Assembly: GCF_002355515.1 (NCBI RefSeq)
Contig: NZ_AP014809.1
Coordinates: forward strand, 1,574,501-1,638,500
DNA length: 64,000 nucleotides
Reading direction: 5' to 3'
Source of the DNA: Methylorubrum populi
GTDB lineage: Bacteria > Pseudomonadota > Alphaproteobacteria > Rhizobiales > Beijerinckiaceae
Position 1 is the stretch's first letter. Each line of letters starts with the position of its first letter. Positions 1-64,000 of the stretch are shown in pieces. The position numbers and the translations under genes are program-made. The notes under the pieces are model-generated. The model saw only the letters and a program-made list of their open reading frames with translations. It was not told the origin of the DNA and did not search any database.

Positions 1-244
1 CGACGAGCGGGCTCAGCGGCAGCGGCAGCAGGCCGAGCCGGGGCCAATCCGACAGCACGACCCGGAAGCGGGCGGGCCGCAGCAGACGGCGGGCGGCCGT
101 CTCGACCGCCGCCCGCGCCGCGGGGATCAGGCGGGTGATCAGGCCGTCCTCGGCGGTCTCGTCGGAGGAGAGCCGGAGATAGGCGCGCATCTCCGGCAGG
201 CTCACCGGCTCGACGCCGGTCTCCTCGACGCGTATCGGGATCAT
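1..244 (-). CDS. Phage/GTA head-tail connector (gp6-like), 3' end outside window
   Basis: The minus-strand frame begins MIPIRVEETGVEPVSLPEMR and runs off the left edge, so only about 81 residues are visible. The pattern (S/T)LPEMRAYLRL followed by DGLITRLIPAARAAVE is typical of the phiE125 gp8/HK97 gp6-like connector family, whose subunits form the ring between portal and tail. The gene order fits: it is the next minus-strand gene after the HK97 capsid, as g6 follows g5 in Rhodobacter-type gene transfer agents. Its start codon (242-244) lies only 33 bp from the divergent start of the first trypsin gene, so it is cut off from the capsid operon and would need its own promoter or read-through. 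The call rests on a short N-terminus plus context. Confidence 0.72.
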   Translation of the reverse strand, partial: MIPIRVEETGVEPVSLPEMRAYLRLSSDETAEDGLITRLIPAARAAVETAARRLLRPARFRVVLSDWPRLGLLPLPLSPLV

Positions 245-277
245 GCCGTCTTCTCCTGAAAGCGTCCTTCGCCATCG

Positions 278-1042
278 ATGCGCGCGCCGAACCCATTTCC
301 CGCGCGCGCGGCGCGCCCTGCCCTCCGCGCGGCGGCACTCGCGCTTCTGCTCGCTGCGACGCCGGCGGCGGCCATCGTCGGCGGCCGGGAGGGCGCCGAG
401 GTACCCGGCGCGGCCTCGGTGGTGATGGTGCTGACGTCGGGCGGCGGGGTCTGCTCCGGGATCGTCGTCGCTCCCGACGCGGTGCTCACCGCCGGCCATT
501 GCGTGGCGGGCGTGGGCGAGAACCGCGTCCATTTCCGCGATGAGACGGGCCGCCCCGTCCTGATCGAGACGGCCGCCCGCAGCCTGCATCCGGCCTATGA
601 CGGCGATGCCGTTCGCGGGCGCACTCGCTCCATCGATCTCGCGCTTCTGCGCACCCGCGAGCTCCTTCCCGCCCGGTTCGCGCCGGCCGCTCTGAGCGCC
701 GCGATGCCGCGGGCGGGCGAGAGCCTGACGCTCGCCGGTTACGGCGCGGTTCGCGGCGGCGACCGCCGCTCGATCGGCCGCTACCGCGGCGCGGCCCTCA
801 CGGTGGTCGAGCCCTACGGCCCGAGCCGCATCCTGGTCTGGATGCAGGCGAAGGGAGCCGGCGGCTGCCAGGGTGATTCTGGCGGACCGATCCTCGATGG
901 CGCGGCGGTGGTGGCGGTGGCCGCCTGGGTGAAGGACGCCTGCGGCGGCCTCACGCAGGGCATCCTGCTCGGGCCGCAGCGGGACTGGATCGACCGGACC
1001 CTCGCCGGCTGGCGCACCTCCGCGCGCTGGTCACATCCTTAA
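278..1042 (+). CDS. Secreted trypsin-like serine protease (S1), copy 1
   Basis: 254 residues. An N-terminal Arg-rich segment and an Ala/Leu hydrophobic stretch end in TPAAA, directly followed by IVGGREGAEVPG, the usual mature N-terminus of chymotrypsin-fold enzymes. The catalytic triad is visible: His in LTAGHCV (about residue 73), Asp in SIDLALL (about 117) and Ser in GCQGDSGGP (about 200). A C-terminal CGG pairs with family disulfides. The length is normal for S1 domains, so export to the periplasm or outside and proteolysis are expected; the substrate is unknown. It is followed 137 bp later by a paralogue on the same strand. Both are inserted, in opposite orientation, inside a phage/GTA head gene cluster. 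Confidence 0.88.
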   Translation: MRAPNPFPARAARPALRAAALALLLAATPAAAIVGGREGAEVPGAASVVMVLTSGGGVCSGIVVAPDAVLTAGHCVAGVGENRVHFRDETGRPVLIETAARSLHPAYDGDAVRGRTRSIDLALLRTRELLPARFAPAALSAAMPRAGESLTLAGYGAVRGGDRRSIGRYRGAALTVVEPYGPSRILVWMQAKGAGGCQGDSGGPILDGAAVVAVAAWVKDACGGLTQGILLGPQRDWIDRTLAGWRTSARWSHP

Positions 1043-1179
1043 CCGATCGTGATCCCGGCGCCGACGCCGTCAAGGAACCGGAGCTTGGCCGCCGAATTGC
1101 CTTCGGATACGCTTCAACCGGTCCGGGATTCGGCCGCGGCACCCCGCGGAACACTCCCTGGCCCTGGAGAACGGAAACG

Positions 1180-2028
1180 ATGGTTGCGAGCCCCCTTCGC
1201 GCGTGCCTGCTCGGTGCCCTGCTGGGACTTGTCCCGCTCTCGGCGCAGGCTGTGGTCGAGGGCCGCACCTCGCGCGATCCCGGCGGCCTGCGCGCTTCGG
1301 TGGTGCGCATCGAGAGCACGCAGGGCGAGATCTGCTCGGGCACCCTGATCACGCAGGACATCGTGCTCACCGCGGCGCACTGCGTGATGCACAAGGCGGG
1401 CTACAACGTGGTCGTGGTTGATCCGAATTTCCGCCAGCGGCGCCTGCGCGCCGTCGCGGTCTCGATGCATCCCGAATTCGTCCCCGGCACGACGCCGGAG
1501 GAGCAGCCGGGCATCGACCTCGCCCTGATCAAGCTGGAACAGCCGGTCGGTCCCGGCTTCCGCCCGCTCGATCCCCGCGGCGGCGCGATCACCACCGGCG
1601 ACAACGTGGACATCGCCGGCTTCGGCGTGCTCGCCGAGAACCGCCGCAACACCGCGCGGACGCTGCGCACGGCGCATCTCGTCTCGATCGGCTCGCTGCA
1701 GGTCGCCAACCGCGTCACCGTCGTGACCGACGCGCGGCGCCTGGCCGAGACCGCGGGCGCGGGCGCCTGCCTGGGCGATTCCGGCGGGCCGATCCTGCGC
1801 GGCGGCCAGATGGTTGGCGTGGTGAGCTGGTCGAGCGGCGCCATGCGCCAGGACCGGCGCGCCCGCACCGCCTGCGGCGGTTTCACCGCCGTGACGCCCA
1901 CCGGGGAACACGCGAGCTGGATCTCCTCTCGCGCGGCCGAGATGGAGGCGATGAGCCCCGACATGGCGGCGGCGCAGGCCGGGCGCACCGAGTGGATGGC
2001 CCGGCCCGCCCGGCGGCGGATGTACTGA
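1180..2028 (+). CDS. Secreted trypsin-like serine protease (S1), copy 2
   Basis: 282 residues with signal peptide MVASPLRACLLGALLGLVPL and cleavage near AQA, then VVEGRTS in place of the IVGG mature start. Triad: His in LTAAHCV, Asp in GIDLALI, Ser in CLGDSGGP. After the protease domain a short Met/Arg-rich tail (MEAMSPDMAAAQAGRTEWMARP) is not part of the fold. It resembles the upstream protease in motif spacing, so a tandem duplication is likely, although the two have diverged clearly. The stop at 2028 faces the capsid gene stop at 2035 with only 6 bp between, so the pair fills the gap between capsid and connector genes exactly. Function beyond secreted proteolysis cannot be read. Confidence 0.88.
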   Translation: MVASPLRACLLGALLGLVPLSAQAVVEGRTSRDPGGLRASVVRIESTQGEICSGTLITQDIVLTAAHCVMHKAGYNVVVVDPNFRQRRLRAVAVSMHPEFVPGTTPEEQPGIDLALIKLEQPVGPGFRPLDPRGGAITTGDNVDIAGFGVLAENRRNTARTLRTAHLVSIGSLQVANRVTVVTDARRLAETAGAGACLGDSGGPILRGGQMVGVVSWSSGAMRQDRRARTACGGFTAVTPTGEHASWISSRAAEMEAMSPDMAAAQAGRTEWMARPARRRMY

Positions 2029-2034
2029 GACGGC

Positions 2035-3300
2035 TCAGGCGAACCGTAGCAGCTTGATCGCGGCGAAGTCCTGCACGCCGCCGCCGACGCGCTTGGTGGT
2101 GTAGAACAGCACGTAGGGCTTGGCGGAGTACGGGTCGCGCAGGGTCCGCAGGCCGACGCGATCCACCACGAGGTAGCCGCGCTTGAAGTCACCGAAGGCG
2201 ATGGAGTGGCTGCCCGCACCGATGTCGGGCATCGCCTCGGCCTCAACGAGAGGGAAGCCCATCAGGGTCGCCATCCGGTCGGCGGCGAGCGGCGGCTGCC
2301 AGAGGTAATTGCCGTCCGCGTCCTTGAACTTGCGGATCGCGCTCTGCACCCGCCGGTTCATCACGAAGCTCGCACCCTGGCGGTAGCCGGCGCGCAGCGC
2401 GTAGATCAGGTCGAACAGCACGTCGCTCGGGTTGCTCGCGGCGAAGGCCCCCGAGGCCCCCGTCGTGATGAAGCCGAGCTTGCCCGTCGCCCAACTCGCA
2501 TTGGCGACCGTGTCGTAGCTGAGAAAGCCCTTCGGCCGGCCAACGCCGTTGCCGGTGACGAAGGCGACGCTCTCCTGCTCGGCGAAAGCGGTCTCGACTT
2601 CCTCCGCAAGCCAGGCATCGATATCGAGCACCGCGTCGTCGAGCAGCGTCTGCGTCGCCGCCGGCATGGCGTAGAGTTCCATCGCCGGGAAGCTCAACTC
2701 GGACAGGCTCGGCGCGTCGGTCTGCGGCCGCGGCGCCGTCTCGGCGACCCAGCCGGCAGCGGGGCCGTTGACGGAGACCGCCCGCTTGTACTGACCGCCG
2801 GAGACGGTCCGCACCGTGGCGATGGCGCGGATCGGCGAGATCTCGGCCAGGCGCCGCAGCACCTCGCGCTCGATCGTCGGCGGCACGAGGTAGCCGCCAT
2901 CCGGGCCGGAGCCGGCGGACAGCGCCTTCTCCTCCAGCCGCTTGAGGCCGCCGCTCTCGCCGGCGCGAACATAGAGATCGAAGGCGGCCTTGTGCTCTGC
3001 GGCCGAGGCATCGCGCGGGGGCTCCGCTCCGCCGAGCGGCGGTCGGGCGCGGTCGAGGCTGATCCGGTCGAGGCGGGTCTTCGCCTGATCGAGGGCGGCG
3101 TCGATGCGGGCGAGCTTCTCCTCGGTCACCACGTCGGCGGTGAGGCGGGTCTCGATCTCGGCGAGCCGGGTGTCGTTGGCCTCCTTGAACGCCTCGAAGG
3201 CGCGGGCGAACTCGTCGAGCACCGCCTCGGTGCCGAACATCGCCGCCTTGTTCTCGGGCAGGCCGGCGGGGGCCTTGGTCTCGAAACGCATGTCGGTCAT
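2035..3300 (-). CDS. HK97-family major capsid protein
   Basis: 421 residues. The N-terminal roughly 100 residues are charged and helical (EKLARIDAALDQAKTRLDRI), matching the scaffolding-like delta domain that the prohead protease removes. The capsid domain follows, with GGYLVPPTIEREVLRRLAEISPIRA, the TGNGVGRPKGFL loop, the FVMNRRVQSAIRKFKD segment and GDFKRGYLVVDRVGL near the C-terminus, all hallmarks of the Phage_capsid HK97 fold. It forms the icosahedral shell. Length is close to GTA and HK97-type capsid precursors. It is the last gene before the inserted proteases and lies 30 bp downstream of the prohead protease gene, so it is part of the same minus-strand operon. Confidence 0.93.
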   Translation of the reverse strand: MTDMRFETKAPAGLPENKAAMFGTEAVLDEFARAFEAFKEANDTRLAEIETRLTADVVTEEKLARIDAALDQAKTRLDRISLDRARPPLGGAEPPRDASAAEHKAAFDLYVRAGESGGLKRLEEKALSAGSGPDGGYLVPPTIEREVLRRLAEISPIRAIATVRTVSGGQYKRAVSVNGPAAGWVAETAPRPQTDAPSLSELSFPAMELYAMPAATQTLLDDAVLDIDAWLAEEVETAFAEQESVAFVTGNGVGRPKGFLSYDTVANASWATGKLGFITTGASGAFAASNPSDVLFDLIYALRAGYRQGASFVMNRRVQSAIRKFKDADGNYLWQPPLAADRMATLMGFPLVEAEAMPDIGAGSHSIAFGDFKRGYLVVDRVGLRTLRDPYSAKPYVLFYTTKRVGGGVQDFAAIKLLRFA

Positions 3301-3330
3301 GGCATCCTCATCGGTGGGACAGGAAAGGGT

Positions 3331-3801
3331 TCAGGACCGCGCCGCGCGCGGCAGGGCGGCGAGGCGCGGGCGCGGCGGGAGGAAGGGGCGCGGCGCCGCG
3401 GCGCGGACCACCCGCGCGTCGGGCTGGAGCGGGAAGGTCACGAGCGAGACCTCCCACAGATCGACGGCGATCAGCCGGCGCCCGCCGCGCTCGGGCGCCG
3501 CCCGCACGACGCGAAAACCGATGGAGAGCCCGTCGAGGGCGCCCTCGCGCATCAGCGCGTCGATCTCGCGGGCGCGCTGGACCGCGAGGTTGAGCCGGCC
3601 CGCGACACGCAGGCCGCGGCCATCCTCCTTGAGGGAGAGCCAGGAGCCGATCGGCTCGGCCGGATCGTGCTGCCACAGCATCCGCACCCCGGCCGCGCCC
3701 CGCCGGGCGAGACTCGCGGCGAAGGCGCCCGGCGCGACGGTGTCGCGGCCGAGATCGGGCACGCCGAACAGGCTGGCGTAGCCGGTGAAATGGCCATCCA
3801 T
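3331..3801 (-). CDS. HK97-family prohead protease
   Basis: 156 residues, starting MDGHFTGYASLFGVPDLGRD, the usual opening of HK97 gp4-like proteases. The catalytic His is in LWQHDPAEPIG, the Ser in ALDGLSIGFRVV, and the acidic residue probably in LWEVSLVTFP. The enzyme would trim the capsid delta domain and then itself during head maturation. It is compact, like GTA g4, with a proline/arginine-rich tail of about 25 residues. It sits between portal and capsid genes as in HK97-like heads; the portal stop is 57 bp upstream. No disruption is visible. Confidence 0.9.
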   Translation of the reverse strand: MDGHFTGYASLFGVPDLGRDTVAPGAFAASLARRGAAGVRMLWQHDPAEPIGSWLSLKEDGRGLRVAGRLNLAVQRAREIDALMREGALDGLSIGFRVVRAAPERGGRRLIAVDLWEVSLVTFPLQPDARVVRAAAPRPFLPPRPRLAALPRAARS

Positions 3802-3858
3802 CGAACGAACCTTGGAGAGGGAAGGAAGAGCGGGCTCTGCCCGGATCCCGCCGGGGCC

Positions 3859-5019
3859 TCAGGCCCCGGACCCCGGCAGTTGCGGGGCGTAGCCCACGGC
3901 CTCGCGCTTCTCTGCCGCCGAGAGGAAATCGGCGCCCTGCACCCGACGCCACAGCGATTCGCGCTCGGTCGCCAGCGCCTCGACGGCGTCGAGATCCGGC
4001 TCCAGCCGGGCGGGGCCGAAGGCCGGCTCCAGCCAGCGGGCGAGGGAGTCGGCGGTGCGGCGCACCAGCGGGATCACCGTCTGGCGGTAGAAGGCGCGGT
4101 TGGCCTCGGCGTAGTTCGCGTGGGTGTTGTCGCCGGGAAGACCGAGCAGCAGCGGCGGCACGCCGAAGGCCAGGGCAATCTCGCGGGCGGCCGCGGCCTT
4201 GGCTTCGACGAAGTCCATCTCCTTCGGCGAGAGCGAGAGCGGGCGCCAGTCGAGCCCGCCGTCGAGAAGGAGCGGCCGGCCGGCATTGGCGCTGCCCTGG
4301 TAGCTCGCTTCCAGCTCCGCCTTGAGGCGGGTGAACTGCGTGTCACTGAGGGCTGCGCCCGTGGTCGGTGCGAAGACCAGGGCGCCGGAAGGACGCGCGG
4401 CGTTGTCGAGCAACGCCTTGTTCCAGGCCCCGGCGGCGTTGTGGATGTCGAGCGGCACGGCCGCCGCCTCCATCGGCGAGAGGCCGTAATGGTCGTCGAG
4501 CGGGTTGAACTGCGTCAGGTGCAGGATCGGCGGCACCGCGCCGGCCTGCTCGTAGCGGATGCGGCGGCTGCCGACGGTGTATTCGTAGGCCACCGGCCAT
4601 CCGTCGGTCCCGGCGATCACCCGCATCCGGTCGGGGCGCAGGGAGAACAGCTCCCGGGGCTGCCCGTCGATCTCGACCGCTTCGAGATAGGCGTTGCCCG
4701 AGACCAGAAGGTGCCCGTAGACGCCGTCGAGGAAGCGCATCCCGCCCTCGCGAGGGTTCGGCCGGGCGAGCAAACCGATCAGCGGATGCGCCTCGTCGGC
4801 GCCGGCCAGCGTCAGCGGCAGGGATGCCGCGGCCTCGGCGACCAGCCGGACGGCGCGGTGGACGATGGCGTTGCGCTGGAAACCCTCGCGGGCGAGCGCC
4901 CCGTAGTCGCGCGCGGTCCAGACCGCCCGTCCTTCGCCGTAGAGCGCGACCGACGCCGCGGCTTTGGTCGCGGGCACATAGCCTGCGGCCCGCGCGAGGC
5001 GCGCGATGAATCCAGCCAT
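3859..5019 (-). CDS. HK97-family phage portal protein
   Basis: 386 residues. Recognisable portal segments are GFQRNAIVHRAVRLVAEAAA, the RPNPREGGMRFLDGVYGHLL-type patch, GNAYLEAVEIDGQPRELFSL, VLHLTQFNPLDDHYG-like text (here ILHLTQFNPLDDHYGLSP), and FGVPPLLLGLPGDNTHANYAEANRAFY toward the C-terminus. The portal forms the dodecameric ring through which DNA is packaged and released. Start ATG at 5017-5019; the terminase stop is 50 bp upstream, consistent with one transcript. Length is typical of GTA g3 and HK97-type portals. No separate small gene between portal and protease is visible, unlike g3.5 in Rhodobacter GTA. Confidence 0.93.
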   Translation of the reverse strand: MAGFIARLARAAGYVPATKAAASVALYGEGRAVWTARDYGALAREGFQRNAIVHRAVRLVAEAAASLPLTLAGADEAHPLIGLLARPNPREGGMRFLDGVYGHLLVSGNAYLEAVEIDGQPRELFSLRPDRMRVIAGTDGWPVAYEYTVGSRRIRYEQAGAVPPILHLTQFNPLDDHYGLSPMEAAAVPLDIHNAAGAWNKALLDNAARPSGALVFAPTTGAALSDTQFTRLKAELEASYQGSANAGRPLLLDGGLDWRPLSLSPKEMDFVEAKAAAAREIALAFGVPPLLLGLPGDNTHANYAEANRAFYRQTVIPLVRRTADSLARWLEPAFGPARLEPDLDAVEALATERESLWRRVQGADFLSAAEKREAVGYAPQLPGSGA

Positions 5020-5069
5020 GGGACGTTCCCCGCTGACAATGTTTCACGTGAAATTAACCGCGCCGACGT

Positions 5070-6374
5070 TCAGAGCCGGCGGATGCGCGGCTCCGCGCCC
5101 GGTGCGAGCATCAGATGCGTGAGCGCCCAGACCAGCGCATCGAGCCGGTCCGGCGAGCCGCCGCCCGGCAGGCCGCCGGGACCGAAGGCGCACATCTCGT
5201 CTTCGAGCGCCGGCAGCGGCCCGACATGACGCACACGTCCCTGGGCGTAGAGCAGCGAGACCGGCTCGGCCCGCAGCAGCTTGCCCCGCGTCGCCCGCAC
5301 GGTGACGACCGGCACGCTCGGATCGGCCTCGGCCAGCACCGCAACGACCATCTCGCCGCCCTGGTTGACCTCCGCCACCAGCGCGTCGGCCTTCAGCCGA
5401 TGGTAGAGCGCGAGCGCGGCCCTCGCCCAAGCCGCAGGCGCCGCCCGTTCCAGGGTCGCGTCCGCCAGGACATAGGCGGTACCATCCGCCGCGAGCCCGG
5501 CCGCGACGAGACCGCAGGCATCCGCTCCGGCGCGGGACGAGGCCGGCGGATCGACCGCCACGGCGACGCGCTGCAGCGGCGGCGCCTCGCGGACGCGCGC
5601 CCTCTCAATATCATCGCGGGTCCAGAGCGCGTCCGGCCGATCCTCGATCAGCTCGCCGTCGAGTTCCTGGCGCCCGAGCCGGGTGCCGGCATAGCGGCCG
5701 ACAACATCCTCCAGAAAATTCGGCGCGAGGTTCTGCGCGTTGTCGGCGGTGCGCGAGCGCGTCACCACCGTGCGCGGGTCGGCGAGCAGCCGCCGGATCA
5801 GCGGCACCGGCCGCGGCGTCGTGGTGACGAGGCCGCGGGGCCGCGCCCCGAGCCGGAGGCCGAACTGAATCATGTCGTAGGCGGTCTCCGCCTCGCGCCA
5901 CTTGGCGACCTCATCGGACCACGCCGCGCCGAACTGGGGACCGCGCAACGAATCCGGCTCCTCGGCCGAGAAGGCGAGCGCCACGGCGCCGTTGCCGAAC
6001 ACCACCCGCCGCCGCGACGGCTGCCAGACCGGCGGCGCACCGCCGAGCCGCGGCAGGGCGAGGAGGCCGGACGGCCCGTCGATCATCACGTCGCGTACAT
6101 CGGCGAAGGTTTCGCCGACCAGCGCGATGCGCCCGACCGGTTCCGGCGTGAAGACTGGATCGCCGAGGGCGAGGCCGCGCACCCACTCGGCGCCGGTCCG
6201 GGTCTTGCCGGAGCCGCGCCCGCCGATCACCGCCCAGGTGGTCCAGCGCCCCGGCGGCGGAAGCTGGTCGTGCCGCGCACGATGGAGCCAGTCGGCCTCA
6301 AGCAGGCGCAGATGGTCCGGAGAGAGGCGGGTCAAGAACGCCGTCGTCCGGCTCCGTCGCCGCGAATGCAGCAT
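5070..6374 (-). CDS. Terminase large subunit (DNA packaging ATPase/nuclease)
   Basis: About 434 residues using the ATG at 6372-6374; a longer frame to 6446 exists, but its extra Cys/Pro-rich residues look unlike terminase. Walker A is GGRGSGKTRTGAEW and the Walker B/acidic pair is AAWSDEVAKW. The C-terminal nuclease part carries VAVDPPASSRAGADACG and VAEVNQGGEMV with family acidic residues, and it ends with LDALVWALTHLML. It would pump DNA into the prohead and cut it. The family matches terminases of GTA-like elements (g2). The gene overlaps the upstream small gene by about 77 bp if both starts are right. A later start near LTRLSPDHLRLLEADW would reduce the overlap. Confidence 0.92.
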   Translation of the reverse strand: MLHSRRRSRTTAFLTRLSPDHLRLLEADWLHRARHDQLPPPGRWTTWAVIGGRGSGKTRTGAEWVRGLALGDPVFTPEPVGRIALVGETFADVRDVMIDGPSGLLALPRLGGAPPVWQPSRRRVVFGNGAVALAFSAEEPDSLRGPQFGAAWSDEVAKWREAETAYDMIQFGLRLGARPRGLVTTTPRPVPLIRRLLADPRTVVTRSRTADNAQNLAPNFLEDVVGRYAGTRLGRQELDGELIEDRPDALWTRDDIERARVREAPPLQRVAVAVDPPASSRAGADACGLVAAGLAADGTAYVLADATLERAAPAAWARAALALYHRLKADALVAEVNQGGEMVVAVLAEADPSVPVVTVRATRGKLLRAEPVSLLYAQGRVRHVGPLPALEDEMCAFGPGGLPGGGSPDRLDALVWALTHLMLAPGAEPRIRRL

Positions 6375-6738
6375 AGCGGCGCGCGATATCCGCGCGCATC
6401 GCCACGAGACCGGCGGCGGACAGGGAAGGCCGGCCGGTTGCGCCATCCGCCTCTCCCTTCCCCGCGGCCCGATCGGGCGCCTTCATGTCGTCGAGCAGGT
6501 TCTTCAGGCCGCCGAGATCGCGCAGCACCTTGCCCGAGTCGAACCCGGCCGGCGGCGGCTCGGCGTCGAGCGCCGCATCGAACCGCGCGATCTGCCGCTC
6601 GATATGGACGCGCAACTGCGCCCGCAGCCTCCTGGCATCGGGCGCCCGCTTGCGGGTTGTTCTGGTGTTCGGCTTTGGAAGGATACTCGGCTCACCGCGT
6701 GGCTCGGAGGGGTCCGGCATCGCGGCGTCTCCATTCAC
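6298..6738 (-). CDS. Small terminase candidate (GTA g1-like), first gene of head operon
   Basis: 146 residues, no confident family. The N-terminus is basic (KPNTRTTRKRAPDARRLRAQ), followed by a predicted helix pair LRVHIERQIARFDAALD and GKVLRDLGGLKNLLDDM, then a Gly/Ala-rich linker and a C-terminal helix LVAMRADIARRYAAFAATEP. It is the first gene of the head cluster, immediately before and overlapping the large terminase, exactly where GTA g1 lies. In Rhodobacter capsulatus g1 acts as the small terminase. That function is inferred here from position and helical character only. The start could also be the Met at residue 7. Confidence 0.6.
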   Translation of the reverse strand: MNGDAAMPDPSEPRGEPSILPKPNTRTTRKRAPDARRLRAQLRVHIERQIARFDAALDAEPPPAGFDSGKVLRDLGGLKNLLDDMKAPDRAAGKGEADGATGRPSLSAAGLVAMRADIARRYAAFAATEPDDGVLDPPLSGPSAPA

Positions 6739-6792
6739 AGTTCTTGAGCGTGCCCTCTACCTACCCGAGGAGCGTCGCGGTGTCAATCTCTT

Positions 6793-6821
6793 AATTCCTA
6801 TTTCCTCCGCAAAAAGGAATT
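6793..6821. promoter_or_regulatory. AT-rich inverted repeat upstream of head operon
   Basis: AATTCCT (6793-6799) and AGGAATT (6815-6821) form perfect 7-bp arms around a 15-bp spacer. They lie in an AT-rich island (about 6780-6920) that stands out from the surrounding 70% GC. The island is 50-180 bp upstream of the first head gene on the minus strand, so it may hold the head-operon promoter and an operator. No specific regulator is recognised. Confidence 0.3.
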
Positions 6822-6974
6822 TCTTCCAGACACTCGCCTCTCATTCACGCACTGCTGACGGTCTCGAAGCCGCCGATTATGATTTTTTGCATAAAAGAGG
6901 AACGCAAATCGAGCTTCGCTGGTCTTTGAAGTAAGGCGCGCGCCTCGGCACGCCATCGGATGGGAGCCAGCACG

Positions 6975-7055
6975 ATGCTCAAAGGTGGACTTCTCTGGCT
7001 GATCGGCATCCCCCTGCCGATCATCCTTCTGCTGTGGTTCTTCGGGGTGTTCTAA
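6975..7055 (+). CDS. 26-residue conserved-type small membrane protein
   Basis: The frame encodes MLKGGLLWLIGIPLPIILLL followed by WFFGVF and a TAA stop. It is one continuous hydrophobic helix with a single Lys near the N-terminus, a Gly-x-Pro-x-Pro kink and no polar tail. I recognise the pattern MLKG-LLWLIGIPLPI-ILLWFFGV as a short hypothetical membrane peptide that recurs in alphaproteobacterial and xanthomonad genomes; its role is not known to me. The upstream sequence GGGAGCCAGCACG offers a weak ribosome site (GGGAG, about 9 bp before ATG). It lies between the head operon, which starts upstream in the opposite direction, and the cobJ end, with which it converges. Confidence 0.65.
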   Translation: MLKGGLLWLIGIPLPIILLLWFFGVF

Positions 7056-7056
7056 A

Positions 7057-7120
7057 GCCTCGCGAGCGCCGGAAGCGAGCTTCACATCTCGGCCGGCGCT
7101 CTTCTCGTCTTTGACGAGGC
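7057..7120. terminator. Nested inverted repeat between converging genes
   Basis: Outer arms GCCTCG (7057-7062) and CGAGGC (7115-7120) enclose inner arms AGCGCCGG (7065-7072) and CCGGCGCT (7093-7100), all perfect. The structure starts just after the stop of the small membrane peptide gene and ends 14 bp before the cobJ stop, so it could end transcription from both sides. There is no long T tract, so it is a hairpin with probable, not certain, terminator function. Confidence 0.35.
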
Positions 7121-7133
7121 TCCATCCGCCGCC

Positions 7134-7910
7134 TCAGGCGGTGACGCTCCGCGGCGTGTAGACGAACGGCAGGCGCCCCTCCCGCTCGATCAGCCGGGTC
7201 GTCGGCGCCCCGATGATGACCATGGTCGCCATGTCGGCCGGCGCGGTACGGGCCTCGTCCAGATTCAGCACCCGCAGCGCCTCATCCGGCCGGGTCACGG
7301 CGCGGGCGAAGATCACCGGCGTCGTGGAGGGAAGAATTTCGGCGGCGAGCGAAAGCGCCCGGCCGAGCTGCCAGGGTCGTGCGGAGGAAATCGGGTTGTA
7401 GAGCGCGACGCTGAGGCCCGCCCGCAGCACCGCTTCCAGCCGGGCGGTCACCACCTCCCAGGGCTTGAGATTGTCGGAGAGCGAGATCGCGCAGAAATCG
7501 CCGCCGAGCGGCGCGCCGAGCCGGGCGGCGGCGGCGAGCATCGCGGTGATGCCAGGCTCGACCCGGATCTCGAGGTTACGCCACGCCGCGGGTCCCTGCT
7601 CCACCGCCTCGAACACGGCCGCCGCCATGGCGAACACGCCGGGATCGCCGCCGGACACCACGGCGACGTGGCGGCCGGACATCGCCAGTTCGAGCGCGTG
7701 GCGGGCGCGGTCGACCTCGACCCGGTTGTCGCTGGCGTGGCGGACCAGTCCCTCGCGCTCCGGCACGCGGGCGACGTAGGGGATGTAGCCGATCAGATCC
7801 TGCGCCCGGTCGAGGGCGGCATGGGCCGATTCGGTGAGCAGGCGCGGATCACCCGGCCCGAGGCCGATGATCGTGACGCTGCCCTTCGCCCCCGCCTCTT
7901 CCGCGCTCAC
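7134..7910 (-). CDS. cobJ: Precorrin-3B C17-methyltransferase
   Basis: 258 residues from a GTG start (7908-7910) that overlaps the cobI stop in GTGA. It belongs to the tetrapyrrole methylase family. The SAM-site loop GLGPGDPRLLTESAHAAL is at residues 16-33, the LIGYIPYV segment follows, VVSGGDPGVFAMAAAVFEAV is near 85, and ARLGAPLGGDFCAISLSDNLKPWE marks CobJ/CbiH. In the aerobic B12 route CobJ contracts the ring and methylates C17 of precorrin-3B. It is the last gene of the riboswitch-controlled operon. CobK, CobL and CobM are not in the window. Confidence 0.94.
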   Translation of the reverse strand: MSAEEAGAKGSVTIIGLGPGDPRLLTESAHAALDRAQDLIGYIPYVARVPEREGLVRHASDNRVEVDRARHALELAMSGRHVAVVSGGDPGVFAMAAAVFEAVEQGPAAWRNLEIRVEPGITAMLAAAARLGAPLGGDFCAISLSDNLKPWEVVTARLEAVLRAGLSVALYNPISSARPWQLGRALSLAAEILPSTTPVIFARAVTRPDEALRVLNLDEARTAPADMATMVIIGAPTTRLIEREGRLPFVYTPRSVTA

Positions 7911-8704
7911 GGGCGGCGGCCCTCACCGGGCACCAGCACCATGGAGAAGTAGGGCGCGACGTCGTCCTCCTTCTCGGCCAAGGGTACCACCCGCTCGCCG
8001 GCCATGGTGCCGCGCTCGACATAGACGGCGCGGGCGAGAAAGCCGGTCTCGGCCAGCACGCCACGCACCTTCGGCAGGTGGCGGCCGAGCTTCATGATGA
8101 CGGCGGCGTCGGTGCCCTTCATCCGCTCCACCAGCGCCGCCCGCGGCAGGGTCGCGGGCAGGATGGTGAGCACGTCGTCGCCCCAGGTGATCGGCGTGCC
8201 GGCCCGGGTCCAGCAGCCGGACATGCCGGTGACGCCGGGGATCACCTCCACGGGGAAGCGGTCCTTCAGGCGTCGCCACAGATGCATGAACGAGCCGTAG
8301 AAGAAGGGGTCGCCCTCCGACAGGATCGCCACGTCGCGGCCCGCGCCGAGATGGTCGGCGAGGCGCCCCGCCGCCTCGTCGTAGAAGCCGGCGAGCGCGG
8401 CGACGTATTCCGGATGATCGGGGTGAAGCTCGGTGGTGTAGGGATAGGCCAGCGGAAACTCGCGGGTCGGGTCGCAGACCACCGCGTCGGCGATGGTGCG
8501 GGCGTTGCCGCGCTTGCCCCGCTTGCAGAAGTGGACGAGCACGGGGGCGTGCTCCAGCACCCGCATCGCCTTCACGGTGAGGAAATCCGGATCCCCCGGC
8601 CCCATACCGACGCCGTAGAGCGTTCCGGTCTTCGCGGCGGCGGGCGTCTCGCCCGCGCCGTCCGGGGTCTCGACCGGGGCGTCGATGCGCACGCTCCCCT
8701 CCAT
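7907..8704 (-). CDS. cobI: Precorrin-2 C20-methyltransferase
   Basis: 265 residues. A 28-residue polar extension (EGSVRIDAPVETPDGAGETP) precedes the methylase core, which begins GTLYGVGMGPGDPDFLTVKA, the SAM-binding loop of the CobI/CbiL family. LSEGDPFFYGSFMHL is the second loop, and VIPGVTGMSGCWTRAGTPITWGDDVLTILPA is the CobI-type substrate region. It methylates precorrin-2 at C20. ATG 8702-8704 overlaps the cobH stop (ATGA) and its own stop overlaps the cobJ GTG, so translation is probably coupled. A longer upstream frame exists but shows no family similarity. Confidence 0.94.
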   Translation of the reverse strand: MEGSVRIDAPVETPDGAGETPAAAKTGTLYGVGMGPGDPDFLTVKAMRVLEHAPVLVHFCKRGKRGNARTIADAVVCDPTREFPLAYPYTTELHPDHPEYVAALAGFYDEAAGRLADHLGAGRDVAILSEGDPFFYGSFMHLWRRLKDRFPVEVIPGVTGMSGCWTRAGTPITWGDDVLTILPATLPRAALVERMKGTDAAVIMKLGRHLPKVRGVLAETGFLARAVYVERGTMAGERVVPLAEKEDDVAPYFSMVLVPGEGRRP

Positions 8705-9336
8705 CACTCGATCTCGTTCGCGAGCGCGTTGACGGCGGCCGCCGTCATGGCGCTGCCGCCACGGCGGCCATGGACCACGACGAAGGGCACGCGCCCGTCC
8801 CGCGCCAGAGCCTCCTTGGATTCCGCCGCGCCGACGAAGCCGACGGGGATGCCGATCACCGCCGCCGGGGGCGCGACGCCCTCGTCCAGCAGTTCGAGCA
8901 GGCGGAACAGGGCAGTCGGCGCGTTGCCGACGGCGACGACGCTGCCGGGCAGCTTGTCCCGCCACAATTCCATCGCCGCGGCCGAGCGGGTGGTGTTCAT
9001 CTGCGCCGCCAGCTCCGGCACGCGCGGATCGCCGAGCGTGCAGATCACATCGTTACCAGCCGGCAGCCGGGCACGGGTGACGCCGTCGGCGACCATGCGC
9101 ACGTCGCACAGGATCGGCGCGCCGGCCTTCAGCGCCGCCTCGCCGGCCGCGGCGAACGTGTCCGACATCTCCACATCGCGCGGCAGGTCGGTCATGCCGC
9201 AGGCATGGATCATCCGCACCACGACGCGCTCGGCCGCGCCGGACCAGCGGGCGAGATCGGATTCGGCGCGGATCATCGCGAAGGAGCGCGCGTAGATCGC
9301 GCCGCCGTCGCGGATGTAGTCGTGGCGGGCACTCAT
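8704..9336 (-). CDS. cobH: Precorrin-8X methylmutase
   Basis: 210 residues, the normal length for CobH/CbiC. It begins MSARHDYIRDGGAIYARSFA; the catalytic His is in VVRMIHACGMTDLPRDVEMS (residue about 43). The core APILCDVRMVADGV, the AVGNAPTALFRLLELLDEG segment and IGIPVGFVGAAESKEAL are canonical. It moves the methyl group from C11 to C12 to give hydrogenobyrinate. The start overlaps the cobG stop by four bases. No missing residues are evident. Confidence 0.95.
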   Translation of the reverse strand: MSARHDYIRDGGAIYARSFAMIRAESDLARWSGAAERVVVRMIHACGMTDLPRDVEMSDTFAAAGEAALKAGAPILCDVRMVADGVTRARLPAGNDVICTLGDPRVPELAAQMNTTRSAAAMELWRDKLPGSVVAVGNAPTALFRLLELLDEGVAPPAAVIGIPVGFVGAAESKEALARDGRVPFVVVHGRRGGSAMTAAAVNALANEIE

Positions 9337-10622
9337 CTCACGTCGTCCTGAAACACGGAATCCAGCGCCGGACGCCCGGCGGCTGCGGCCTTCCTTATCC
9401 GGTCCAGCGCCGCCTCGAAAGCGAGACGCGTTGCCGGCTCGGCAGAGGGAGGCCCGGCGAGCACCACGTCGTAGGCGCCGTCGCGGCCCACCAGGGTGAG
9501 ATCGGCGGGGCCGGGATGGGCGCAGCCCTTGGCGCAGCCCGAGACGTGCGCGGTCAGCCCGAGCCCGGCGAGCGGGGCCAACGCCTGCGCCAGCCGGGCG
9601 GCGTGGTCGGGCACCGGCGTGGTGCCGGAGCGGCAGGCCGGCGCGCCGGGGCAGGCGGCGATCCGGCGGCGCGGATCGTCCGGCGCCACGATGAAGCCGG
9701 CCGCCGCCAGCTCCGCCTGAAGGTCGGGGGTGCGGCTCGGGGGGGCAATGAGGGCGAACCCGCGCTCGGCGCTCAGCCGCACGCCGTCCGGGCCGGCCAG
9801 GGCCGCGACTCGCTCCAGCCGGTCGGCGGTGCAGCGGCCGAACGGCGCCTGGACGACGAGGGCCGCGGTCTCCCCGGACAGGGTCACGAGCCCCGGCGCG
9901 GCCGGAGCGGGGGCCGGCGCGAGCGGCATCGGCTCGAACGGGAAGAAGCCGGCCACGGCGGCGACCACGGCCCGCTGGCGCGGGTCGAGATCGCGCATCC
10001 GGCGTCCGCCGATCTCGGCGAAGGCTGCCAGCGCGAGGCCGAGGGCACCCGCCGCCCGCCGCTCGGGCAGGACGCCGCAGCGCAAGGGGCCGCTCTCGCC
10101 CGCGAGCCCGAAGGCGATCTGCCCCGGCCCCTCAGCCAACAGAAAGAAGTCGGCCTCCACCGCGCCGAGGCCGTGGCCGCCGCCGCCGTCGATCGCCACC
10201 AGCGTCTTGGGCGGCAGGCCCGGCACGGCACGGCCCGCGGCCTCCACGGCGCGGGCAAGCGCCGGTACGTCGATCCGCTCCGCCGGATCGAGACCGGCGA
10301 GCGGCGCTGTCAGCGTCAGGCGCTGCGGGCCGCCGTCGTCGCGGGTGTCGCCGAGGCCCGCTTCCGCCAGGGCGCAGGCGAGGTGCGGCGCGCTGGCCTC
10401 GCTGACGCCGCGGATCTGGAGGTTGCCGCGGGCGGTCACGTCGATATGGCCGTTGCCGTGGGCGCGCGCCCCCGCGGCGACCGCCCGCATCTGCGCGGGG
10501 GTCAGGCGTCCGAGCGGCGGGTGAACCCGGGCGAGCAGTCCGTCGCCGGTCGGCATCGGCCGGGCGAGCGAGGGGCACCAGCCGCGTCGGGCGCCCTCGG
10601 GCAGGGTGCGGCGGGTCGTCAT
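9333..10622 (-). CDS. cobG: Precorrin-3B synthase (CobG)
   Basis: 429 residues from ATG 10620-10622, chosen because it overlaps the cobN stop (ATGA) and begins MTTRRTLPEGARRGWCPSLARPM, a normal CobG opening. It is a sulfite/nitrite reductase-like protein. The N-terminal ferredoxin-like half has NGHIDVTARGNLQIRG. The Fe-S cysteines are seen in AACPGAPACRSGTTP and HVSGCAKGCAHPG. CobG is the oxygen-dependent monooxygenase that prepares the ring for contraction, so its presence marks the aerobic pathway. The middle (residues about 200-260) is Ala/Arg-rich, as common in this GC class. Confidence 0.92.
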   Translation of the reverse strand: MTTRRTLPEGARRGWCPSLARPMPTGDGLLARVHPPLGRLTPAQMRAVAAGARAHGNGHIDVTARGNLQIRGVSEASAPHLACALAEAGLGDTRDDGGPQRLTLTAPLAGLDPAERIDVPALARAVEAAGRAVPGLPPKTLVAIDGGGGHGLGAVEADFFLLAEGPGQIAFGLAGESGPLRCGVLPERRAAGALGLALAAFAEIGGRRMRDLDPRQRAVVAAVAGFFPFEPMPLAPAPAPAAPGLVTLSGETAALVVQAPFGRCTADRLERVAALAGPDGVRLSAERGFALIAPPSRTPDLQAELAAAGFIVAPDDPRRRIAACPGAPACRSGTTPVPDHAARLAQALAPLAGLGLTAHVSGCAKGCAHPGPADLTLVGRDGAYDVVLAGPPSAEPATRLAFEAALDRIRKAAAAGRPALDSVFQDDVR

Positions 10623-13600
10623 TCGGCAGCCATCATCGCGTCGGCAGGCGCCGCGTTGCGCCGGCTCTGCCACAGGCCGCGGGCGCGGAGATCCTCGAAG
10701 CGCTCGAGGATGGCGCGGGTCGCCTCAGGGTTGGCCGCCTTCAAGGCCTCGAAGGTCTCCGGGTCGGCAATCCAGGCGCCGTAGAGCCGATCGAGATCGG
10801 CGCTCGTCACGGCCTCCGTCGCGGCGGCGAGGACGAACACCGCATCGATCCCCTGCGCGAATTCCTGCGCGCCGCGGTAGCCGTGGCGGAGCTGGGCCAC
10901 GATCCAGCGCGGATGGGCGAGCCGGCCGCGGATCAGGCGGGCGACGTCCTCGCGGGCGGTGCGGGTGCGCGGCGCCTCCGGGTTCGAGACGTCGAGGCTG
11001 TAGAGGGCGGGTGCCCTCCCCCCGGACGCGGCGGCGGCGAAGAAGCCGCCCATGGCGTCGGCCGCCGCATCGCCGTCGAGCAGGTCGCGCTCGGCGACAT
11101 CGAAGGCGTGGACATAGGCGTCCGCCGCCGCGACCCGGGCGGCGAAATCCGCGTCCGGCGCTTCCGCATCGCCGTAGGCGTGGGTGGTGGCGGCGAGATA
11201 GGCGGCGCCGAGATCGGTGCGCGCCGCCCAGGCGCCGTCGAGCGCCGTCTCGGCCGCCCCCGCGCCGTAGCGGCCGGGCGCGGCGCCGTAGATGCGGGCG
11301 GCGGATTCGCCCCGGCGTCTTGCGGCGGCGAGCGGGTTCTCCTCGTCCTCCTCCTCGCGGGCGGCCACCGCGCGGGCGGCGCGGTCGAGCAGCGCCAGGG
11401 TCTCGGGGAAGGTGTCGCGGAAGGCGCCGGAGACGCGGCAGGTCACGTCGATGCGCGGCCGGTCGAGGAGGGCCAGCGGCAGCACCTCGAAACCGGTGAC
11501 GCGGGTCGAGGCGTGATCCCAGACCGGGCGCACGCCCATCAGCGCCAGGGCATGGGCCACGTCCTCGCCGCCGGTGCGCAAGGTCGGCGAGGCCCAGAGA
11601 TCCATGACGATGCGGGCGGGATACTCGCCCTCGTCCTGCAGGTAGCGGCGCACCACGGCGTCGGCGGCCTTGGTGCCGAGCATCGTCGCGGCGCGGGTCG
11701 GCAGGCTGCGCGGGTCGAGCGTGGTCAGGTTGCGGCCGGTCGGCATCACGTCCTGCCGCCCGCGCGAGGGCGAGCCGGCGGGGCCCGGCGCGACGAAGCG
11801 ACCGTCGAGGGCGGCAATGAGGGCGGCGCGCTCGGCCTCGGCGCTGGCGCGGACCGGCTCGGCAGCATCGGCGGGCGCGCGGCCGAACACGTGCAGGCCG
11901 TCGCGGAACGGGGTCTCGCCGAGATCGCACAGATGCGCGTCGAGGGCGGTCAGCGCGTCGGCCATCGGCGTGTCGCCGTCGATGCCTGCGCCCGCGAGCA
12001 GGCCGGCGGAGGCGGCTTCATCGAGGATCGCCTCGGCGATCAGCCCGGCCCGGCGCGGATCGAGCACGCTCGCGGCGGAATACTCTTCCACCAGTTCGCG
12101 CAGGGCCGCGGCCTCGGGGGTGAGCCCGGCGGCGTCGATCGTCGGGGTGAGATGCCCGAGGGCGATTCCGCCGAGCCGGCGCTTGGCTGGCGCGGCCTCG
12201 CCGGGATCATCGACGATGAACGGATAGACCACCGGCAACGCGCCGATGGCGAGCGCCGGCCAGCAGGTGGCCGAGAGCGCAACCGCCTTGCCGGGCAGCC
12301 ACTCGGTGGTGCCGTGGGTGCCGAGATGGATCAGCGCGTCGAATGTTTGCCGAATGCCCAGGTAGAAGGCGAGATAGGCGTGGGTCGGGGGCTCGTCGGG
12401 GTCGTGGTAGCCGGCCTTGCGGTCGGCGGCACGGCCACGGTCGGGCTGGAGGACGATCGCAAACTCACCAACCCTCCCCCCTCTGCGGAGGAGGGTGCCT
12501 GCGGAGCAGGCGGGAGAGGGGGCGACGTTTCCGGAGAGCGCGCTCCCCTCTCCCGACCCGCTCCGCGGGCCACCCTCCCCCGCAGAGGGGGGATGGCTTT
12601 TGGTGGCGCGCACCATCCGGAACCGGAACGCTCCATCACGGCACACCGGGTCAGCCTCCGGCGCGCCCCAGCGCTCGGTCAGCTCAGTCCGCCGCTCCGC
12701 CGGCAATCCCTCGAACCATGCCGCGTAATCGGCGAGCGGGACCGAAAAGCCCGGCTCGCCCGCGGTGAGCGCCGCCATCAGCGCACCCGCCTCCGGCAAT
12801 TCGCCCGCGGCAAAGCCTGCCGCGGCGAGGTCGGCGGCGATGGCGCGGGCGCTGTCCGGCGTGTCGAGGCCGACCGCGTAGCCGGCCCGGCCGCCGCGGG
12901 CGGGATAATCGGACAGCACCATCGCGAGCCGGCGCTGCTCGCGCGGCGTCCGCCGCAGACGGATCCAGGCAGCGGCGCGGTCGGCGAGCGCGGCGATACC
13001 GGCGGAATCGGGCACGGCGCGGCGTTCCGAAAACCCCTCGACCGCCTCGGCCTCCTCCTTGAAGGAGATCGGGAAGCCCGAGAGCCGCCCGTCTAATTCC
13101 GGCAGTGCCACCTGCATGGCGAGATCGGCCGCGTTCATGCCGCGGCCGGAGGCGGCCCAGGCGTCGCGGGGCGCGCCGATCGTGTAGGCCTGCAGCACCG
13201 GGCAGTCGGCGGCATCGAGCACGAAGCCGGCATCGTCGCGGGCGGAGAAGGCGGTGGCCGCGAGCACGATGTCGGGCCGGCGCAGGGCCAGCGCCGCGCG
13301 CAAGGTCGCGACCGCTTCCGGGTCCTTCAGGCTCGACACGGCGAGCGTGACGCAGCCGATGCCGCGCTCGGTGAGGGCCGCGGCGAGCCGGGCGGCGGGC
13401 GCGGTCTCGCCGGAGAGCACCGCCGAGCGGTAGACCAGCAGCAGCGCCAGCGGCCCCGGCCCAGCGGCCCGCATCGCCGCCTCGACGGAGAGCGGCCCGC
13501 AGCCGGGACACCACGCGAAGCCCCGCGGCAGCGCCCGCGGCGGCTCCGGCTCGAAGGCGGCGCCGGCCTCCGCCGCGAGGCCGCGCAGCAGGTTCTTCAG

Positions 13601-14044
13601 GTTGTCCGACCCGCCCGCGCGGAAATAGGCGTCGAGGCGGGCGCAGGTCTCCGGCGGCAGGGTGGAGAAGGCGTCGAGGCCCGGGTCCGGCCGGTCGTCG
13701 CCGGGCAGCACCGCGAGCCGCACGCCGTGGGCCCGGGCCGCCGCGGCGGCGCGCTCGATGCCGTAGCGCCAGTAATCGAGCCCGCCGAGGCAGCGGATAA
13801 CGCAGACCTTGGCGCGGGCGATCACCGCGTCGATGTAGAGATCGACCGACATCGGGTGGCGCAGCTGCGCCATCTTGGCGAGCCGCAGCGAGGGCAGGCC
13901 GGGCTCGGCCGCATGCGCGCGCGCGACCGCCGCGAGGTCCGTATCGGTAAACGACAGAAAGACGATCTCGCCCGGGCTCTGGCCGAGATCGACCGCCGCC
14001 TCGCCCTCGTCGAGGGAGACCGTATCGAGGCGGATCAGGTGCAT
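10619..14044 (-). CDS. cobN: Aerobic cobaltochelatase subunit CobN, with in-frame palindromic insertion
   Basis: About 1141 residues from MHLIRLDTVSLDEGEAAVDL (ATG 14042-14044, 13 bp after the upstream gene). Family marks are KVCVIRCLGGLDYWRYG, GFAWCPGCGPLSVEAAM, LGTHGTTEWLPGKAVALS (metal-chelatase H-subunit signature), VVYPFIVDDPGEAAPAKRRL and GVRPVWDHASTRVTGFEVLP. CobN inserts cobalt into hydrogenobyrinate a,c-diamide together with CobST, which are not here. At residues about 484-525 the usual link between FRFRMVR and an FxxVLQPDRG strand is replaced by a low-complexity Ser/Gly/Arg stretch. It is encoded by a large inverted repeat (12472-12594) that keeps the frame. Whether the chelatase still works is unknown; downstream motifs are intact. 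Confidence 0.93.
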   Translation of the reverse strand: MHLIRLDTVSLDEGEAAVDLGQSPGEIVFLSFTDTDLAAVARAHAAEPGLPSLRLAKMAQLRHPMSVDLYIDAVIARAKVCVIRCLGGLDYWRYGIERAAAAARAHGVRLAVLPGDDRPDPGLDAFSTLPPETCARLDAYFRAGGSDNLKNLLRGLAAEAGAAFEPEPPRALPRGFAWCPGCGPLSVEAAMRAAGPGPLALLLVYRSAVLSGETAPAARLAAALTERGIGCVTLAVSSLKDPEAVATLRAALALRRPDIVLAATAFSARDDAGFVLDAADCPVLQAYTIGAPRDAWAASGRGMNAADLAMQVALPELDGRLSGFPISFKEEAEAVEGFSERRAVPDSAGIAALADRAAAWIRLRRTPREQRRLAMVLSDYPARGGRAGYAVGLDTPDSARAIAADLAAAGFAAGELPEAGALMAALTAGEPGFSVPLADYAAWFEGLPAERRTELTERWGAPEADPVCRDGAFRFRMVRATKSHPPSAGEGGPRSGSGEGSALSGNVAPSPACSAGTLLRRGGRVGEFAIVLQPDRGRAADRKAGYHDPDEPPTHAYLAFYLGIRQTFDALIHLGTHGTTEWLPGKAVALSATCWPALAIGALPVVYPFIVDDPGEAAPAKRRLGGIALGHLTPTIDAAGLTPEAAALRELVEEYSAASVLDPRRAGLIAEAILDEAASAGLLAGAGIDGDTPMADALTALDAHLCDLGETPFRDGLHVFGRAPADAAEPVRASAEAERAALIAALDGRFVAPGPAGSPSRGRQDVMPTGRNLTTLDPRSLPTRAATMLGTKAADAVVRRYLQDEGEYPARIVMDLWASPTLRTGGEDVAHALALMGVRPVWDHASTRVTGFEVLPLALLDRPRIDVTCRVSGAFRDTFPETLALLDRAARAVAAREEEDEENPLAAARRRGESAARIYGAAPGRYGAGAAETALDGAWAARTDLGAAYLAATTHAYGDAEAPDADFAARVAAADAYVHAFDVAERDLLDGDAAADAMGGFFAAAASGGRAPALYSLDVSNPEAPRTRTAREDVARLIRGRLAHPRWIVAQLRHGYRGAQEFAQGIDAVFVLAAATEAVTSADLDRLYGAWIADPETFEALKAANPEATRAILERFEDLRARGLWQSRRNAAPADAMMAAE
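12472..12594. repeat. Large imperfect inverted repeat inserted in frame within cobN
   Basis: The left arm starts CCCTCCCCCCTCTGCGGAGG at about 12472 and runs to GGGAGAGGGG near 12521. The right arm, read on the other strand, starts CCCCCCTCTGCGGGGGAGGG near 12594 and ends CGGGAGAGGGG near 12543. The arms therefore match over roughly 50 bp with few differences. The spacer (about 12522-12543) itself carries short complementary ends GAGAGCGC/GCGCTC. Such CCCTCTCC...GGAGAGGG palindromes are typical of dispersed intergenic repeats. Here the element is translated as about 41-44 residues inside CobN. It probably forms a strong hairpin in the mRNA. Confidence 0.8.
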
Positions 14045-14057
14045 GGCGCGGGCGCCC

Positions 14058-14951
14058 TCACGGCTCCAGGCGGACGCGGGCCGGATGCGCCCGCTTGCGC
14101 CGGATGCGCCAGACCAGCCGCAGGAGCAAGGCGGCAAAAAGGACGAGGGGCAACCAGGGCAGGCTCGCGACGGTGAACCGCAGGGCGGAGGCCGCGCTCT
14201 CGCCGAGGATCGGCCCGCTGCGGGACCAGACCTCCTGCACCGGGGCGAAGGCCCCCGCCCGCGCCCGGCTGGTGCGGAAATCCACCGTGACGATCTCGGT
14301 GTCCACGCGCTCATCAAGGCCGCGGCGCGCCGCTTCCGTCTCCTCGATCCGGCTCTGGACCTGCGCCAGCTCCCCCGCGATCTTGATCAGGTCTTCGGCG
14401 CGGTTATCCGGCTTCTCGGCGAGCGCGGTCAGGCGGGTGCGGTAGTCGTTGAGCTGGGTCAGCCGCCGGCCGGTATCGGCGAGGGCGGCGGTGAGATCCT
14501 CGGCGCGGGTCGCCTGCTCGATCAGCGCGACGTCGCCCGCCGCCTCCCCCGGCAGGGGCGCGGTGACGAAGGCGACGTAAGGCGCGACCGCGGCGTGCGG
14601 CAGCCGCACCTTAACCTGCGCCTGCGGCTGGCGCGTGCCGCCGCCGTCGCGGATCGAGGCATTCAGCAGGGTGCAGCCCGCGGTCTCGTTGAGGCAGCGG
14701 TCGCGGGCGGCGGCGAAGTGCGGCGCCACCCGGTCCGGCGCGAGGCCGACGGTGAGGTCGTGGCGATAGGCGAGCTTGGCCGTGCTCCCTTCGCGCGCGG
14801 CGGAGACGAAGGGCGCGGGCGCTGCGGCCATGCGCAGGTCATCGGCCGCCTCGCGCCGGTTGTCGGAGCAGCCGGCGAGAAGGACGATGGCCGGCAGAAG
14901 CGCGCGCCATCGCCCGCGCAGCCGCCGACCTTCGGCCCCACCCCGGCTCAT
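14058..14951 (-). CDS. DUF4349-type membrane-anchored lipoprotein in the cobalamin operon
   Basis: 297 residues. A basic N-terminus and hydrophobic ALLPAIVLLAGC give a lipobox (LLAGC, about residue 25). The body has TAKLAYRHDLTVGLAPDRV, a paired-helix region (QLNDYRTRLTALAEKPDNRAEDLIKIAGELAQVQSRIEETEA) and VDTEIVTVDFRTSRA. It ends with one membrane helix (LRFTVASLPWLPLVLFAALLLRLVW) and a basic tail. This matches DUF4349 architecture (periplasmic coiled coil with C-terminal anchor), whose function is not established. The start overlaps the cobW stop (ATGA) and the stop is 13 bp before cobN, so it is translated as part of the B12 operon. A cobalt or corrinoid role is only an inference. Confidence 0.8.
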   Translation of the reverse strand: MSRGGAEGRRLRGRWRALLPAIVLLAGCSDNRREAADDLRMAAAPAPFVSAAREGSTAKLAYRHDLTVGLAPDRVAPHFAAARDRCLNETAGCTLLNASIRDGGGTRQPQAQVKVRLPHAAVAPYVAFVTAPLPGEAAGDVALIEQATRAEDLTAALADTGRRLTQLNDYRTRLTALAEKPDNRAEDLIKIAGELAQVQSRIEETEAARRGLDERVDTEIVTVDFRTSRARAGAFAPVQEVWSRSGPILGESAASALRFTVASLPWLPLVLFAALLLRLVWRIRRKRAHPARVRLEP

Positions 14952-15982
14952 CCGCGCAAAGCGGCCGCCACCGCGTCCTGATCGAACCCTTTGAGGCCGA
15001 TGACGACGAGGCGCCCGTCGCGGGGCTCGGCACCCTTCCACGGGCGGTCGTAATGGGCGGCGACGCGCCGGCCGACACCCTGCACCACGAGGCGCATCGG
15101 TTTGCCCTTCACTTCGGCAAACCCCTTGATCCGCAGCACGCCCTCGGTCTCGGCCGCCCGCTCCACGCGGGCGGAGAGATCTTCCGGGCTCCCGGCGACG
15201 CCGACGGGGATGGCGACGGATTCGAAGTCGTCGTGATCGTGGTCCTCGCCCTCGCCGTGATGCGAGGGGCGGGCGTCGAGGTCGTCCTCGGCCGCGGCGG
15301 CGATGCCGAGCAGCACCCGCGGGTCGAGGCGGCCGTGCTCGGTCGCGACGATCTCGACGGCGCGCGGCAGATGCGCCTCGATCTCGGCGCGAACCTTCTG
15401 GCGGCCCGCTTCATCCAGAAGGTCGGACTTGTTGAGCACCACGAGGTCGGCGCAGAGGATCTGGTCCTCGAACACCTCCTCCAGCGGGTTGTCGTGATCG
15501 ACCGATTGATCTGCCGCGCGCTGGTTGGCGAGCGCGTCCGGATCCTCCGCGAACAGCCCCGAGGCGACCGCCGGGCCGTCCACCACGGCGATCACGCCGT
15601 CCACGGTCACCCGCGAGCGGATCGCCGGCCACTGGAACGCCTGGACCAGGGGCTTGGGCAGGGCGAGGCCGGAGGTCTCGATCAGGATGTGCTCCGGCGG
15701 CTCGGGCCGGTCGAGAAGCTTCGTCAGCGCCGGGACGAAGTCGTCGGCGACCGTGCAGCAGATACAGCCGTTGGGCAGCTCCACCACCGAATCCTCGTCG
15801 CAGCCCTCGATGCCGCAGGAGGCGAGGAACGAGCCGTCGAAGCCGAGATCGCCGAACTCGTTGACGATGATGGCGAGGCGGCGCCCGCCCGCGTTCTCGA
15901 CGGTGTGGCGCACGAGCGTCGTCTTGCCGGCCCCGAGGAAGCCGGTGACGATGGTGCAGGGGATCTTTTCGACGAGGCTCAT
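14948..15982 (-). CDS. cobW: CobW-family GTPase/metallochaperone
   Basis: 344 residues. P-loop TIVTGFLGAGKTTLVRH (Walker A, residues about 10-26), IIVNEFGDLGFD, the metal-site motif NGCICC (CxCC type) near residue 70, ILIETSGLALPKP, and the guanine-specificity loop VVLNKSDLLD near 195. A His/Asp-rich segment (HHGEGEDHDHDD) at about 250 precedes the CobW C-terminal domain. These GTPases load or sense metal; placement beside cobN and the cobalt transporter suggests supply of Co(II) to the chelatase. ATG 15980-15982 overlaps the DUF1636 stop, and its stop overlaps the lipoprotein start. Confidence 0.93.
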   Translation of the reverse strand: MSLVEKIPCTIVTGFLGAGKTTLVRHTVENAGGRRLAIIVNEFGDLGFDGSFLASCGIEGCDEDSVVELPNGCICCTVADDFVPALTKLLDRPEPPEHILIETSGLALPKPLVQAFQWPAIRSRVTVDGVIAVVDGPAVASGLFAEDPDALANQRAADQSVDHDNPLEEVFEDQILCADLVVLNKSDLLDEAGRQKVRAEIEAHLPRAVEIVATEHGRLDPRVLLGIAAAAEDDLDARPSHHGEGEDHDHDDFESVAIPVGVAGSPEDLSARVERAAETEGVLRIKGFAEVKGKPMRLVVQGVGRRVAAHYDRPWKGAEPRDGRLVVIGLKGFDQDAVAAALRG

Positions 15983-16386
15983 GATGGGGTCTCCCCTCGG
16001 GCCGCCTTGAGCGGCGGGATGCGGGCGACGACGCCCTTGCGAAACGCCTCCGGCCGTTCGCGCCAGGGCACGACGCCGTCGGGGGTCTCGAGGTAGCGAC
16101 GCAGACCCGCCAGGATGGTGCGGGCGGAGGTGTCGGGATCTTCGAGGGCGTCGAAGTCGCCGTAGACGTAGGTCCAGCGGCCGGGCGAGACGACCGCCAC
16201 GGTGCAGGGCCGCTTGCAGACCGAGAGGCATTCGGCCCCCTCGATCGTCAGGCCCGGCACCGGCTCGCGCTCGGCCTCCGCGAGCAGCGCGGCCAGAAAC
16301 TTGGCCCCGGCGCGCGGCTCGGAGGTGTCCCCCGCCGCGCGGCAGGTGGTGCAGACGGACAGGACCGCGGTGTCGGGATCAGGCAT
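15979..16386 (-). CDS. DUF1636 small Cys-rich putative metal-binding protein
   Basis: 135 residues, starting MPDPDTAVLSVCTTCRAAGD. The cysteines are CTTC near the N-terminus and C(x3)CKRPC in ECLSVCKRPCTVAVVSPG, spaced like the 2Fe-2S thioredoxin-like ferredoxins to which DUF1636 is related. Then WTYVYGDFDALEDPDT, also family-typical. Its start overlaps cbtA by 8 bp and its stop overlaps cobW, so it belongs to the cobalt-handling block. It might bind an iron-sulfur cluster or cobalt; the sequence alone does not decide. Confidence 0.82.
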   Translation of the reverse strand: MPDPDTAVLSVCTTCRAAGDTSEPRAGAKFLAALLAEAEREPVPGLTIEGAECLSVCKRPCTVAVVSPGRWTYVYGDFDALEDPDTSARTILAGLRRYLETPDGVVPWRERPEAFRKGVVARIPPLKAARGETPS

Positions 16387-17137
16387 TCGCACGCGCACCC
16401 GCCTCGCGGCCGAACAGCCCCCAGGCCCAGCCATAGGCGAGCCCGATCACCGCCCAGAACACGAAGCCGATGGCGAGCGAGCGCGCGGCGAATTGCGCAG
16501 CCGCCGCCGGGGGCACCTGCGACGAGACCGTGTCGATCGCTTGCGGCGCGCCCGCCAGATGCGGCGCGACGATCAGGACGAGGCCGCCGAGGATCGTCAG
16601 CGGCACCCGCCGCACGGCGATCAGGTAGAGGCCGAGGCCGGTGGCGATCACCGTCATCAGCCACCAGGACTGGCGCAGCACGAGCGGCGCGGCGCCCATG
16701 CCGGGCAGTTCCGGCGGCAGGCCGATGGCGGGGGCGAGCGCCACCGCGAGGAAGCCGGCGATCCCGACGACGAGCCCGCCCTGCGGGGTCGGATCGCGGC
16801 GAAGCGCCAGCATCACCGCCGCGAGCAGCAGGGCGTAGCCGACGCCGCCGACCAGCGTGGCGAGCCCGGTGAAGGCCATGCGCTGCAGGCCCGGCGCGGG
16901 CTGCCACTCGTCCGCCTTGCCGTGGTCATGCCCACCCTCGCCGTGGGAATGGGCATGGGCCGGGACGATCAGCGAGGCGAAGGGGGCGGCGGGGGACGGC
17001 GCGAGGGCGGCATGCGCGCCCTCGTAGGTCTCCGCCTGAAGGATCAGCGGGGAGGTCAGCGCGAGCTGAAGGCCCGTCGCGACGACGGACGCGAGAAAGC
17101 CGGCGACGAGCGCCGCCGACAGCAACCGGGTGATCAT
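16379..17137 (-). CDS. cbtA: CbtA cobalt transporter membrane subunit
   Basis: 252 residues with several membrane helices: LLSAALVAGFLASVVATGLQ at the N-terminus, then ATLVGGVGYALLLAAVMLAL, VVGIAGFLAVALAPAIG, SWWLMTVIATGLGLYLIA, PLTILGGLVLIVAP and SLAIGFVFWAVIGLAYGWAW. Between helix 1 and 2 is a His-rich periplasmic loop, HAHSHGEGGHDHGKADEW, suited to Co(II) capture. GLPPELPGM is a CbtA signature. CbtAB are the predicted B12-regulated cobalt importers of proteobacteria. It lies 30 bp behind cbtB and ahead of DUF1636 and cobW. Confidence 0.9.
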   Translation of the reverse strand: MITRLLSAALVAGFLASVVATGLQLALTSPLILQAETYEGAHAALAPSPAAPFASLIVPAHAHSHGEGGHDHGKADEWQPAPGLQRMAFTGLATLVGGVGYALLLAAVMLALRRDPTPQGGLVVGIAGFLAVALAPAIGLPPELPGMGAAPLVLRQSWWLMTVIATGLGLYLIAVRRVPLTILGGLVLIVAPHLAGAPQAIDTVSSQVPPAAAAQFAARSLAIGFVFWAVIGLAYGWAWGLFGREAGARANA

Positions 17138-17167
17138 GGAACCGCTTTGAGCCGCTGGATGCGCGGA

Positions 17168-17347
17168 TCAGTGGCAGGGGAAGTTCTGCGCGTGGCGGAA
17201 GTCGTGCGCCGCGTTGTGCAGCACGGTGGCCGGGGCGAAGCCCGCCACGAAGACGAGACCGAGGCCGAGGAAGGCGGCGACGATGAGCGCGCGGGCGCCC
17301 TCGGCCGAGCGGGTGGTGGCCTGGGTCTGAAGGGTCGCAGTCGTCAT
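17168..17347 (-). CDS. cbtB: CbtB cobalt transporter small subunit
   Basis: 59 residues. A Thr/Gln-rich N-terminus is followed by one membrane helix (ALIVAAFLGLGLVFVAGFAP) and a histidine tail HNAAHDFRHAQNFPCH, the conserved CbtB C-terminal metal-binding end. It is the first gene after the cobalamin riboswitch, with the ATG at 17345-17347 about 55 bp from the aptamer end. It works with CbtA in cobalt import. The His-rich end and one-helix layout make the assignment firm despite its size. Confidence 0.88.
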   Translation of the reverse strand: MTTATLQTQATTRSAEGARALIVAAFLGLGLVFVAGFAPATVLHNAAHDFRHAQNFPCH

Positions 17348-17400
17348 CGGGTCACGGGCTCCGGCCGCCCCACCGGCGGCGTTCGAGGACAGAACGTTTC

Positions 17401-17580
17401 AGACGGCAGGTCTCCTGGCTCGCGGCTGGTATCGTGCCTGCCGCCTTCCCGGAACACCCGGTGGCTCGTGGCAGGAACTCGCCGCTCACAGTTGCGGGGG
17501 CAGCCGCGGAATCGGGACTTTCGAAAAAGCCTCTCACCGCATTCCCTTTTCACCCCGTCGCCGGGGCACCGTCACCCGCC
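17401..17580 (-). promoter_or_regulatory. Cobalamin riboswitch upstream of cbtBA-cob operon
   Basis: Read on the minus strand, the region contains in order GGTGCCCCGGCGACGGGGTG, AAAAGGGAATGCGGTGAGA, the core CCCCCGCAACTGTGAGCGG, GAG-TTCCTGCCACGAGCCAC, CGGGAAGGC, and the B12 box AGCCAGGAGACCTGCC (17404-17419). This order is the standard adenosylcobalamin aptamer. Orientation assigns it to cbtB and the genes behind it, not to cobU, which starts on the other strand at 17655. High B12 should lower expression of cobalt uptake and ring synthesis. The exact 5' end and the expression platform (17348-17400) are not resolved. Confidence 0.95.
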
Positions 17581-17654
17581 GCTTGTAACGCGGAGTCGGT
17601 GCCCATGCAAAGCGCCATTGCGTGAGGGCCTCAGCCCGGTGCAAACGGACGGCC

Positions 17655-18188
17655 ATGACGGAGGCTGCACCCGACCGGATGACGCTGGTGCTCGGCGGCG
17701 CGCGCTCGGGCAAAAGCGCCTTTGCCGAGCGGCTGATCGAGGCCTGCCCCGCCCCCTGGCTCTACATCGCCACGGCGCAGGCCTGGGACGACGAGATGCG
17801 CGTCCGCATCGGCGAACATCGCGCGCGCCGCTCGGAATCGTGGCGCACCCTCGACGTGCCGACGGCGCTGCCGGAGGCGGTGGCCGCCGCGACCGGGCCG
17901 GTGCTGGTCGATTGCCTCACGCTCTGGCTCACCAACCTGCTCCTGGCCGAGGCCGATCTCGACGCGGCCACCGAGGCGCTGGCGCGGGCCTGCGCCGCGG
18001 CGGCGGGCCCGCTGGTGCTGGTGGCCAACGAGGTCGGTCTCGGCATCGTGCCGGACAACGCGCTCGCCCGCCGGTTCCGCGATGCGGCCGGGCGGCTGCA
18101 CCAGCGGCTCGCCCGCGACGCCGACCGGGTCGTGCTCACCGTCGCCGGGCTGCCGCTGACGGTCAAACCCTCACGCGAGAATCCTTGA
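17655..18188 (+). CDS. cobU: Adenosylcobinamide kinase / adenosylcobinamide-phosphate guanylyltransferase
   Basis: 177 residues from ATG 17655. P-loop LVLGGARSGKSAFAERL at residues 10-26, YIATAQAWDDEMRVRIGEHRARR with the His that forms the GMP adduct, ending in a WRTLDVP strand, then VLVDCLTLWLTNLL and VVLVANEVGLGIVPDNALAR-type text, all CobU/CobP hallmarks. It activates adenosylcobinamide for nucleotide-loop assembly. It diverges from the riboswitch-led operon and is followed after one base by cobO, so the two form a separate transcript. No riboswitch is seen in its own orientation. Confidence 0.94.
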   Translation: MTEAAPDRMTLVLGGARSGKSAFAERLIEACPAPWLYIATAQAWDDEMRVRIGEHRARRSESWRTLDVPTALPEAVAAATGPVLVDCLTLWLTNLLLAEADLDAATEALARACAAAAGPLVLVANEVGLGIVPDNALARRFRDAAGRLHQRLARDADRVVLTVAGLPLTVKPSRENP

Positions 18189-18189
18189 G

Positions 18190-18792
18190 ATGAGCGAAGA
18201 CGATACGCGCCACCGCGAAAAGATGGCCAAGCGCAAGGCGGTGCAGGACGCCGAGGTCGCGTCCAAAAAGATCGAGAAGGGTCTGCTCATCGTCCATACC
18301 GGCCCCGGCAAGGGCAAGACGACCGCCGCCCTCGGCCTCGTGCTGCGCATGCTCGGGCGCGGGCACCGGGTCGGGGTGGTGCAGTTCATCAAGGGCGCCT
18401 GGGACACCGGCGAGGCCCGCGCCCTGAAGAGCTTCGGCGACCGGATCGCGTGGCACGCGCTCGGCGAGGGTTTCACCTGGGAGACCCAGGACAAGGCCCG
18501 CGACATCGCCGCCTGCCGCAACGCCTGGGAGACGGCGCGGGCGCTGATGGCGGACGCCAGCATCCGCCTGCTCGTCCTCGACGAGCTGAACATCGCCCTG
18601 CGCTACGACTATCTCGACCTCGACGCGGTCGTCGCCGAATTGCAGGCGCGCCGCCCCGACCTCCACGTCGTGGTGACCGGCCGCAACGCCAAGCCGGCCC
18701 TGATCGAGGCCGCCGACCTCGTCACCGAGATGGGCAGCGTGAAGCACCATTTTTCGGCGGGGGTGAAGGCGCAGGAGGGGATCGAGTTCTGA
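18190..18792 (+). CDS. cobO: Cob(I)yrinic acid a,c-diamide adenosyltransferase
   Basis: 200 residues. A charged N-terminal helix (EDDTRHREKMAKRKAVQDAE) precedes the P-loop IVHTGPGKGKTTAALGLVLR at about 36. VGVVQFIKGAWDTGE, GEGFTWETQDKARDIAACR and LLVLDELNIALRYDYLDLD are the usual BtuR/CobO/CobA motifs, and the C-terminus HHFSAGVKAQEGIEF is canonical. It adenosylates the reduced corrin. The cobU stop and cobO start are one base apart, indicating coupled translation. Length is standard. Confidence 0.95.
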   Translation: MSEDDTRHREKMAKRKAVQDAEVASKKIEKGLLIVHTGPGKGKTTAALGLVLRMLGRGHRVGVVQFIKGAWDTGEARALKSFGDRIAWHALGEGFTWETQDKARDIAACRNAWETARALMADASIRLLVLDELNIALRYDYLDLDAVVAELQARRPDLHVVVTGRNAKPALIEAADLVTEMGSVKHHFSAGVKAQEGIEF

Positions 18793-18919
18793 GGGTGCGT
18801 GTGGTCTCGTGAGACTGGGATGCCAACCCAATCAGATTGTCGCTGCGAAGGGCTGTGGAGGCTTCCCGTCCGGTTTCTGGACGGGCTGCACGGAAAGCCG
18901 GCGGCGACGGGACGAGAAG

Positions 18920-19558
18920 TTAGCGTGCCAAGCTCGTCCGCGCCAACAATACCCCGAAGAGAACCAGCATCCCACCGAACACCCGATCGATCCAGTGCCG
19001 CACGCGCAGGATGCGGCGTTTGACGCCCCCGGCGGAGAAGAAGAAGGCGACGAGCACGAACCAGACGATGTGCGCGGCCGAGATGAAGGCACCGTAGCCG
19101 ATCTGGATGCTGAGCGGCGTCGTTGGCTGGACGACCTGCATGAATAGGCTGACGATGAAGATCGTCGTCTTCGGGTTCAGCGCGTTGGTCAGGAACCCGA
19201 CCCGGATTGCCATCATGTCGGAGAGCGCTGCCACGGGAGCGTTCGGCTCGTCCTTTACCGGCTTCGCCCGCAGCATCCCGAAGCCCAGCCAAACGAGATA
19301 GGCCGCGCCGACAAGCTTCAGTGCGTTGAAGAGCCAGATCGACTGCTGGATCAGAAGGCCCACACCGAGGATCGTGTAGGCGACATGGACGAGGACGCCG
19401 CCGCCGATGCCGATCGCCGTCAGCAGTCCGGCCTGCCGCGAGAGCACGAGGCTGTTGCGCGTCACCATCGCGAAATCCGGGCCGGGACTGACGACGGCCA
19501 AGAGGGTGATGGTGACGACGGCGAGCAGTTCGGCCACAGATGCGCTCCAAGGGATCAT
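18920..19558 (-). CDS. LysE/RhtB-family amino-acid exporter
   Basis: 212 residues, about six membrane helices. The N-terminus AELLAVVTITLLAVVSPGPDFAMVTRNSL contains the family PGPDF motif; GVLVHVAYTILGVGLLI, LKLVGAAYLVWLGFGMLRAK and FLTNALNPKTTIFIVSLFMQ follow, with the conserved LNPK. Such proteins export amino acids or related metabolites. It diverges from a LysR-type regulator with a 76-bp intergenic region, the arrangement typical for exporter control by a LysR activator. GC is slightly lower than the flanking cob genes, so the pair may be a transferred cassette. The substrate is not readable. Confidence 0.9.
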   Translation of the reverse strand: MIPWSASVAELLAVVTITLLAVVSPGPDFAMVTRNSLVLSRQAGLLTAIGIGGGVLVHVAYTILGVGLLIQQSIWLFNALKLVGAAYLVWLGFGMLRAKPVKDEPNAPVAALSDMMAIRVGFLTNALNPKTTIFIVSLFMQVVQPTTPLSIQIGYGAFISAAHIVWFVLVAFFFSAGGVKRRILRVRHWIDRVFGGMLVLFGVLLARTSLAR

Positions 19559-19634
19559 CCTGGCTCACGCTAGACTTTTGGACATGGCTGGAAAAATGAT
19601 AAATGCTGACCGTGTTGGTGAGTTTGGCTGACAG

Positions 19635-20525
19635 ATGGGCGCCGGCCGCCTCCCGCCGCTGGCAGCGCTCCGCTGCTTCGAGGCGGCAGCACGTCTGGAG
19701 AGCTTCAGCCGTGCCGCCGACGCCCTGCACCTGACACACGGCGCGGTCAGCCGCGCGGTGCGCCTCATCGAGGCCGATTTCGGCGTCGCCCTGTTCGAGC
19801 GCCGCAGCCGCCGCGTCTACCTGACGGAGGAGGGGCGGCGTCTGGCGAAAGCCGTGCGCGACGGACTCGACCTCATCGCTACGGCGGCCGATGAGTTGCG
19901 GCATCAGGGCCGGGCAGGACCAGTCACGCTGTCCTGCGAGCCGACGCTTCTGATGCGCTGGCTCATCCCCCGTCTATCGACGCTCCACCGGGCGCATCCG
20001 GAGATCGACGTGCATCTGGTGGCGGCGGGTGGGCCGGTTACGTTCGGCGGCGGCATTGATCTGGCGATCCGGCGGTCGGACTTCCCTCTGGGGCCGGGCA
20101 TCCGGGCAGACGACCTCTTCGAGGAGCGCATGGGACCGATCTGCCGCGCCGACATGATTGACGACTTCTTCGACCGGAGCGGTCCGACGCCGACGCTGCG
20201 AGCCGATGCTAAGCTCCTGTATTCGCAGTCGCGCCCCGAAGCATGGGCGAACTGGAGCGGCAGCACCGGCGCAAAACTGCCCACCAGCGCAACTCGGAGG
20301 TTCGAGCACTTCTATCTCGCCCTGCAAGCCGCCGCCGCGGGCCTGGGGGTCGCGATCGGGTCATGGCACATGGCGCGCGATGACATCGCGAGCGGCGTGC
20401 TGGCCGCGCCCGCCGGTTTCACGACCGACGGGTCGCGCTACCTTCTCCTATCGTCCGAGGGGGCGCCGTCACGCGTCGCCCGGGCACGAGAGATGATCGG
20501 GTCCTGGATGGCCGGCATTGGCTGA
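19635..20525 (+). CDS. LysR-family transcriptional regulator (GcvA-like)
   Basis: 296 residues. The N-terminal winged helix is PPLAALRCFEAAARLESFSRAADALHLTHGAVSRAVRLIEADFGVALFERRSRRVYLTEEG, cited here by its start and end positions 8-68; the helix-turn-helix AADALHLTHGAVSRAVRLIE is clear. The effector domain starts at about 92 (GPVTLSCEPTLLMRWLIPRL) and includes IDLAIRRSDFPLGPG, a GcvA-like segment. It probably binds the 76-bp space to the divergent LysE-type exporter gene and controls it, and perhaps itself. The inducer is unknown. Confidence 0.9.
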   Translation: MGAGRLPPLAALRCFEAAARLESFSRAADALHLTHGAVSRAVRLIEADFGVALFERRSRRVYLTEEGRRLAKAVRDGLDLIATAADELRHQGRAGPVTLSCEPTLLMRWLIPRLSTLHRAHPEIDVHLVAAGGPVTFGGGIDLAIRRSDFPLGPGIRADDLFEERMGPICRADMIDDFFDRSGPTPTLRADAKLLYSQSRPEAWANWSGSTGAKLPTSATRRFEHFYLALQAAAAGLGVAIGSWHMARDDIASGVLAAPAGFTTDGSRYLLLSSEGAPSRVARAREMIGSWMAGIG

Positions 20526-20589
20526 TCCCGGATTCGATGCGTCCGGCCCGGTGCCGAAACGTCAGAAGGATCGAAAGCGGCTCCCTCAT

Positions 20590-20780
20590 ATGGTCGAGCC
20601 GATTGGGTTTGAACGCCGGGAGCCTGCCATTGGTATCCGCACGTCCGCCGACCTGACCGAGGCCTTGCAGGAAATCGACCGGCTGTGGGGCGCCCCCCGC
20701 GGGACCCGCCGGAAGGCGACAGGCTCGACGTGCTGGCCGCGCTCGCGGAGGCCTACGAGCGGGCGCATCATCCGGTGCCG
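20590..20780 (+). pseudogene. Frameshifted, truncated higA-type antitoxin remnant
   Basis: One frame gives IRTSADLTEALQEIDRLWGA then PRGT. After about two extra bases near 20708, a second frame continues PEGDRLDVLAALAEAYERAH then HPVP. Joined, this is the HigA/COG5499 N-terminal pattern (I-RTEADY-AAL-EIERLWGA-GTPEGDRLDVL--LVEAYE--H-PI). The Xre helix-turn-helix that should follow is absent, and no HigB toxin is visible next to it. So it is a decayed antitoxin fragment between the LysR regulator and the Fae homologue. The match is from memory of the family. Confidence 0.55.
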
Positions 20781-20882
20781 GGGAGCGCCCCCCGTCGGGA
20801 TCCCCCGCTTCGCCCGCGGCGGGATGGGGCGCTGGCAGGACGGCCGGGACGCGGCCCGAGCCGCGCCCCGTCTTCGAAAAAA

Positions 20883-21431
20883 TCAGTACTCGATGATGTC
20901 TTCGAGCGCGTAGTGCTTCACCGTCTTGCGGTTGGCGATCAGCTCGTCGATCGTCGGCTCGCCCTTCATGGCGCGGGCGATGGCGAGCTTCGTCGCCTCG
21001 TAGTTGGTGCGGTAGAGATCCTTGCGGTCGAGGTTCTCGTCCTTGCCGCAGCGCTCGTCGAGCCAGATCGTGATGATCATGCACAGCTCGTCGAGGCCGT
21101 CCTTCGGCAGGATGCCCTCGATCACGCAATCGACGGTGGCGTCGCCCGTGGCCGCCTGGACCACGCCGCCGAGCAGCTCGGCGTATTCGGCGGTGTGGAT
21201 CGTGACCTTGGTGGTCATGATCGTGGAGGGGCGCACGAGCTGGTTGAGGTCGCGCACCACGAACATGCGGGTGTGGCCCTGAACCTGCCCGAGCATGCCG
21301 GCGAAGGCGTGGCCCACGGGGCCGCGGGTGGAGCCGATCAGCACCTCCGGCATCGCGTCGGTGAACTGCCCCTCGGCGGCGAGCACCGTCGCCTCGCCGG
21401 TGCGAAACCAGATCTCGGACATGTCTGTCAT
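20883..21431 (-). CDS. Formaldehyde-activating-enzyme (Fae) homologue, catalytic His apparently replaced
   Basis: 182 residues. The Fae fold is indicated by the N-terminal strand GEATVLAAEGQF, EVLIGSTRGPVGHAFAGMLG (compare I-GPRGSPAETAF in Fae), PSTIMTTKVTI, GATVDCVIEGILP-type text, ELCMIITIWLD, and the signature NYEATKLAIARAMKGEPTI. Fae condenses formaldehyde with tetrahydromethanopterin in methylotrophs. In my alignment the His before the IIGPRG strand, the reported catalytic residue, corresponds to Met in DAMPEVLIG. It may therefore be a divergent paralogue with another role, for example formaldehyde or pterin binding. It stands alone: neighbours are unrelated and no other methylotrophy gene is near. 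The start could also be Met-4. Confidence 0.8.
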   Translation of the reverse strand: MTDMSEIWFRTGEATVLAAEGQFTDAMPEVLIGSTRGPVGHAFAGMLGQVQGHTRMFVVRDLNQLVRPSTIMTTKVTIHTAEYAELLGGVVQAATGDATVDCVIEGILPKDGLDELCMIITIWLDERCGKDENLDRKDLYRTNYEATKLAIARAMKGEPTIDELIANRKTVKHYALEDIIEY

Positions 21432-21656
21432 CCCTTAGGTGTCGTGTGACGTCGCGCCCGGCGGGCGGTCGGCGCGCAGACATCATCCCCGGCCCCGCGC
21501 GTCAATTACCTGCCGACGCTCGGCAGCCCCCCCGGCGGCGCGTGCGGGACCGGGCCGGCCGGACGTGCCGCCCGGGCGCCTCCCCTGGTCTGCGACCGGA
21601 AAATCGCCCATGAATCGCCCATGACAGGGTCGCGCGGAAGCGAAAGGACCGATTCG

Positions 21657-21914
21657 ATGAGCGAGCGCGGCCAGGGCGACAGACGGGGCGCGACGCGCGG
21701 CGAGCGGGCCGGACGCGACGCGGGCTGGACCCTCTCCGCCACGGCGGAGGGCGAGGGCGTGCGCCTGGAACTGGGTCTGCCCGACCTCGGCGGGCGCCCC
21801 GTCACCGCGGTGATCAGCCTCGACCGCGCCGAGGCGCGGGCCTTCGCCCGGGCGCTCCTGGCCGCGGCGGGCGACGCCACCGAGCGCACCTTCGTCGGCC
21901 CTCACGAGTCCTGA
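21657..21914 (+). CDS. Hypothetical 85-residue protein
   Basis: Starts ATG 21657 with AAAGGA 8 bp upstream as a ribosome site. It begins with an Arg/Gly-rich tail (SERGQGDRRGATRGERAGRD), then a small alpha/beta region GWTLSATAEGEGVRLELGLP and VTAVISLDRAEARAFARALLAAAG. No signal peptide, membrane segment or cysteines. I do not recognise the family. It stands alone, with the Fae homologue diverging on one side and the lipoprotein gene converging on the other. Confidence 0.55.
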   Translation: MSERGQGDRRGATRGERAGRDAGWTLSATAEGEGVRLELGLPDLGGRPVTAVISLDRAEARAFARALLAAAGDATERTFVGPHES

Positions 21915-21950
21915 GGCAGGAGCCCGGAGGAGGCCGGACCGCCGCTCGGA

Positions 21951-22397
21951 TCAGCGCTGCGTGCGCCGCCCGGGCAGGCGGGGCACCACCGTGCCGCGCG
22001 GCTCCACCGGCGCGTCGCAGGCGTAGGCGAACTCGGTCTGCAGGTCGCTGAACACGGTCTCGCCGGTGATCTTGCAATCCTCGCGCACGGTCTCGTCGAG
22101 ATAGGTGCGCGCCGCCGTGCGGAAGCGTGCGGCACGCGTTTCCGCAGGCGGACGCCCGGCCCCCACCTGACCGACATCGCAGCCCGTCACCTCGCGCAGG
22201 GCGTTCGAGACCACCAGAACCCGGCGGCGCTGGCGGTTGTCGTAGATCTCGTAGGGCTCGTTGCAGCCGATCGTGACGACCTGCGGCACCTGGGAGACGT
22301 AGGTCTGGGAGATGTAGCCGAAACCGGTACAGCCCGAGACGGATAGGCTGGCGCCCAGCGCGAGCGGGAGCGCGAGTCGCCGAACTGTCGTCGCCAT
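21951..22397 (-). CDS. Small secreted lipoprotein, hypothetical
   Basis: 148 residues from MATTVRRLALPLALGASLSV; the lipobox VSGC sits at about residue 22. After it, GFGYISQTYVSQVPQVVTIG leads to CNEPYEIYDNRQRRRVLVVSNALREVTGCDVG with several cysteines that may pair outside the membrane, then a C-terminal ACDAPVEPRGTVVPRLPGRR. An alternative Met lies four residues upstream (22409). Lipid anchoring in the periplasm is likely; the role is unknown. It converges with the 85-residue gene at 21914 and diverges from the alpha/beta hydrolase gene. Confidence 0.7.
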   Translation of the reverse strand: MATTVRRLALPLALGASLSVSGCTGFGYISQTYVSQVPQVVTIGCNEPYEIYDNRQRRRVLVVSNALREVTGCDVGQVGAGRPPAETRAARFRTAARTYLDETVREDCKITGETVFSDLQTEFAYACDAPVEPRGTVVPRLPGRRTQR

Positions 22398-22638
22398 CTG
22401 CCGCCTCATACGCGCGCCGATACCCGCCCGCGCGGGGCGGGAACCGGCGCATTGAAACAGTCCAGCTTGCCCGGTCAAGCTGTCGCGCGCGCGACAGCGC
22501 CCGAGTTCCTTCCGCCTCCTCTGGCGGTGGCGCGGCCGCCCGCGCCTGTGACGCGCCAGTGACGGGCACCGGGGAACGGGTGGGCGGGACCGCCGCGTTG
22601 CCGGACGGACGGCGTCGCGGGGAAGAGGGACGGGCGGC

Positions 22639-23523
22639 ATGGTGGAGATCCGGCACGACACGGTGACGGCCAACGGCGTGCAGCTGCACGTCGCCCGAGC
22701 GGGCGCGGGTCGGCCTCTGGTGCTCCTGCATGGCTGGCCGGAATTCTGGCTCACCTGGGAACCGGTGATGGCGCGGCTGGCCGACCGCTTCAGCCTGATC
22801 GCACCGGATCTGCGCGGCTTCGGTGCCAGCGAGAAGCCCGATCACGGCCCCTCCGACAGGGCCGGACCCGAGGTTCACGCCGCCGATATCGTCGGCCTTC
22901 TCGATGTCCTGGGCATCGGGCGCGTCGGCGTCGTCGGGCACGATGTCGGCGCCTTCATCGGGCAGGTTCTCGGCCGGGCGAACCCGGACCGGCTCACCGG
23001 GCTGTTCTTCTTCGACTGCCCCTATCCCGGCATCGGCCCGCGGCTGGCGCAGCCGGAGATGCTGGCCGAGATCTGGTACCAGTCCTTCCACCTCAAGCCG
23101 TTCGCGGCGCAGGTGGTCGGCGCCAGCCGCGAGAGCTGCCGCGCCTATATCGGCCACTTCCTGCACCACTGGGCCGGCGGCAATCCGGCCGCCTTCGACG
23201 ACGTGCTCGAAGCCTTCACCGACAACTTCCTCGCGCCGGGCAACCTGCAGGGCGGTTTCAACTGGTATCTGAGCCAGCAGGCGACCCGGCTCGCCATGCT
23301 GCGGGGCGAGGCCCCCGCCCTGCCGCCGATCCGCGTGCCGACGGGCATCCGCTGGGGCACGCAGGACCCGCTCTTCCCCTACGCCTGGACCGATCGCCTC
23401 GGCGAGACGTTCTCCGATCTCGATCTCGCGCCCTTCGCGGGGGCCGGGCACTTCCCACACCGGGAACGGCCGGACGCGGCGGCGCGGGCGATCGCGGACT
23501 TCTTCGAGCGGATCGGCGGCTGA
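22639..23523 (+). CDS. Alpha/beta hydrolase, epoxide hydrolase / haloacetate dehalogenase-like
   Basis: 294 residues, complete fold. The oxyanion-hole motif is LVLLHGWPEFWLTWEPVM (HGWPE at about 36), then LIAPDLRGFGASEKPD. The nucleophile elbow is VVGHDVGAFIGQ, so the nucleophile is Asp as in epoxide hydrolases and dehalogenases, not Ser. The cap domain follows, and GHFPHRERPD at the C-terminus carries the catalytic His. RxGAPDLRGFG-type surroundings and the GHDxG elbow are shared by both enzyme groups, so the substrate cannot be fixed. It is transcribed alone. Confidence 0.88.
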   Translation: MVEIRHDTVTANGVQLHVARAGAGRPLVLLHGWPEFWLTWEPVMARLADRFSLIAPDLRGFGASEKPDHGPSDRAGPEVHAADIVGLLDVLGIGRVGVVGHDVGAFIGQVLGRANPDRLTGLFFFDCPYPGIGPRLAQPEMLAEIWYQSFHLKPFAAQVVGASRESCRAYIGHFLHHWAGGNPAAFDDVLEAFTDNFLAPGNLQGGFNWYLSQQATRLAMLRGEAPALPPIRVPTGIRWGTQDPLFPYAWTDRLGETFSDLDLAPFAGAGHFPHRERPDAAARAIADFFERIGG

Positions 23524-23867
23524 CAGGTGCCCCGTGCGAGGCGGGCGGTCGCGGCGGCGCCATCGCACGAAACCGGCCGCACGTTCGAAGGCCCAAGATA
23601 ATCCTTCATTTTCGAACGGGGTCTGCGGGACCGATCTCGCCGGTCGCACGAGATAAACGGATCATTATTCCGTTGACCCGATGCGCTCGACACGGCGACA
23701 TTGAGGTGCGGTCCGGCCTCGACTGCATTCACCCGGAACAGCCTCCGAGCGGGACTGATCTCCGGCAGGAAGACGCGACGCCGGACGGCCCCAACCTCAC
23801 CGAATACGCCCTCCCGGAGCCCCTGCGACTCCGGACGACCTCGGCTGCCCATTCCGGAGCTTGTCCC
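23524..23867. other. Intergenic region with two inverted repeats, no gene seen
   Basis: GTTCGAAGG (23583-23591) pairs with CCTTC and CGAAC (23603-23617), giving a broken hairpin about 60 bp after the hydrolase stop. AACGGA (23656-23661) and TCCGTT (23669-23674) form a small palindrome in an AT-richer stretch upstream of the sulfurtransferase operon, possibly a promoter or operator region. An in-frame extension of the sulfurtransferase frame into this region lacks protein-like character and was not used. Confidence 0.35.
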
Positions 23868-24848
23868 GTGCTGCGCACATCCGCCTTCCTGCTCACGATC
23901 GCCGCGGGCCTCCTCGCACCGACGGGTCTGTCCGCCGCGCCGGACCCGGCGGCCAAACCGCCCAAGGAGAACGCGGCCAAACCGAATGCGGCGCAGGATA
24001 GCCCCCTCGTCTCGACCGAGTGGCTGGAGAAGAACCTCGACGCCAAGAACCTCCGGATCGTCGAGGTCAGCGTCGAACCGGGGGTGTTCGAGCGCGGCCA
24101 CGTCCCGGGCGCCCAGAACGTCGTCTGGCACACCGATCTCGTCGAGACGGTGAGCCGCGACATCGCCGGGCCCGAGAAGTTCACGGCGCTCGCCCGCCGC
24201 CTCGGCATCGACCGGGACACGACCGTGGTGCTCTACGGCGACAACAACAACTGGTTCGCCGCCTGGGGCGCCTGGGTGCTCGCCCAGTACGGCCTCGTCG
24301 ACAACGTCAAGCTCCTCGACGGCGGGCGCAAGAAGTGGGAGGCCGAGAAGCGCCCCCTCGACACGCGCACCGCCGAGGTCGCCCCCTCGGCCTTCACGGC
24401 GCAGGCGCCCTCGGGCAAGCTGCGGGCGCGCTTCGCCGACGTGCTGGCGGTCGCCAAGCGGGAGCGCGACGAGCACATCCTCGACATCCGCTCGCCCGAC
24501 GAGTTCAGCGGCAAGGTCATCGCGCCTCCCGGCATCCAGGAACTCGCGATCCGCGCCGGCCACATCCCCGGCTCGGTCAACATCCCCTGGGCCAAGGCGG
24601 TGAATCCGGACGGCACGCTCAAGTCCAAGGAGGAACTGAAGACCCTCTACGCGGCGGCCGGAATCGACGGGTCGAAGCCGATCATCACCTCCTGCCGCAT
24701 CGGCGAGCGCTCGAGCCATTCCTGGTTCGTCCTGAGCCGCATCCTCGGCTACGACGCGCGCAACTACGACGGCTCGTGGACCGAGTACGGCAACGCCGTC
24801 GGCGTGCCGGTGGTCAACCTCGCCGGCACCGTCTGGGGCGGCAAGTGA
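23868..24848 (+). CDS. Exported two-domain sulfurtransferase (thiosulfate/3-mercaptopyruvate type)
   Basis: 326 residues from GTG 23868, chosen because it gives a signal peptide (MLRTSAFLLTIAAGLLAPTG then LSAAP) and has GGAG 8 bp upstream. Two rhodanese domains: the first has VSTEWLEKNLDAKNLRIVEV, FERGHVPGAQNVVWHTDL and VVLYGDNNNWFAAWGAWVLAQYG, where the active Cys is replaced (inactive domain). The second has HILDIRSPDEFSGKV, RAGHIPGSVNIPWAKAV and the active loop ITSCRIGERSSHSWFVL with its Cys. Periplasmic transfer of sulfane sulfur is expected. The stop overlaps the start of a YeeE-type sulfur transporter, which supports a role in thiosulfate handling. Confidence 0.9.
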   Translation: MLRTSAFLLTIAAGLLAPTGLSAAPDPAAKPPKENAAKPNAAQDSPLVSTEWLEKNLDAKNLRIVEVSVEPGVFERGHVPGAQNVVWHTDLVETVSRDIAGPEKFTALARRLGIDRDTTVVLYGDNNNWFAAWGAWVLAQYGLVDNVKLLDGGRKKWEAEKRPLDTRTAEVAPSAFTAQAPSGKLRARFADVLAVAKRERDEHILDIRSPDEFSGKVIAPPGIQELAIRAGHIPGSVNIPWAKAVNPDGTLKSKEELKTLYAAAGIDGSKPIITSCRIGERSSHSWFVLSRILGYDARNYDGSWTEYGNAVGVPVVNLAGTVWGGK

Positions 24849-26089
24849 CGACCGCGCCTCCGGGCGAGGCGCTGCCTTTCCCGCCGCGAAGCGTGGGCGC
24901 GCCCGGAACCGGGCGCGCGCTCCCCGTTCGGACGGTCGCCGCCAAGGCGGTGGCCGTCGCCATCGCCGCCGGGCTCGCCGCGGCGGCCTGGCGCCTCTCG
25001 GGCGAGCCGGGCGGCACGCGCCTCGCCCTGTCGCTCGTCTTCGGCGCAGTGTTCGGCTTCGTGCTCCAGCGCAGCCGCTTCTGCTTCTACTGCCAGTGGC
25101 GCGATCTTCTGGTGGCTGGCGATCCGCGCGGGATGCTCGGCATCCTGGCGGCGCTGGCCGCCGGCGCGGCCGGCTACGCCGTGGTGCTCGGCGCCTGGAT
25201 GCCGGACCCGTCGGGCACCCGCCTGCCGCCGGACGCGCATATCGGTCCCGTCGGGCCGGTCCTGGCCCTGGCCGGCCTCGCCTTCGGCGCCGGCATGGCG
25301 ATCTCGGGCTCCTGCATCAGCGCTCATCTCTACCGCCTCGGCGAGGGCTCGCCGACGGCCCCCTTCGCGCTGATCGGCACCGGCCTCGGCTTCGTCCTCG
25401 GCTTCGCGAGCTGGAACCCGCTCTACCTCGCCAGCGTCTCAGAGGCGCCCGTGCTGTGGCTGCCGCGCCATCTCGGCTACGGGCCGAGCCTCGCGCTCTC
25501 GCTGGCCCTGCTCGCCGCCCTGGCCTGGCCGCTCCTGCGCCGACTGCCCGCACCGGACGCGCCGGTCCGGCGCGACCCGCTGCACGCCGTGTTCGTGGCG
25601 CGCTGGCCGGTCTGGCTCGGGGGCCTCGCGGTCGGAGCGCTCGGAACGTTGGCCTATCTGCGGGTCGGCCCGCTCGGCGTCACCGCGGAGATCGGCGGCC
25701 GCTCCCGGCAGGCGGCGGGGGCGCTCGGCCTGCTGCCCGACCGGCTGGAGGGGCTCGACACCTTCCGCGGCTGCGCCACGGCCGTGCGCGATGCCCTTCT
25801 CACGCCGAACGGCCTGTTCGTCGGCGGCCTCGTGCTCGCCGCCCTGGCCGCAGCGCTCGTCGCCGGCCAGTTCCGGCCCGCCCTGCCGCGGCGGGGACAG
25901 GTCGTGCGCGGCCTGACCGGCGGCGTGCTGCTCGGCTGGGGCGCGATGACGGGACTCGGCTGCAGCGTCGGCACGCTGCTCTCCGGCATCATGGCCGGGG
26001 CCGTGTCGGGCTGGGTGTTCGGCGCGACGATGTTCGCCGGAGCGGCGGGGACGCTGTGGCTGGGGCGGCGAACAGGGCTCCTCGCCTGA
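24845..26089 (+). CDS. YeeE/YedE (TsuA-like) sulfur-compound transporter
   Basis: 414 residues from GTG 24845 in a GTGA overlap with the sulfurtransferase. About nine membrane helices. The family cysteines are present: GFVLQRSRFCFYCQWRD, AGMAISGSCISAHLYRLGEG and MTGLGCSVGTLLSGIMAG, each in a helix re-entrant region as in the thiosulfate importer TsuA. FGFVLQRSRFCF and GWGAMTGLGCSVG are YeeE hallmarks. Import of thiosulfate, or movement of sulfane sulfur supplied by the adjacent exported sulfurtransferase, is the likely job. Confidence 0.9.
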   Translation: MTTAPPGEALPFPPRSVGAPGTGRALPVRTVAAKAVAVAIAAGLAAAAWRLSGEPGGTRLALSLVFGAVFGFVLQRSRFCFYCQWRDLLVAGDPRGMLGILAALAAGAAGYAVVLGAWMPDPSGTRLPPDAHIGPVGPVLALAGLAFGAGMAISGSCISAHLYRLGEGSPTAPFALIGTGLGFVLGFASWNPLYLASVSEAPVLWLPRHLGYGPSLALSLALLAALAWPLLRRLPAPDAPVRRDPLHAVFVARWPVWLGGLAVGALGTLAYLRVGPLGVTAEIGGRSRQAAGALGLLPDRLEGLDTFRGCATAVRDALLTPNGLFVGGLVLAALAAALVAGQFRPALPRRGQVVRGLTGGVLLGWGAMTGLGCSVGTLLSGIMAGAVSGWVFGATMFAGAAGTLWLGRRTGLLA

Positions 26090-26185
26090 CGGCGACCCGC
26101 GCGGCTTCCCGTCCCGCTCCCGATCCGCGATCCTCTGGCATGCCTCGGGGCATGACCTCGGACGACGTCCTCGCCGTCGGGCTGG

Positions 26186-29086
26186 CTACCTCCGCGAAAT
26201 AATCTCGCGGATGCGCAGGCCCAGCGTCTCGACCACGAAGGGTTTGGTCAGCACCGCCATGCCGGGATCGAGCTGGCCATTGCCCACCGCCGCGTTCTCG
26301 GCGTAGCCGGTGATGAACAGCACCTTGAGATCGGGCCGCGAGACCCGGGCGGCATCGGCCATCTGGCGGCCGTTCATGCCGCCGGGGAGCCCGACATCGG
26401 AAATCAGCAGGTCGATGCGCACGTCCGATTGCAGCACCTTGAGGCCGGAGGCGCTGTCGGCGGCCTCGATCGCGGTGTAGCCGAGGTCTTCCAGCACCTC
26501 GGTCACCAGCATCCGCACGGTGGGCTCGTCATCGACCACGAGCACCGTCTCGCCCTGCTCGGCGCGGGGCGCATCCACCAGCGGGCCGAGGGAATCCGGT
26601 GACTCGGCCTCGCCGTGGTAGCGCGGCAGGTAGAGGCAGACCGTCGTGCCCTCGCCGAGCTCGGAATAGATCCGGACCTGCCCGCCGGTCTGCTTGGCGA
26701 AGCCGTAGATCATCGACAGCCCCAGCCCCGTGCCCTGGCCGGTGGGCTTGGTGGTGAAGAACGGCTCGAACGCCTTGGCCCGCACGTCCGGGCTCATGCC
26801 GGTGCCGGTATCGGTCACGCAGAGCGAGAGGTACTGGCCGGGCAGCACCTCGTGCTGGCGCGCGGCGTGCGCGTCGAGCCACTTGTTGGCGGTCTCGATG
26901 GTGATGCGCCCGCCCTCCGGCATGGCGTCGCGGGCGTTGATGCAGAGGTTTAAAAGCGCGTTCTCGAGCTGCGGCGGATCGACCAGGGAAGGCCAGAGCC
27001 CGGCCGCGCCCACGACTTCGATCGTGATGGTGGGGCCGACCGTGCGGCGGATCAGATCCTCCATCCCCATCACCAGCCGGTTCACGTCGGTGGGCCTGGG
27101 ATCCAGGGTCTGGCGGCGGGAGAAGGCGAGCAGGCGGTGGGTCAGCGCCGCGGCGCGCTTGGCGGCGCCCTGCGCGGCGCCCATGTAGCGATCGACGTCC
27201 TTGAGCCGGCCTTGGGCAATGCGGGTCTGCATCAGCTCCAGGCTGCCCGAGATGCCGGCGAGCAGGTTGTTGAAGTCGTGGGCGAGCCCGCCGGTGAGCT
27301 GGCCCACCGCCTCCATCTTCTGGCTCTGGCGCAGCGCCTCCTCGGCCTCGGCCAAAGCCCGCGCCTGCTCCTTAATCGCGGTCACGTCGCGCACCGAGGC
27401 GTAGATGAGTCCTCCGCGCGGCACGGTGTTCCAAGAGAACCAGCGATAGCTGCCGTCGCGGGTGCGGTAGCGGTTCTCGAAGCCGAGCCGCATCTCGCCG
27501 CGGGCGAGGTCGGCGGCGGCGGCAAGCGTCTGATCCCGGTCCTCGGGGTGGACGAAGTCGAGAAAGGGGACGGCCTTCAGCTCGGCCTCGCTCCAGCCGA
27601 GGGTGGCGCTCCAGGCCGGGTTGAGGCTGACGAAGCGGCCCTCGAAATCGGCCACGGCCAGGAGGTCGCTGGAGGCCTGCCAGATCTGGTCGCGCTCGGC
27701 GGTGCGCGCGGCGACCTGCTCCTCAAGCGTTTCATTGAGCCGGCGCAGGAGCACGATGGCCCGGTCGCGCTCTTCTGCCACGGCGCGGCGCTCCTCCACG
27801 TCGATCAGGACGCCGGGGAAGCTCAGCGGCGTGCCGTCGGGCGCGTGATCGACCCGGCCGTTGGCCTCGATCCAGTAATAGCGCCCGTCGGCGCGCCGCA
27901 CCCGGTACTGGTGGGCGTAGGCGCCGCCGCGGGCGATGGCCTCGCCGATCGCCTGCGCCAGCCCGGCCTTGTCGTCGGGATGGACCGTCTCGACCACCTG
28001 GGCGAGGCTCAGGCCCTCGCGGCCGAGCGCCGGATCGAGGCCGAAGGCGCGGGCGAAGGCCTCGTCCACGGTGAAGCGGTCGGTGGGCAGGTCCCAGAGC
28101 CAGGTGCCGACGATCGCCCCGGCCGAGAGGGCGAGCTGGACCCGCTCGGCATTGACCCGGGCCAGCGCCTCGCTCTCCCGCAGCCGCCGCTCGACCTCGA
28201 TCCGCGCGGTCACGTCGAGTTCGGCCACGACGCCGCCGACGATGGTGCCCGAGCGGTCGCGGATCGGCGCGGCGTTGTTGAGGAACAGCCGCCGCCCGCC
28301 GCCGTCGAAGCGCTCGATCTCCACGAGTTCGCCGCGCACGGTCTCGCCGTGCAGCAGGGCGCGGGCCATGCCCCAATCCTCGGCGCGCAGGCGCTCGCCG
28401 GTTTCCGGCCAGTAGCCGATCCAGTCGCCGTAGCCCTCCCAGCTCTCGGTTTCCGGCGGGATGCCCCAGATCTCGCGGTTGGCGGGGTTGTCGCGCACGA
28501 TCCGCCCGTCCGCGTCGGCGATGATCACGCCGACCGGGAGCCCCTCCAGCGTCGCCGAGAGCAGGGATTCGCTGCGGCGCAGGGCCGCCTCGCTCTCCCG
28601 CTGCAGGGCCTCGGTGCGGACGCGCTTGGTCGTCTCGTTGGTGAAGATGAACAGGCCGGCGATGCGGCCCTCGCCGTCGAGCACCCGCGAGTAGGAGAAG
28701 CTCCACCACGTCTCGGCCTCGCCCCGGTCTGTGGCGAGCTTCCACGGCAGATCCTCGAAGCGGCGGCTCTTCCCGGCGAAGGCGTCGTCGATGATCGGCT
28801 TGGCCTGGTCCCAGCCATCGGCCCAGACCCGGTCGAAGCGCTCGCCCATGGCCCAGGACAGGCGAGGGCCCAGCAGCGGGAAGTAGGTGTCGTTGAAGAA
28901 GAAGTGCAGCTCCGGCCCCCAGGCCAGGATCATGCTCTCGGGCGAATTCAGGATGAGACTCAGCGCCGTGCGCAGCGATTCGGGCCAGGTCTGCGGAGCT
29001 CCGAGCGGGTGATCCGACCAGTCGCGCTCGGCGATCATGCGGGCGGCCTCGCCGCCCCCGGCCAGGAACGGGAGGGATTCGGTCAT
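26186..29086 (-). CDS. PAS-rich hybrid histidine kinase with C-terminal receiver
   Basis: 966 residues from ATG 29084-29086 (a GTG 33 bp upstream is also possible). An N-terminal GAF/PAS-like region (DHPLGAPQTWPESLRTALSL, FFFNDTYFPLLG), then three further PAS domains (around 160, 300 and 450; for example VGVIIADADGRIVRDNPANR and RFVSLNPAWSATLGWSEAEL). HisKA has the phospho-His in LTGGLAHDFNNLLAGISGSL (about 600). HATPase boxes are NLCINARDAMPEGG, DTGTGMSPD and GQGTGLGLSMIYGF. A receiver domain follows: VLVVDDEPTVRMLVTEVL, DLLISDVGLPGGMNG, LFITGYAENA. No membrane helix is evident, so it is probably cytosolic; the signal is unknown. No response-regulator gene is adjacent. Confidence 0.93.
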   Translation of the reverse strand: MTESLPFLAGGGEAARMIAERDWSDHPLGAPQTWPESLRTALSLILNSPESMILAWGPELHFFFNDTYFPLLGPRLSWAMGERFDRVWADGWDQAKPIIDDAFAGKSRRFEDLPWKLATDRGEAETWWSFSYSRVLDGEGRIAGLFIFTNETTKRVRTEALQRESEAALRRSESLLSATLEGLPVGVIIADADGRIVRDNPANREIWGIPPETESWEGYGDWIGYWPETGERLRAEDWGMARALLHGETVRGELVEIERFDGGGRRLFLNNAAPIRDRSGTIVGGVVAELDVTARIEVERRLRESEALARVNAERVQLALSAGAIVGTWLWDLPTDRFTVDEAFARAFGLDPALGREGLSLAQVVETVHPDDKAGLAQAIGEAIARGGAYAHQYRVRRADGRYYWIEANGRVDHAPDGTPLSFPGVLIDVEERRAVAEERDRAIVLLRRLNETLEEQVAARTAERDQIWQASSDLLAVADFEGRFVSLNPAWSATLGWSEAELKAVPFLDFVHPEDRDQTLAAAADLARGEMRLGFENRYRTRDGSYRWFSWNTVPRGGLIYASVRDVTAIKEQARALAEAEEALRQSQKMEAVGQLTGGLAHDFNNLLAGISGSLELMQTRIAQGRLKDVDRYMGAAQGAAKRAAALTHRLLAFSRRQTLDPRPTDVNRLVMGMEDLIRRTVGPTITIEVVGAAGLWPSLVDPPQLENALLNLCINARDAMPEGGRITIETANKWLDAHAARQHEVLPGQYLSLCVTDTGTGMSPDVRAKAFEPFFTTKPTGQGTGLGLSMIYGFAKQTGGQVRIYSELGEGTTVCLYLPRYHGEAESPDSLGPLVDAPRAEQGETVLVVDDEPTVRMLVTEVLEDLGYTAIEAADSASGLKVLQSDVRIDLLISDVGLPGGMNGRQMADAARVSRPDLKVLFITGYAENAAVGNGQLDPGMAVLTKPFVVETLGLRIREIISRR

Positions 29087-29157
29087 CGAGCCGGGATTGC
29101 ACAGGTCGCGCCCGGCCACCAGAGCTGAGCAGTGTTCCGGTTCGGCCGGTCACGTTT

Positions 29158-30063
29158 CTAGTCGTGACGCCGTTCCTCGCCCGGCGATGGCGCTTCGTCC
29201 CTCGGCGGGTAGCCGAACATGGCCTTGAAGGCACGGCTGAAGGCGGATTCGGACTCGTAGCCGACACGCAATGCGATTTCGCCGACCCGCGCGTCGCCCG
29301 CGGCGAGCATGGCCCGGGCCAGGTTGAGCCGCCACTCGTTCTGGTAGCGCAGGGGCGAGCGGCCGACGAGCGCGGCGAAGCGTTCACAGAAGCTCGAGCG
29401 CGACATGCCGGCCGCGTCGGCGAGGGCATCGATGCTCCATCGCTGCAGCGGCCGCTCGTGCACGAGCTTCAGCGCCCTGGCGATGCGGGCGTCGGACAGC
29501 CCGCCCAGCCATCCGGTGGTGTGCCCGCGCTGCACCCATGTCCGGAGGGTGCGGATGACGATTACGTCGATGATCCGCGAGATCATCAGGGCCGCGCCGG
29601 GCTCGTCGTCGGTCACCTCGACCATCAGGAAGGGCACGATGCCGTCGAGCCAGCCCGCGCCCTCCGCGCGCCGGATGTGGATGCGCTCGGGCAGGGCCGC
29701 GATCATGCCGCGCAGGCTGTGAGGATCGAACCAGAACCGGCACAGGATCACCGATGCCGGCGCCCGCGACGCCACCAGCCGCGCCGCGCCGAGCCCGCGG
29801 GGCAGAAGCAGGAGGTCGCCCCCGTCGATCACGACCGGCGCCTCGCCGGCGTCCTCGATGTGAAGCGCGCCGTCGGCGAGCACCAGGACATGCGCCGCCC
29901 CGGCCTCCAGATCCAGACGCTCGGACGCCGCGATCTCGCGCGAGCGGACATGGTCCCCGGTCAGCCGGATCTGCGCCAGCACATGCGAGAGGAGATCGCC
30001 GGAGACGCCGCCGCGCAGTCCGCCCTCCGGAAGATCGGTCAAGTTTTCCAGAGATCCGGTCAT
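29158..30063 (-). CDS. AraC-family regulator with cupin-type N-terminus
   Basis: 301 residues from ATG 30061-30063. The N-terminal sensor (AGAAHVLVLADGALHIEDAG, GGDLLLLPRGLGAARL) is an AraC-binding/Cupin_6 type; MISRIIDVIVIRTLRTWVQRG and GWLGGLSDARIARALKLVHE form the usual linker. The two helix-turn-helix motifs are SIDALADAAGMSRSSFCERF and VGEIALRVGYESESAFSRAF, then KAMFGYPPRD. It diverges from the DUF308 membrane gene (start 30210) and probably regulates it. The N-terminal family often senses small hydrophobic or stress signals, but the ligand is unknown. Confidence 0.9.
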   Translation of the reverse strand: MTGSLENLTDLPEGGLRGGVSGDLLSHVLAQIRLTGDHVRSREIAASERLDLEAGAAHVLVLADGALHIEDAGEAPVVIDGGDLLLLPRGLGAARLVASRAPASVILCRFWFDPHSLRGMIAALPERIHIRRAEGAGWLDGIVPFLMVEVTDDEPGAALMISRIIDVIVIRTLRTWVQRGHTTGWLGGLSDARIARALKLVHERPLQRWSIDALADAAGMSRSSFCERFAALVGRSPLRYQNEWRLNLARAMLAAGDARVGEIALRVGYESESAFSRAFKAMFGYPPRDEAPSPGEERRHD

Positions 30064-30209
30064 GGGTGTCGTCGGCCCCCGGCTGTACACATGGCCCCTG
30101 ACGCAGCGCGTAACGCCCTGAAAGAACACCTCTTTCGCGCAGGCCGGCAATCCTGTCGGCCGGTCTGCCCTGTGGTCGCCCGCTGCCCCGCGCCGCTCAC
30201 GGCACGCAC

Positions 30210-30803
30210 ATGAAGGATACGCCGATGCCGATCGTCCAGCCCTCTGAGCGTGATACCGCGCGCTGGCTGAGTTCCTACTCCTTCCTCCGCGCCGGCGTTT
30301 CCGCCGGCTGGGTGGCGGCGGCCCTCACCATCGGACAAGCCGTGCCGCCCGCCGCAGCGGTGCTTCTGGTCGCCTATCCCGCCTGGGATGCCGCCGCCAA
30401 CCTCATCGACGCGCGGCGCAGCGGCGGTCTGGCGGCCAATCCCAGCCAGTCCCTCAACGCGGCGGTCAGCGGCATCGTCGCCGTCGCGGTCGTCGTCGCG
30501 CTCGGCTGGAGCCTCCACGCGGTGCTGGCGGTCTTCGGCGTCTGGGCGATCCTCTCGGGCCTGCTGCAGCTCGTCACCGGTCTGCGCCGCTGGAAGGCGG
30601 GTGCCCAATGGGCGATGGTGCTGAGCGGGGCCCAGTCGACGCTCGCGGGCGGGTTCTTCGTCACGCTGGCCGCGGGCGCCGCGAGCCCCGGCATCACGGA
30701 CATTGCGCCCTATGCCGCGTTCGGTGCCTTCTACTTCCTCGTCTCCGCCGTGTGGCTGAGGCTTGCGATGTTCCGAAAGGCATCGGCCGAACATCTCGCA
30801 TGA
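30210..30803 (+). CDS. DUF308-like integral membrane protein
   Basis: 197 residues (or 192 from the internal Met at 30225). Six hydrophobic helices: SFLRAGVSAGWVAAALTIGQ, AAAVLLVAYPAWDAAANLID, AAVSGIVAVAVVVALGWSLH, VLAVFGVWAILSGLLQLVTGL, WAMVLSGAQSTLAGGFFVTLA and YAAFGAFYFLVSAVWLRLAM. The WAILSGLLQLVTGLRRWK pattern resembles HdeD/DUF308 acid-stress membrane proteins. It diverges from an AraC regulator and precedes an exported hydrolase 155 bp downstream. Function is not established. Confidence 0.8.
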   Translation: MKDTPMPIVQPSERDTARWLSSYSFLRAGVSAGWVAAALTIGQAVPPAAAVLLVAYPAWDAAANLIDARRSGGLAANPSQSLNAAVSGIVAVAVVVALGWSLHAVLAVFGVWAILSGLLQLVTGLRRWKAGAQWAMVLSGAQSTLAGGFFVTLAAGAASPGITDIAPYAAFGAFYFLVSAVWLRLAMFRKASAEHLA

Positions 30804-30958
30804 CGCGCGTGAATGACGAGCGTGAACGACGACCGGGGATGCGAGCCGCTGAGGCCGCCATCGCCGGGGCGCCGCGGACAGGCCGTCGGGCGCCCCCCTG
30901 TCGGCGAGCCCGGCCGGCGCAAAGCGCAACGATCCCGATCCTGAGAGGAGCTGCAGGC

Positions 30959-31738
30959 ATGTTGACCCGCCGAACCCTGAACCGATCGCTCGCGGCCCTC
31001 ACTGCGGCGGCGCTGCTGCCCGGATCGAGCCGAGCCGAGGACGCGCCGCGGGCGCGCAATGTCGTGCTCGTACACGGCCTCTTCGCCGACGGCTCGTGCT
31101 GGTCGGAGGTGATCCCCCGGCTGCAGGCGGCGGGCCTCACCGTCACCTCGGTGCAGAACCCGCTGACCACCTTCGACGAGGCGCTCGCCGCCACGCAGCG
31201 GGTGCTGGCGCGGCAGGAGGGGTCGACCGTCCTGGTCGGGCACTCCTTCTCCGGGATGATCGTCACCGAGGCCGGCGCCGATCCGAAGGTCTCAGCCGTG
31301 GTCTACGTCGCGGCGCGGGCCCCCGATGCCGGCGAGGATTACACGGCACTGGCCAAGACCTATCCGACGCCGCCAGCCTCCGCCGGGATCGTCTTCGACG
31401 GCGACGAGGGGCGCCTCACCGAAGCCGCCTTCCTGAAGGACTTCGCCGGCGACCTGCCCCCGGAGCGGGCGAAGGTGCTGTTCGCCGTCCAGCAGCCGTT
31501 CCGCAAAGAGCTGCTCCAGGCACGGACGACACAGGCCGCGTGGCGCGCGAAGCCGAGCTTCTACGCCGTGTCGACGCAGGATCGGACGATCAACCCGGAC
31601 CTTCAGCGCTTCATGGCCGGCCGGATGAAGGCGCGCACGATCGAGTTGGCCGCGAGCCATCTGGCACTGATCTCGCAGCCGCAGGCGATCGCAGACCTCA
31701 TCCTCGAGGCCGCCGGACAGCCCCGACACCGCCCGTGA
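30959..31738 (+). CDS. Exported alpha/beta hydrolase
   Basis: 259 residues from ATG 30959 (GAGAGGAG-type ribosome site 10 bp upstream). A signal peptide with Arg-rich start (LTRRTLNRSLAALTAAALLP) ends near SRA; it could be Tat-exported. The hydrolase core begins NVVLVHGLFADGSCWSEVIP; the nucleophile elbow is VLVGHSFSGMIVTEAG (Ser) and the C-terminal His is in ASHLALISQPQAIADLI. The pattern matches the salicylate-esterase/hydroxynitrile-lyase-like small hydrolases often annotated only as alpha/beta hydrolase. Its stop is 81 bp before a palindromic repeat. The substrate is unknown. Confidence 0.85.
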   Translation: MLTRRTLNRSLAALTAAALLPGSSRAEDAPRARNVVLVHGLFADGSCWSEVIPRLQAAGLTVTSVQNPLTTFDEALAATQRVLARQEGSTVLVGHSFSGMIVTEAGADPKVSAVVYVAARAPDAGEDYTALAKTYPTPPASAGIVFDGDEGRLTEAAFLKDFAGDLPPERAKVLFAVQQPFRKELLQARTTQAAWRAKPSFYAVSTQDRTINPDLQRFMAGRMKARTIELAASHLALISQPQAIADLILEAAGQPRHRP

Positions 31739-31819
31739 GGAGCGCGCGACCGGACGGTGCGAACGCCTGCCGGGACGGTCGCTCACCCCTCCTCCCGGGC
31801 GAAGGGTGGCAGGTCTTGC

Positions 31820-31923
31820 TAGCGCATCGTGCTGGATATCGGATCCAGCACGATGCGCTAGATTATTGTTTTTGCATCATCTTTTTCCGAAAGCCGGAAA
31901 CCACCTCTCGGGATGATGCTCTA
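31820..31923. repeat. Palindromic double-hairpin repeat, full copy 1
   Basis: The first half is a perfect hairpin: TAGCGCATCGTGCTGGAT (31820-31837), spacer ATCGG, then its exact complement to 31860. The second half holds GTTTTTGCATCATCTTTTTC, CCGAAAGCCGGAAACCACC, and TCTCGGGATGATGCTCTA ending at 31923; GCATCAT pairs with ATGATGC and CCGAAAG with a near-complement. Same layout as 39488-39590, with compensating base changes. The last triplet (CTA, 31921-31923) is the TAG stop of the minus-strand membrane gene. Confidence 0.88.
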
Positions 31924-34008
31924 AGCCGCGCGCCCGCGCCGTCCCTCGACCAGCCACATCGCCAGTACGGCGGCGGCGAGCGCGGCGAGCGCCCACAGGC
32001 CGATGCCGAGCGGATAGACCTCGACGCCGCGGATTGTGGCGCTGTCGCTCGGGCGGAAGCCGATCCAGTCGGCGCCCCCGAGGCGCCCGCCACGGGTGAT
32101 CTGGAGGCGCGGCACCTCGATGCCGCCGGAGGCCGCCACCCGGCGCACGGTGCCGCCGGAGCCCTCCGCCACGCCCTTGAGGCGCTCGGTATCGCTGAAC
32201 ACGTCGGCGAGTTCGCGCGGATTGGCCGGGCCGACGCTGACGAAGGCGACGAGGTTGCCGGAGCGGAGGGTGTGAAGCCCGAGGCTCTCCGCCTCGAAGG
32301 TCGCGGTGAACAGGCCGGTCTCCGCCTTCGACAGGTCGAGCTGGCGCTCCTTGCCGGTCGGGCCGGTGATCGTGACAGGCCCGGCCTCCTCGGCCATGGT
32401 CTGACGCTCGACGCGCACCTCGCGGCCGCGCCCCGTGGTCTGGGCCCGCAGAGCCTCCTCTTCGAGGGCCGGCTCCTTCATCAGCCAGTGGGCGAGGCGC
32501 CGCAGCAGGTCGAGATAGGGGCCGCCCTGCTGGTAGCCGCGGGCCCAGAGCCAGGCCTGATCCGACAGCATCAGGGCGACGCGGCCCTTGTCCTCGCGGG
32601 AGAGCGCCAGGAGCGGCAGGCCGTTGGCGCCGGACAGGATCGGCTGCACGCCGGCCCGGGTCTGGGCCGAGATGATGCGCAGCCAGTCGCCCCAGGCCGG
32701 CGGGTTGGCCTCCGAGCCCGGCAGCGCCCGGGTCACGGGGTGGCGGTGCCCCGTCTCGGTGAGCGCGGCCTTGAACGGCTGCTCGACCACCTTGGCTGAT
32801 GGGTCGCCGGGAAGAATCGAGGCGAGCCGGGTGCGGGCGAGACTGGCGGGGCCGGCGAATTCCGGTCCGGCGGCGATGAGCAGCGCCCCGCCCTCGCGCA
32901 CGTAGCGGACGATGTTGTCGAAATAGGCCTGCGGCAGCACGCTCTGGTTGGCGTAGCGATCGAAGATGATGAGGTCGAAGTCCTTGATCTTCTGGACGAA
33001 CAGCTCGCGGGTCGGGAAGGCGATCAGCGAGAGTTCGGAGATCGGCGTGCCGTCCTGCTTCTCCGGGGGGCGCAGGATCGTGAAGTGGACGAGATCGACG
33101 GAGGCGTCCGACTTCAGGAGGTTGCGCCACGTGCGCTCGCCCTGGTGCGGCTCGCCGGAGACGAGCAGCACCCGAAGCTTCTCGCGGATGCCCTCGATGG
33201 GAAGGACGGCGCGGTTGTTGACCGTGGTGAGTTCGCCCGGCAGCGCCTCGACCTCGATCTCCACGACGTTCGGGCCGCCATGCTCGATATGCGTGGTGAG
33301 CGAGAACGGCACGCCGGTGGCAATGCTCTGCCGGTCGATCTCCTCGCCGTCGCGGCGCACGGTGACGACCGCCGTGCCGGTGCCGCCGCGCTCCATCACC
33401 TCGGCGCGCAGGGTGACGTCCCGGCCGACGATGCCGAAGCGGGGGGCTTCCAGCATCTTGATCTGGCGGTCGCGCTCGTCCGGACGGCCGGTGACGAGGA
33501 CGTGCAGCGGCGCCTTCAGCCCCAGCGTCGCCAGGGAGGCGGGGATATCGTGCACCACGCCGTCGGTGAGCATCACCACGCCGGCGATCCGCTCGGGCGG
33601 CACGTCGGCGAGCGCCTGGGTGAGCGCCGTGAACAGCTTGGTGCCGTCGTCGCCCTCCGCCCCTTGCGCGTCGCCGACCTCGATGAAGCGGGGCTCGATA
33701 TTGGCGAGCGTGCCGAAGCGGCGCTCCAGCTCGGCCTTGACCGCGTCGGTCATGGCGGGGCGGTCGCCCAGCGCCTGCGAGCCGGAGCGGTCGACGACGA
33801 TGGCGGCCACGTCCTTCACCGGGTCGCGGTCCTCGCGCACCAGCGAGGGGTTGGCCAGCGCCAGGAGGACGAGGCCGAGGGCGATCGCCCGCAGCAGCGC
33901 CGTGCGCCCGCGGGCGAGCACCGCCAGCACGGCGAGGATCGCAGCGAGCCCGCCGAAGGCGGCGAGCACCGGCCAGGGGACGAGGGGGGTGAAGCTGAGG
34001 CTCAGCAT
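31921..34008 (-). CDS. Membrane protein with VWA and glutamine-amidotransferase-like domains
   Basis: 695 residues. Two N-terminal helices (PWPVLAAFGGLAAILAVLAV, TALLRAIALGLVLLALANPS) are followed by a VWA-like domain (AAIVVDRSGSQALGDRPAMT, AGVVMLTDGVVHD), a beta-rich part, and an amidotransferase-like domain (RVLLVSGEPHQGERTWRNLL, LIIFDRYANQSVLPQAYFDN, VREGGALLIAAGPEFAGP). One C-terminal helix, LGIGLWALAALAAAVLAMWL, ends the protein. Such proteins form the last gene of MoxR/DUF58/DUF4159 operons in alphaproteobacteria. A role in envelope assembly or chaperoning is suspected, not shown. The stop codon is supplied by the repeat at 31820-31923. Confidence 0.85.
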   Translation of the reverse strand: MLSLSFTPLVPWPVLAAFGGLAAILAVLAVLARGRTALLRAIALGLVLLALANPSLVREDRDPVKDVAAIVVDRSGSQALGDRPAMTDAVKAELERRFGTLANIEPRFIEVGDAQGAEGDDGTKLFTALTQALADVPPERIAGVVMLTDGVVHDIPASLATLGLKAPLHVLVTGRPDERDRQIKMLEAPRFGIVGRDVTLRAEVMERGGTGTAVVTVRRDGEEIDRQSIATGVPFSLTTHIEHGGPNVVEIEVEALPGELTTVNNRAVLPIEGIREKLRVLLVSGEPHQGERTWRNLLKSDASVDLVHFTILRPPEKQDGTPISELSLIAFPTRELFVQKIKDFDLIIFDRYANQSVLPQAYFDNIVRYVREGGALLIAAGPEFAGPASLARTRLASILPGDPSAKVVEQPFKAALTETGHRHPVTRALPGSEANPPAWGDWLRIISAQTRAGVQPILSGANGLPLLALSREDKGRVALMLSDQAWLWARGYQQGGPYLDLLRRLAHWLMKEPALEEEALRAQTTGRGREVRVERQTMAEEAGPVTITGPTGKERQLDLSKAETGLFTATFEAESLGLHTLRSGNLVAFVSVGPANPRELADVFSDTERLKGVAEGSGGTVRRVAASGGIEVPRLQITRGGRLGGADWIGFRPSDSATIRGVEVYPLGIGLWALAALAAAVLAMWLVEGRRGRAA

Positions 34009-34042
34009 GGGCTAGGGCCTGCTGTGATGAAGCGCAAAACCC

Positions 34043-34067
34043 CTCTCCCCGCCGGGCAGGGAGAGGA
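34043..34067. repeat. Short intergenic REP-like hairpin
   Basis: CCTCTCCC (34043-34050) and GGGAGAGG (34060-34067) are perfect arms around CGCCGGGCA. The sequence resembles the outer arms of the palindrome found inside cobN. It lies in the 82-bp gap between the DUF4159 and VWA membrane genes of one operon, so it may affect mRNA stability rather than end transcription. Confidence 0.5.
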
Positions 34068-34090
34068 AGGAAATCGTGAGCTGAACAAAG

Positions 34091-36925
34091 TCACTGTCCC
34101 AACCGCTCCAGCAGGGCCGGCACGTGGACCTGATCGGCCTTGTAGTTTCCGGTCAGCGTGTAGATCACGATGTTGATGCCGCCGCGGAACGCCATCTCGC
34201 GCTGACGCTGGTCGCCGCTCACGGGATAGAGCGGCTCGCCGTTGCGCCCGACCGCCCAGGCGGCGGCGAGATCGTTGCCGGTGATGATGATCGGCGTGAC
34301 GCCGTCGCCGGCCCGGGCCGGGCGGCGCTCGCCGCCCTCGCCCGCGGGGGGAATCGTCTCGACCCAGGTCTGGCCGGTGCTGAGACGGCCGGGGAAGGAA
34401 TCGACGAGGTAGAACGCCTTGGTCAGCACGTGGTCCTGCGGCACCGGCTCGAGTTCCGGCACTTCGAGGGTCGCCAGCATCTTGCGCAGGTAGGCCGTCT
34501 CCGGGGTCGGCGGGCCGTTCGCGCGGGCGGTCTGGGCGTCGCGGGTGTCGAAGATCACCGTGCCGCCATTTCGCATGAAGGCGTCGATCTTGCGGATCGC
34601 GGCCTCGCTGGGCTGCGGGCGCCCGGCGACGATCGGCCAATAGATCAGCGGGTAGAAGGCGAGTTCGTCCTTCTCCAGGTTCAGGCCGGCGGGCTCGCCG
34701 GGTTCCAGGGCGGTGCGGGCGGCCAGCATCTGGCTCAGGCCCGACAGGCCGGCGCGGCTCGCCGCATCGGTCGCGGCGTCGCCGGTGACGACGAAGGCGA
34801 GCCGGGTGGCCAGCGCCGATTCGATACCGTTCGGCCGGTTGGCCGGCGGCGCCTCGGCCCGCGCCGGGGGCGGCGCGAAGACGAGGGCGAGGCCGAGCAG
34901 CACCGGCAGGAGCCAAGCGGCGGGCGCAGCCCGGCCGCCACCGCTGCGGCCGAAATTCCGAAAAAAGCCGCCGAGCCAGAGGCCGGCCAGGGTGTCGAGG
35001 GCGAGCAAGCTCAGCGCGAGGCTGAACAGCAGCGCGCGCAGATCCAGCGTCTCGGCCCCGGCGAGCGAGCCCGTGCGGGCGCCCTTCAATCCGGTGAAGT
35101 CGAGGGGTTCGAGGCGGTCGCCGGGCACGAGCGCGTTGACGGCGATGCCGCCCTCCGCCGTGCCGTAGAAGCCCGGCGGGTGCTCGGGACCGGCGCGGTC
35201 AGCGAAATCGGCCGGCACGGCGGTGGCGCTGGCCGGCGGCGAGCCGAGCGCGCCGAACCCGTCGAGGGTCAGGCGCGGGGCGAGCAGCGCGGCCTTGGCC
35301 TGCCGCCCGTCGCCCTCGCCGAGCTTGGCCGAGGGGCCGGCGAGCCCGACGACCCGGCGCAGCATGTCGACGAACAGGCCCGACAGGGGCAGGTTCGACC
35401 ACGTGGTGTCGGCGGTGACGTGGAACAGCACCACCAGCCCCTGCCCGCGCTTCTCCGCCGTGACGATCGGCGTGCCGTCCTGTAGCGAGGCCCAGGTCTT
35501 GCCCGGCAGGTCGCCGTCGGGCTCGGCCAGGATCTGGCGGCGCACGCCGATGTCAGTCGGCGGGCTCAGCCCGGCGAAGGGGCTCTCGGGGGCGAAGGCG
35601 GCGAGCGTCTTCGGCCGGTCCCAGGAGAGGGTACCGCCGAGCGAGCGCCCGCCCCGGCGCAGGCGCACCGGCACGAGCGGGTCGTTGCCGGCAGCGAGCC
35701 GCGGCCCAGCGAAGCGCAGCAGCAGCCCGCCCTCGTCCACGAATTTCTCGACCCGCGCCAGGGTGCGCTCGTCCAGCGCGCCGACATCGGCGAGCGCCAG
35801 CACCGAGACTTGGTTGTCGAGCATCTGGCCGATGGATTCGGCGGTGCCCTGGCCGCCGCGGGGCTGCTGCACGTCGGCGAAGGGCGCGAGCGCCTTGGCA
35901 AGGTAGTAGGTCGGCGCCAGCAGGGGCTGGGCCTGATCGAGCGTGCCGCCGAAGACGAGGCCGACCCGGCGCCGCTTGCCGCGCTCGTCCATCAGCACCA
36001 CGGCGCCGGCCGAGCGTTCGCCCTCGATCTCGAGCCGGGCGATGGCGTTGCGCAGCTCCACCGGCAGATCGAAGCTCACGCTCGTCTCCCGCGCCTCGGG
36101 CTCCAGCATGAAGCGGCTCTCGGCGAGCGGCAGGCCCTTCTGGTCGAGGGCGCGCACCAGCCCGGCATCGCGGCCGTTGCCTGCGGCCCGCAGCACCTGC
36201 GCCGAGAGCTTTTCGCCCGGCTGCATCGGCGAGCCTTCGAGGGCGAGCGCCGGGGAGCGCTCGGCCTTGAGCACGGTGATCGCGCTGCCGTGGCGGCTGG
36301 CGAGATCCCCGAGTGCTGTCGCGAAATCACCCTTGCCGGTGCCGCGCACGCCGTCGCTGATCCAGACGATCGAGGCGCCGGGCATCCGCTCCAGGAAGGT
36401 GCCGATCGAGGCCAGATGCGCGTCCCGGTCGCCGAGATGCGGGCGGGGCTTGATCGCCCGCAGGCGCTCCAGCGCGGCGGCCGGGGCCTTCGCCTCGAAG
36501 GGGGCCGGCGCGTCGGCGCTCGCGACCAGGGCCACCGGGCGGCCGTCGCGGGCGGCGGCCTCGATCTCGTCGGTGGCCGCGCGCAGGCGGTCGCGCCAAT
36601 CGTGGGCGGCGACGAAGCCGTTGTCGAGGATGAGGAGCAGGGGTTCGCGCCCCGCGGCGGCGCCGATGCCGCCGGGATTCCATACCGGCCCGGCGACGGC
36701 GAGGATCAGGCAGGCGGCGGCGAGGATGCGTAGGATCAGCAGCCAGGGCGGGGTGCGGGCCGGGGTCTCGCGCTTCGGCAGCAGGTCGGCGACGAGCGCC
36801 AGCGGCGGGAAGGCGATGCGGCGCGGGCGCGGCGGCGTGACCCGCAGCAGCACCCACAGGGCCGGCAGCGCGACGAGCGCGGCGAGCGCGAGGGGGGCGG
36901 CGAAGGTGAGCGGAATCCCGAGCAA
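34091..36925 (-). CDS. BatA/VWA/DUF4159 membrane protein
   Basis: 944 residues. The N-terminus has the BatA-type opening FAAPLALAALVALPALWVLL and PPRPRRIAFPPLALVADLLP, then a VWA-like domain (LLLILDNGFVAAHDWRDRLR, SIVWISDGVRGTGKG). A middle amidotransferase-like region carries VEKFVDEGGLLLRFAGPRLA. A helix LRALLFSLALSLLALDTLAG precedes the C-terminal DUF4159 domain (about 730-944: LAFVVTGDAATDAASRAGLS, ELAFYPLIYWPIVAGRPQPS, IDAFMRNGGTVIFDTRDAQT, GGINIVIYTLTGNYKADQVH). It is the central gene of the MoxR cluster and lies 13 bp after the DUF58 gene. The exact function is unknown. Confidence 0.9.
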   Translation of the reverse strand: MLGIPLTFAAPLALAALVALPALWVLLRVTPPRPRRIAFPPLALVADLLPKRETPARTPPWLLILRILAAACLILAVAGPVWNPGGIGAAAGREPLLLILDNGFVAAHDWRDRLRAATDEIEAAARDGRPVALVASADAPAPFEAKAPAAALERLRAIKPRPHLGDRDAHLASIGTFLERMPGASIVWISDGVRGTGKGDFATALGDLASRHGSAITVLKAERSPALALEGSPMQPGEKLSAQVLRAAGNGRDAGLVRALDQKGLPLAESRFMLEPEARETSVSFDLPVELRNAIARLEIEGERSAGAVVLMDERGKRRRVGLVFGGTLDQAQPLLAPTYYLAKALAPFADVQQPRGGQGTAESIGQMLDNQVSVLALADVGALDERTLARVEKFVDEGGLLLRFAGPRLAAGNDPLVPVRLRRGGRSLGGTLSWDRPKTLAAFAPESPFAGLSPPTDIGVRRQILAEPDGDLPGKTWASLQDGTPIVTAEKRGQGLVVLFHVTADTTWSNLPLSGLFVDMLRRVVGLAGPSAKLGEGDGRQAKAALLAPRLTLDGFGALGSPPASATAVPADFADRAGPEHPPGFYGTAEGGIAVNALVPGDRLEPLDFTGLKGARTGSLAGAETLDLRALLFSLALSLLALDTLAGLWLGGFFRNFGRSGGGRAAPAAWLLPVLLGLALVFAPPPARAEAPPANRPNGIESALATRLAFVVTGDAATDAASRAGLSGLSQMLAARTALEPGEPAGLNLEKDELAFYPLIYWPIVAGRPQPSEAAIRKIDAFMRNGGTVIFDTRDAQTARANGPPTPETAYLRKMLATLEVPELEPVPQDHVLTKAFYLVDSFPGRLSTGQTWVETIPPAGEGGERRPARAGDGVTPIIITGNDLAAAWAVGRNGEPLYPVSGDQRQREMAFRGGINIVIYTLTGNYKADQVHVPALLERLGQ

Positions 36926-36938
36926 TGCGCTTCGCCTT

Positions 36939-37853
36939 TCAGCCGAGCCCGCGCGCGGCGGCGACGAGGGTGAGGACGCGCAGGGCCGCCTCGCTCGCCG
37001 GCCGGTCGGTGCGGTGAATCGTCAGCGTCCAGCCCCGCTGCCGGGCGATCTCGGACAGGCCGTCGCGATGGGCCGCGATGCGGCTCCGATAGGCCTCGCC
37101 CCAGGCGCCGGCCTCGCCGATATCGAGGCTCAGGCCGCCTTCCGGATCGTGCAGCACCGCCTGGCCGGTGAAGGGGAAGGTCTCCTCCACCGGGTCGACG
37201 ACCAGCACGAGATGGCCGCGGTTGCCGTGGACGGAATTGGCCTGCACCGCCTCGCGTACCCGGTCGAGGGGAGTCAGGAAATCGCTCACCAGCACCACCT
37301 CGTCGAAGCGGCCGGGGCTCGCGTGCGGCGGCAGATCCTGGCTCAGCCCGGCCCGGTCGTTGACCAGCGCCTGAGCCAAGGTCTCGACGATGCCGCGGGA
37401 GGCGCTGGCGCGGTTGAGCCCGAGCAGGCCGACGCGCTCGCCGCCCTCCACAAAAGTGTCGGCGAGCGCCAGCCCCAGCACCAGGGCCCGCTCGACCTTC
37501 GAGGTCTGGGCCAGATCCGAGGCGAAGCCCATCGAGGCGGAGCGGTCGATCCAGATCCAGATATTGTGGGCAGCCTCCCACTCGCGCTCGCGCACGTAGA
37601 GCCGGTCGTCGCGGGCGGAGCGGCGCCAGTCGATGCGCGCCGCCGCCTCACCGGTGACGAAGGGGCGGAACTGCCAGAAGCTCTCGCCCGGCCCGGCCCG
37701 GCGCCGCCCGTGCAGGCCGTGCGCCAGGGTGCCGGAGACGCGACGCGACTCGAGCACGAGCCGCGGCATCACCTCGGCGAGCGCGAGCGCACCACCGGTC
37801 TGCGCGCCGCCGGGGCGGCGGCTCTCGGCTTCGACGAGCCGGGTGGAGGCCAT
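36939..37853 (-). CDS. DUF58 / VWA-containing protein
   Basis: 304 residues. The DUF58 signature is GEAAARIDWRRSARDDRLYV followed by REREWEAAHNIWIWIDRSASMG, which includes the metal-ion-dependent adhesion-site-like DRSAS of the VWA domain. VERALVLGLALADTFVEGGE, FDEVVLVSDFLTPLDRVREA and HLVLVVDPVEETFPFTGQAVL follow. No signal peptide, so cytosolic and probably a MoxR partner. It starts 11 bp after the moxR-like gene and ends 13 bp before the DUF4159 gene. In related operons DUF58 proteins work with MoxR ATPases in protein maturation. Confidence 0.92.
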   Translation of the reverse strand: MASTRLVEAESRRPGGAQTGGALALAEVMPRLVLESRRVSGTLAHGLHGRRRAGPGESFWQFRPFVTGEAAARIDWRRSARDDRLYVREREWEAAHNIWIWIDRSASMGFASDLAQTSKVERALVLGLALADTFVEGGERVGLLGLNRASASRGIVETLAQALVNDRAGLSQDLPPHASPGRFDEVVLVSDFLTPLDRVREAVQANSVHGNRGHLVLVVDPVEETFPFTGQAVLHDPEGGLSLDIGEAGAWGEAYRSRIAAHRDGLSEIARQRGWTLTIHRTDRPASEAALRVLTLVAAARGLG

Positions 37854-37864
37854 CCGCGCGGAAC

Positions 37865-38875
37865 TCAGAGCTTCGCGGCGAGCTGGCCGATCAGGCCGGT
37901 CACCGTCTCGCCGTCGGCGCGCGCTGCGAAGGTCACCGCCATGCGGTGCTTGAGCACCGGTTCGGCCAGCGCCTTCACGTCGGCCACGGACGGGGCGACG
38001 CGGCCCTCGATCAGCGCGCGGGCGCGCACGGCCAGCGTCAGCGCCTGGCTGGCGCGGGGGCCGGGCCCCCAGAGCAGCTTTTTCGCGATCGCCGGATCAC
38101 CACCCTCGGGACGGGCCGAGCGGACGAGGTCGAGGATGGCGTCGACCACGGCATCGCCCACCGGCAGGCGCCGCACAAGGCGCTGCGCCGTGAGCAGTTG
38201 CTCGGTGTTCATCACGGTCTTGGCCCGCGCATCCTCGACGCCGGTGGTCTCGATCAGGATGCGGCGCTCGGCGGCGCGGTCGGGATAGCCGACGTCGATC
38301 TCCAGGAGGAAACGGTCGAGCTGCGCCTCGGGCAGCGGGTAAGTGCCCTCCTGCTCGATCGGGTTCTGCGTCGCCAGCACGTGGAAGGGGCGCGGCAGGT
38401 CGTGGCGCTCGCCCGCCACCGAGACGAAATGCTCCTGCATCGCCTGGAGCAGGGCCGATTGCGTGCGCGGGCTGGCGCGGTTGATCTCGTCGGCCATCAG
38501 GAGCTGGGTAAAGACCGGCCCCTTGACGAAGCGGAACGAGCGGCGGCGCTCGGCATCCTCGTCGAGAATCTCGGTGCCGAGGATGTCGGAGGGCATCAGG
38601 TCGGGCGTGAACTGCACCCGCCGCGCATCGAGCCCGAGCACGGTGCCGAGCGTCTCGACCAGCTTGGTCTTGGCCAGACCGGGAAGGCCGACGAGCAGGC
38701 CGTGGCCGCCGGCCAGGATCGTGACCAGGGCCAGATCGACGATCTTCTCCTGGCCGAAGATGACTCCGTGGATCGCCTCCCGCGCCTCATGAATCGCGGC
38801 GAGGCAGGTCTCGGCGGTGGCGACGATGCCGTCGTCGAGGCTCGTCGTGCTGGCCGGTCCGGCGCCCTGTGCCAT
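37865..38875 (-). CDS. MoxR-family AAA+ ATPase
   Basis: 336 residues. Walker A is GLLVGLPGLAKTKLVETLGT (about 65), Walker B is LLMADEINRASPRTQSALLQ (about 127), and the sensor region is VLATQNPIEQEGTYPLPEAQ then LDRFLLEIDVGYP. The AAA lid follows at RLPVGDAVVDAILDLVRSAR and LLWGPGPRASQALTLAVRAR. It is the first gene of the four-gene minus-strand operon with DUF58, DUF4159 and VWA/amidotransferase genes; the 198-bp region up to the divergent thioesterase should hold both promoters. MoxR proteins act as chaperone-like ATPases; the first known one serves methanol dehydrogenase, but this operon is the widespread generic type. Confidence 0.94.
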   Translation of the reverse strand: MAQGAGPASTTSLDDGIVATAETCLAAIHEAREAIHGVIFGQEKIVDLALVTILAGGHGLLVGLPGLAKTKLVETLGTVLGLDARRVQFTPDLMPSDILGTEILDEDAERRRSFRFVKGPVFTQLLMADEINRASPRTQSALLQAMQEHFVSVAGERHDLPRPFHVLATQNPIEQEGTYPLPEAQLDRFLLEIDVGYPDRAAERRILIETTGVEDARAKTVMNTEQLLTAQRLVRRLPVGDAVVDAILDLVRSARPEGGDPAIAKKLLWGPGPRASQALTLAVRARALIEGRVAPSVADVKALAEPVLKHRMAVTFAARADGETVTGLIGQLAAKL

Positions 38876-39073
38876 GAAGTGAACCTTGCGATGACCGGGC
38901 GCGATGGCCCGAAAGTGCCTGAGTCTGGCGCCGAACGCCGGCCGAACGCAAGCGCGGCGCTGCCGCGCGGCAGTTCGGCACTATATGGCGGGCCGTGCGG
39001 GCAGAGCAGGATGCCCGCGACATCGTGCATCGCGGGCGCGATTTCCGCCCTGCGGCTCGGGAGGCGAGAGCGG

Positions 39074-39490
39074 ATGACGGACGAGGAGCGCGTGGTCTTT
39101 CCCGAGGGCTGGGAGGCCTTCACCGATCCGGGCTTCATCGCCCATGTCGGGCCGGTCTATCACCGCACGGTCGCGGGCACGAAGGAGTTCGCCTTCCGGA
39201 CCGACGAGCGGCACGGCAACCTCGTCGGCATCGTCCATGGCGGCATGCTGCTCACCTTCGCCGACCGGGCGCTCAGCATCGTCGTGCGCGAGGCCTGCGA
39301 CGGGGCCCGCGCCGTCACCATCGAGATGCAGAGCCAGTTCGTTGGCGCGGCGCAGATCGGCGATCTCGTCGAGACCGTGCCGGAGATCGTGCGGAAGACG
39401 GCCTCCCTCGTCTTCGTGCGCGGGACGCTGACCAGCGGCGGCCGGCCGCTGGCGGCGGTGACGGGAATCTGGAAGGTTCTGAGGGACTAG
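39074..39490 (+). CDS. PaaI-like hotdog-fold thioesterase
   Basis: 138 residues. HGNLVGIVHGGMLLTFADRA is the PaaI/YbgC hotdog signature (HGG with the Asp nearby), then AVTIEMQSQFVGAAQIGDLV and SLVFVRGTLTSGGRPLAAVTG. It probably hydrolyses an acyl-CoA. Start ATG 39074 lies 15 bp after a GGGAGGCGAGAG purine run. The TAG stop (39488-39490) is the first triplet of a palindromic repeat, so the C-terminus VLRD may have been set by the repeat insertion. Confidence 0.88.
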   Translation: MTDEERVVFPEGWEAFTDPGFIAHVGPVYHRTVAGTKEFAFRTDERHGNLVGIVHGGMLLTFADRALSIVVREACDGARAVTIEMQSQFVGAAQIGDLVETVPEIVRKTASLVFVRGTLTSGGRPLAAVTGIWKVLRD

Positions 39491-39590
39491 AGCATCGTCC
39501 CGGATATCGGATCCGGGACGATGCTCTAGGCTCTCGTTTTTGCATCGTTTTTTCCGAAAGCCGGCAGCCGCCTTTCGGGACGATGCTCTA
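39488..39590. repeat. Palindromic double-hairpin repeat, full copy 2
   Basis: TAGAGCATCGTCCCGGAT (39488-39505), spacer ATCGG, then its exact complement to 39528. The second half has GTTTTTGCATCGTTTTTTCC, GAAAGCCGGCAGCCGCC and TTTCGGGACGATGCTCTA ending at 39590. GCATCGT pairs with ACGATGC and CCGAAAG with CTTTCGG. Compared with copy 1 (31820-31923), arms differ at several positions and each change is matched on the opposite arm. The first triplet is the stop codon of the thioesterase gene. Confidence 0.9.
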
Positions 39591-39605
39591 GCCCGGCGAG
39601 ACATC

Positions 39606-40199
39606 ATGACCCAACCCGCCTCCGACGATCCGGCGCTGGCCCGCCTCAGCGCCGCCCTCGGCGAGATCGGCAAGGATACGGCCAAGCGCGGGCTGCCGCC
39701 GGTGGAGCGCTGGAACCCGGAGCATTGCGGCGCGATCGATATCCGCATCGCCGCCGACGGCACGTGGTTCCACAACGGCTCACCGATCCGGCGGCCCAAG
39801 CTCGTCAAACTGTTCGCCTCGATCCTGCGCAAGGAGCCCGACGGTTCGATCGTGCTCGTCACGCCGGCCGAGCGGGTGCGCATCCAGGTGGACGACGCGC
39901 CCTTCACCGCGGTCGAGATGGCGGTGGAGGGCGAGGGCGAGGGGCGCCGCCTCGCCTTCCGCACCAACGTGGACGATCTCGTTCCGGCCGATGCCGAGCA
40001 CCCTCTCCGCTTCGCCGACGGGGCGGAGGGCCTGAAGCCCTATCTCCACGTGCGCCGCGACCTCTGGGCCCTGGTCACCCGCCCCCTCACCTACGACCTC
40101 GTGGAGATGGGCGAGGAGCGCGCGATCGACGGACAGCGATGGTTCGGCCTCTGGGCGGGTGGGCATTTCCACCGCATCGCCCCGGCGGAGGCCGCGTGA
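39606..40199 (+). CDS. DUF1285 family protein
   Basis: 197 residues. DUF1285 marks are PPVERWNPEHCGAIDIRIAA, DGTWFHNGSPIRRPKLVKLF, LVTPAERVRIQVDDAPFTAV and LRFADGAEGLKPYLHVRRDLWALVTRPL, ending GRWFGLWAGGHFHRI-like (RWFGLWAGGHFHRIAP). Function unknown; the family is common in alphaproteobacteria and often sits directly before a Nudix/CCA-enzyme pair, as here. The stop overlaps the next gene's GTG (GTGA). The start is 15 bp after a repeat. Confidence 0.9.
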   Translation: MTQPASDDPALARLSAALGEIGKDTAKRGLPPVERWNPEHCGAIDIRIAADGTWFHNGSPIRRPKLVKLFASILRKEPDGSIVLVTPAERVRIQVDDAPFTAVEMAVEGEGEGRRLAFRTNVDDLVPADAEHPLRFADGAEGLKPYLHVRRDLWALVTRPLTYDLVEMGEERAIDGQRWFGLWAGGHFHRIAPAEAA

Positions 40200-40867
40200 G
40201 GCTGCCCGAAGGCGCCGCCGGCGCGCCCGCGGACGATCCCGGTCTCGACGCCTTCCTCGCGCGGGCGGAGAACCGGCTGAGCCACGTGGCGCCGGGGCCG
40301 GGCGTGCCGCTGTCGAACCCGCGCGGCGACCACGATCTCCAGCCGGAGGGTTTTTCCGTCGCGCCGGCCACGCCGCACCGGCCCGCCGCCGTGCTGGTGC
40401 CGGTGATCGACCGGCCGGACGGCGTGACGCTGCTGTTCACCAAGCGGGCGGCGCATCTGCGCGAGCATTCGGGACAGGTCGCCTTTCCCGGCGGCAAGGT
40501 CGATGCCGAGGACACCTCGCCGATCGACACGGCTTTGCGCGAGGCGTGGGAGGAGATCGGGCTGGAGAGCGGGGCGGTGCGCCCGCTCGGCTATCTCGAC
40601 CCCTATCTCTCGGGCACCGGCTTCCTCGTGATGCCGGTGGTCGGCCTCGTGTCGCGCGAGGCCGTGCTGCGCCCCAACTCGGCGGAGGTGGCGGCGGTGT
40701 TCGAGGTGCCGCTCGCCTTCCTGATGGACCCGGCGCGGCATCTCGTCCGTTCGGCGGAATGGAAGGGCCGGACGCGCTATTTCTACGCCATCCCCTTCGC
40801 GGAGCACCTGATCTGGGGCGTCACGGCGGGGATCGTGCATAACCTCTACGAACGTCTCTACGCCTGA
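40196..40867 (+). CDS. Nudix hydrolase, CoA pyrophosphatase type
   Basis: 223 residues from GTG 40196 (overlap with DUF1285). The Nudix box lies in GGKVDAEDTSPIDTALREAW then EEIGL, preceded by LLFTKRAAHLREHSGQVAFP, the UPF0035 signature of CoA-cleaving Nudix enzymes (YeaB/NudL). VAAVFEVPLAFLMDPARHL and YFYAIPFAEHLIWGVTAGI complete the family. It probably hydrolyses CoA or its derivatives. The start may be a little downstream, because the first 20 residues are Gly/Pro-rich, but no other good start is seen. Confidence 0.9.
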   Translation: MRLPEGAAGAPADDPGLDAFLARAENRLSHVAPGPGVPLSNPRGDHDLQPEGFSVAPATPHRPAAVLVPVIDRPDGVTLLFTKRAAHLREHSGQVAFPGGKVDAEDTSPIDTALREAWEEIGLESGAVRPLGYLDPYLSGTGFLVMPVVGLVSREAVLRPNSAEVAAVFEVPLAFLMDPARHLVRSAEWKGRTRYFYAIPFAEHLIWGVTAGIVHNLYERLYA

Positions 40868-40949
40868 GGGCGTCCTCTCCGAACACCCGTCCGACCACTC
40901 GTCCTAACACCTGGGCGACCCGCCGCCCCCGCCGCAGATCGCAGCCTCG

Positions 40950-41207
40950 ATGCTCCGCCTCGTCCTCCAGGAAATTCTCCTGTTCTCCCTGCCCTTCCTG
41001 GCGTTTGCCGCGTGGCTGCTGTTCGCCCGGCGCTCGCCGCTCGACCATGCGGAGTGGAAGCCGCAATGGACGCGGCTGGTGCTGGCCGGCTCGTTCATCG
41101 TCATCGCCTCCCTGGTCATGACCGGGTTGACCGCACCGCGCCACGACGGAGGCTATGTGCTGCCGCGCTTCGAGGACGGGCGGCTGGTGCCGGGCCATTT
41201 CCGATGA
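40950..41207 (+). CDS. DUF6111-like small membrane protein
   Basis: 85 residues with two membrane helices: LVLQEILLFSLPFLAFAAWL and LVLAGSFIVIASLVMTGLTA, joined by LFARRSPLDHAEWKPQWTRL, and a C-terminal YVLPRFEDGRLVPGHFR. I recognise the pattern as the alphaproteobacterial DUF6111 family, regularly found between the Nudix and CCA-enzyme genes. Its stop overlaps the next start (ATGA). Function unknown. Confidence 0.85.
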   Translation: MLRLVLQEILLFSLPFLAFAAWLLFARRSPLDHAEWKPQWTRLVLAGSFIVIASLVMTGLTAPRHDGGYVLPRFEDGRLVPGHFR

Positions 41208-42469
41208 GCGCCGACGCGATTCCCCCGCCCCTCGACGCGGACGGCCCCGGCCGCCTCCTGGCGCGGGCGGGCGTGCAGGCCTGCCTCGCGGCGCTCGACG
41301 CACCGGGCGAGGCGACGCGCCTCGTCGGCGGCTGCGTGCGCGACGCGCTGCTCGGGTCGGCCGTCAGCGATATCGATCTCGCCACCACGCTCCTGCCGGA
41401 GGCGGTGATGGAGCGGGCCCGTGCCGCGGGGATCAAGGCGGTGCCGACGGGGATCGAGCACGGCACGATCACCCTCGTCGTGGGCGGCGCGCCGCACGAG
41501 GTGACGACCCTGCGCGAGGACGTGGAGACCGACGGGCGCCATGCGGTGGTGCGCTTCGGCCGCGATTTTTCCCGCGATGCCGAGCGGCGCGACTTCACCA
41601 TCAACGCGCTCTCGCTGGATGCGCAGGGGCGCCTGCACGACACCACGGGAGGCGTCGCCGACCTCGCCGCCGGCCGGGTGCGGTTCATCGGCGACGCCGC
41701 GACCCGCCTGCGCGAGGATGCCCTGCGGCTGCTGCGTTTCTTCCGCTTCCACGCCCGCTACGGGCGCGGCGCGCCGGATGCCGAGGGACTCGCCGCCTCG
41801 GTCGCGGCCCGCGACAGCCTCGACCGGCTCTCGCGGGAGCGGGTGCGGGCCGAATTCCTGAAGCTGCTGCTCGCCCCCCGCGCCGTCGCGGCGGTGGCGT
41901 GCTTGAGCGAGACCGGCCTGCTGCTGCGCATCCTCGGCGGCATCGGCGAACTCGGCCGCCTCGCCCGCGCCGCGGCGGCCGAACCGCCCCTCGACGCCGT
42001 CGCCCGCTTCGCGGCGCTGGCCGTGCGCACCAGCGAGGACGCGGACCGCCTGCAGGCGAGCCTGCGCCTGTCGCGGGCCGAGCACGCGCGCCTCACCGGC
42101 TACGCCGCGGCGCTGGCGCTGCTCCACGACCGGCCGGTGATCGAGGCGGAGGCGGTGCCGGCCCTGGTGGCGACCCACGGCGCCGAACTCTTCCGCGAAC
42201 TTCTGATCGCCCTCGACGGCGAGCCGCGCCCCCGCGCCACGGCGGAGGCCCGCGCGGCGCTTGACCGGATGGCTCGTGCGGGCACCCGACCGGTCTTCCC
42301 CGTGACCGGCGCCGACCTCGTGGCGCGCGGTCTGCCGCCGGGCCGGGGGGTCGGCATCGGCCTCAAGGCCGCCCGTGAACTCTGGCTCGCCGAGGGCTGC
42401 CCGGACGATGCGGAGGCGCGGGAACGGCTGATCGCGCGGGCGCTGGAGGCTGCCAAGGAACTGGCGTGA
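41204..42469 (+). CDS. cca: CCA-adding enzyme / tRNA nucleotidyltransferase
   Basis: 421 residues. The class II nucleotidyltransferase domain: TRLVGGCVRDALLGSAVSDI with the DIDLATTLLPE acidic pair, GIEHGTITLVVGGAPHEVTT, and RDAERRDFTINALSLDAQGR with the RRD motif. Helical RNA-binding parts follow (RLREDALRLLRFFRFHARYG, LSRERVRAEFLKLLLAPRAV). PVTGADLVARGLPPGRGVG near the C-terminus is usual for the family. It completes or repairs the tRNA 3' CCA end. Start ATG 41204 overlaps the DUF6111 stop. The gene name follows the family. Confidence 0.92.
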   Translation: MSADAIPPPLDADGPGRLLARAGVQACLAALDAPGEATRLVGGCVRDALLGSAVSDIDLATTLLPEAVMERARAAGIKAVPTGIEHGTITLVVGGAPHEVTTLREDVETDGRHAVVRFGRDFSRDAERRDFTINALSLDAQGRLHDTTGGVADLAAGRVRFIGDAATRLREDALRLLRFFRFHARYGRGAPDAEGLAASVAARDSLDRLSRERVRAEFLKLLLAPRAVAAVACLSETGLLLRILGGIGELGRLARAAAAEPPLDAVARFAALAVRTSEDADRLQASLRLSRAEHARLTGYAAALALLHDRPVIEAEAVPALVATHGAELFRELLIALDGEPRPRATAEARAALDRMARAGTRPVFPVTGADLVARGLPPGRGVGIGLKAARELWLAEGCPDDAEARERLIARALEAAKELA

Positions 42470-42530
42470 TTGGCTTCGAGCGCTGATGCACGTTCAGGCA
42501 TAGCACCGTTCGGGGACGGCCGAGGAGGCA

Positions 42531-42702
42531 AAGCGGTTGAACTCCAAGCGTTAGCCCTTATTATCCCGATCAACGGGGACGGATCGCCTGAGACAGCCCC
42601 GGGCCGCCGATACGGGCAACCGCTTCGGTCCACGCGCAACGCGAGATACTCAAGGGCTTCGGCGAGTGATAACCCCCTCCTCCCCTGGAGCGAGGGGTTT
42701 TT
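42531..42702 (+). ncRNA. Candidate structured small RNA ending at an intrinsic terminator
   Basis: AAGCGGTTG (42531-42539) is perfectly complementary to CAACCGCTT (42617-42625). Inside this long-range stem CGATC and GATCG enclose ACGGGGA-type loop sequence, and after it CGCG-caa-CGCG and CTC...GAG give further pairing. The stretch ends in the terminator at 42671-42702. No protein frame in either direction looks real. It could be a free sRNA or the 3' UTR of the CCA-enzyme transcript. I do not recognise an RNA family. Confidence 0.3.
42671..42702 (+). terminator. Intrinsic terminator after CCA-enzyme gene or candidate sRNA
   Basis: ACCCCCTC (42672-42679) pairs with GAGGGGT (42692-42698) with one bulged C, and the inner CTCC/GGAG (42679-42690) extends the stem around a CCT loop. 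It is directly followed by TTTTTC. Orientation favours plus-strand transcripts. Confidence 0.7.
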
Positions 42703-42763
42703 CATGTCTAGCGACGGGCCTGGGGCCGGATCGAAAGACGGCCGGCACATCCGCCGAGCTATG

Positions 42764-42793
42764 AAAAAAGGGCGCCGGTTTCCCAGCGCCCTT
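42764..42793 (-). terminator. Intrinsic terminator of the atp operon
   Basis: On the minus strand AAGGGCGC (42793-42786) is followed by a 10-base loop and the exact complement GCGCCCTT (42775-42768), and then a T run to 42764. It lies 25 bp after the atpC stop and is a textbook rho-independent terminator. Confidence 0.9.
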
Positions 42794-42817
42794 CGAAGAT
42801 CGAAATGTTCGCGAAAA

Positions 42818-43219
42818 TCAGAGGCTCAGCGTGTGCTTGGCTTCCTGCATCTGGACGATCTGGGCGTTCAGGGCCTCGCGCTTGGCGTAGTCCTGGGTCG
42901 CGTCGCGGGCCAACTCCGCCGCCTCGATCTCCTTGTCGAGCAGGGCGGGGGTCAGCTCTTCGATCGGCGCGGCGCGCTCGGCGAGCACTGTCACGGAGGT
43001 CGGACCGATATCGGCGAAGCCGCCCTGGACGTAGATGCGCTTGCCGTTGCCGGCGGTCTCGGTGACCGTGATGACGCCGACCTTGAGGGCGGTCAGCACC
43101 GGGGCGTGGCCCGGCAGCACGGTCATCTCACCCTCGACGCCGGGAAGCTGCACCGCCTCGACCTCGCCGGAATACAGCGTCCGCTCGGGGCCGACGAAAT
43201 CGAACTGGAAGGTGGCCAT
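42818..43219 (-). CDS. atpC: ATP synthase epsilon subunit
   Basis: 133 residues. FQFDFVGPERTLYSGEVEAV is the standard opening (MATFQFDFV), followed by VQLPGVEGEMTVLPGHAPVL and YVQGGFADIGPTSVTVLAER, all family signatures. The C-terminal two helices (PALLDKEIEAAELARDATQD, YAKREALNAQIVQMQEAKHT) are present, so the regulatory helix hairpin is complete. It binds gamma in the F1 central stalk. Last gene of the operon, 78 bp after atpD, then the terminator. Confidence 0.97.
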   Translation of the reverse strand: MATFQFDFVGPERTLYSGEVEAVQLPGVEGEMTVLPGHAPVLTALKVGVITVTETAGNGKRIYVQGGFADIGPTSVTVLAERAAPIEELTPALLDKEIEAAELARDATQDYAKREALNAQIVQMQEAKHTLSL

Positions 43220-43297
43220 GCGTCAGTGTCCGCGAGAGGTTGAGCGGCGCGCGGGTCGTCTCCGTCCCGCGCGCCGGATGGGAAGCGTGGGCCGCTC

Positions 43298-45665
<2,368 letters not shown>

Positions 45666-45756
45666 CGGCGGATTTCCAGATCGCTCGCGGACGTCTCGGC
45701 GACGGCCGCTCCCCGGGGAAAGCGGCCGTCTGGCGTTACTCTTCTAATCGACCGCC

Positions 45757-47286
<1,530 letters not shown>

Positions 47287-47357
47287 CGTCGGGCCTCTTT
47301 AAAGGTCGGGTGCGTGTCTGTTCGGGTGTCGGGTCAGTTCGCGAGGGGTCGGGCCCC

Positions 47358-47927
47358 TCAGCGGGCTTCCCGCATGGCGAGACGGATGCTGTTGAGCTTG
47401 GTCCGGAGCGAGGCATCGACCATGCGCGAGCCCATCTTGACGACGAGGCCGCCGATCAGGCTCGGGTCGATGTGGAGGTCGATCTCGACCTCGGACTTGG
47501 CGACGTCGCGCAGCGAGGCCTTGATGTCCTCGATGACCGCGTCGGAGGGCTTCTCCGCCACGCGGACTTCGGCGCGGACGATGCCCTTGGCCTCGCGCAC
47601 CTTCTCGCGATAGGCGCGGATCATGTCCGGCAACGCGAAGAGGCGGCGGTTGGCGGCCGAGAGCTTGATGAAGTTGGCAGCCAGCCCCGTGATGCCGGCG
47701 CGGTCGAGCAGGGCGCCGACGGCGACCGTCTGCTCTTCGGCCGAGAAGGCCGGACTCTTCACGAGGCGGCGAAGGTCGGCGCTCTCGCGATACAGCGCAT
47801 CGAACGCGTCGAGGTTCTTGGCAACGTCGTCGACCTGACCCTCGTCGCGGGCCAGCTCGTACAGAGCCAAAGCGTAGCGGCCCGCCACACCGGCCAGCAG
47901 GGGACCCTCGGAACCGTTCTGCGCCAC
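47358..47927 (-). CDS. atpH: ATP synthase delta subunit
   Basis: 189 residues from GTG 47925-47927 (MAQNGSEGPLLAGVAGRYAL as translated). AGVAGRYALALYELARDEGQ and DLRRLVKSPAFSAEEQTVAV are OSCP/delta hallmarks, and the C-terminus VKMGSRMVDASLRTKLNSIR is the conserved membrane-stator interface. It links F1 to the peripheral stalk. First gene of the atpHAGDC operon; Fo genes are elsewhere, as usual in alphaproteobacteria. Confidence 0.95.
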   Translation of the reverse strand: MAQNGSEGPLLAGVAGRYALALYELARDEGQVDDVAKNLDAFDALYRESADLRRLVKSPAFSAEEQTVAVGALLDRAGITGLAANFIKLSAANRRLFALPDMIRAYREKVREAKGIVRAEVRVAEKPSDAVIEDIKASLRDVAKSEVEIDLHIDPSLIGGLVVKMGSRMVDASLRTKLNSIRLAMREAR

Positions 47928-48231
47928 CCGTCGCTCTCTCTTATCCTTGCCCGCCGGCCCCTCAAGCCTGAACTCGCCTGGTGACGGCGACGGCGTGAGA
48001 CCCGTGGGGATTGGAATTGCACCGGGCACGGAAGGCCTTGATCGGTCTCCCCGCGGCGCGGCTGTCGCCTAGCATGCGTTCCGAGGGGGCGCAAGGCAAC
48101 GTTAGGGCGATGGTTGAGCGCTTCGTCCGCCCCGCGCGCATGGATGACGATGGACGGGAAGCCGGCTCGGATCTTTATCCCTACGCGCGGGCGGCGCGCG
48201 GGGGTCGTTCGATCCGGCCGGCCCATCGTCT
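47928..48231. other. Intergenic region upstream of atp operon, no gene seen
   Basis: Between atpH (start 47927) and the hemH stop (48232). It should carry the atp promoter for the minus strand. Plus-strand frames here are short and Arg-rich without family features. No clear -35/-10 pair, RNA structure or repeat was identified. Confidence 0.4.
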
Positions 48232-49302
48232 TTAGATCCAGCCCTGCAGCTCCCGCCGCACCACGTGCTCGATCACCCGCATGCCGAGGTCGGAATCGTT
48301 GAGGCAGGGAATGAAGGCGTATTTCTCGCCGCCGTTCTCCTCGAAATAGTGGCGGTTCTCGCCGTCGAGTTCCTCCAGCGTCTCCAGGCAGTCGGCGGTG
48401 AAGCCCGGCGCCACGATCGCCATGCGCTTCACGCCGGATCTGGCCAGCGCCTGCACGGTCTCGTCGGTGTAGGGCTTGAGCCATTCCTCGTTGCCGAAGC
48501 GCGACTGGAAGGTCACGCGCATCTGCTCGGGAGTGTAGCCCATCGCCTCGCGGATCAGCCGGCCGGTCTTGAGGCACTGGCAATGGTAGGGGTCGCCCTT
48601 GAGCAGGTAGCTCTTCGGCACGCCGTGGAAGGAGGTCAGGATCACCTCCGGCTCGAAATCGAGCTTGGCCAGCCCCTCGCGGATCGAATCCGCCATGGCT
48701 TGGATGTAGACGGGGTCGTCGTGATAGGGCGGCGAGACCCGCACGGTCGGCTGCCAGCGCATCTGCATCAGCGCCTTGAAGGCCTGGTCGCAGGCGGTGG
48801 CCGAGGTCGCCGCCGCATATTGCGGATAGAGCGGCACGAGCAGGATGCGGTCGCAGCCCTGGTCGAGCAGGGCCTGGATGCGAAGGCTCACCTCCGGCTT
48901 GCCGTAGCGCATCGCCCAATCGACCACGACGGAATCGCCCATCGCCGCCTGAAGCTTCTCGCACTGGCCGCGGGTGATGGTCTTGAGCGGTCCCTCGTCG
49001 CGCTCGTTGTTCCAGATGCTGGCGTAGTCGCGACCCTTCGGCCCCGGACGCTTGGTCAGGATGATGAGGTTGAGGAGCGGCCACCAGATCAGCCGCGGCA
49101 CCTCGATCACCCGGCGGTCGGAGAGGAACTCCTTGAGATAGCGGCGCATCGGCCAGTAGCTTGTGCCCTCGGGGGTGCCGAGGTTCATCAGCAGCACGCC
49201 GACGCGGCCGGTTCTTACGGCCGGATGGTCGGGCGGCAGGGCGGTGGGCGCAACCCGCACGGGATTGCGCAGGAGGGTGTCAGGTTCGACGCGTTGGTTC
49301 AT
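48232..49302 (-). CDS. hemH: Ferrochelatase
   Basis: 356 residues from ATG 49300-49302 (a GTG five codons upstream is possible). VGVLLMNLGTPEGTSYWPMR opens the family, then VIEVPRLIWWPLLNLIILTK, LVPLYPQYAAATSATACDQA and VILTSFHGVPKSYLLKGDPY with the catalytic His, followed by CHCQCLKTGRLIREAMG and AIVAPGFTADCLETLEELDG with the conserved Glu near the C-terminus. It inserts iron into protoporphyrin IX. It is transcribed alone toward the atp operon and diverges from the methyltransferase gene. Confidence 0.96.
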   Translation of the reverse strand: MNQRVEPDTLLRNPVRVAPTALPPDHPAVRTGRVGVLLMNLGTPEGTSYWPMRRYLKEFLSDRRVIEVPRLIWWPLLNLIILTKRPGPKGRDYASIWNNERDEGPLKTITRGQCEKLQAAMGDSVVVDWAMRYGKPEVSLRIQALLDQGCDRILLVPLYPQYAAATSATACDQAFKALMQMRWQPTVRVSPPYHDDPVYIQAMADSIREGLAKLDFEPEVILTSFHGVPKSYLLKGDPYHCQCLKTGRLIREAMGYTPEQMRVTFQSRFGNEEWLKPYTDETVQALARSGVKRMAIVAPGFTADCLETLEELDGENRHYFEENGGEKYAFIPCLNDSDLGMRVIEHVVRRELQGWI

Positions 49303-49520
49303 CGGATTTCCGGTCACGGGCGTCCCGCCTTCCTCAACGCGGCCTCATGGCAGCAAGCTCATGGCGGCAAGCGATCCGGTTGTGCGGGCCGGCCGTTCGA
49401 TCTAGAGCAGGCGGCTTTCCAAGGCCAAGACCCTCCCGGAAGAGAAGACTCTCGCGGGAGAGCCCGGCCTGTATCTTGCGCAAACCCTTTGCCCGAAATC
49501 GCTCCGGAGGCCAGCGCGAC

Positions 49521-50507
49521 ATGCCGTCCCCCCGCTACTTCCTGAAGCACTTCGTGCCGTTCACCGGCTATCCCTACGAGGGAGCGCCGGCCGCGTGCAA
49601 CCTGTGCGGATGTCGCGACGCCGTCACCGTGGCCGAGACCGACCGGCGCCTCAAGATTCTGCGCTCGATCGCCTGTACCCAGTGCGGCCTGATCCGCACC
49701 GATCCGATGCCGACGCCGGACGAGCTGGCCGAGTACTACGCCTCGGCCTACCGGGCCGATTACCAGCTCGCCTTCGCCGGCGGACCGCCGCGCCACCACC
49801 TCAACCGCTCGGCCCGCGAGGCCAGGTTCCGCGCCGACCTGCTGGCGCCGAAGCTGACGCCCGGCGCGCAGCTGCTCGATTTCGGCTCGGGGTCGGGCGA
49901 GTTCCTGGCGGAGGCCAAGCGGCGCGGCTGCGAGGTGATCGGCGTCGAGCCGGGCCGCGACTACGCCACCTACGCCCGCACCCATCACGGCGTCGAGGTG
50001 CTCGACGAGGCCGAGGACCCGAACCGCTTCCCCGCCGGCCATTTCGACGTGATCTCCACGCACCACGTGCTGGAGCACCTGCGCAACCCGGCCGAGACGA
50101 TGGAGCGGCTGGCCCGCTGGCTGAAGCCTGACGGCATTCTCTACGCCGCGGTGCCGAACATGGCCGCCACCGGCAAGCCGCCGCACGAGCGCTTCCACTT
50201 CGCCCATGTCCACGGCTACGTGCGCGAGACCTTCGATCTCCTCGCCCGCCGCGCCGGCCTCGTGCCGCATACCGAGTACTGGCGCGAGGACACCACGGTG
50301 GTCTACCGCAAGACCGATGCGCCCGCCGTGCCGCTGACGAACCCCGGTCTCGCCGACCGGCTCGCCGTCGATCTGAAGCCGATGTCGGCGGGGCTCTACT
50401 TCGCCTCGGGCGCCTGGATCCTGCCGGCGCTCCGGCGCAATGCCAAGGCGGTGCGGGACGGGATGGCCAAGGACGAGGTCGCGAAGGACGGAAACGCCGG
50501 GCGCTGA
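49521..50507 (+). CDS. Class I SAM methyltransferase with N-terminal Cys cluster
   Basis: 328 residues from ATG 49521, with GGAGG 10 bp upstream. The N-terminal zinc-ribbon-like part is CNLCGCRDAVTVAE then IACTQCGLIRTDPMPTPDEL, typical of C-x2-C methyltransferases acting on sugars or lipids. The SAM motif I is QLLDFGSGSGEFLAEAKRRG, with VIGVEPGRDYATYAR and FDVISTHHVLEHLRNPAETM (Methyltransf_23 type), then WLKPDGILYAAVPNM. The substrate is not readable; surrounding genes give no hint. The last residues are a Lys/Asp-rich tail. Confidence 0.88.
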   Translation: MPSPRYFLKHFVPFTGYPYEGAPAACNLCGCRDAVTVAETDRRLKILRSIACTQCGLIRTDPMPTPDELAEYYASAYRADYQLAFAGGPPRHHLNRSAREARFRADLLAPKLTPGAQLLDFGSGSGEFLAEAKRRGCEVIGVEPGRDYATYARTHHGVEVLDEAEDPNRFPAGHFDVISTHHVLEHLRNPAETMERLARWLKPDGILYAAVPNMAATGKPPHERFHFAHVHGYVRETFDLLARRAGLVPHTEYWREDTTVVYRKTDAPAVPLTNPGLADRLAVDLKPMSAGLYFASGAWILPALRRNAKAVRDGMAKDEVAKDGNAGR

Positions 50508-50514
50508 GCCGGTG

Positions 50515-52017
50515 ATGCGCCCAACCCGTCGGCAGACCGTCGCCGGTCTCGGCGCGGGTCTCCTCGCCGCCGGCGCCGGCCCGGCGCTCGCCGGCACGCC
50601 GACCTTCACCCTGCTCCTCGTCAACGACATCTACGCGATGGACGCGGTGGAGGGGCGCGGCGGCTTTCCCCGGCTCAACGCGGTGGTGAAGGCCGAGCGC
50701 GCCCGCGGCGTGCCGCTGCTCTACGCCCATGCGGGCGACAGCTTCTCGCCCTCGCTGATGTCGGGCTTCGACCGGGGCGCGCATATCGTCGAGCTCCTGA
50801 ACCTGGCGCCGCCCGACCTGTTCGTGCCGGGCAACCACGAGTTCGATTTCGGGCCGAAGGTGTTCGCCGAGCGCCGGAGCGAGGCCCGCTTCCCGTTCCT
50901 GGCCGCCAATCTGCGCGGCCCCGAGGGCGAACGGCTTCCCGGCATCGAGGATGCGCGGCTGGTCGACCTCGGCGGCATCCGCGTCGGCCTCGTCGGCATC
51001 GCCCTGCAGGCGACACCGGAAAAGTCGCAATCCGGAAACCTGCGCTTCGGCCCCGAGATCGAGACGCTCGCCCGCGAGGCGGAGCGCCTGCGCAAGGCCG
51101 GCGCGCAGATGATCGTCGGCATCGCCCACACGGCGCGGCCCACCGACGACGCGATCGTGCGCGGGCGCGTGGTCGACATCCTGCTCTCGGGCCACGACCA
51201 CGATCTCTGCCTGCGCGACGACGGGCAGGCGGTGCTGGTCGAATCGAGCCACGACGCCCACTACGTCACGGCCGTCGACGTCTTCGTCACGCCGAGCACC
51301 GACGGATCGGTGCGCTGGCGCGCCGCCTTCCGCATTCACGACACCGCCGAGGTGCCCCCCGACCCGGAGACGCAAGCCGTGGTGGAGCGGCTCGCGGGCG
51401 AGCTCTCGCGGGAACTCGACGTCGTGCTCGGCACGACGGAGGGGCCGCTCGACAGCCGCGTCGCCACGGTGCGGGCGCGGGAATCGAGCTTCGGCGATCT
51501 CGTCGCCGACGCGGTGCGGGCGGGCACCGGCGCCGAGATCGGCCTGATCAACGGCGGCGGCATCCGCGGCGACCGGCTCTACCCGGCCGGGGCCAGCCTG
51601 ACGCGGCGCGACATCCTGAGCGAACTGCCCTTCGGCAACACCACCGTGCTCGTGGCGATCGACGGGGCGACCCTGCGCGAGGCCCTGGAGAACGGCTATC
51701 GCGATCTCGGCCGCTCGTCCGGACGGTTCCTGCAGGTCTCGGGCATCGACGTGATCCTCGACCCGAACGCACCGCCCGGCCGGCGCGTCGTCGCGGCGAC
51801 GATCGGCGGCGCGGCCCTCGACGAGGCCCGCACCTACCGCGTGGCCGCCAACGACTTCATGCTGGGCGGCGGCAACGATTACGGGATGCTGGCCAAGGGC
51901 CGCGTGCTGATCGGCGGCACCGACGGGACGCTGCTGGCGAACACGGTGATGGCCTATATCCGCGCCCACGCACCGCTCCCGGCCGAGACCGGGGGGCGGA
52001 TCCGGGTGCTTTCATGA
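50515..52017 (+). CDS. Exported 5'-nucleotidase / UshA-like metallophosphatase
   Basis: 500 residues from ATG 50515 (GTG one codon before is possible). The twin-arginine-like start RPTRRQTVAGLGAGLLAAGA gives export. The metallophosphatase domain follows, with LLVNDIYAMD, HAGDSFSPSLMSGFDRG, VPGNHEFDFGP, VGIAHTARPTDDAI and LLSGHDHDLCL. The C-terminal 5'-nucleotidase domain has LINGGGIRGDRLYPAGASL, LSELPFGNTTVLVAIDGATL and the substrate loop ANDFMLGGGNDYGML. It probably hydrolyses periplasmic nucleotides. Note that the first metal motif is NDIYAMD instead of the common NDxHG, a deviation in a metal-site His. It lies 7 bp after the methyltransferase stop. Confidence 0.9.
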   Translation: MRPTRRQTVAGLGAGLLAAGAGPALAGTPTFTLLLVNDIYAMDAVEGRGGFPRLNAVVKAERARGVPLLYAHAGDSFSPSLMSGFDRGAHIVELLNLAPPDLFVPGNHEFDFGPKVFAERRSEARFPFLAANLRGPEGERLPGIEDARLVDLGGIRVGLVGIALQATPEKSQSGNLRFGPEIETLAREAERLRKAGAQMIVGIAHTARPTDDAIVRGRVVDILLSGHDHDLCLRDDGQAVLVESSHDAHYVTAVDVFVTPSTDGSVRWRAAFRIHDTAEVPPDPETQAVVERLAGELSRELDVVLGTTEGPLDSRVATVRARESSFGDLVADAVRAGTGAEIGLINGGGIRGDRLYPAGASLTRRDILSELPFGNTTVLVAIDGATLREALENGYRDLGRSSGRFLQVSGIDVILDPNAPPGRRVVAATIGGAALDEARTYRVAANDFMLGGGNDYGMLAKGRVLIGGTDGTLLANTVMAYIRAHAPLPAETGGRIRVLS

Positions 52018-52042
52018 GGGCTGTCATGAGAGGGGATTTCGC

Positions 52043-52747
52043 GTGACCGGACCCGTCGAGGCCGCCCTCAAGGCGTTCCGCGCCAGCGGCTCCCCCTGGC
52101 TCGATCTGCCCTTCTTCCGGGAGGGCGCGGCGGACCGGGTCGCGAGAAAGGTCGATGAGCGCGTCGCGGCCGGTGCGACGGTGCTGCCGGAGCCTTCCGC
52201 GATCTTCCGGGCGCTGACGCTGACGCCCCTGCCCGCGGTGAAGGCGGTAATCCTCGGCCAGGACCCCTATCCGACGCCGGGCGACGCCAACGGGCTCGCC
52301 TTCTCCTATGTCGGCCCGCGCCGCCTGCCGGCCTCGCTCAAGGTGATCCTGGCCGAACTCGCTCCCGAGGGCGGCCAGCCCGATCTCTCCACCGGCGACC
52401 TCACGCCCTGGGCGGAGCGCGGGGTGCTGCTCCTGAATTCGGCGCTCACCGTGGAGGCCGGCAAGGCCGGGGCGCATCTGCGGCTCGGCTGGGCGCAACT
52501 CACCGACGAGGCGGTGGCCGCCGTCTCCGCCCGCGACGCGCCGGCGGTGTTCCTGCTCTGGGGCGCCCAGGCCCGCGCCCGCGAGGCGCTGATCGACACG
52601 CGCCGCCACGGCATCGTCGCCTCGGGTCACCCCTCCCCGCTCAACCGCGCCCGGGACTTTCCGGGCTCGCGGCCGTTCGACCGGGCGAATGCGTGGCTCG
52701 AAGCGCATGGCCGCGCCCCGATCGACTGGCGGCTGCACCGGGGCTGA
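52043..52747 (+). CDS. ung: Uracil-DNA glycosylase, family 1
   Basis: 234 residues from GTG 52043, with AGGGG 9 bp upstream. The catalytic loop is VILGQDPYPTPGDANGLAFS with the Asp of GQDPY (the E. coli enzyme has PYH where this one has PYP), then WAERGVLLLNSALTVEAGKA, AVFLLWGAQARAREALIDTR and the DNA-binding loop VASGHPSPLNRARDFPG with the catalytic His. It removes uracil from DNA. It is 25 bp after the nucleotidase gene and may be co-transcribed. Length is normal. Confidence 0.9.
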   Translation: MTGPVEAALKAFRASGSPWLDLPFFREGAADRVARKVDERVAAGATVLPEPSAIFRALTLTPLPAVKAVILGQDPYPTPGDANGLAFSYVGPRRLPASLKVILAELAPEGGQPDLSTGDLTPWAERGVLLLNSALTVEAGKAGAHLRLGWAQLTDEAVAAVSARDAPAVFLLWGAQARAREALIDTRRHGIVASGHPSPLNRARDFPGSRPFDRANAWLEAHGRAPIDWRLHRG

Positions 52748-52861
52748 ACCCGTCTCGTCCCGCCGGTGCGGGGGCCCGCCTCATCCGGTCCGTGCGCCCC
52801 TCCGCTTCGAAGCGATCCTCGCGTCGGATGGCGGGCTCGAAATTTTTTCCGGCCCCCGCGG

Positions 52862-52881
52862 CGGAAAGCTGAAACTTTCCG
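52862..52881. repeat. Small hairpin upstream of fasciclin gene
   Basis: CGGAAAG (52862-52868) and CTTTCCG (52875-52881) are perfect arms around CTGAAA, 62 bp before the fasciclin start and 115 bp after the ung stop. It may be a terminator for ung or a 5' leader element. The T-rich run TTTTTTCC lies just before it. Confidence 0.35.
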
Positions 52882-52942
52882 GCCCCTGGTCCCCGTAGAG
52901 GCCCGCGACGCCCCCCATTGGGCGCATCCTCAGGGAGACACC

Positions 52943-53491
52943 ATGTCCAAGAGCCTTCTCAGCCTCACCCTCGGTCTCGCCCTCATCACCGCGGCCGCAC
53001 CCGCGCTCGCCAAGAACCCGATGGTCGGCGGTGCGCCGATGTATGCGAGCAAAACCATCGTCGAGAACGCCGTCAACTCGAAGGATCACACCACGCTCGT
53101 CGCCGCCGTGAAGGCCGCGGGCCTCGTCGACACGCTCTCGGGTCCTGGCCCGTTCACGGTGTTCGCGCCGACCGACGCCGCCTTCGCCAAGCTGCCGCCG
53201 GGTACCGTCGAGACCCTGGTGCAGCCGCAGAACAAGGCTCAGCTCACCGGCATCCTGACCTACCACGTGGTTCCGGGGACCTATACGTCCAAGGCGTTGA
53301 TGAAGCTGGTCCGGCAGGGGGGCGGTGAGGCCACGCTGAAGACGGCCCAGGGTGAGCCGCTCACGGTGACGGCCAAGGGCAAGGGCGTGATGGTGACGGA
53401 CACGAAGGGCAACACCGCCCGCGTCACCACCGCCGACGTGATGCAGTCGAACGGCGTGATCCACGTCATCAACGGCGTCCTGCTGCCCTGA
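52943..53491 (+). CDS. Exported fasciclin-domain protein
   Basis: 182 residues from ATG 52943, with AGGGAG 8 bp upstream. Signal peptide MSKSLLSLTLGLALITAAAP, cleavage near ALA. One FAS1 domain: TLVAAVKAAGLVDTLSGPGP, FTVFAPTDAAFAKLPPGTVE, LTGILTYHVVPGTYTSKALM and ADVMQSNGVIHVINGVLLP, which carries the conserved H2 box. FAS1 domains act in adhesion or binding at the cell surface. It faces a RskA/ECF sigma pair on the other strand, the known arrangement for MPT70/83-type regulons in actinobacteria. Confidence 0.94.
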   Translation: MSKSLLSLTLGLALITAAAPALAKNPMVGGAPMYASKTIVENAVNSKDHTTLVAAVKAAGLVDTLSGPGPFTVFAPTDAAFAKLPPGTVETLVQPQNKAQLTGILTYHVVPGTYTSKALMKLVRQGGGEATLKTAQGEPLTVTAKGKGVMVTDTKGNTARVTTADVMQSNGVIHVINGVLLP

Positions 53492-53531
53492 GCGGTGCCG
53501 GCGGAAGGCCAGACACCGTCCGCCGTCTCGC

Positions 53532-53565
53532 GGAGCCCCTTCCTGCCTCGGCCGGGAGGGGCTCC
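53532..53565. terminator. Hairpin between converging fasciclin and anti-sigma genes
   Basis: GGAGCCCCT (53532-53540) and AGGGGCTCC (53557-53565) are perfect 9-bp arms around a 16-base loop. It lies 40 bp after the fasciclin stop and in the region shared with the converging anti-sigma gene. Without a T tract it is a likely bidirectional terminator or stability hairpin. Confidence 0.5.
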
Positions 53566-53616
53566 ACCGCGCGCCTTGAGCCGTATCCGGCCTGATTGCA
53601 TCAGGTCGGCGTCTCT

Positions 53617-53680
53617 CGGTCCTTGGTTTGACGCGCGTTCTTTCGCCGAACCGGCATCCACTTCGTCGGAAAGCGCTCTA
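53617..53680 (-). repeat. Possible dispersed intergenic repeat at the anti-sigma stop
   Basis: Read on the minus strand the segment begins TAGAGCGCTTTCCGACGAAG and continues GGATGCCGGTTCGGCGAAAG. TAGAGC is the same terminal hexamer as in the palindromic repeats at 31820, 39488 and 62122, and the first triplet is the stop codon of the anti-sigma gene. From memory, similar strings recur in rhizobial intergenic regions; this was not checked. Confidence 0.4.
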
Positions 53681-54403
53681 ATCGCGGATGAGGCGGCCCG
53701 AATAGACGACCGGGCCCGTGGCCTTGCCGGCGGGAGCGCCGCCCTTCGGCTCGACCGTGACGGCGAGGGTGGCCCCCGCGACGCCGTCGCGAAGATCGGC
53801 CGGCACCGGTATGGTCCCGGTCGTCTCGTTGACCAGGCCGAGTGAGCGGGGCGCGGCGCCCTCGTTGATGTACCAGAGCTCCAGGCTGCGGTCGGGCGGG
53901 GTTTCCGCCGCGAGGCTGCGGACCTGCACGACTCCGCTCGCGAGATCGACGCGCACGATCAGCGCCGGAAGGCTGCCGCCGCGATCGACCACAGCCAGAT
54001 ATTGCGGCGCGCCGACGGTCGCCGGCCGCGGTGCCGTCACGATCCAGAGAGCGAGCCCCGCCGCGAGCGCCGCCGCTCCCCCGGTCGCGAATCGCCAGCG
54101 CCGCAGCCCGCGCTCCAGCCGCCGGACCCGCAGATCCGTGGCGTCGGCCGCCGGACGCGGCGCGATCCGGGCCTCGACGGCCTCCCAGACCTGCGCGCCG
54201 GGCGCGACGGCGGGGGCCGTTGCGGCGAGCGGCGCCAGCCGCCTCTCCCAGGCCATCACCGCCTCGCGCAGGGCCGGATCCTGTTCCATGGCCCGCGCGA
54301 AGGCGGTGCGCTCGCTCGCGGTGAGGGTGCCGAGGACGTACTCGCCGGCCGCCCCATCGGGGTCCTCGGCCCAGAACGGCGGGGGAGTGACGCCCTCGCT
54401 CAT
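53678..54403 (-). CDS. RskA-like anti-sigma factor
   Basis: 241 residues. The N-terminal part has FWAEDPDGAAGEYVLGTLTA and SERTAFARAMEQDPALREAV, the zinc-less anti-sigma domain of RskA/ChrR-adjacent regulators. One membrane helix follows (WRFATGGAAALAAGLALWIV), then a periplasmic RskA domain (LAVVDRGGSLPALIVRVDLA, RSLELWYINEGAAPRSLGLV). It would hold the sigma factor until an outer signal triggers proteolysis. The start overlaps the sigma stop (ATGA). The stop TAG lies at the end of a repeat-like sequence. Confidence 0.93.
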   Translation of the reverse strand: MSEGVTPPPFWAEDPDGAAGEYVLGTLTASERTAFARAMEQDPALREAVMAWERRLAPLAATAPAVAPGAQVWEAVEARIAPRPAADATDLRVRRLERGLRRWRFATGGAAALAAGLALWIVTAPRPATVGAPQYLAVVDRGGSLPALIVRVDLASGVVQVRSLAAETPPDRSLELWYINEGAAPRSLGLVNETTGTIPVPADLRDGVAGATLAVTVEPKGGAPAGKATGPVVYSGRLIRD

Positions 54404-54957
54404 GCGGCCTCCAGACAGCCGCGCAGGCTGAGCAGGCCGCGGCGCAGCCAAGTCTTGATCGTGTTGACGGGCCGGTCGTAGCGGGCGGCCAGTTCCTCGC
54501 GCGACCAGCCCTCGCAATAGGCGAGGACGAGGCAGTCGCGCTGGGCGGTTTCCACGGTGTCGAGGCAATGCGCCAGGGCATCGCGGCGCGCGAGCTCCGT
54601 CTCGCCGTCGCGCGCATCGGCGAGACGGGCCAGCCAGTCGTCGTCCGCTTGGGTCAGCCGGGCGGCCTTGTCCTGACGCAACCGGTCGATGGCCTTGTGC
54701 CGGGCGATCGCGCCCAGCCAGACAAGCGGTGGGCCGGCCAGCGGATCGTAAGTGCCTGCCCGCTGCCAGATGCGCACGAACACCTCCTGCAGCACATCCT
54801 CGGCCGCGCTCCGGTCCTGCAGGATACGAAGGATGATCCCGAGAAGTTTCGGAGCGGTCGCGGCATAGAGCGCGCGCAGAGCCGCGCGGTCGCCCTCGGC
54901 CACAGCCCCGATCAGCCGCGCCAAATCTGCGTCGACAGACGCCTCCACGGTCGACAC
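54400..54957 (-). CDS. ECF-type RNA polymerase sigma factor
   Basis: 185 residues from GTG 54955-54957, with GGGGGGAG 5-10 bp upstream. Region 2: LRALYAATAPKLLGIILRIL then QDRSAAEDVLQEVFVRIWQR. Region 4: TVETAQRDCLVLAYCEGWSR and EELAARYDRPVNTIKTWLRR. Between them is WLGAIARHKAIDRLRQDKAA. It is SigK-like in layout and partner choice. It directs transcription of a small regulon, which by position probably includes the converging fasciclin gene and itself. Confidence 0.94.
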   Translation of the reverse strand: MSTVEASVDADLARLIGAVAEGDRAALRALYAATAPKLLGIILRILQDRSAAEDVLQEVFVRIWQRAGTYDPLAGPPLVWLGAIARHKAIDRLRQDKAARLTQADDDWLARLADARDGETELARRDALAHCLDTVETAQRDCLVLAYCEGWSREELAARYDRPVNTIKTWLRRGLLSLRGCLEAA

Positions 54958-55178
54958 GGCTCCCCCCTTGGCCTGAGCGTTCCCGCTTATCCTGCGGGTT
55001 CCGGCACCTCAACCGGCACGGCTCGCAGCTATGGCACAGCTTGGCCGCGACGGTCACGCGCTCGTGATCGACCGGCTGAGGCCGCCGGATATCGCTGCGA
55101 GGGAACACGGCCCAGCACACGCGGCAAGGCATCAAAGTCGGCGAAGTCGTCCAAGTTGCGGGGTCGCCCAAAACGAAG

Positions 55179-55207
55179 CCGCCCCCGGCCAGGCGGCGCG
55201 GGGGCGG
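55179..55207 (-). terminator. Intrinsic terminator of the small membrane gene
   Basis: On the minus strand CCGCCCCC (55207-55200) pairs with GGGGGCGG (55186-55179) around a 13-base loop, then CTTCGTTTT. It is 28 bp after the stop at 55235. Confidence 0.7.
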
Positions 55208-55234
55208 TTCCGATCATCCCGACGGGGATGGATG

Positions 55235-55444
55235 TCAGGCGGCGATCCTGGTCGCGGCGGCGGCGACGTTCTCGTTGGCCAGCCTGACCGTGCTGGCCGA
55301 AACGGAAGCGCGGCCCGTGGCCTGGAGGCTGGTCAGTTCACCGGCCGAGGCATGCACGCCGCCCTCGGTGCCGAAGCGCTCGGCCAGCATCACGACGAGG
55401 GTCACGTTGGCAATGGCGGCGGCGAGAACGATGAGGGCGATCAT
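55235..55444 (-). CDS. Small membrane protein, hypothetical
   Basis: 69 residues from ATG 55442-55444 (MIALIVLAAAIANVTLVVML); the first 20 residues are one membrane helix, followed by AERFGTEGGVHASAGELTSL and an Ala/Ser/Thr-rich tail ending ENVAAAATRIAA. The frame extends upstream to 55489, but the extra residues are polar and the Met start gives the better helix. I do not recognise the family. Strong context for expression: a 22-bp palindrome upstream and an intrinsic terminator behind. Confidence 0.6.
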   Translation of the reverse strand: MIALIVLAAAIANVTLVVMLAERFGTEGGVHASAGELTSLQATGRASVSASTVRLANENVAAAATRIAA

Positions 55445-55497
55445 GGCGGGCAGGTCCGTTGCTGCGTTGCGATGGAGCCTATATCGCACCGCACTTT

Positions 55498-55519
55498 GGT
55501 ATCTGGTATACCAGATACC
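55498..55519. promoter_or_regulatory. 22-bp perfect palindrome, likely regulator operator
   Basis: GGTATCTGGTA followed by its exact complement TACCAGATACC; the centre CTGGTATACCAG is a GntR/FadR-type operator core as I know it. It lies 54 bp upstream of the small membrane gene start on the minus strand, overlapping where a -35 element would be (a TATAGG-like -10 follows at about 55480). A second inverted repeat, CATGCT-ACAGG-AGCATG (55530-55546), is next to it. No GntR gene is in the window. Confidence 0.6.
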
Positions 55520-55567
55520 GCCGCTCAGTCATGCTACAGGAGCATGTCTCACCACCTGAGAGCCGCC

Positions 55568-56470
55568 TCACGGCTTCTTCGCGTCGCTGGAAGCAGGACT
55601 GCCGCTGCTGCCGGACCGTTCGACCTTGGCCGCTTCGCGCAGTTTGACGATGGTGTCCTGCTGCGCCTTGCGGGTGAGGTACTGGTCGATCTGCTCCTTC
55701 ATCTCGTCGAAGGTCGGCACCGGCTTCGTCCGCTTCTCCTCGACGCGCAGCACGTGCCAGCCGAACTGCGTCTTGACCGGATCGGAGACCTGACCCGGGG
55801 TCATCTTGAAGGCGGCATCGGCGAAGGGCTTCACCATCCGCTCCTGGGTGAACCAGCCGAGATCGCCGCCCTCGGTCTTGGAACCCGGATCCTTCGAGAC
55901 CTCAGCCGCGATCTTGGCGAAATCCTCGCCGCCCTTGATGCGCGCGGCGATCTTCTTCGCCTCGTCCTCGCTCTCCACGAGGATGTGGCGGGCCCGTACC
56001 TCCTCCTCCGGCTTCATCGACTTCACGGTCTGGTCGTAGAGCGCCTTGGCGGCCTCGGGCGTCACCGCCTTCTTGGCCTCGCGCTCGAGGTAGTCGTCGA
56101 GCAGGAGTTTGTCGCGGAAATAGGCGAGCTTGCGCTTGAATTCGGAGCTGTCGCCGATCTTGGCGGCCTCGGCCGCCTGCGCGCCGACCTTGAGATCGAT
56201 CATGTAATCGACCAGCAGGTTCTGCTTGGCGCCCTCATCGACGCCCGGCAGCGACAGCGCCGGGTCCTCGCCCGCGAGGGCAAGGTCGGCGGCGGTGATC
56301 GCCTGGCCGTTGACCCGCGCCACCACCGTTTCCGGCGGAACCGCCGCCGAGACCGGAGCGGGTGCGCTCGGCGTCTTCTGGCCGGCGGGTGCCTGGGCCA
56401 GGGCCGCACCGGGCAGGGCGAGGATCAGCGCGAGGGCGCTCGCGCGCCGGAGAGAGAACGGAATCGGCAT
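55568..56470 (-). CDS. Exported parvulin-type peptidyl-prolyl isomerase (PpiC/SurA-like)
   Basis: 300 residues from MPIPFSLRRASALALILALP (signal peptide ending AQA). A Pro/Ala-rich linker leads to a SurA-like N-terminal helical domain (VVARVNGQAITAADLALAGE, LVDYMIDLKVGAQAAEAAKI), then the rotamase domain: EEEVRARHILVESEDEAKKI, GGDLGWFTQERMVKPFADAA and TQFGWHVLRVEEKRTKPVPT. It acts on outer-membrane or periplasmic proteins during folding. It diverges from secA, and both belong to protein export, though no common control is visible. Confidence 0.93.
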   Translation of the reverse strand: MPIPFSLRRASALALILALPGAALAQAPAGQKTPSAPAPVSAAVPPETVVARVNGQAITAADLALAGEDPALSLPGVDEGAKQNLLVDYMIDLKVGAQAAEAAKIGDSSEFKRKLAYFRDKLLLDDYLEREAKKAVTPEAAKALYDQTVKSMKPEEEVRARHILVESEDEAKKIAARIKGGEDFAKIAAEVSKDPGSKTEGGDLGWFTQERMVKPFADAAFKMTPGQVSDPVKTQFGWHVLRVEEKRTKPVPTFDEMKEQIDQYLTRKAQQDTIVKLREAAKVERSGSSGSPASSDAKKP

Positions 56471-56756
56471 CGGAAGCGTCGTTCCTTGGGCGTCGTCCCC
56501 GCCGGGCCGGTCATCATGCCGTCCGGCTTGGTCCCGCGCGGGGCTCGTCGGGATGCGGCAGGTGCCGCGAAGCGCGACACAGGTGGAACCTCCGGGGGGC
56601 AAAGGCAAGCGTGGCCTTGATGGCCGCGCGCGCTCGTGACCGCGCCTCGGCACTACCGGATGCGCCTGCGGATATTTACCTCTATAAGCCCGCCCAATGC
56701 AGGCCGGCGGCGCCATGACATGCCGCCCGCGACGACCTCACGACCGCAGGTTCACG

Positions 56757-59663
<2,907 letters not shown>

Positions 59664-59670
59664 GCCTCCG

Positions 59671-60081
59671 GTGGGCGACGCGATCGTCTACGGGCTGGAG
59701 CCGGATCTCGACGCGGAAACCTTCCAGGGTGTCCTCGTCGAGTCCGGCCTCGCGCCGCGGCGGCCGGCCGAAGACCTCGAGCGGCTCGACCGGATGCTGC
59801 GGGCGTCCGACCTGATCGTCACCGCCCGGCGGGACGGGCGCCTCGTCGGCGTGGCGCGCACGCTCACCGACTTCGCCTTCTGTGCCTATCTCTCCGACCT
59901 CGCGGTCGCCCGCGACTGCCAGGGTCTCGGCATCGGCCGCCGCCTCATCGCCGAGACGCGGGCGGCGGCCGGCCCCGAGACCTCGCTGCTGCTCACCGCC
60001 GCACCAGGCGTCGAGGGCACTTACGAGGCCGTCGGCATGGCGCGGGTGCCGCACGCCTTCCGCACCGATCGGGAGCGCTGA
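59671..60081 (+). CDS. GNAT-family acetyltransferase
   Basis: 136 residues from GTG 59671, seven bases after secA. LIVTARRDGRLVGVARTLTD and CAYLSDLAVARDCQGLGIGR show the GNAT core with the acetyl-CoA loop (Q/R-x-x-G-x-G/A: QGLGIG), then RLIAETRAAAGPETSLLLTA and EAVGMARVPHAF. The frame continues from the end of secA without a good ribosome site, so the start is not certain. The substrate is unknown. Confidence 0.85.
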   Translation: MGDAIVYGLEPDLDAETFQGVLVESGLAPRRPAEDLERLDRMLRASDLIVTARRDGRLVGVARTLTDFAFCAYLSDLAVARDCQGLGIGRRLIAETRAAAGPETSLLLTAAPGVEGTYEAVGMARVPHAFRTDRER

Positions 60082-60085
60082 GGCG

Positions 60086-61252
60086 TCAGGGGCCTTCCGC
60101 CGCCAGCGCCTCCAGCACCGCGTGGGCCGCGGCGATGCGCGCCGCGATCGGGACGGCGCGGTTGGCCAGCATGACGAGGCCGATGCGCCGCTCCGGCACG
60201 AAGGCGACATAGGCGCCGAAGCCGTTGGTGGAGCCGGTCTTGTTGAACAGCGTCGGCCCGCTCGGCGCCTGCGGCGGATCGAGCCGCGCGGCCGGTTGCG
60301 CCTCCAGCGTCATGGCCGGCGCATTGCCGGCCTGAAGACGCTCCAGCGAGACCGGATAGGGGTACTGCTCCCAGCCGAGGCCCTGCACCATCGCGCCGAC
60401 TCGGAAATACCCGACATGGGTGCCCTCGACCGCCCGCCGCATCGGCGGATCGAGGCGGGTGGGATCGATGTTGGCCTCGACGAAGCGGATCATGTCGGCG
60501 GCGCTGGATTTGACGCCGTAGGCCTCGGCATCGAGAACGCCCGGATTGACGCGGATCGGCCGCTCGCCCTTGCCGTATCCCCAGGCGTAGCCGCCCATCG
60601 CGGCCTCGGGCACGCGGATGAACGAGTTCTTCAGTCCGAGTTCCGGAAACAGCCGGGTCCGCATCGACGCCGAAAAATCGCCGCCGAGGGCCGCCGCGGC
60701 AGCGGCTCCGAACAGGCCGAGGCTCGGATTGGAGTAGCGTCGCTCAGTGCCCGGCGGCGCGGAGGGCTGCCAATGCCGGAAATAGGCGGTCATCGCCGCC
60801 TCGTCGGTGACGCTGTCGGGGAATTGCAGCGGCAGGCCGCCGGCGGTGTAGGTGCCGAGTTCGAGCAGGCTCACCCGGTCGAGGGCGCTGTCCCGCAGCA
60901 CCGGCAGGAACCGGCTCGGTGCATCCTCGAGCGAGAGCCGGCCGAGCCCCTGCGCGTAGGCGGCGAGCGTCGCGGTGAAGGTCTTGCTGACCGAGCCGAT
61001 CTCGAACAGCGTGTCCCGCGTCACCGGACGCTGCCCGTCCCGGTCGGCAAGCCCGAAGGTGAAGACGGCGGAGCGCCCGTCCCGCGTCACGGCGACGGCG
61101 AGGCCGGGCACCTCGTACGCCTTCAGGAGCGGGCGGTAGGCCCGCTCCACGGCCTCGGCGATCCATGCGGACGCACCGTCATCCGCCGCCGTGGGCGCGG
61201 AGCCGCACAGCAGGCCGCTCAGGGCGAGGACGAAAAGTCCGGGCTTTCGCAT
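60086..61252 (-). CDS. Class C beta-lactamase (AmpC-like)
   Basis: 388 residues from [20 protein letters not shown] (signal peptide). Active-site motifs: the SxxK in [20 protein letters not shown], the YxN in [19 protein letters not shown] and the KTG in [20 protein letters not shown], in the right order and spacing. [20 protein letters not shown] and [19 protein letters not shown] fit AmpC. The full-length enzyme should hydrolyse beta-lactams in the periplasm, though some relatives are peptidases. No AmpR regulator is adjacent, so expression is probably constitutive. It converges with the GNAT gene. Confidence 0.93.
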
Positions 61253-61303
61253 TGCGAAAATGGCGCGTTTCCTTCCTGGTTGATGCGGGCGAGGCGGGTG
61301 GGC

Positions 61304-62131
61304 ATGACGGGTGAGGAAAGCGCCGAAAGCGCGGCAGGAGCGGGGACCGACCGGCCGCTGGTGCGCAGCCTGCGTCTCGGGCTCGACGCGCCCCGGATCG
61401 GGCCGCTGCAGGCCGCCCTGGCGCTGGCGAGCGCGCCGCTCGGTTGGCTCAACGCTCATCGCGCCGGCTTCCTTCACGGCGACGAGGAGGCGCTCCTCAC
61501 CGACCGCCTCCACCCCCGCCGCCGCCACGGCCTGCTGATCGGGCGCTACGCCGCCAAATGCGCGCTCGCCGCGCTCCGGCCCGATCTCGACCCGCGGACC
61601 CTGGCGATCCGACCCGGCGTGCTGGAGCAGCCGGTTCTCTCCGGCGAGGGCACCGCGAATCTCGGCGTCAGCCTGTCCCATGCCGGCCCGGTCGCCGTGG
61701 CGGTCGTCTTTCCCGAAGCCTGCCCGATGGGGATCGATCTGGAGCGGATCCGGCCGGCCAACATCGCCCTGCTGACGCGCCAGACCACGGCAGTCGAGCG
61801 CCGGAACCTCGCCGCCTGCCTTGCCGTGCCGGAGGCCGAGCGGCTGACGCGGCTGTGGTGCCTGAAGGAAGCGCTGTCCAAGGCCCTGCGCTGCGGCCTC
61901 ACCGTGCCGCTCGATCTTCTGGCGGTCGGCCGCGTCGAGGCGGGACCAACGGGACTCGGTGTCACCTTCGCCCATTTCGCGCAGTACCGGGGCCTGAGCC
62001 TCGCCGCCGGCGACCTCGCCGCCGCCCTCGTGCTGCCGCGCCCGCCGGCGGTGACGCTTGCGATCGACGCGGCGGAATGGGCGGCGTTTCGAGAGGCCCT
62101 GGCCGAGGCCGCGGCGCGGGAGATGCGCTAG
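61304..62131 (+). CDS. 4'-phosphopantetheinyl transferase, C-terminus within repeat
   Basis: 275 residues from ATG 61304 (GAGGCGGG 10-3 bp upstream; Met at 61283 is also in frame). The family marks are [39 protein letters not shown] (Asp/Glu metal ligands) and [20 protein letters not shown] (WxxKEA). It loads phosphopantetheine onto carrier proteins. The last two codons and the stop (ATG CGC TAG, 62123-62131) belong to a palindromic repeat; orthologues may show a different C-terminus. It diverges from the AmpC gene. Confidence 0.88.
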
Positions 62132-62193
62132 GCTTCTGTTTTTGCATCATCTTTTTCCGAAATCCGGAAACCACCTTTCGGGATGATGCTCTA
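62122..62193. repeat. Palindromic repeat, half copy 3
   Basis: Only the second hairpin is present: GATGCGCTAGG (tail of the first-hairpin right arm) at 62122-62132, then CTTCTGTTTTTGCATCATCT, TTTTCCGAAATCCGGAAACC and ACCTTTCGGGATGATGCTCTA ending at 62193 in total. GCATCAT pairs with ATGATGC. It matches copy 1 in most positions. TAG at 62129-62131 is the stop of the phosphopantetheinyl transferase gene. Confidence 0.8.
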
Positions 62194-62237
62194 GCCTCCC
62201 GCATCGGCCGCGCCGATGATCGAAGGAACCGAATTCC

Positions 62238-62738
62238 ATGACGAGTTGGCGTCCGCCTCAAGCGATCCGCGTCAAGGTGATCGGGCTGGCGTGGCGCGGG
62301 GACGCGCTGCTGGCCGTCGAGGTCCTCGACGACGGCGGCCGGATCAAGGGCGTGCGTCCGCCGGGCGGCAGCATCGCCTTCGGCGAGACCCGCGAGCAGG
62401 CCCTGGCGCGGGAATTCCGGGAGGAGCTCGGCTGCGGCGTGACCATCGCCGGCCCCTGGACGGTGTTCGAGAATATCTACCGCCACGAGGGCGCGCTGGG
62501 TCACGAGATCGTCTTCGCCGCCGATATCCGCCTGCACGACGCGACCCTCTACGACCGCGACGTGATCCGTTTCAGCGAGGATGACGGCACGGCCTGCACC
62601 GCGCGCTGGCTCGCTCCGGCCGCGCTGCCGGACGGCGTCGCCCTGTTTCCCGACGGGCTCGCGGCGGCGCTGGCCTCGCGCCGAGAGCCGGGGCAGCACC
62701 CGGGATACGAGATCCGGCGTGATGCCCCGGCCGATTGA
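62238..62738 (+). CDS. Nudix hydrolase
   Basis: 166 residues. The Nudix box is GGSIAFGETREQALAREFRE then ELGCG (residues about 37-61), with RVKVIGLAWRGDALLAVEVL before it and VFENIYRHEGALGHEIVFAA after. TARWLAPAALPDGVALFPDG ends the domain. It probably hydrolyses a nucleoside diphosphate derivative; the substrate is unreadable. It stands between two copies of the palindromic repeat (62122 and 62748). Confidence 0.92.
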   Translation: MTSWRPPQAIRVKVIGLAWRGDALLAVEVLDDGGRIKGVRPPGGSIAFGETREQALAREFREELGCGVTIAGPWTVFENIYRHEGALGHEIVFAADIRLHDATLYDRDVIRFSEDDGTACTARWLAPAALPDGVALFPDGLAAALASRREPGQHPGYEIRRDAPAD

Positions 62739-62747
62739 TTCTACGTC

Positions 62748-62791
62748 ACCGTTTCCGGAAGCCGGCGGCCGCCTTTCGGGATGATGCCCTA
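62748..62791. repeat. Palindromic repeat, degenerate copy 4
   Basis: Contains ACCGTTTCCGGAAGCCGGCG and GCCGCCTTTCGGGATGATGCC then CTA in the same order as the second hairpin of copies 1-3, but the first hairpin and the GTTTTTGCATC box are missing. CCGGAAG pairs weakly with CTTTCGG. The last CTA (62789-62791) is the TAG stop of the minus-strand esterase gene. Confidence 0.65.
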
Positions 62792-64000
62792 TCCCCGTGC
62801 GCCCGGCAGGCTGTGGCTGAGGAAGAAGTCGAGCATCGCCCGCGAGGCATCCGGCCCGTTCGCGTCGGTGTAGCTGCCCGCCGGGCTGCCGCCGGACCAA
62901 GCATGGCCCGCGCCCTGCACCGACCACGCCTCGGCCTGCACCCGGCCGGTCTCGTCGGCGTAGCGGGTGCGGGTGTAGCTGTGACCGCTCCCGGTCCCGC
63001 CCTCTCGCCGCGGCGTCAGCGCCTCGACCCCGGCCTGGGCCAGCACCGCCTCGGCGTTGCGGGGATGGACCGTGCCGTCGCCCTCGCCGTGGAAGACGAT
63101 GGTCGGCACCCGCAGGGCCTGCGTCACCGCTCCGGCGCCGAAGCCGGCGGCACCGCCGGGCTCGGCCGCACCGGGCGCGCCGACGCGCATCGCCGCCAGC
63201 GCCGAGGGCAGGTCGCGGGCACAGCCCGCGGCGAGACCCGAATGCACGCCGAGCCCCGCGAACAGGTCGGGATAGGCCCGGGCGATGTTGGCCGCCGCCG
63301 CCCCGCCCGCCGAGAGGCCGGCGATGTAGATGCGGGAGCGGTCGATCGGGTGCTCGGCGCAGACCGCACGGACGAGCCCGGCGATGATGCCGGCCTCGCC
63401 CATTTCCCGGCCCTGGTCGCCGGGCTCGAACCAGTTCCAGCACCGCTGCGCGTTGGCCCGGCTCGATTGGCGGGGATAGACGACGTAGATCCCCTCCTCC
63501 TCGGCGAGCCCGTTCATGCGCGTGCCCGCGGCGAAGTCGTCCGGCGTCTGGGTGCAGCCGTGCAGCATCACGAGGAGCGGTCGCCGCCCGCTCCGCGGGC
63601 TCGGGATGAACAGCTTGTAGTCCCGCGCGCCGGCCGCATTGGAGAAGCTGCGCTCGACGAACTGGCCGTCTTCGGGCTCGACGCCCTCCGGTCTCGGAGC
63701 GTGCAGGTTGCCCCCCACCAGCCCCCGCAGGGAGGGAGCGAGGGTGCGCAGGCCCTGCATCATCTGGTCGATGTTCTCGCGCAGCCGCTCCGGGATCAGC
63801 GCCGCGTGGGCCGCGTCCGCCGCATGCGCCTCCGGGTCGAGCCGGGCCGCCGGGCCTTCGAGCCGCGGGACTGCGTGCGGGGTGGCCTCGGCCGGCTGCG
63901 GCCTCTCGGGAGCCGGTCCCGCGGCCCCGAGGCTGCGCTGGATCAGGGCGGTCGCCTCGCCGAGCCGTCCGGCCCGGGTCAGGCGGGTGGCCTCGGCCAT
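62789..64000 (-). CDS. LpqC / PHB-depolymerase-type esterase, 5' end probably outside window
   Basis: 403 residues are visible with a Met at the very edge (63998-64000), but homologues start some residues further up (typical text MN..FA..MAEATRLTRAGRL), so the start is likely beyond the window. An N-terminal helix TRLTRAGRLGEATALIQRSL leads to a linker and the hydrolase domain: RPLLVMLHGCTQTPDDFAAG, the nucleophile elbow IYIAGLSAGGAAAANIARAY, PTIVFHGEGDGTVHPRNAEA with the Asp, and GAGHAWSGGSPAGSYTDANG with the His. This is the poly(3-hydroxybutyrate) depolymerase-like family. No clear export signal is in the visible part. The stop lies in a repeat. Confidence 0.9.
   Translation of the reverse strand: MAEATRLTRAGRLGEATALIQRSLGAAGPAPERPQPAEATPHAVPRLEGPAARLDPEAHAADAAHAALIPERLRENIDQMMQGLRTLAPSLRGLVGGNLHAPRPEGVEPEDGQFVERSFSNAAGARDYKLFIPSPRSGRRPLLVMLHGCTQTPDDFAAGTRMNGLAEEEGIYVVYPRQSSRANAQRCWNWFEPGDQGREMGEAGIIAGLVRAVCAEHPIDRSRIYIAGLSAGGAAAANIARAYPDLFAGLGVHSGLAAGCARDLPSALAAMRVGAPGAAEPGGAAGFGAGAVTQALRVPTIVFHGEGDGTVHPRNAEAVLAQAGVEALTPRREGGTGSGHSYTRTRYADETGRVQAEAWSVQGAGHAWSGGSPAGSYTDANGPDASRAMLDFFLSHSLPGARG

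Follow-up and report, generated by a model that had tools for sequence, protein, structure and literature searches.

Palindromic sequences lying in frame inside bacterial proteins are already known. The Rickettsia palindromic elements are described in a review (PMC10969869) as palindromes of about 150 bp, falling into several families and found in frame inside unrelated genes. The question whether palindromes within proteins are occasional accidents or regularly give rise to new protein segments dates from the description of these elements. Intragenic CGTC-/GTAG-tagged REPs are reported from many species, many of them in genes for DNA synthesis and repair, and the same account notes that recB carries different REPs at a roughly corresponding position in X. 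campestris and X. oryzae (PMC3733652); the word Methylobacterium occurs nowhere in that paper. The 2009 M. extorquens genome paper (PMC2680597) mentions one MITE, about 400 bp long and IS-related. Searches of the open-access literature turned up nothing recognisable as elements of this kind in Methylobacterium proteins. What is new here is that the same protein sites are reused repeatedly by several families.

The element studied lies in cobN of Methylorubrum populi, within the 64,000-nucleotide stretch of DNA that was analysed as a whole (the window; Table 1), and belongs to family A of the five palindromic repeat families labelled A–E. Families A, D and E have CCCTCTCC-like arms in common and are possibly distantly related; by eye, neither B (CCTCATCCTGAGG) nor C (CATTGCGAGCGCAG) looks similar to them. 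As with the Rickettsia elements, these are palindromes of about 100–150 bp, dispersed in the genome and present in frame in unrelated genes of the same genome (cobN and those encoding urea carboxylase, a glycosyltransferase and a DNA ligase). The likeness is one of form and position: the elements are GC-rich, come from Methylobacterium and Methylorubrum and, unlike those of Rickettsia, include several families that reuse one site of one protein across the group. They are also longer than the CGTC/GTAG REPs (20–40 bp), and family A ends in CCCTC/GAGGG with no tag (read by eye, the ends being approximate), while family C, whose first letters read CGTC by eye, is possibly one of the CGTC-tagged REPs. 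With bacterial MITEs they share small size, inverted repeats, dispersal and the lack of a gene of their own, but the PF01797 search yielded no source transposase and no clear target duplication was seen by eye around the family A copies of the own genome. The Y1/RAYT transposase model PF01797 had no match in this genome and matched 5 of 14 control genomes; a RAYT-driven REP was ruled out by its absence.

Table 1. Features of the window discussed in the text (positions are those of the window)
Feature	Position	Strand	Basis
cobN, cobaltochelatase subunit CobN, 1141 aa, host gene	10619..14044	-	NCBIfam NF008973, PF02514
CobN insert region, 52 codons (7 in loci outside both genera)	12455..12610	-	orthologue comparison
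Family A palindromic element, imperfect, 125 bp	12472..12596	.	inverted-repeat arms; family recurs in own genome
Whole predicted hairpin	12465..12606	.	RNA fold, z -10.9
cobG, precorrin-3B synthase; unoccupied in window, second host gene in other Methylobacterium	9333..10673	-	TIGR02435
CobG inter-domain linker, 15-codon, Pro/Ala-rich; palindrome site in relatives	9894..9938	-	orthologue comparison

The host gene was assigned to CobN by NF008973 with 1727 bits (cut-off 1235), and its start at MHLIRLD is common to the orthologues. A first-pass annotation, made from the letters of the window, had described a palindrome of 123 bp interrupting cobN in frame and adding 41–44 residues, and had likened it to the Rickettsia elements as a dispersed palindrome tolerated inside a protein. 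All of this held up closely: the element is 125 bp long, its 26-nt arms (12472-12497 and 12571-12596) are 92% complementary, and the stretch from FRFRMV to VLQPDRG measures 156 nt against 21 nt outside both genera, equivalent to 45 extra residues, with no stop and no frameshift in the insert region. A cobN pseudogene was ruled out by the fully open frame and the high score of the CobN model. When the stretch 12460-12610 was folded as RNA, a highly stable hairpin was obtained (-125.9 kcal/mol, pairing over the full extent given in Table 1), and none of 200 dinucleotide shuffles was equally stable. A known RNA family was rejected, since all 33 Rfam matches at E up to 1 fell under the gathering score; 32 of them were to microRNA models, as expected for an element that is a long hairpin. 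In the AlphaFold model of CobN the insert (residues 484–523) has a pLDDT of about 30 and is flanked by strands 477–479 and 527–532, so that the ~45 added residues are predicted to be disordered between two beta strands; the best solved match was M. tuberculosis CobN (7c6o).

Copies of family A were sought in the own genome (5.94 Mb) by blastn with the 156-nt stretch as the query, which gave 76 matches, merged into 34 places; this census is possibly incomplete, 40 of 67 first-look candidates having been scored. The elements are mostly about 120–160 bp long and mostly outside genes. When the flanks of all 34 places were judged for an in-frame intragenic position by a codon-usage score, two passed, those in cobN and in the urea carboxylase gene, and the remaining 32 failed the filter. 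For family E, 20 loci of 45 matches were read, and two places were in frame, one in a glycosyltransferase (named by eye) and the other in the cisplatin-damage-response DNA ligase TIGR04120, where the copy is shortened; for family B no in-frame case was present among 30 loci read (34 matches). Because the coding-score filter is strict, these own-genome counts are lower bounds; a filter of the same kind, applied to hairpins, called several genuine CobG insertions non-coding, and homology was used there instead. One family A copy was seen by eye directly upstream of a truA-like start. In three others (L003, L023 and L027) one arm is swapped for another palindrome, of the TCCGAGTCGGG...CCCGACTCGGA type (by eye), which suggests hybrid or nested elements.

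The site was then compared across species. One genome scan provided 79 cobN loci, 28 from outside Methylobacterium and Methylorubrum and 51 from inside, to which the window was added. Outside both genera, 27 of the 28 loci have 21 nt (a 7-codon turn) at this point (the other, L103, was dropped as its site did not align); the first-pass annotation had named an insert in every orthologue, distant genera included, as fatal to an element insertion, and the outside loci show the opposite. Four early-branching Methylobacterium also have 21 nt. The other 48 rows of the two genera carry between 21 and 258 nt, every length being a multiple of 3. Families A–E or their remnants were recognised by motif and blastn in 35 of these 48 rows, all in frame: A in 10, D in 10, B in 8, E in 4 and C in 3. 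Eight of the other rows are longer but unassigned, and five have 21–27 nt. A second search added 12 same-genus genomes (some from species already sampled), with 21–240 nt, again all multiples of three, with 21–39 nt in five. More distant genomes (L134 to L139, left out of the tree below; L140 was not measurable) had 21, 21, 27, 24, 21 and 21 nt, respectively. An ordinary variable loop with chance symmetry was ruled out, since the inserts match dispersed repeats that the outside loci lack. Judged from sequence comparison, at least five repeat families have occupied the CobN site within the group. The single insertion proposed in the first-pass annotation is therefore real as an element and too narrow as an account, as at least five families share the site and three further genes behave alike (see below).

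The CobN inserts are also confined in frame and position. None of the 28 inserts of at least 100 nt contains a stop in the reading frame, as compared with 9 and 24 inserts in the other two frames. In the rest of CobN, 47 other rows compared with the window showed inserts of at least 8 residues at two places only, with a maximum of 12 residues. In Microvirga sp. VF16 (L074 6560-6672) a family-B-like palindrome was observed in CobN near residue 187, close to a second position that varies in Methylobacterium CobN (window residue 194).

Turnover at the site was followed on a CobN tree of 57 rows (quick IQ-TREE, insert removed), with the states of L039 and L067 set to family B from blastn. The states require at least 16 changes when the 8 rows with no family are omitted and 23 when they are included, although the exact numbers are soft because support is weak for 15 of the 54 inner branches. 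If only starred branches are counted, family A still needs 7 changes, D 6, B 4, and C and E 2 each. The nearest relative of the window, Methylorubrum thiocyanatum (L033), has a CobN that is 95% identical, yet it carries family E at the site. The branching order also suggests loss of the CobN insert in some species.

Similar occupancy was found in other proteins. Methylorubrum, including the window, has a plain Pro/Ala-rich CobG linker. Among 56 loci, 35 were measurable at this linker, and in-frame inserts of families D (10), A (3) and E (1) were counted, several of the short matches being weak. Urea carboxylase is occupied at one site in 5 of 10 orthologues (from 41 genomes of the genus); the families, assigned by eye, are A in two of these, whose frames differ, B in another, and D nested within A in the remaining two. 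After these sites, sharing between several families was expected beforehand for the DNA ligase, and the count bore this out: from the same number of genomes (41), 30 ligase loci were obtained and 29 measured, with A in 9, E in 5, D in 4 and none in 11, although 4 of the 18 family matches are weak (66–111 nt). Eight of the 11 ligase loci with no family match are 45–57 nt long; two others (L225 and L226) have 171-nt linkers that match none of A–E and are possibly a further repeat family. The CobG linker, urea carboxylase and the DNA ligase share the multi-family occupancy seen in CobN. When the CobN insert was used as a protein query, 71 candidates were examined and four proteins among them contained family A: CobN, urea carboxylase, the ligase-associated helicase TIGR04121 and PBP1C. 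In PBP1C it is N-terminal and possibly lies ahead of the true start. The corresponding search with the family B insert returned CobN only (3 of 258 candidates) and did not widen the host list. In-frame palindromes were also noted in the cisplatin-response DNA ligase (P0003) and, in another genome, in the associated DEXH helicase (L212).

These observations are probably best explained by insertion followed by a filter on frame and fold, with a lengthened loop accepting further elements. A palindromic repeat family is scattered in the genome, largely outside genes, and a gene-borne copy would persist only where the frame is kept, no stop is introduced and a disordered loop is compatible with the fold. 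Permissive places of this kind would be the CobN beta-turn and the linkers of CobG, urea carboxylase and the DNA ligase. A first insert would turn a tight turn into a long loop, which is a larger target, and the long loop could then take further insertions, nested insertions and in-frame deletions, with families replacing each other. Nesting is observed at one site in two genomes, and decay is seen as remnants and shortened copies; movement of the elements, and their persistence by tolerance and not by benefit, are what we infer. Family A is readily translatable: in 30 copy-strands scored outside genes, the three frames were open in 24 (the frame read as PPPSAGEG), 25 and 16. Against tolerance alone stands the constancy of the family A frame, which is read as PPPSAGEG in CobN (6 of 6 rows with a clear motif) and in the ligase (7 of 7). 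Other frames are used in the urea carboxylase of the own genome and in CobG of L065. Behind this one-frame bias may lie selection for a polar peptide, common ancestry or an exact point of insertion.

Tolerance alone is also challenged by the density of elements at the CobN loop. Using the 28 CobN inserts as blastn queries against the 51 methylobacterial loci (736 kb, with 85.9 kb called intergenic), 61 A–E elements were found: the CobN loop accounts for 28, the cobG stretch for 12 (the cobG_region rows plus the 'other' rows at 2.7–2.8 kb; 9 verified in frame, three not alignable), the stretch after cobJ for 16 and other places for 5. The loop holds 28 elements in 6.15 kb against 21 in the 85.9 kb, a density ~19 times that of intergenic DNA (binomial p 1e-20) and above what neutrality alone predicts, although this is an upper figure, because the rows are related, the queries come from the loop itself and some coding DNA escaped the gene caller. 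Of the 28 loop elements, 27 were likewise found with a query from a different locus. A family-free scan of the same loci agrees with the excess: it detected 39 strong hairpins, of which the CobN site accounts for 16, the cobG stretch for 10, the stretch after cobJ for 7 and other places for 6. The intergenic stretch after cobJ, ~3.5 kb downstream of the cobN stop (loci L031-L109), is itself a recurrent place for A–E elements.

Because of the density excess, the main rival is site-directed insertion, in which the copying machinery would favour particular targets, possibly hairpins already present or symmetric DNA rich in GC; it would account for the second concentration directly after cobJ (16 of 61 elements), for D nested within A in urea carboxylase and for a family A frame that is constant at two sites. 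We consider it rather unlikely, given that in L071 and L072 the turn is short and bare despite family E elsewhere in the locus (an argument that is partly circular) and that the own genome has no PF01797 transposase. Equally tentative is the broader idea that particular protein loops serve as shared docking sites, with several unrelated palindromic families steered to the same codons of the same enzymes and palindromes attracting palindromes; if so, exchange of a disordered segment between species would outpace the evolution of the remaining protein. That Methylobacterium CobN needs a long flexible loop, for which palindromes are simply the available material, would agree with the >27 nt found in 43 of 48 rows and with the one polar frame preferred by family A in CobN and the ligase. 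This is improbable, however, as the inserts vary widely in sequence, family and length (36–258 nt), the site has 21–27 nt in 5 of 48 rows, and CobG, urea carboxylase and the ligase behave alike. Very much less probable still is a hairpin acting as a conserved cis-regulator of B12-gene translation, a role suggested in the first-pass annotation and in keeping with the very stable fold in the window. Among 41 CobN inserts of at least 45 nt, only 22 fold with z < -3 (30 mononucleotide shuffles each), the other 19 do not reach this value and several are near 0; the insert is short or absent in several species, and the same families occur in unrelated genes. A conserved role of this kind thus found no support.

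The CobN loop and the linkers of at least three other proteins host different in-frame palindromic repeats, and one bacterial group, whose genera include strains kept in laboratories, offers dozens of natural replicates at one site (short, full, nested and decayed). Methylobacterium and Methylorubrum would provide a natural record, or map, of permissive protein sites that lets tolerance be told from targeting. The own genome also contains a second CobN/ChlH-like gene (G000:C1:5628732-5631707; best stretch ~31% identical), and a family A copy (L008) lies ~1.7 kb from it.
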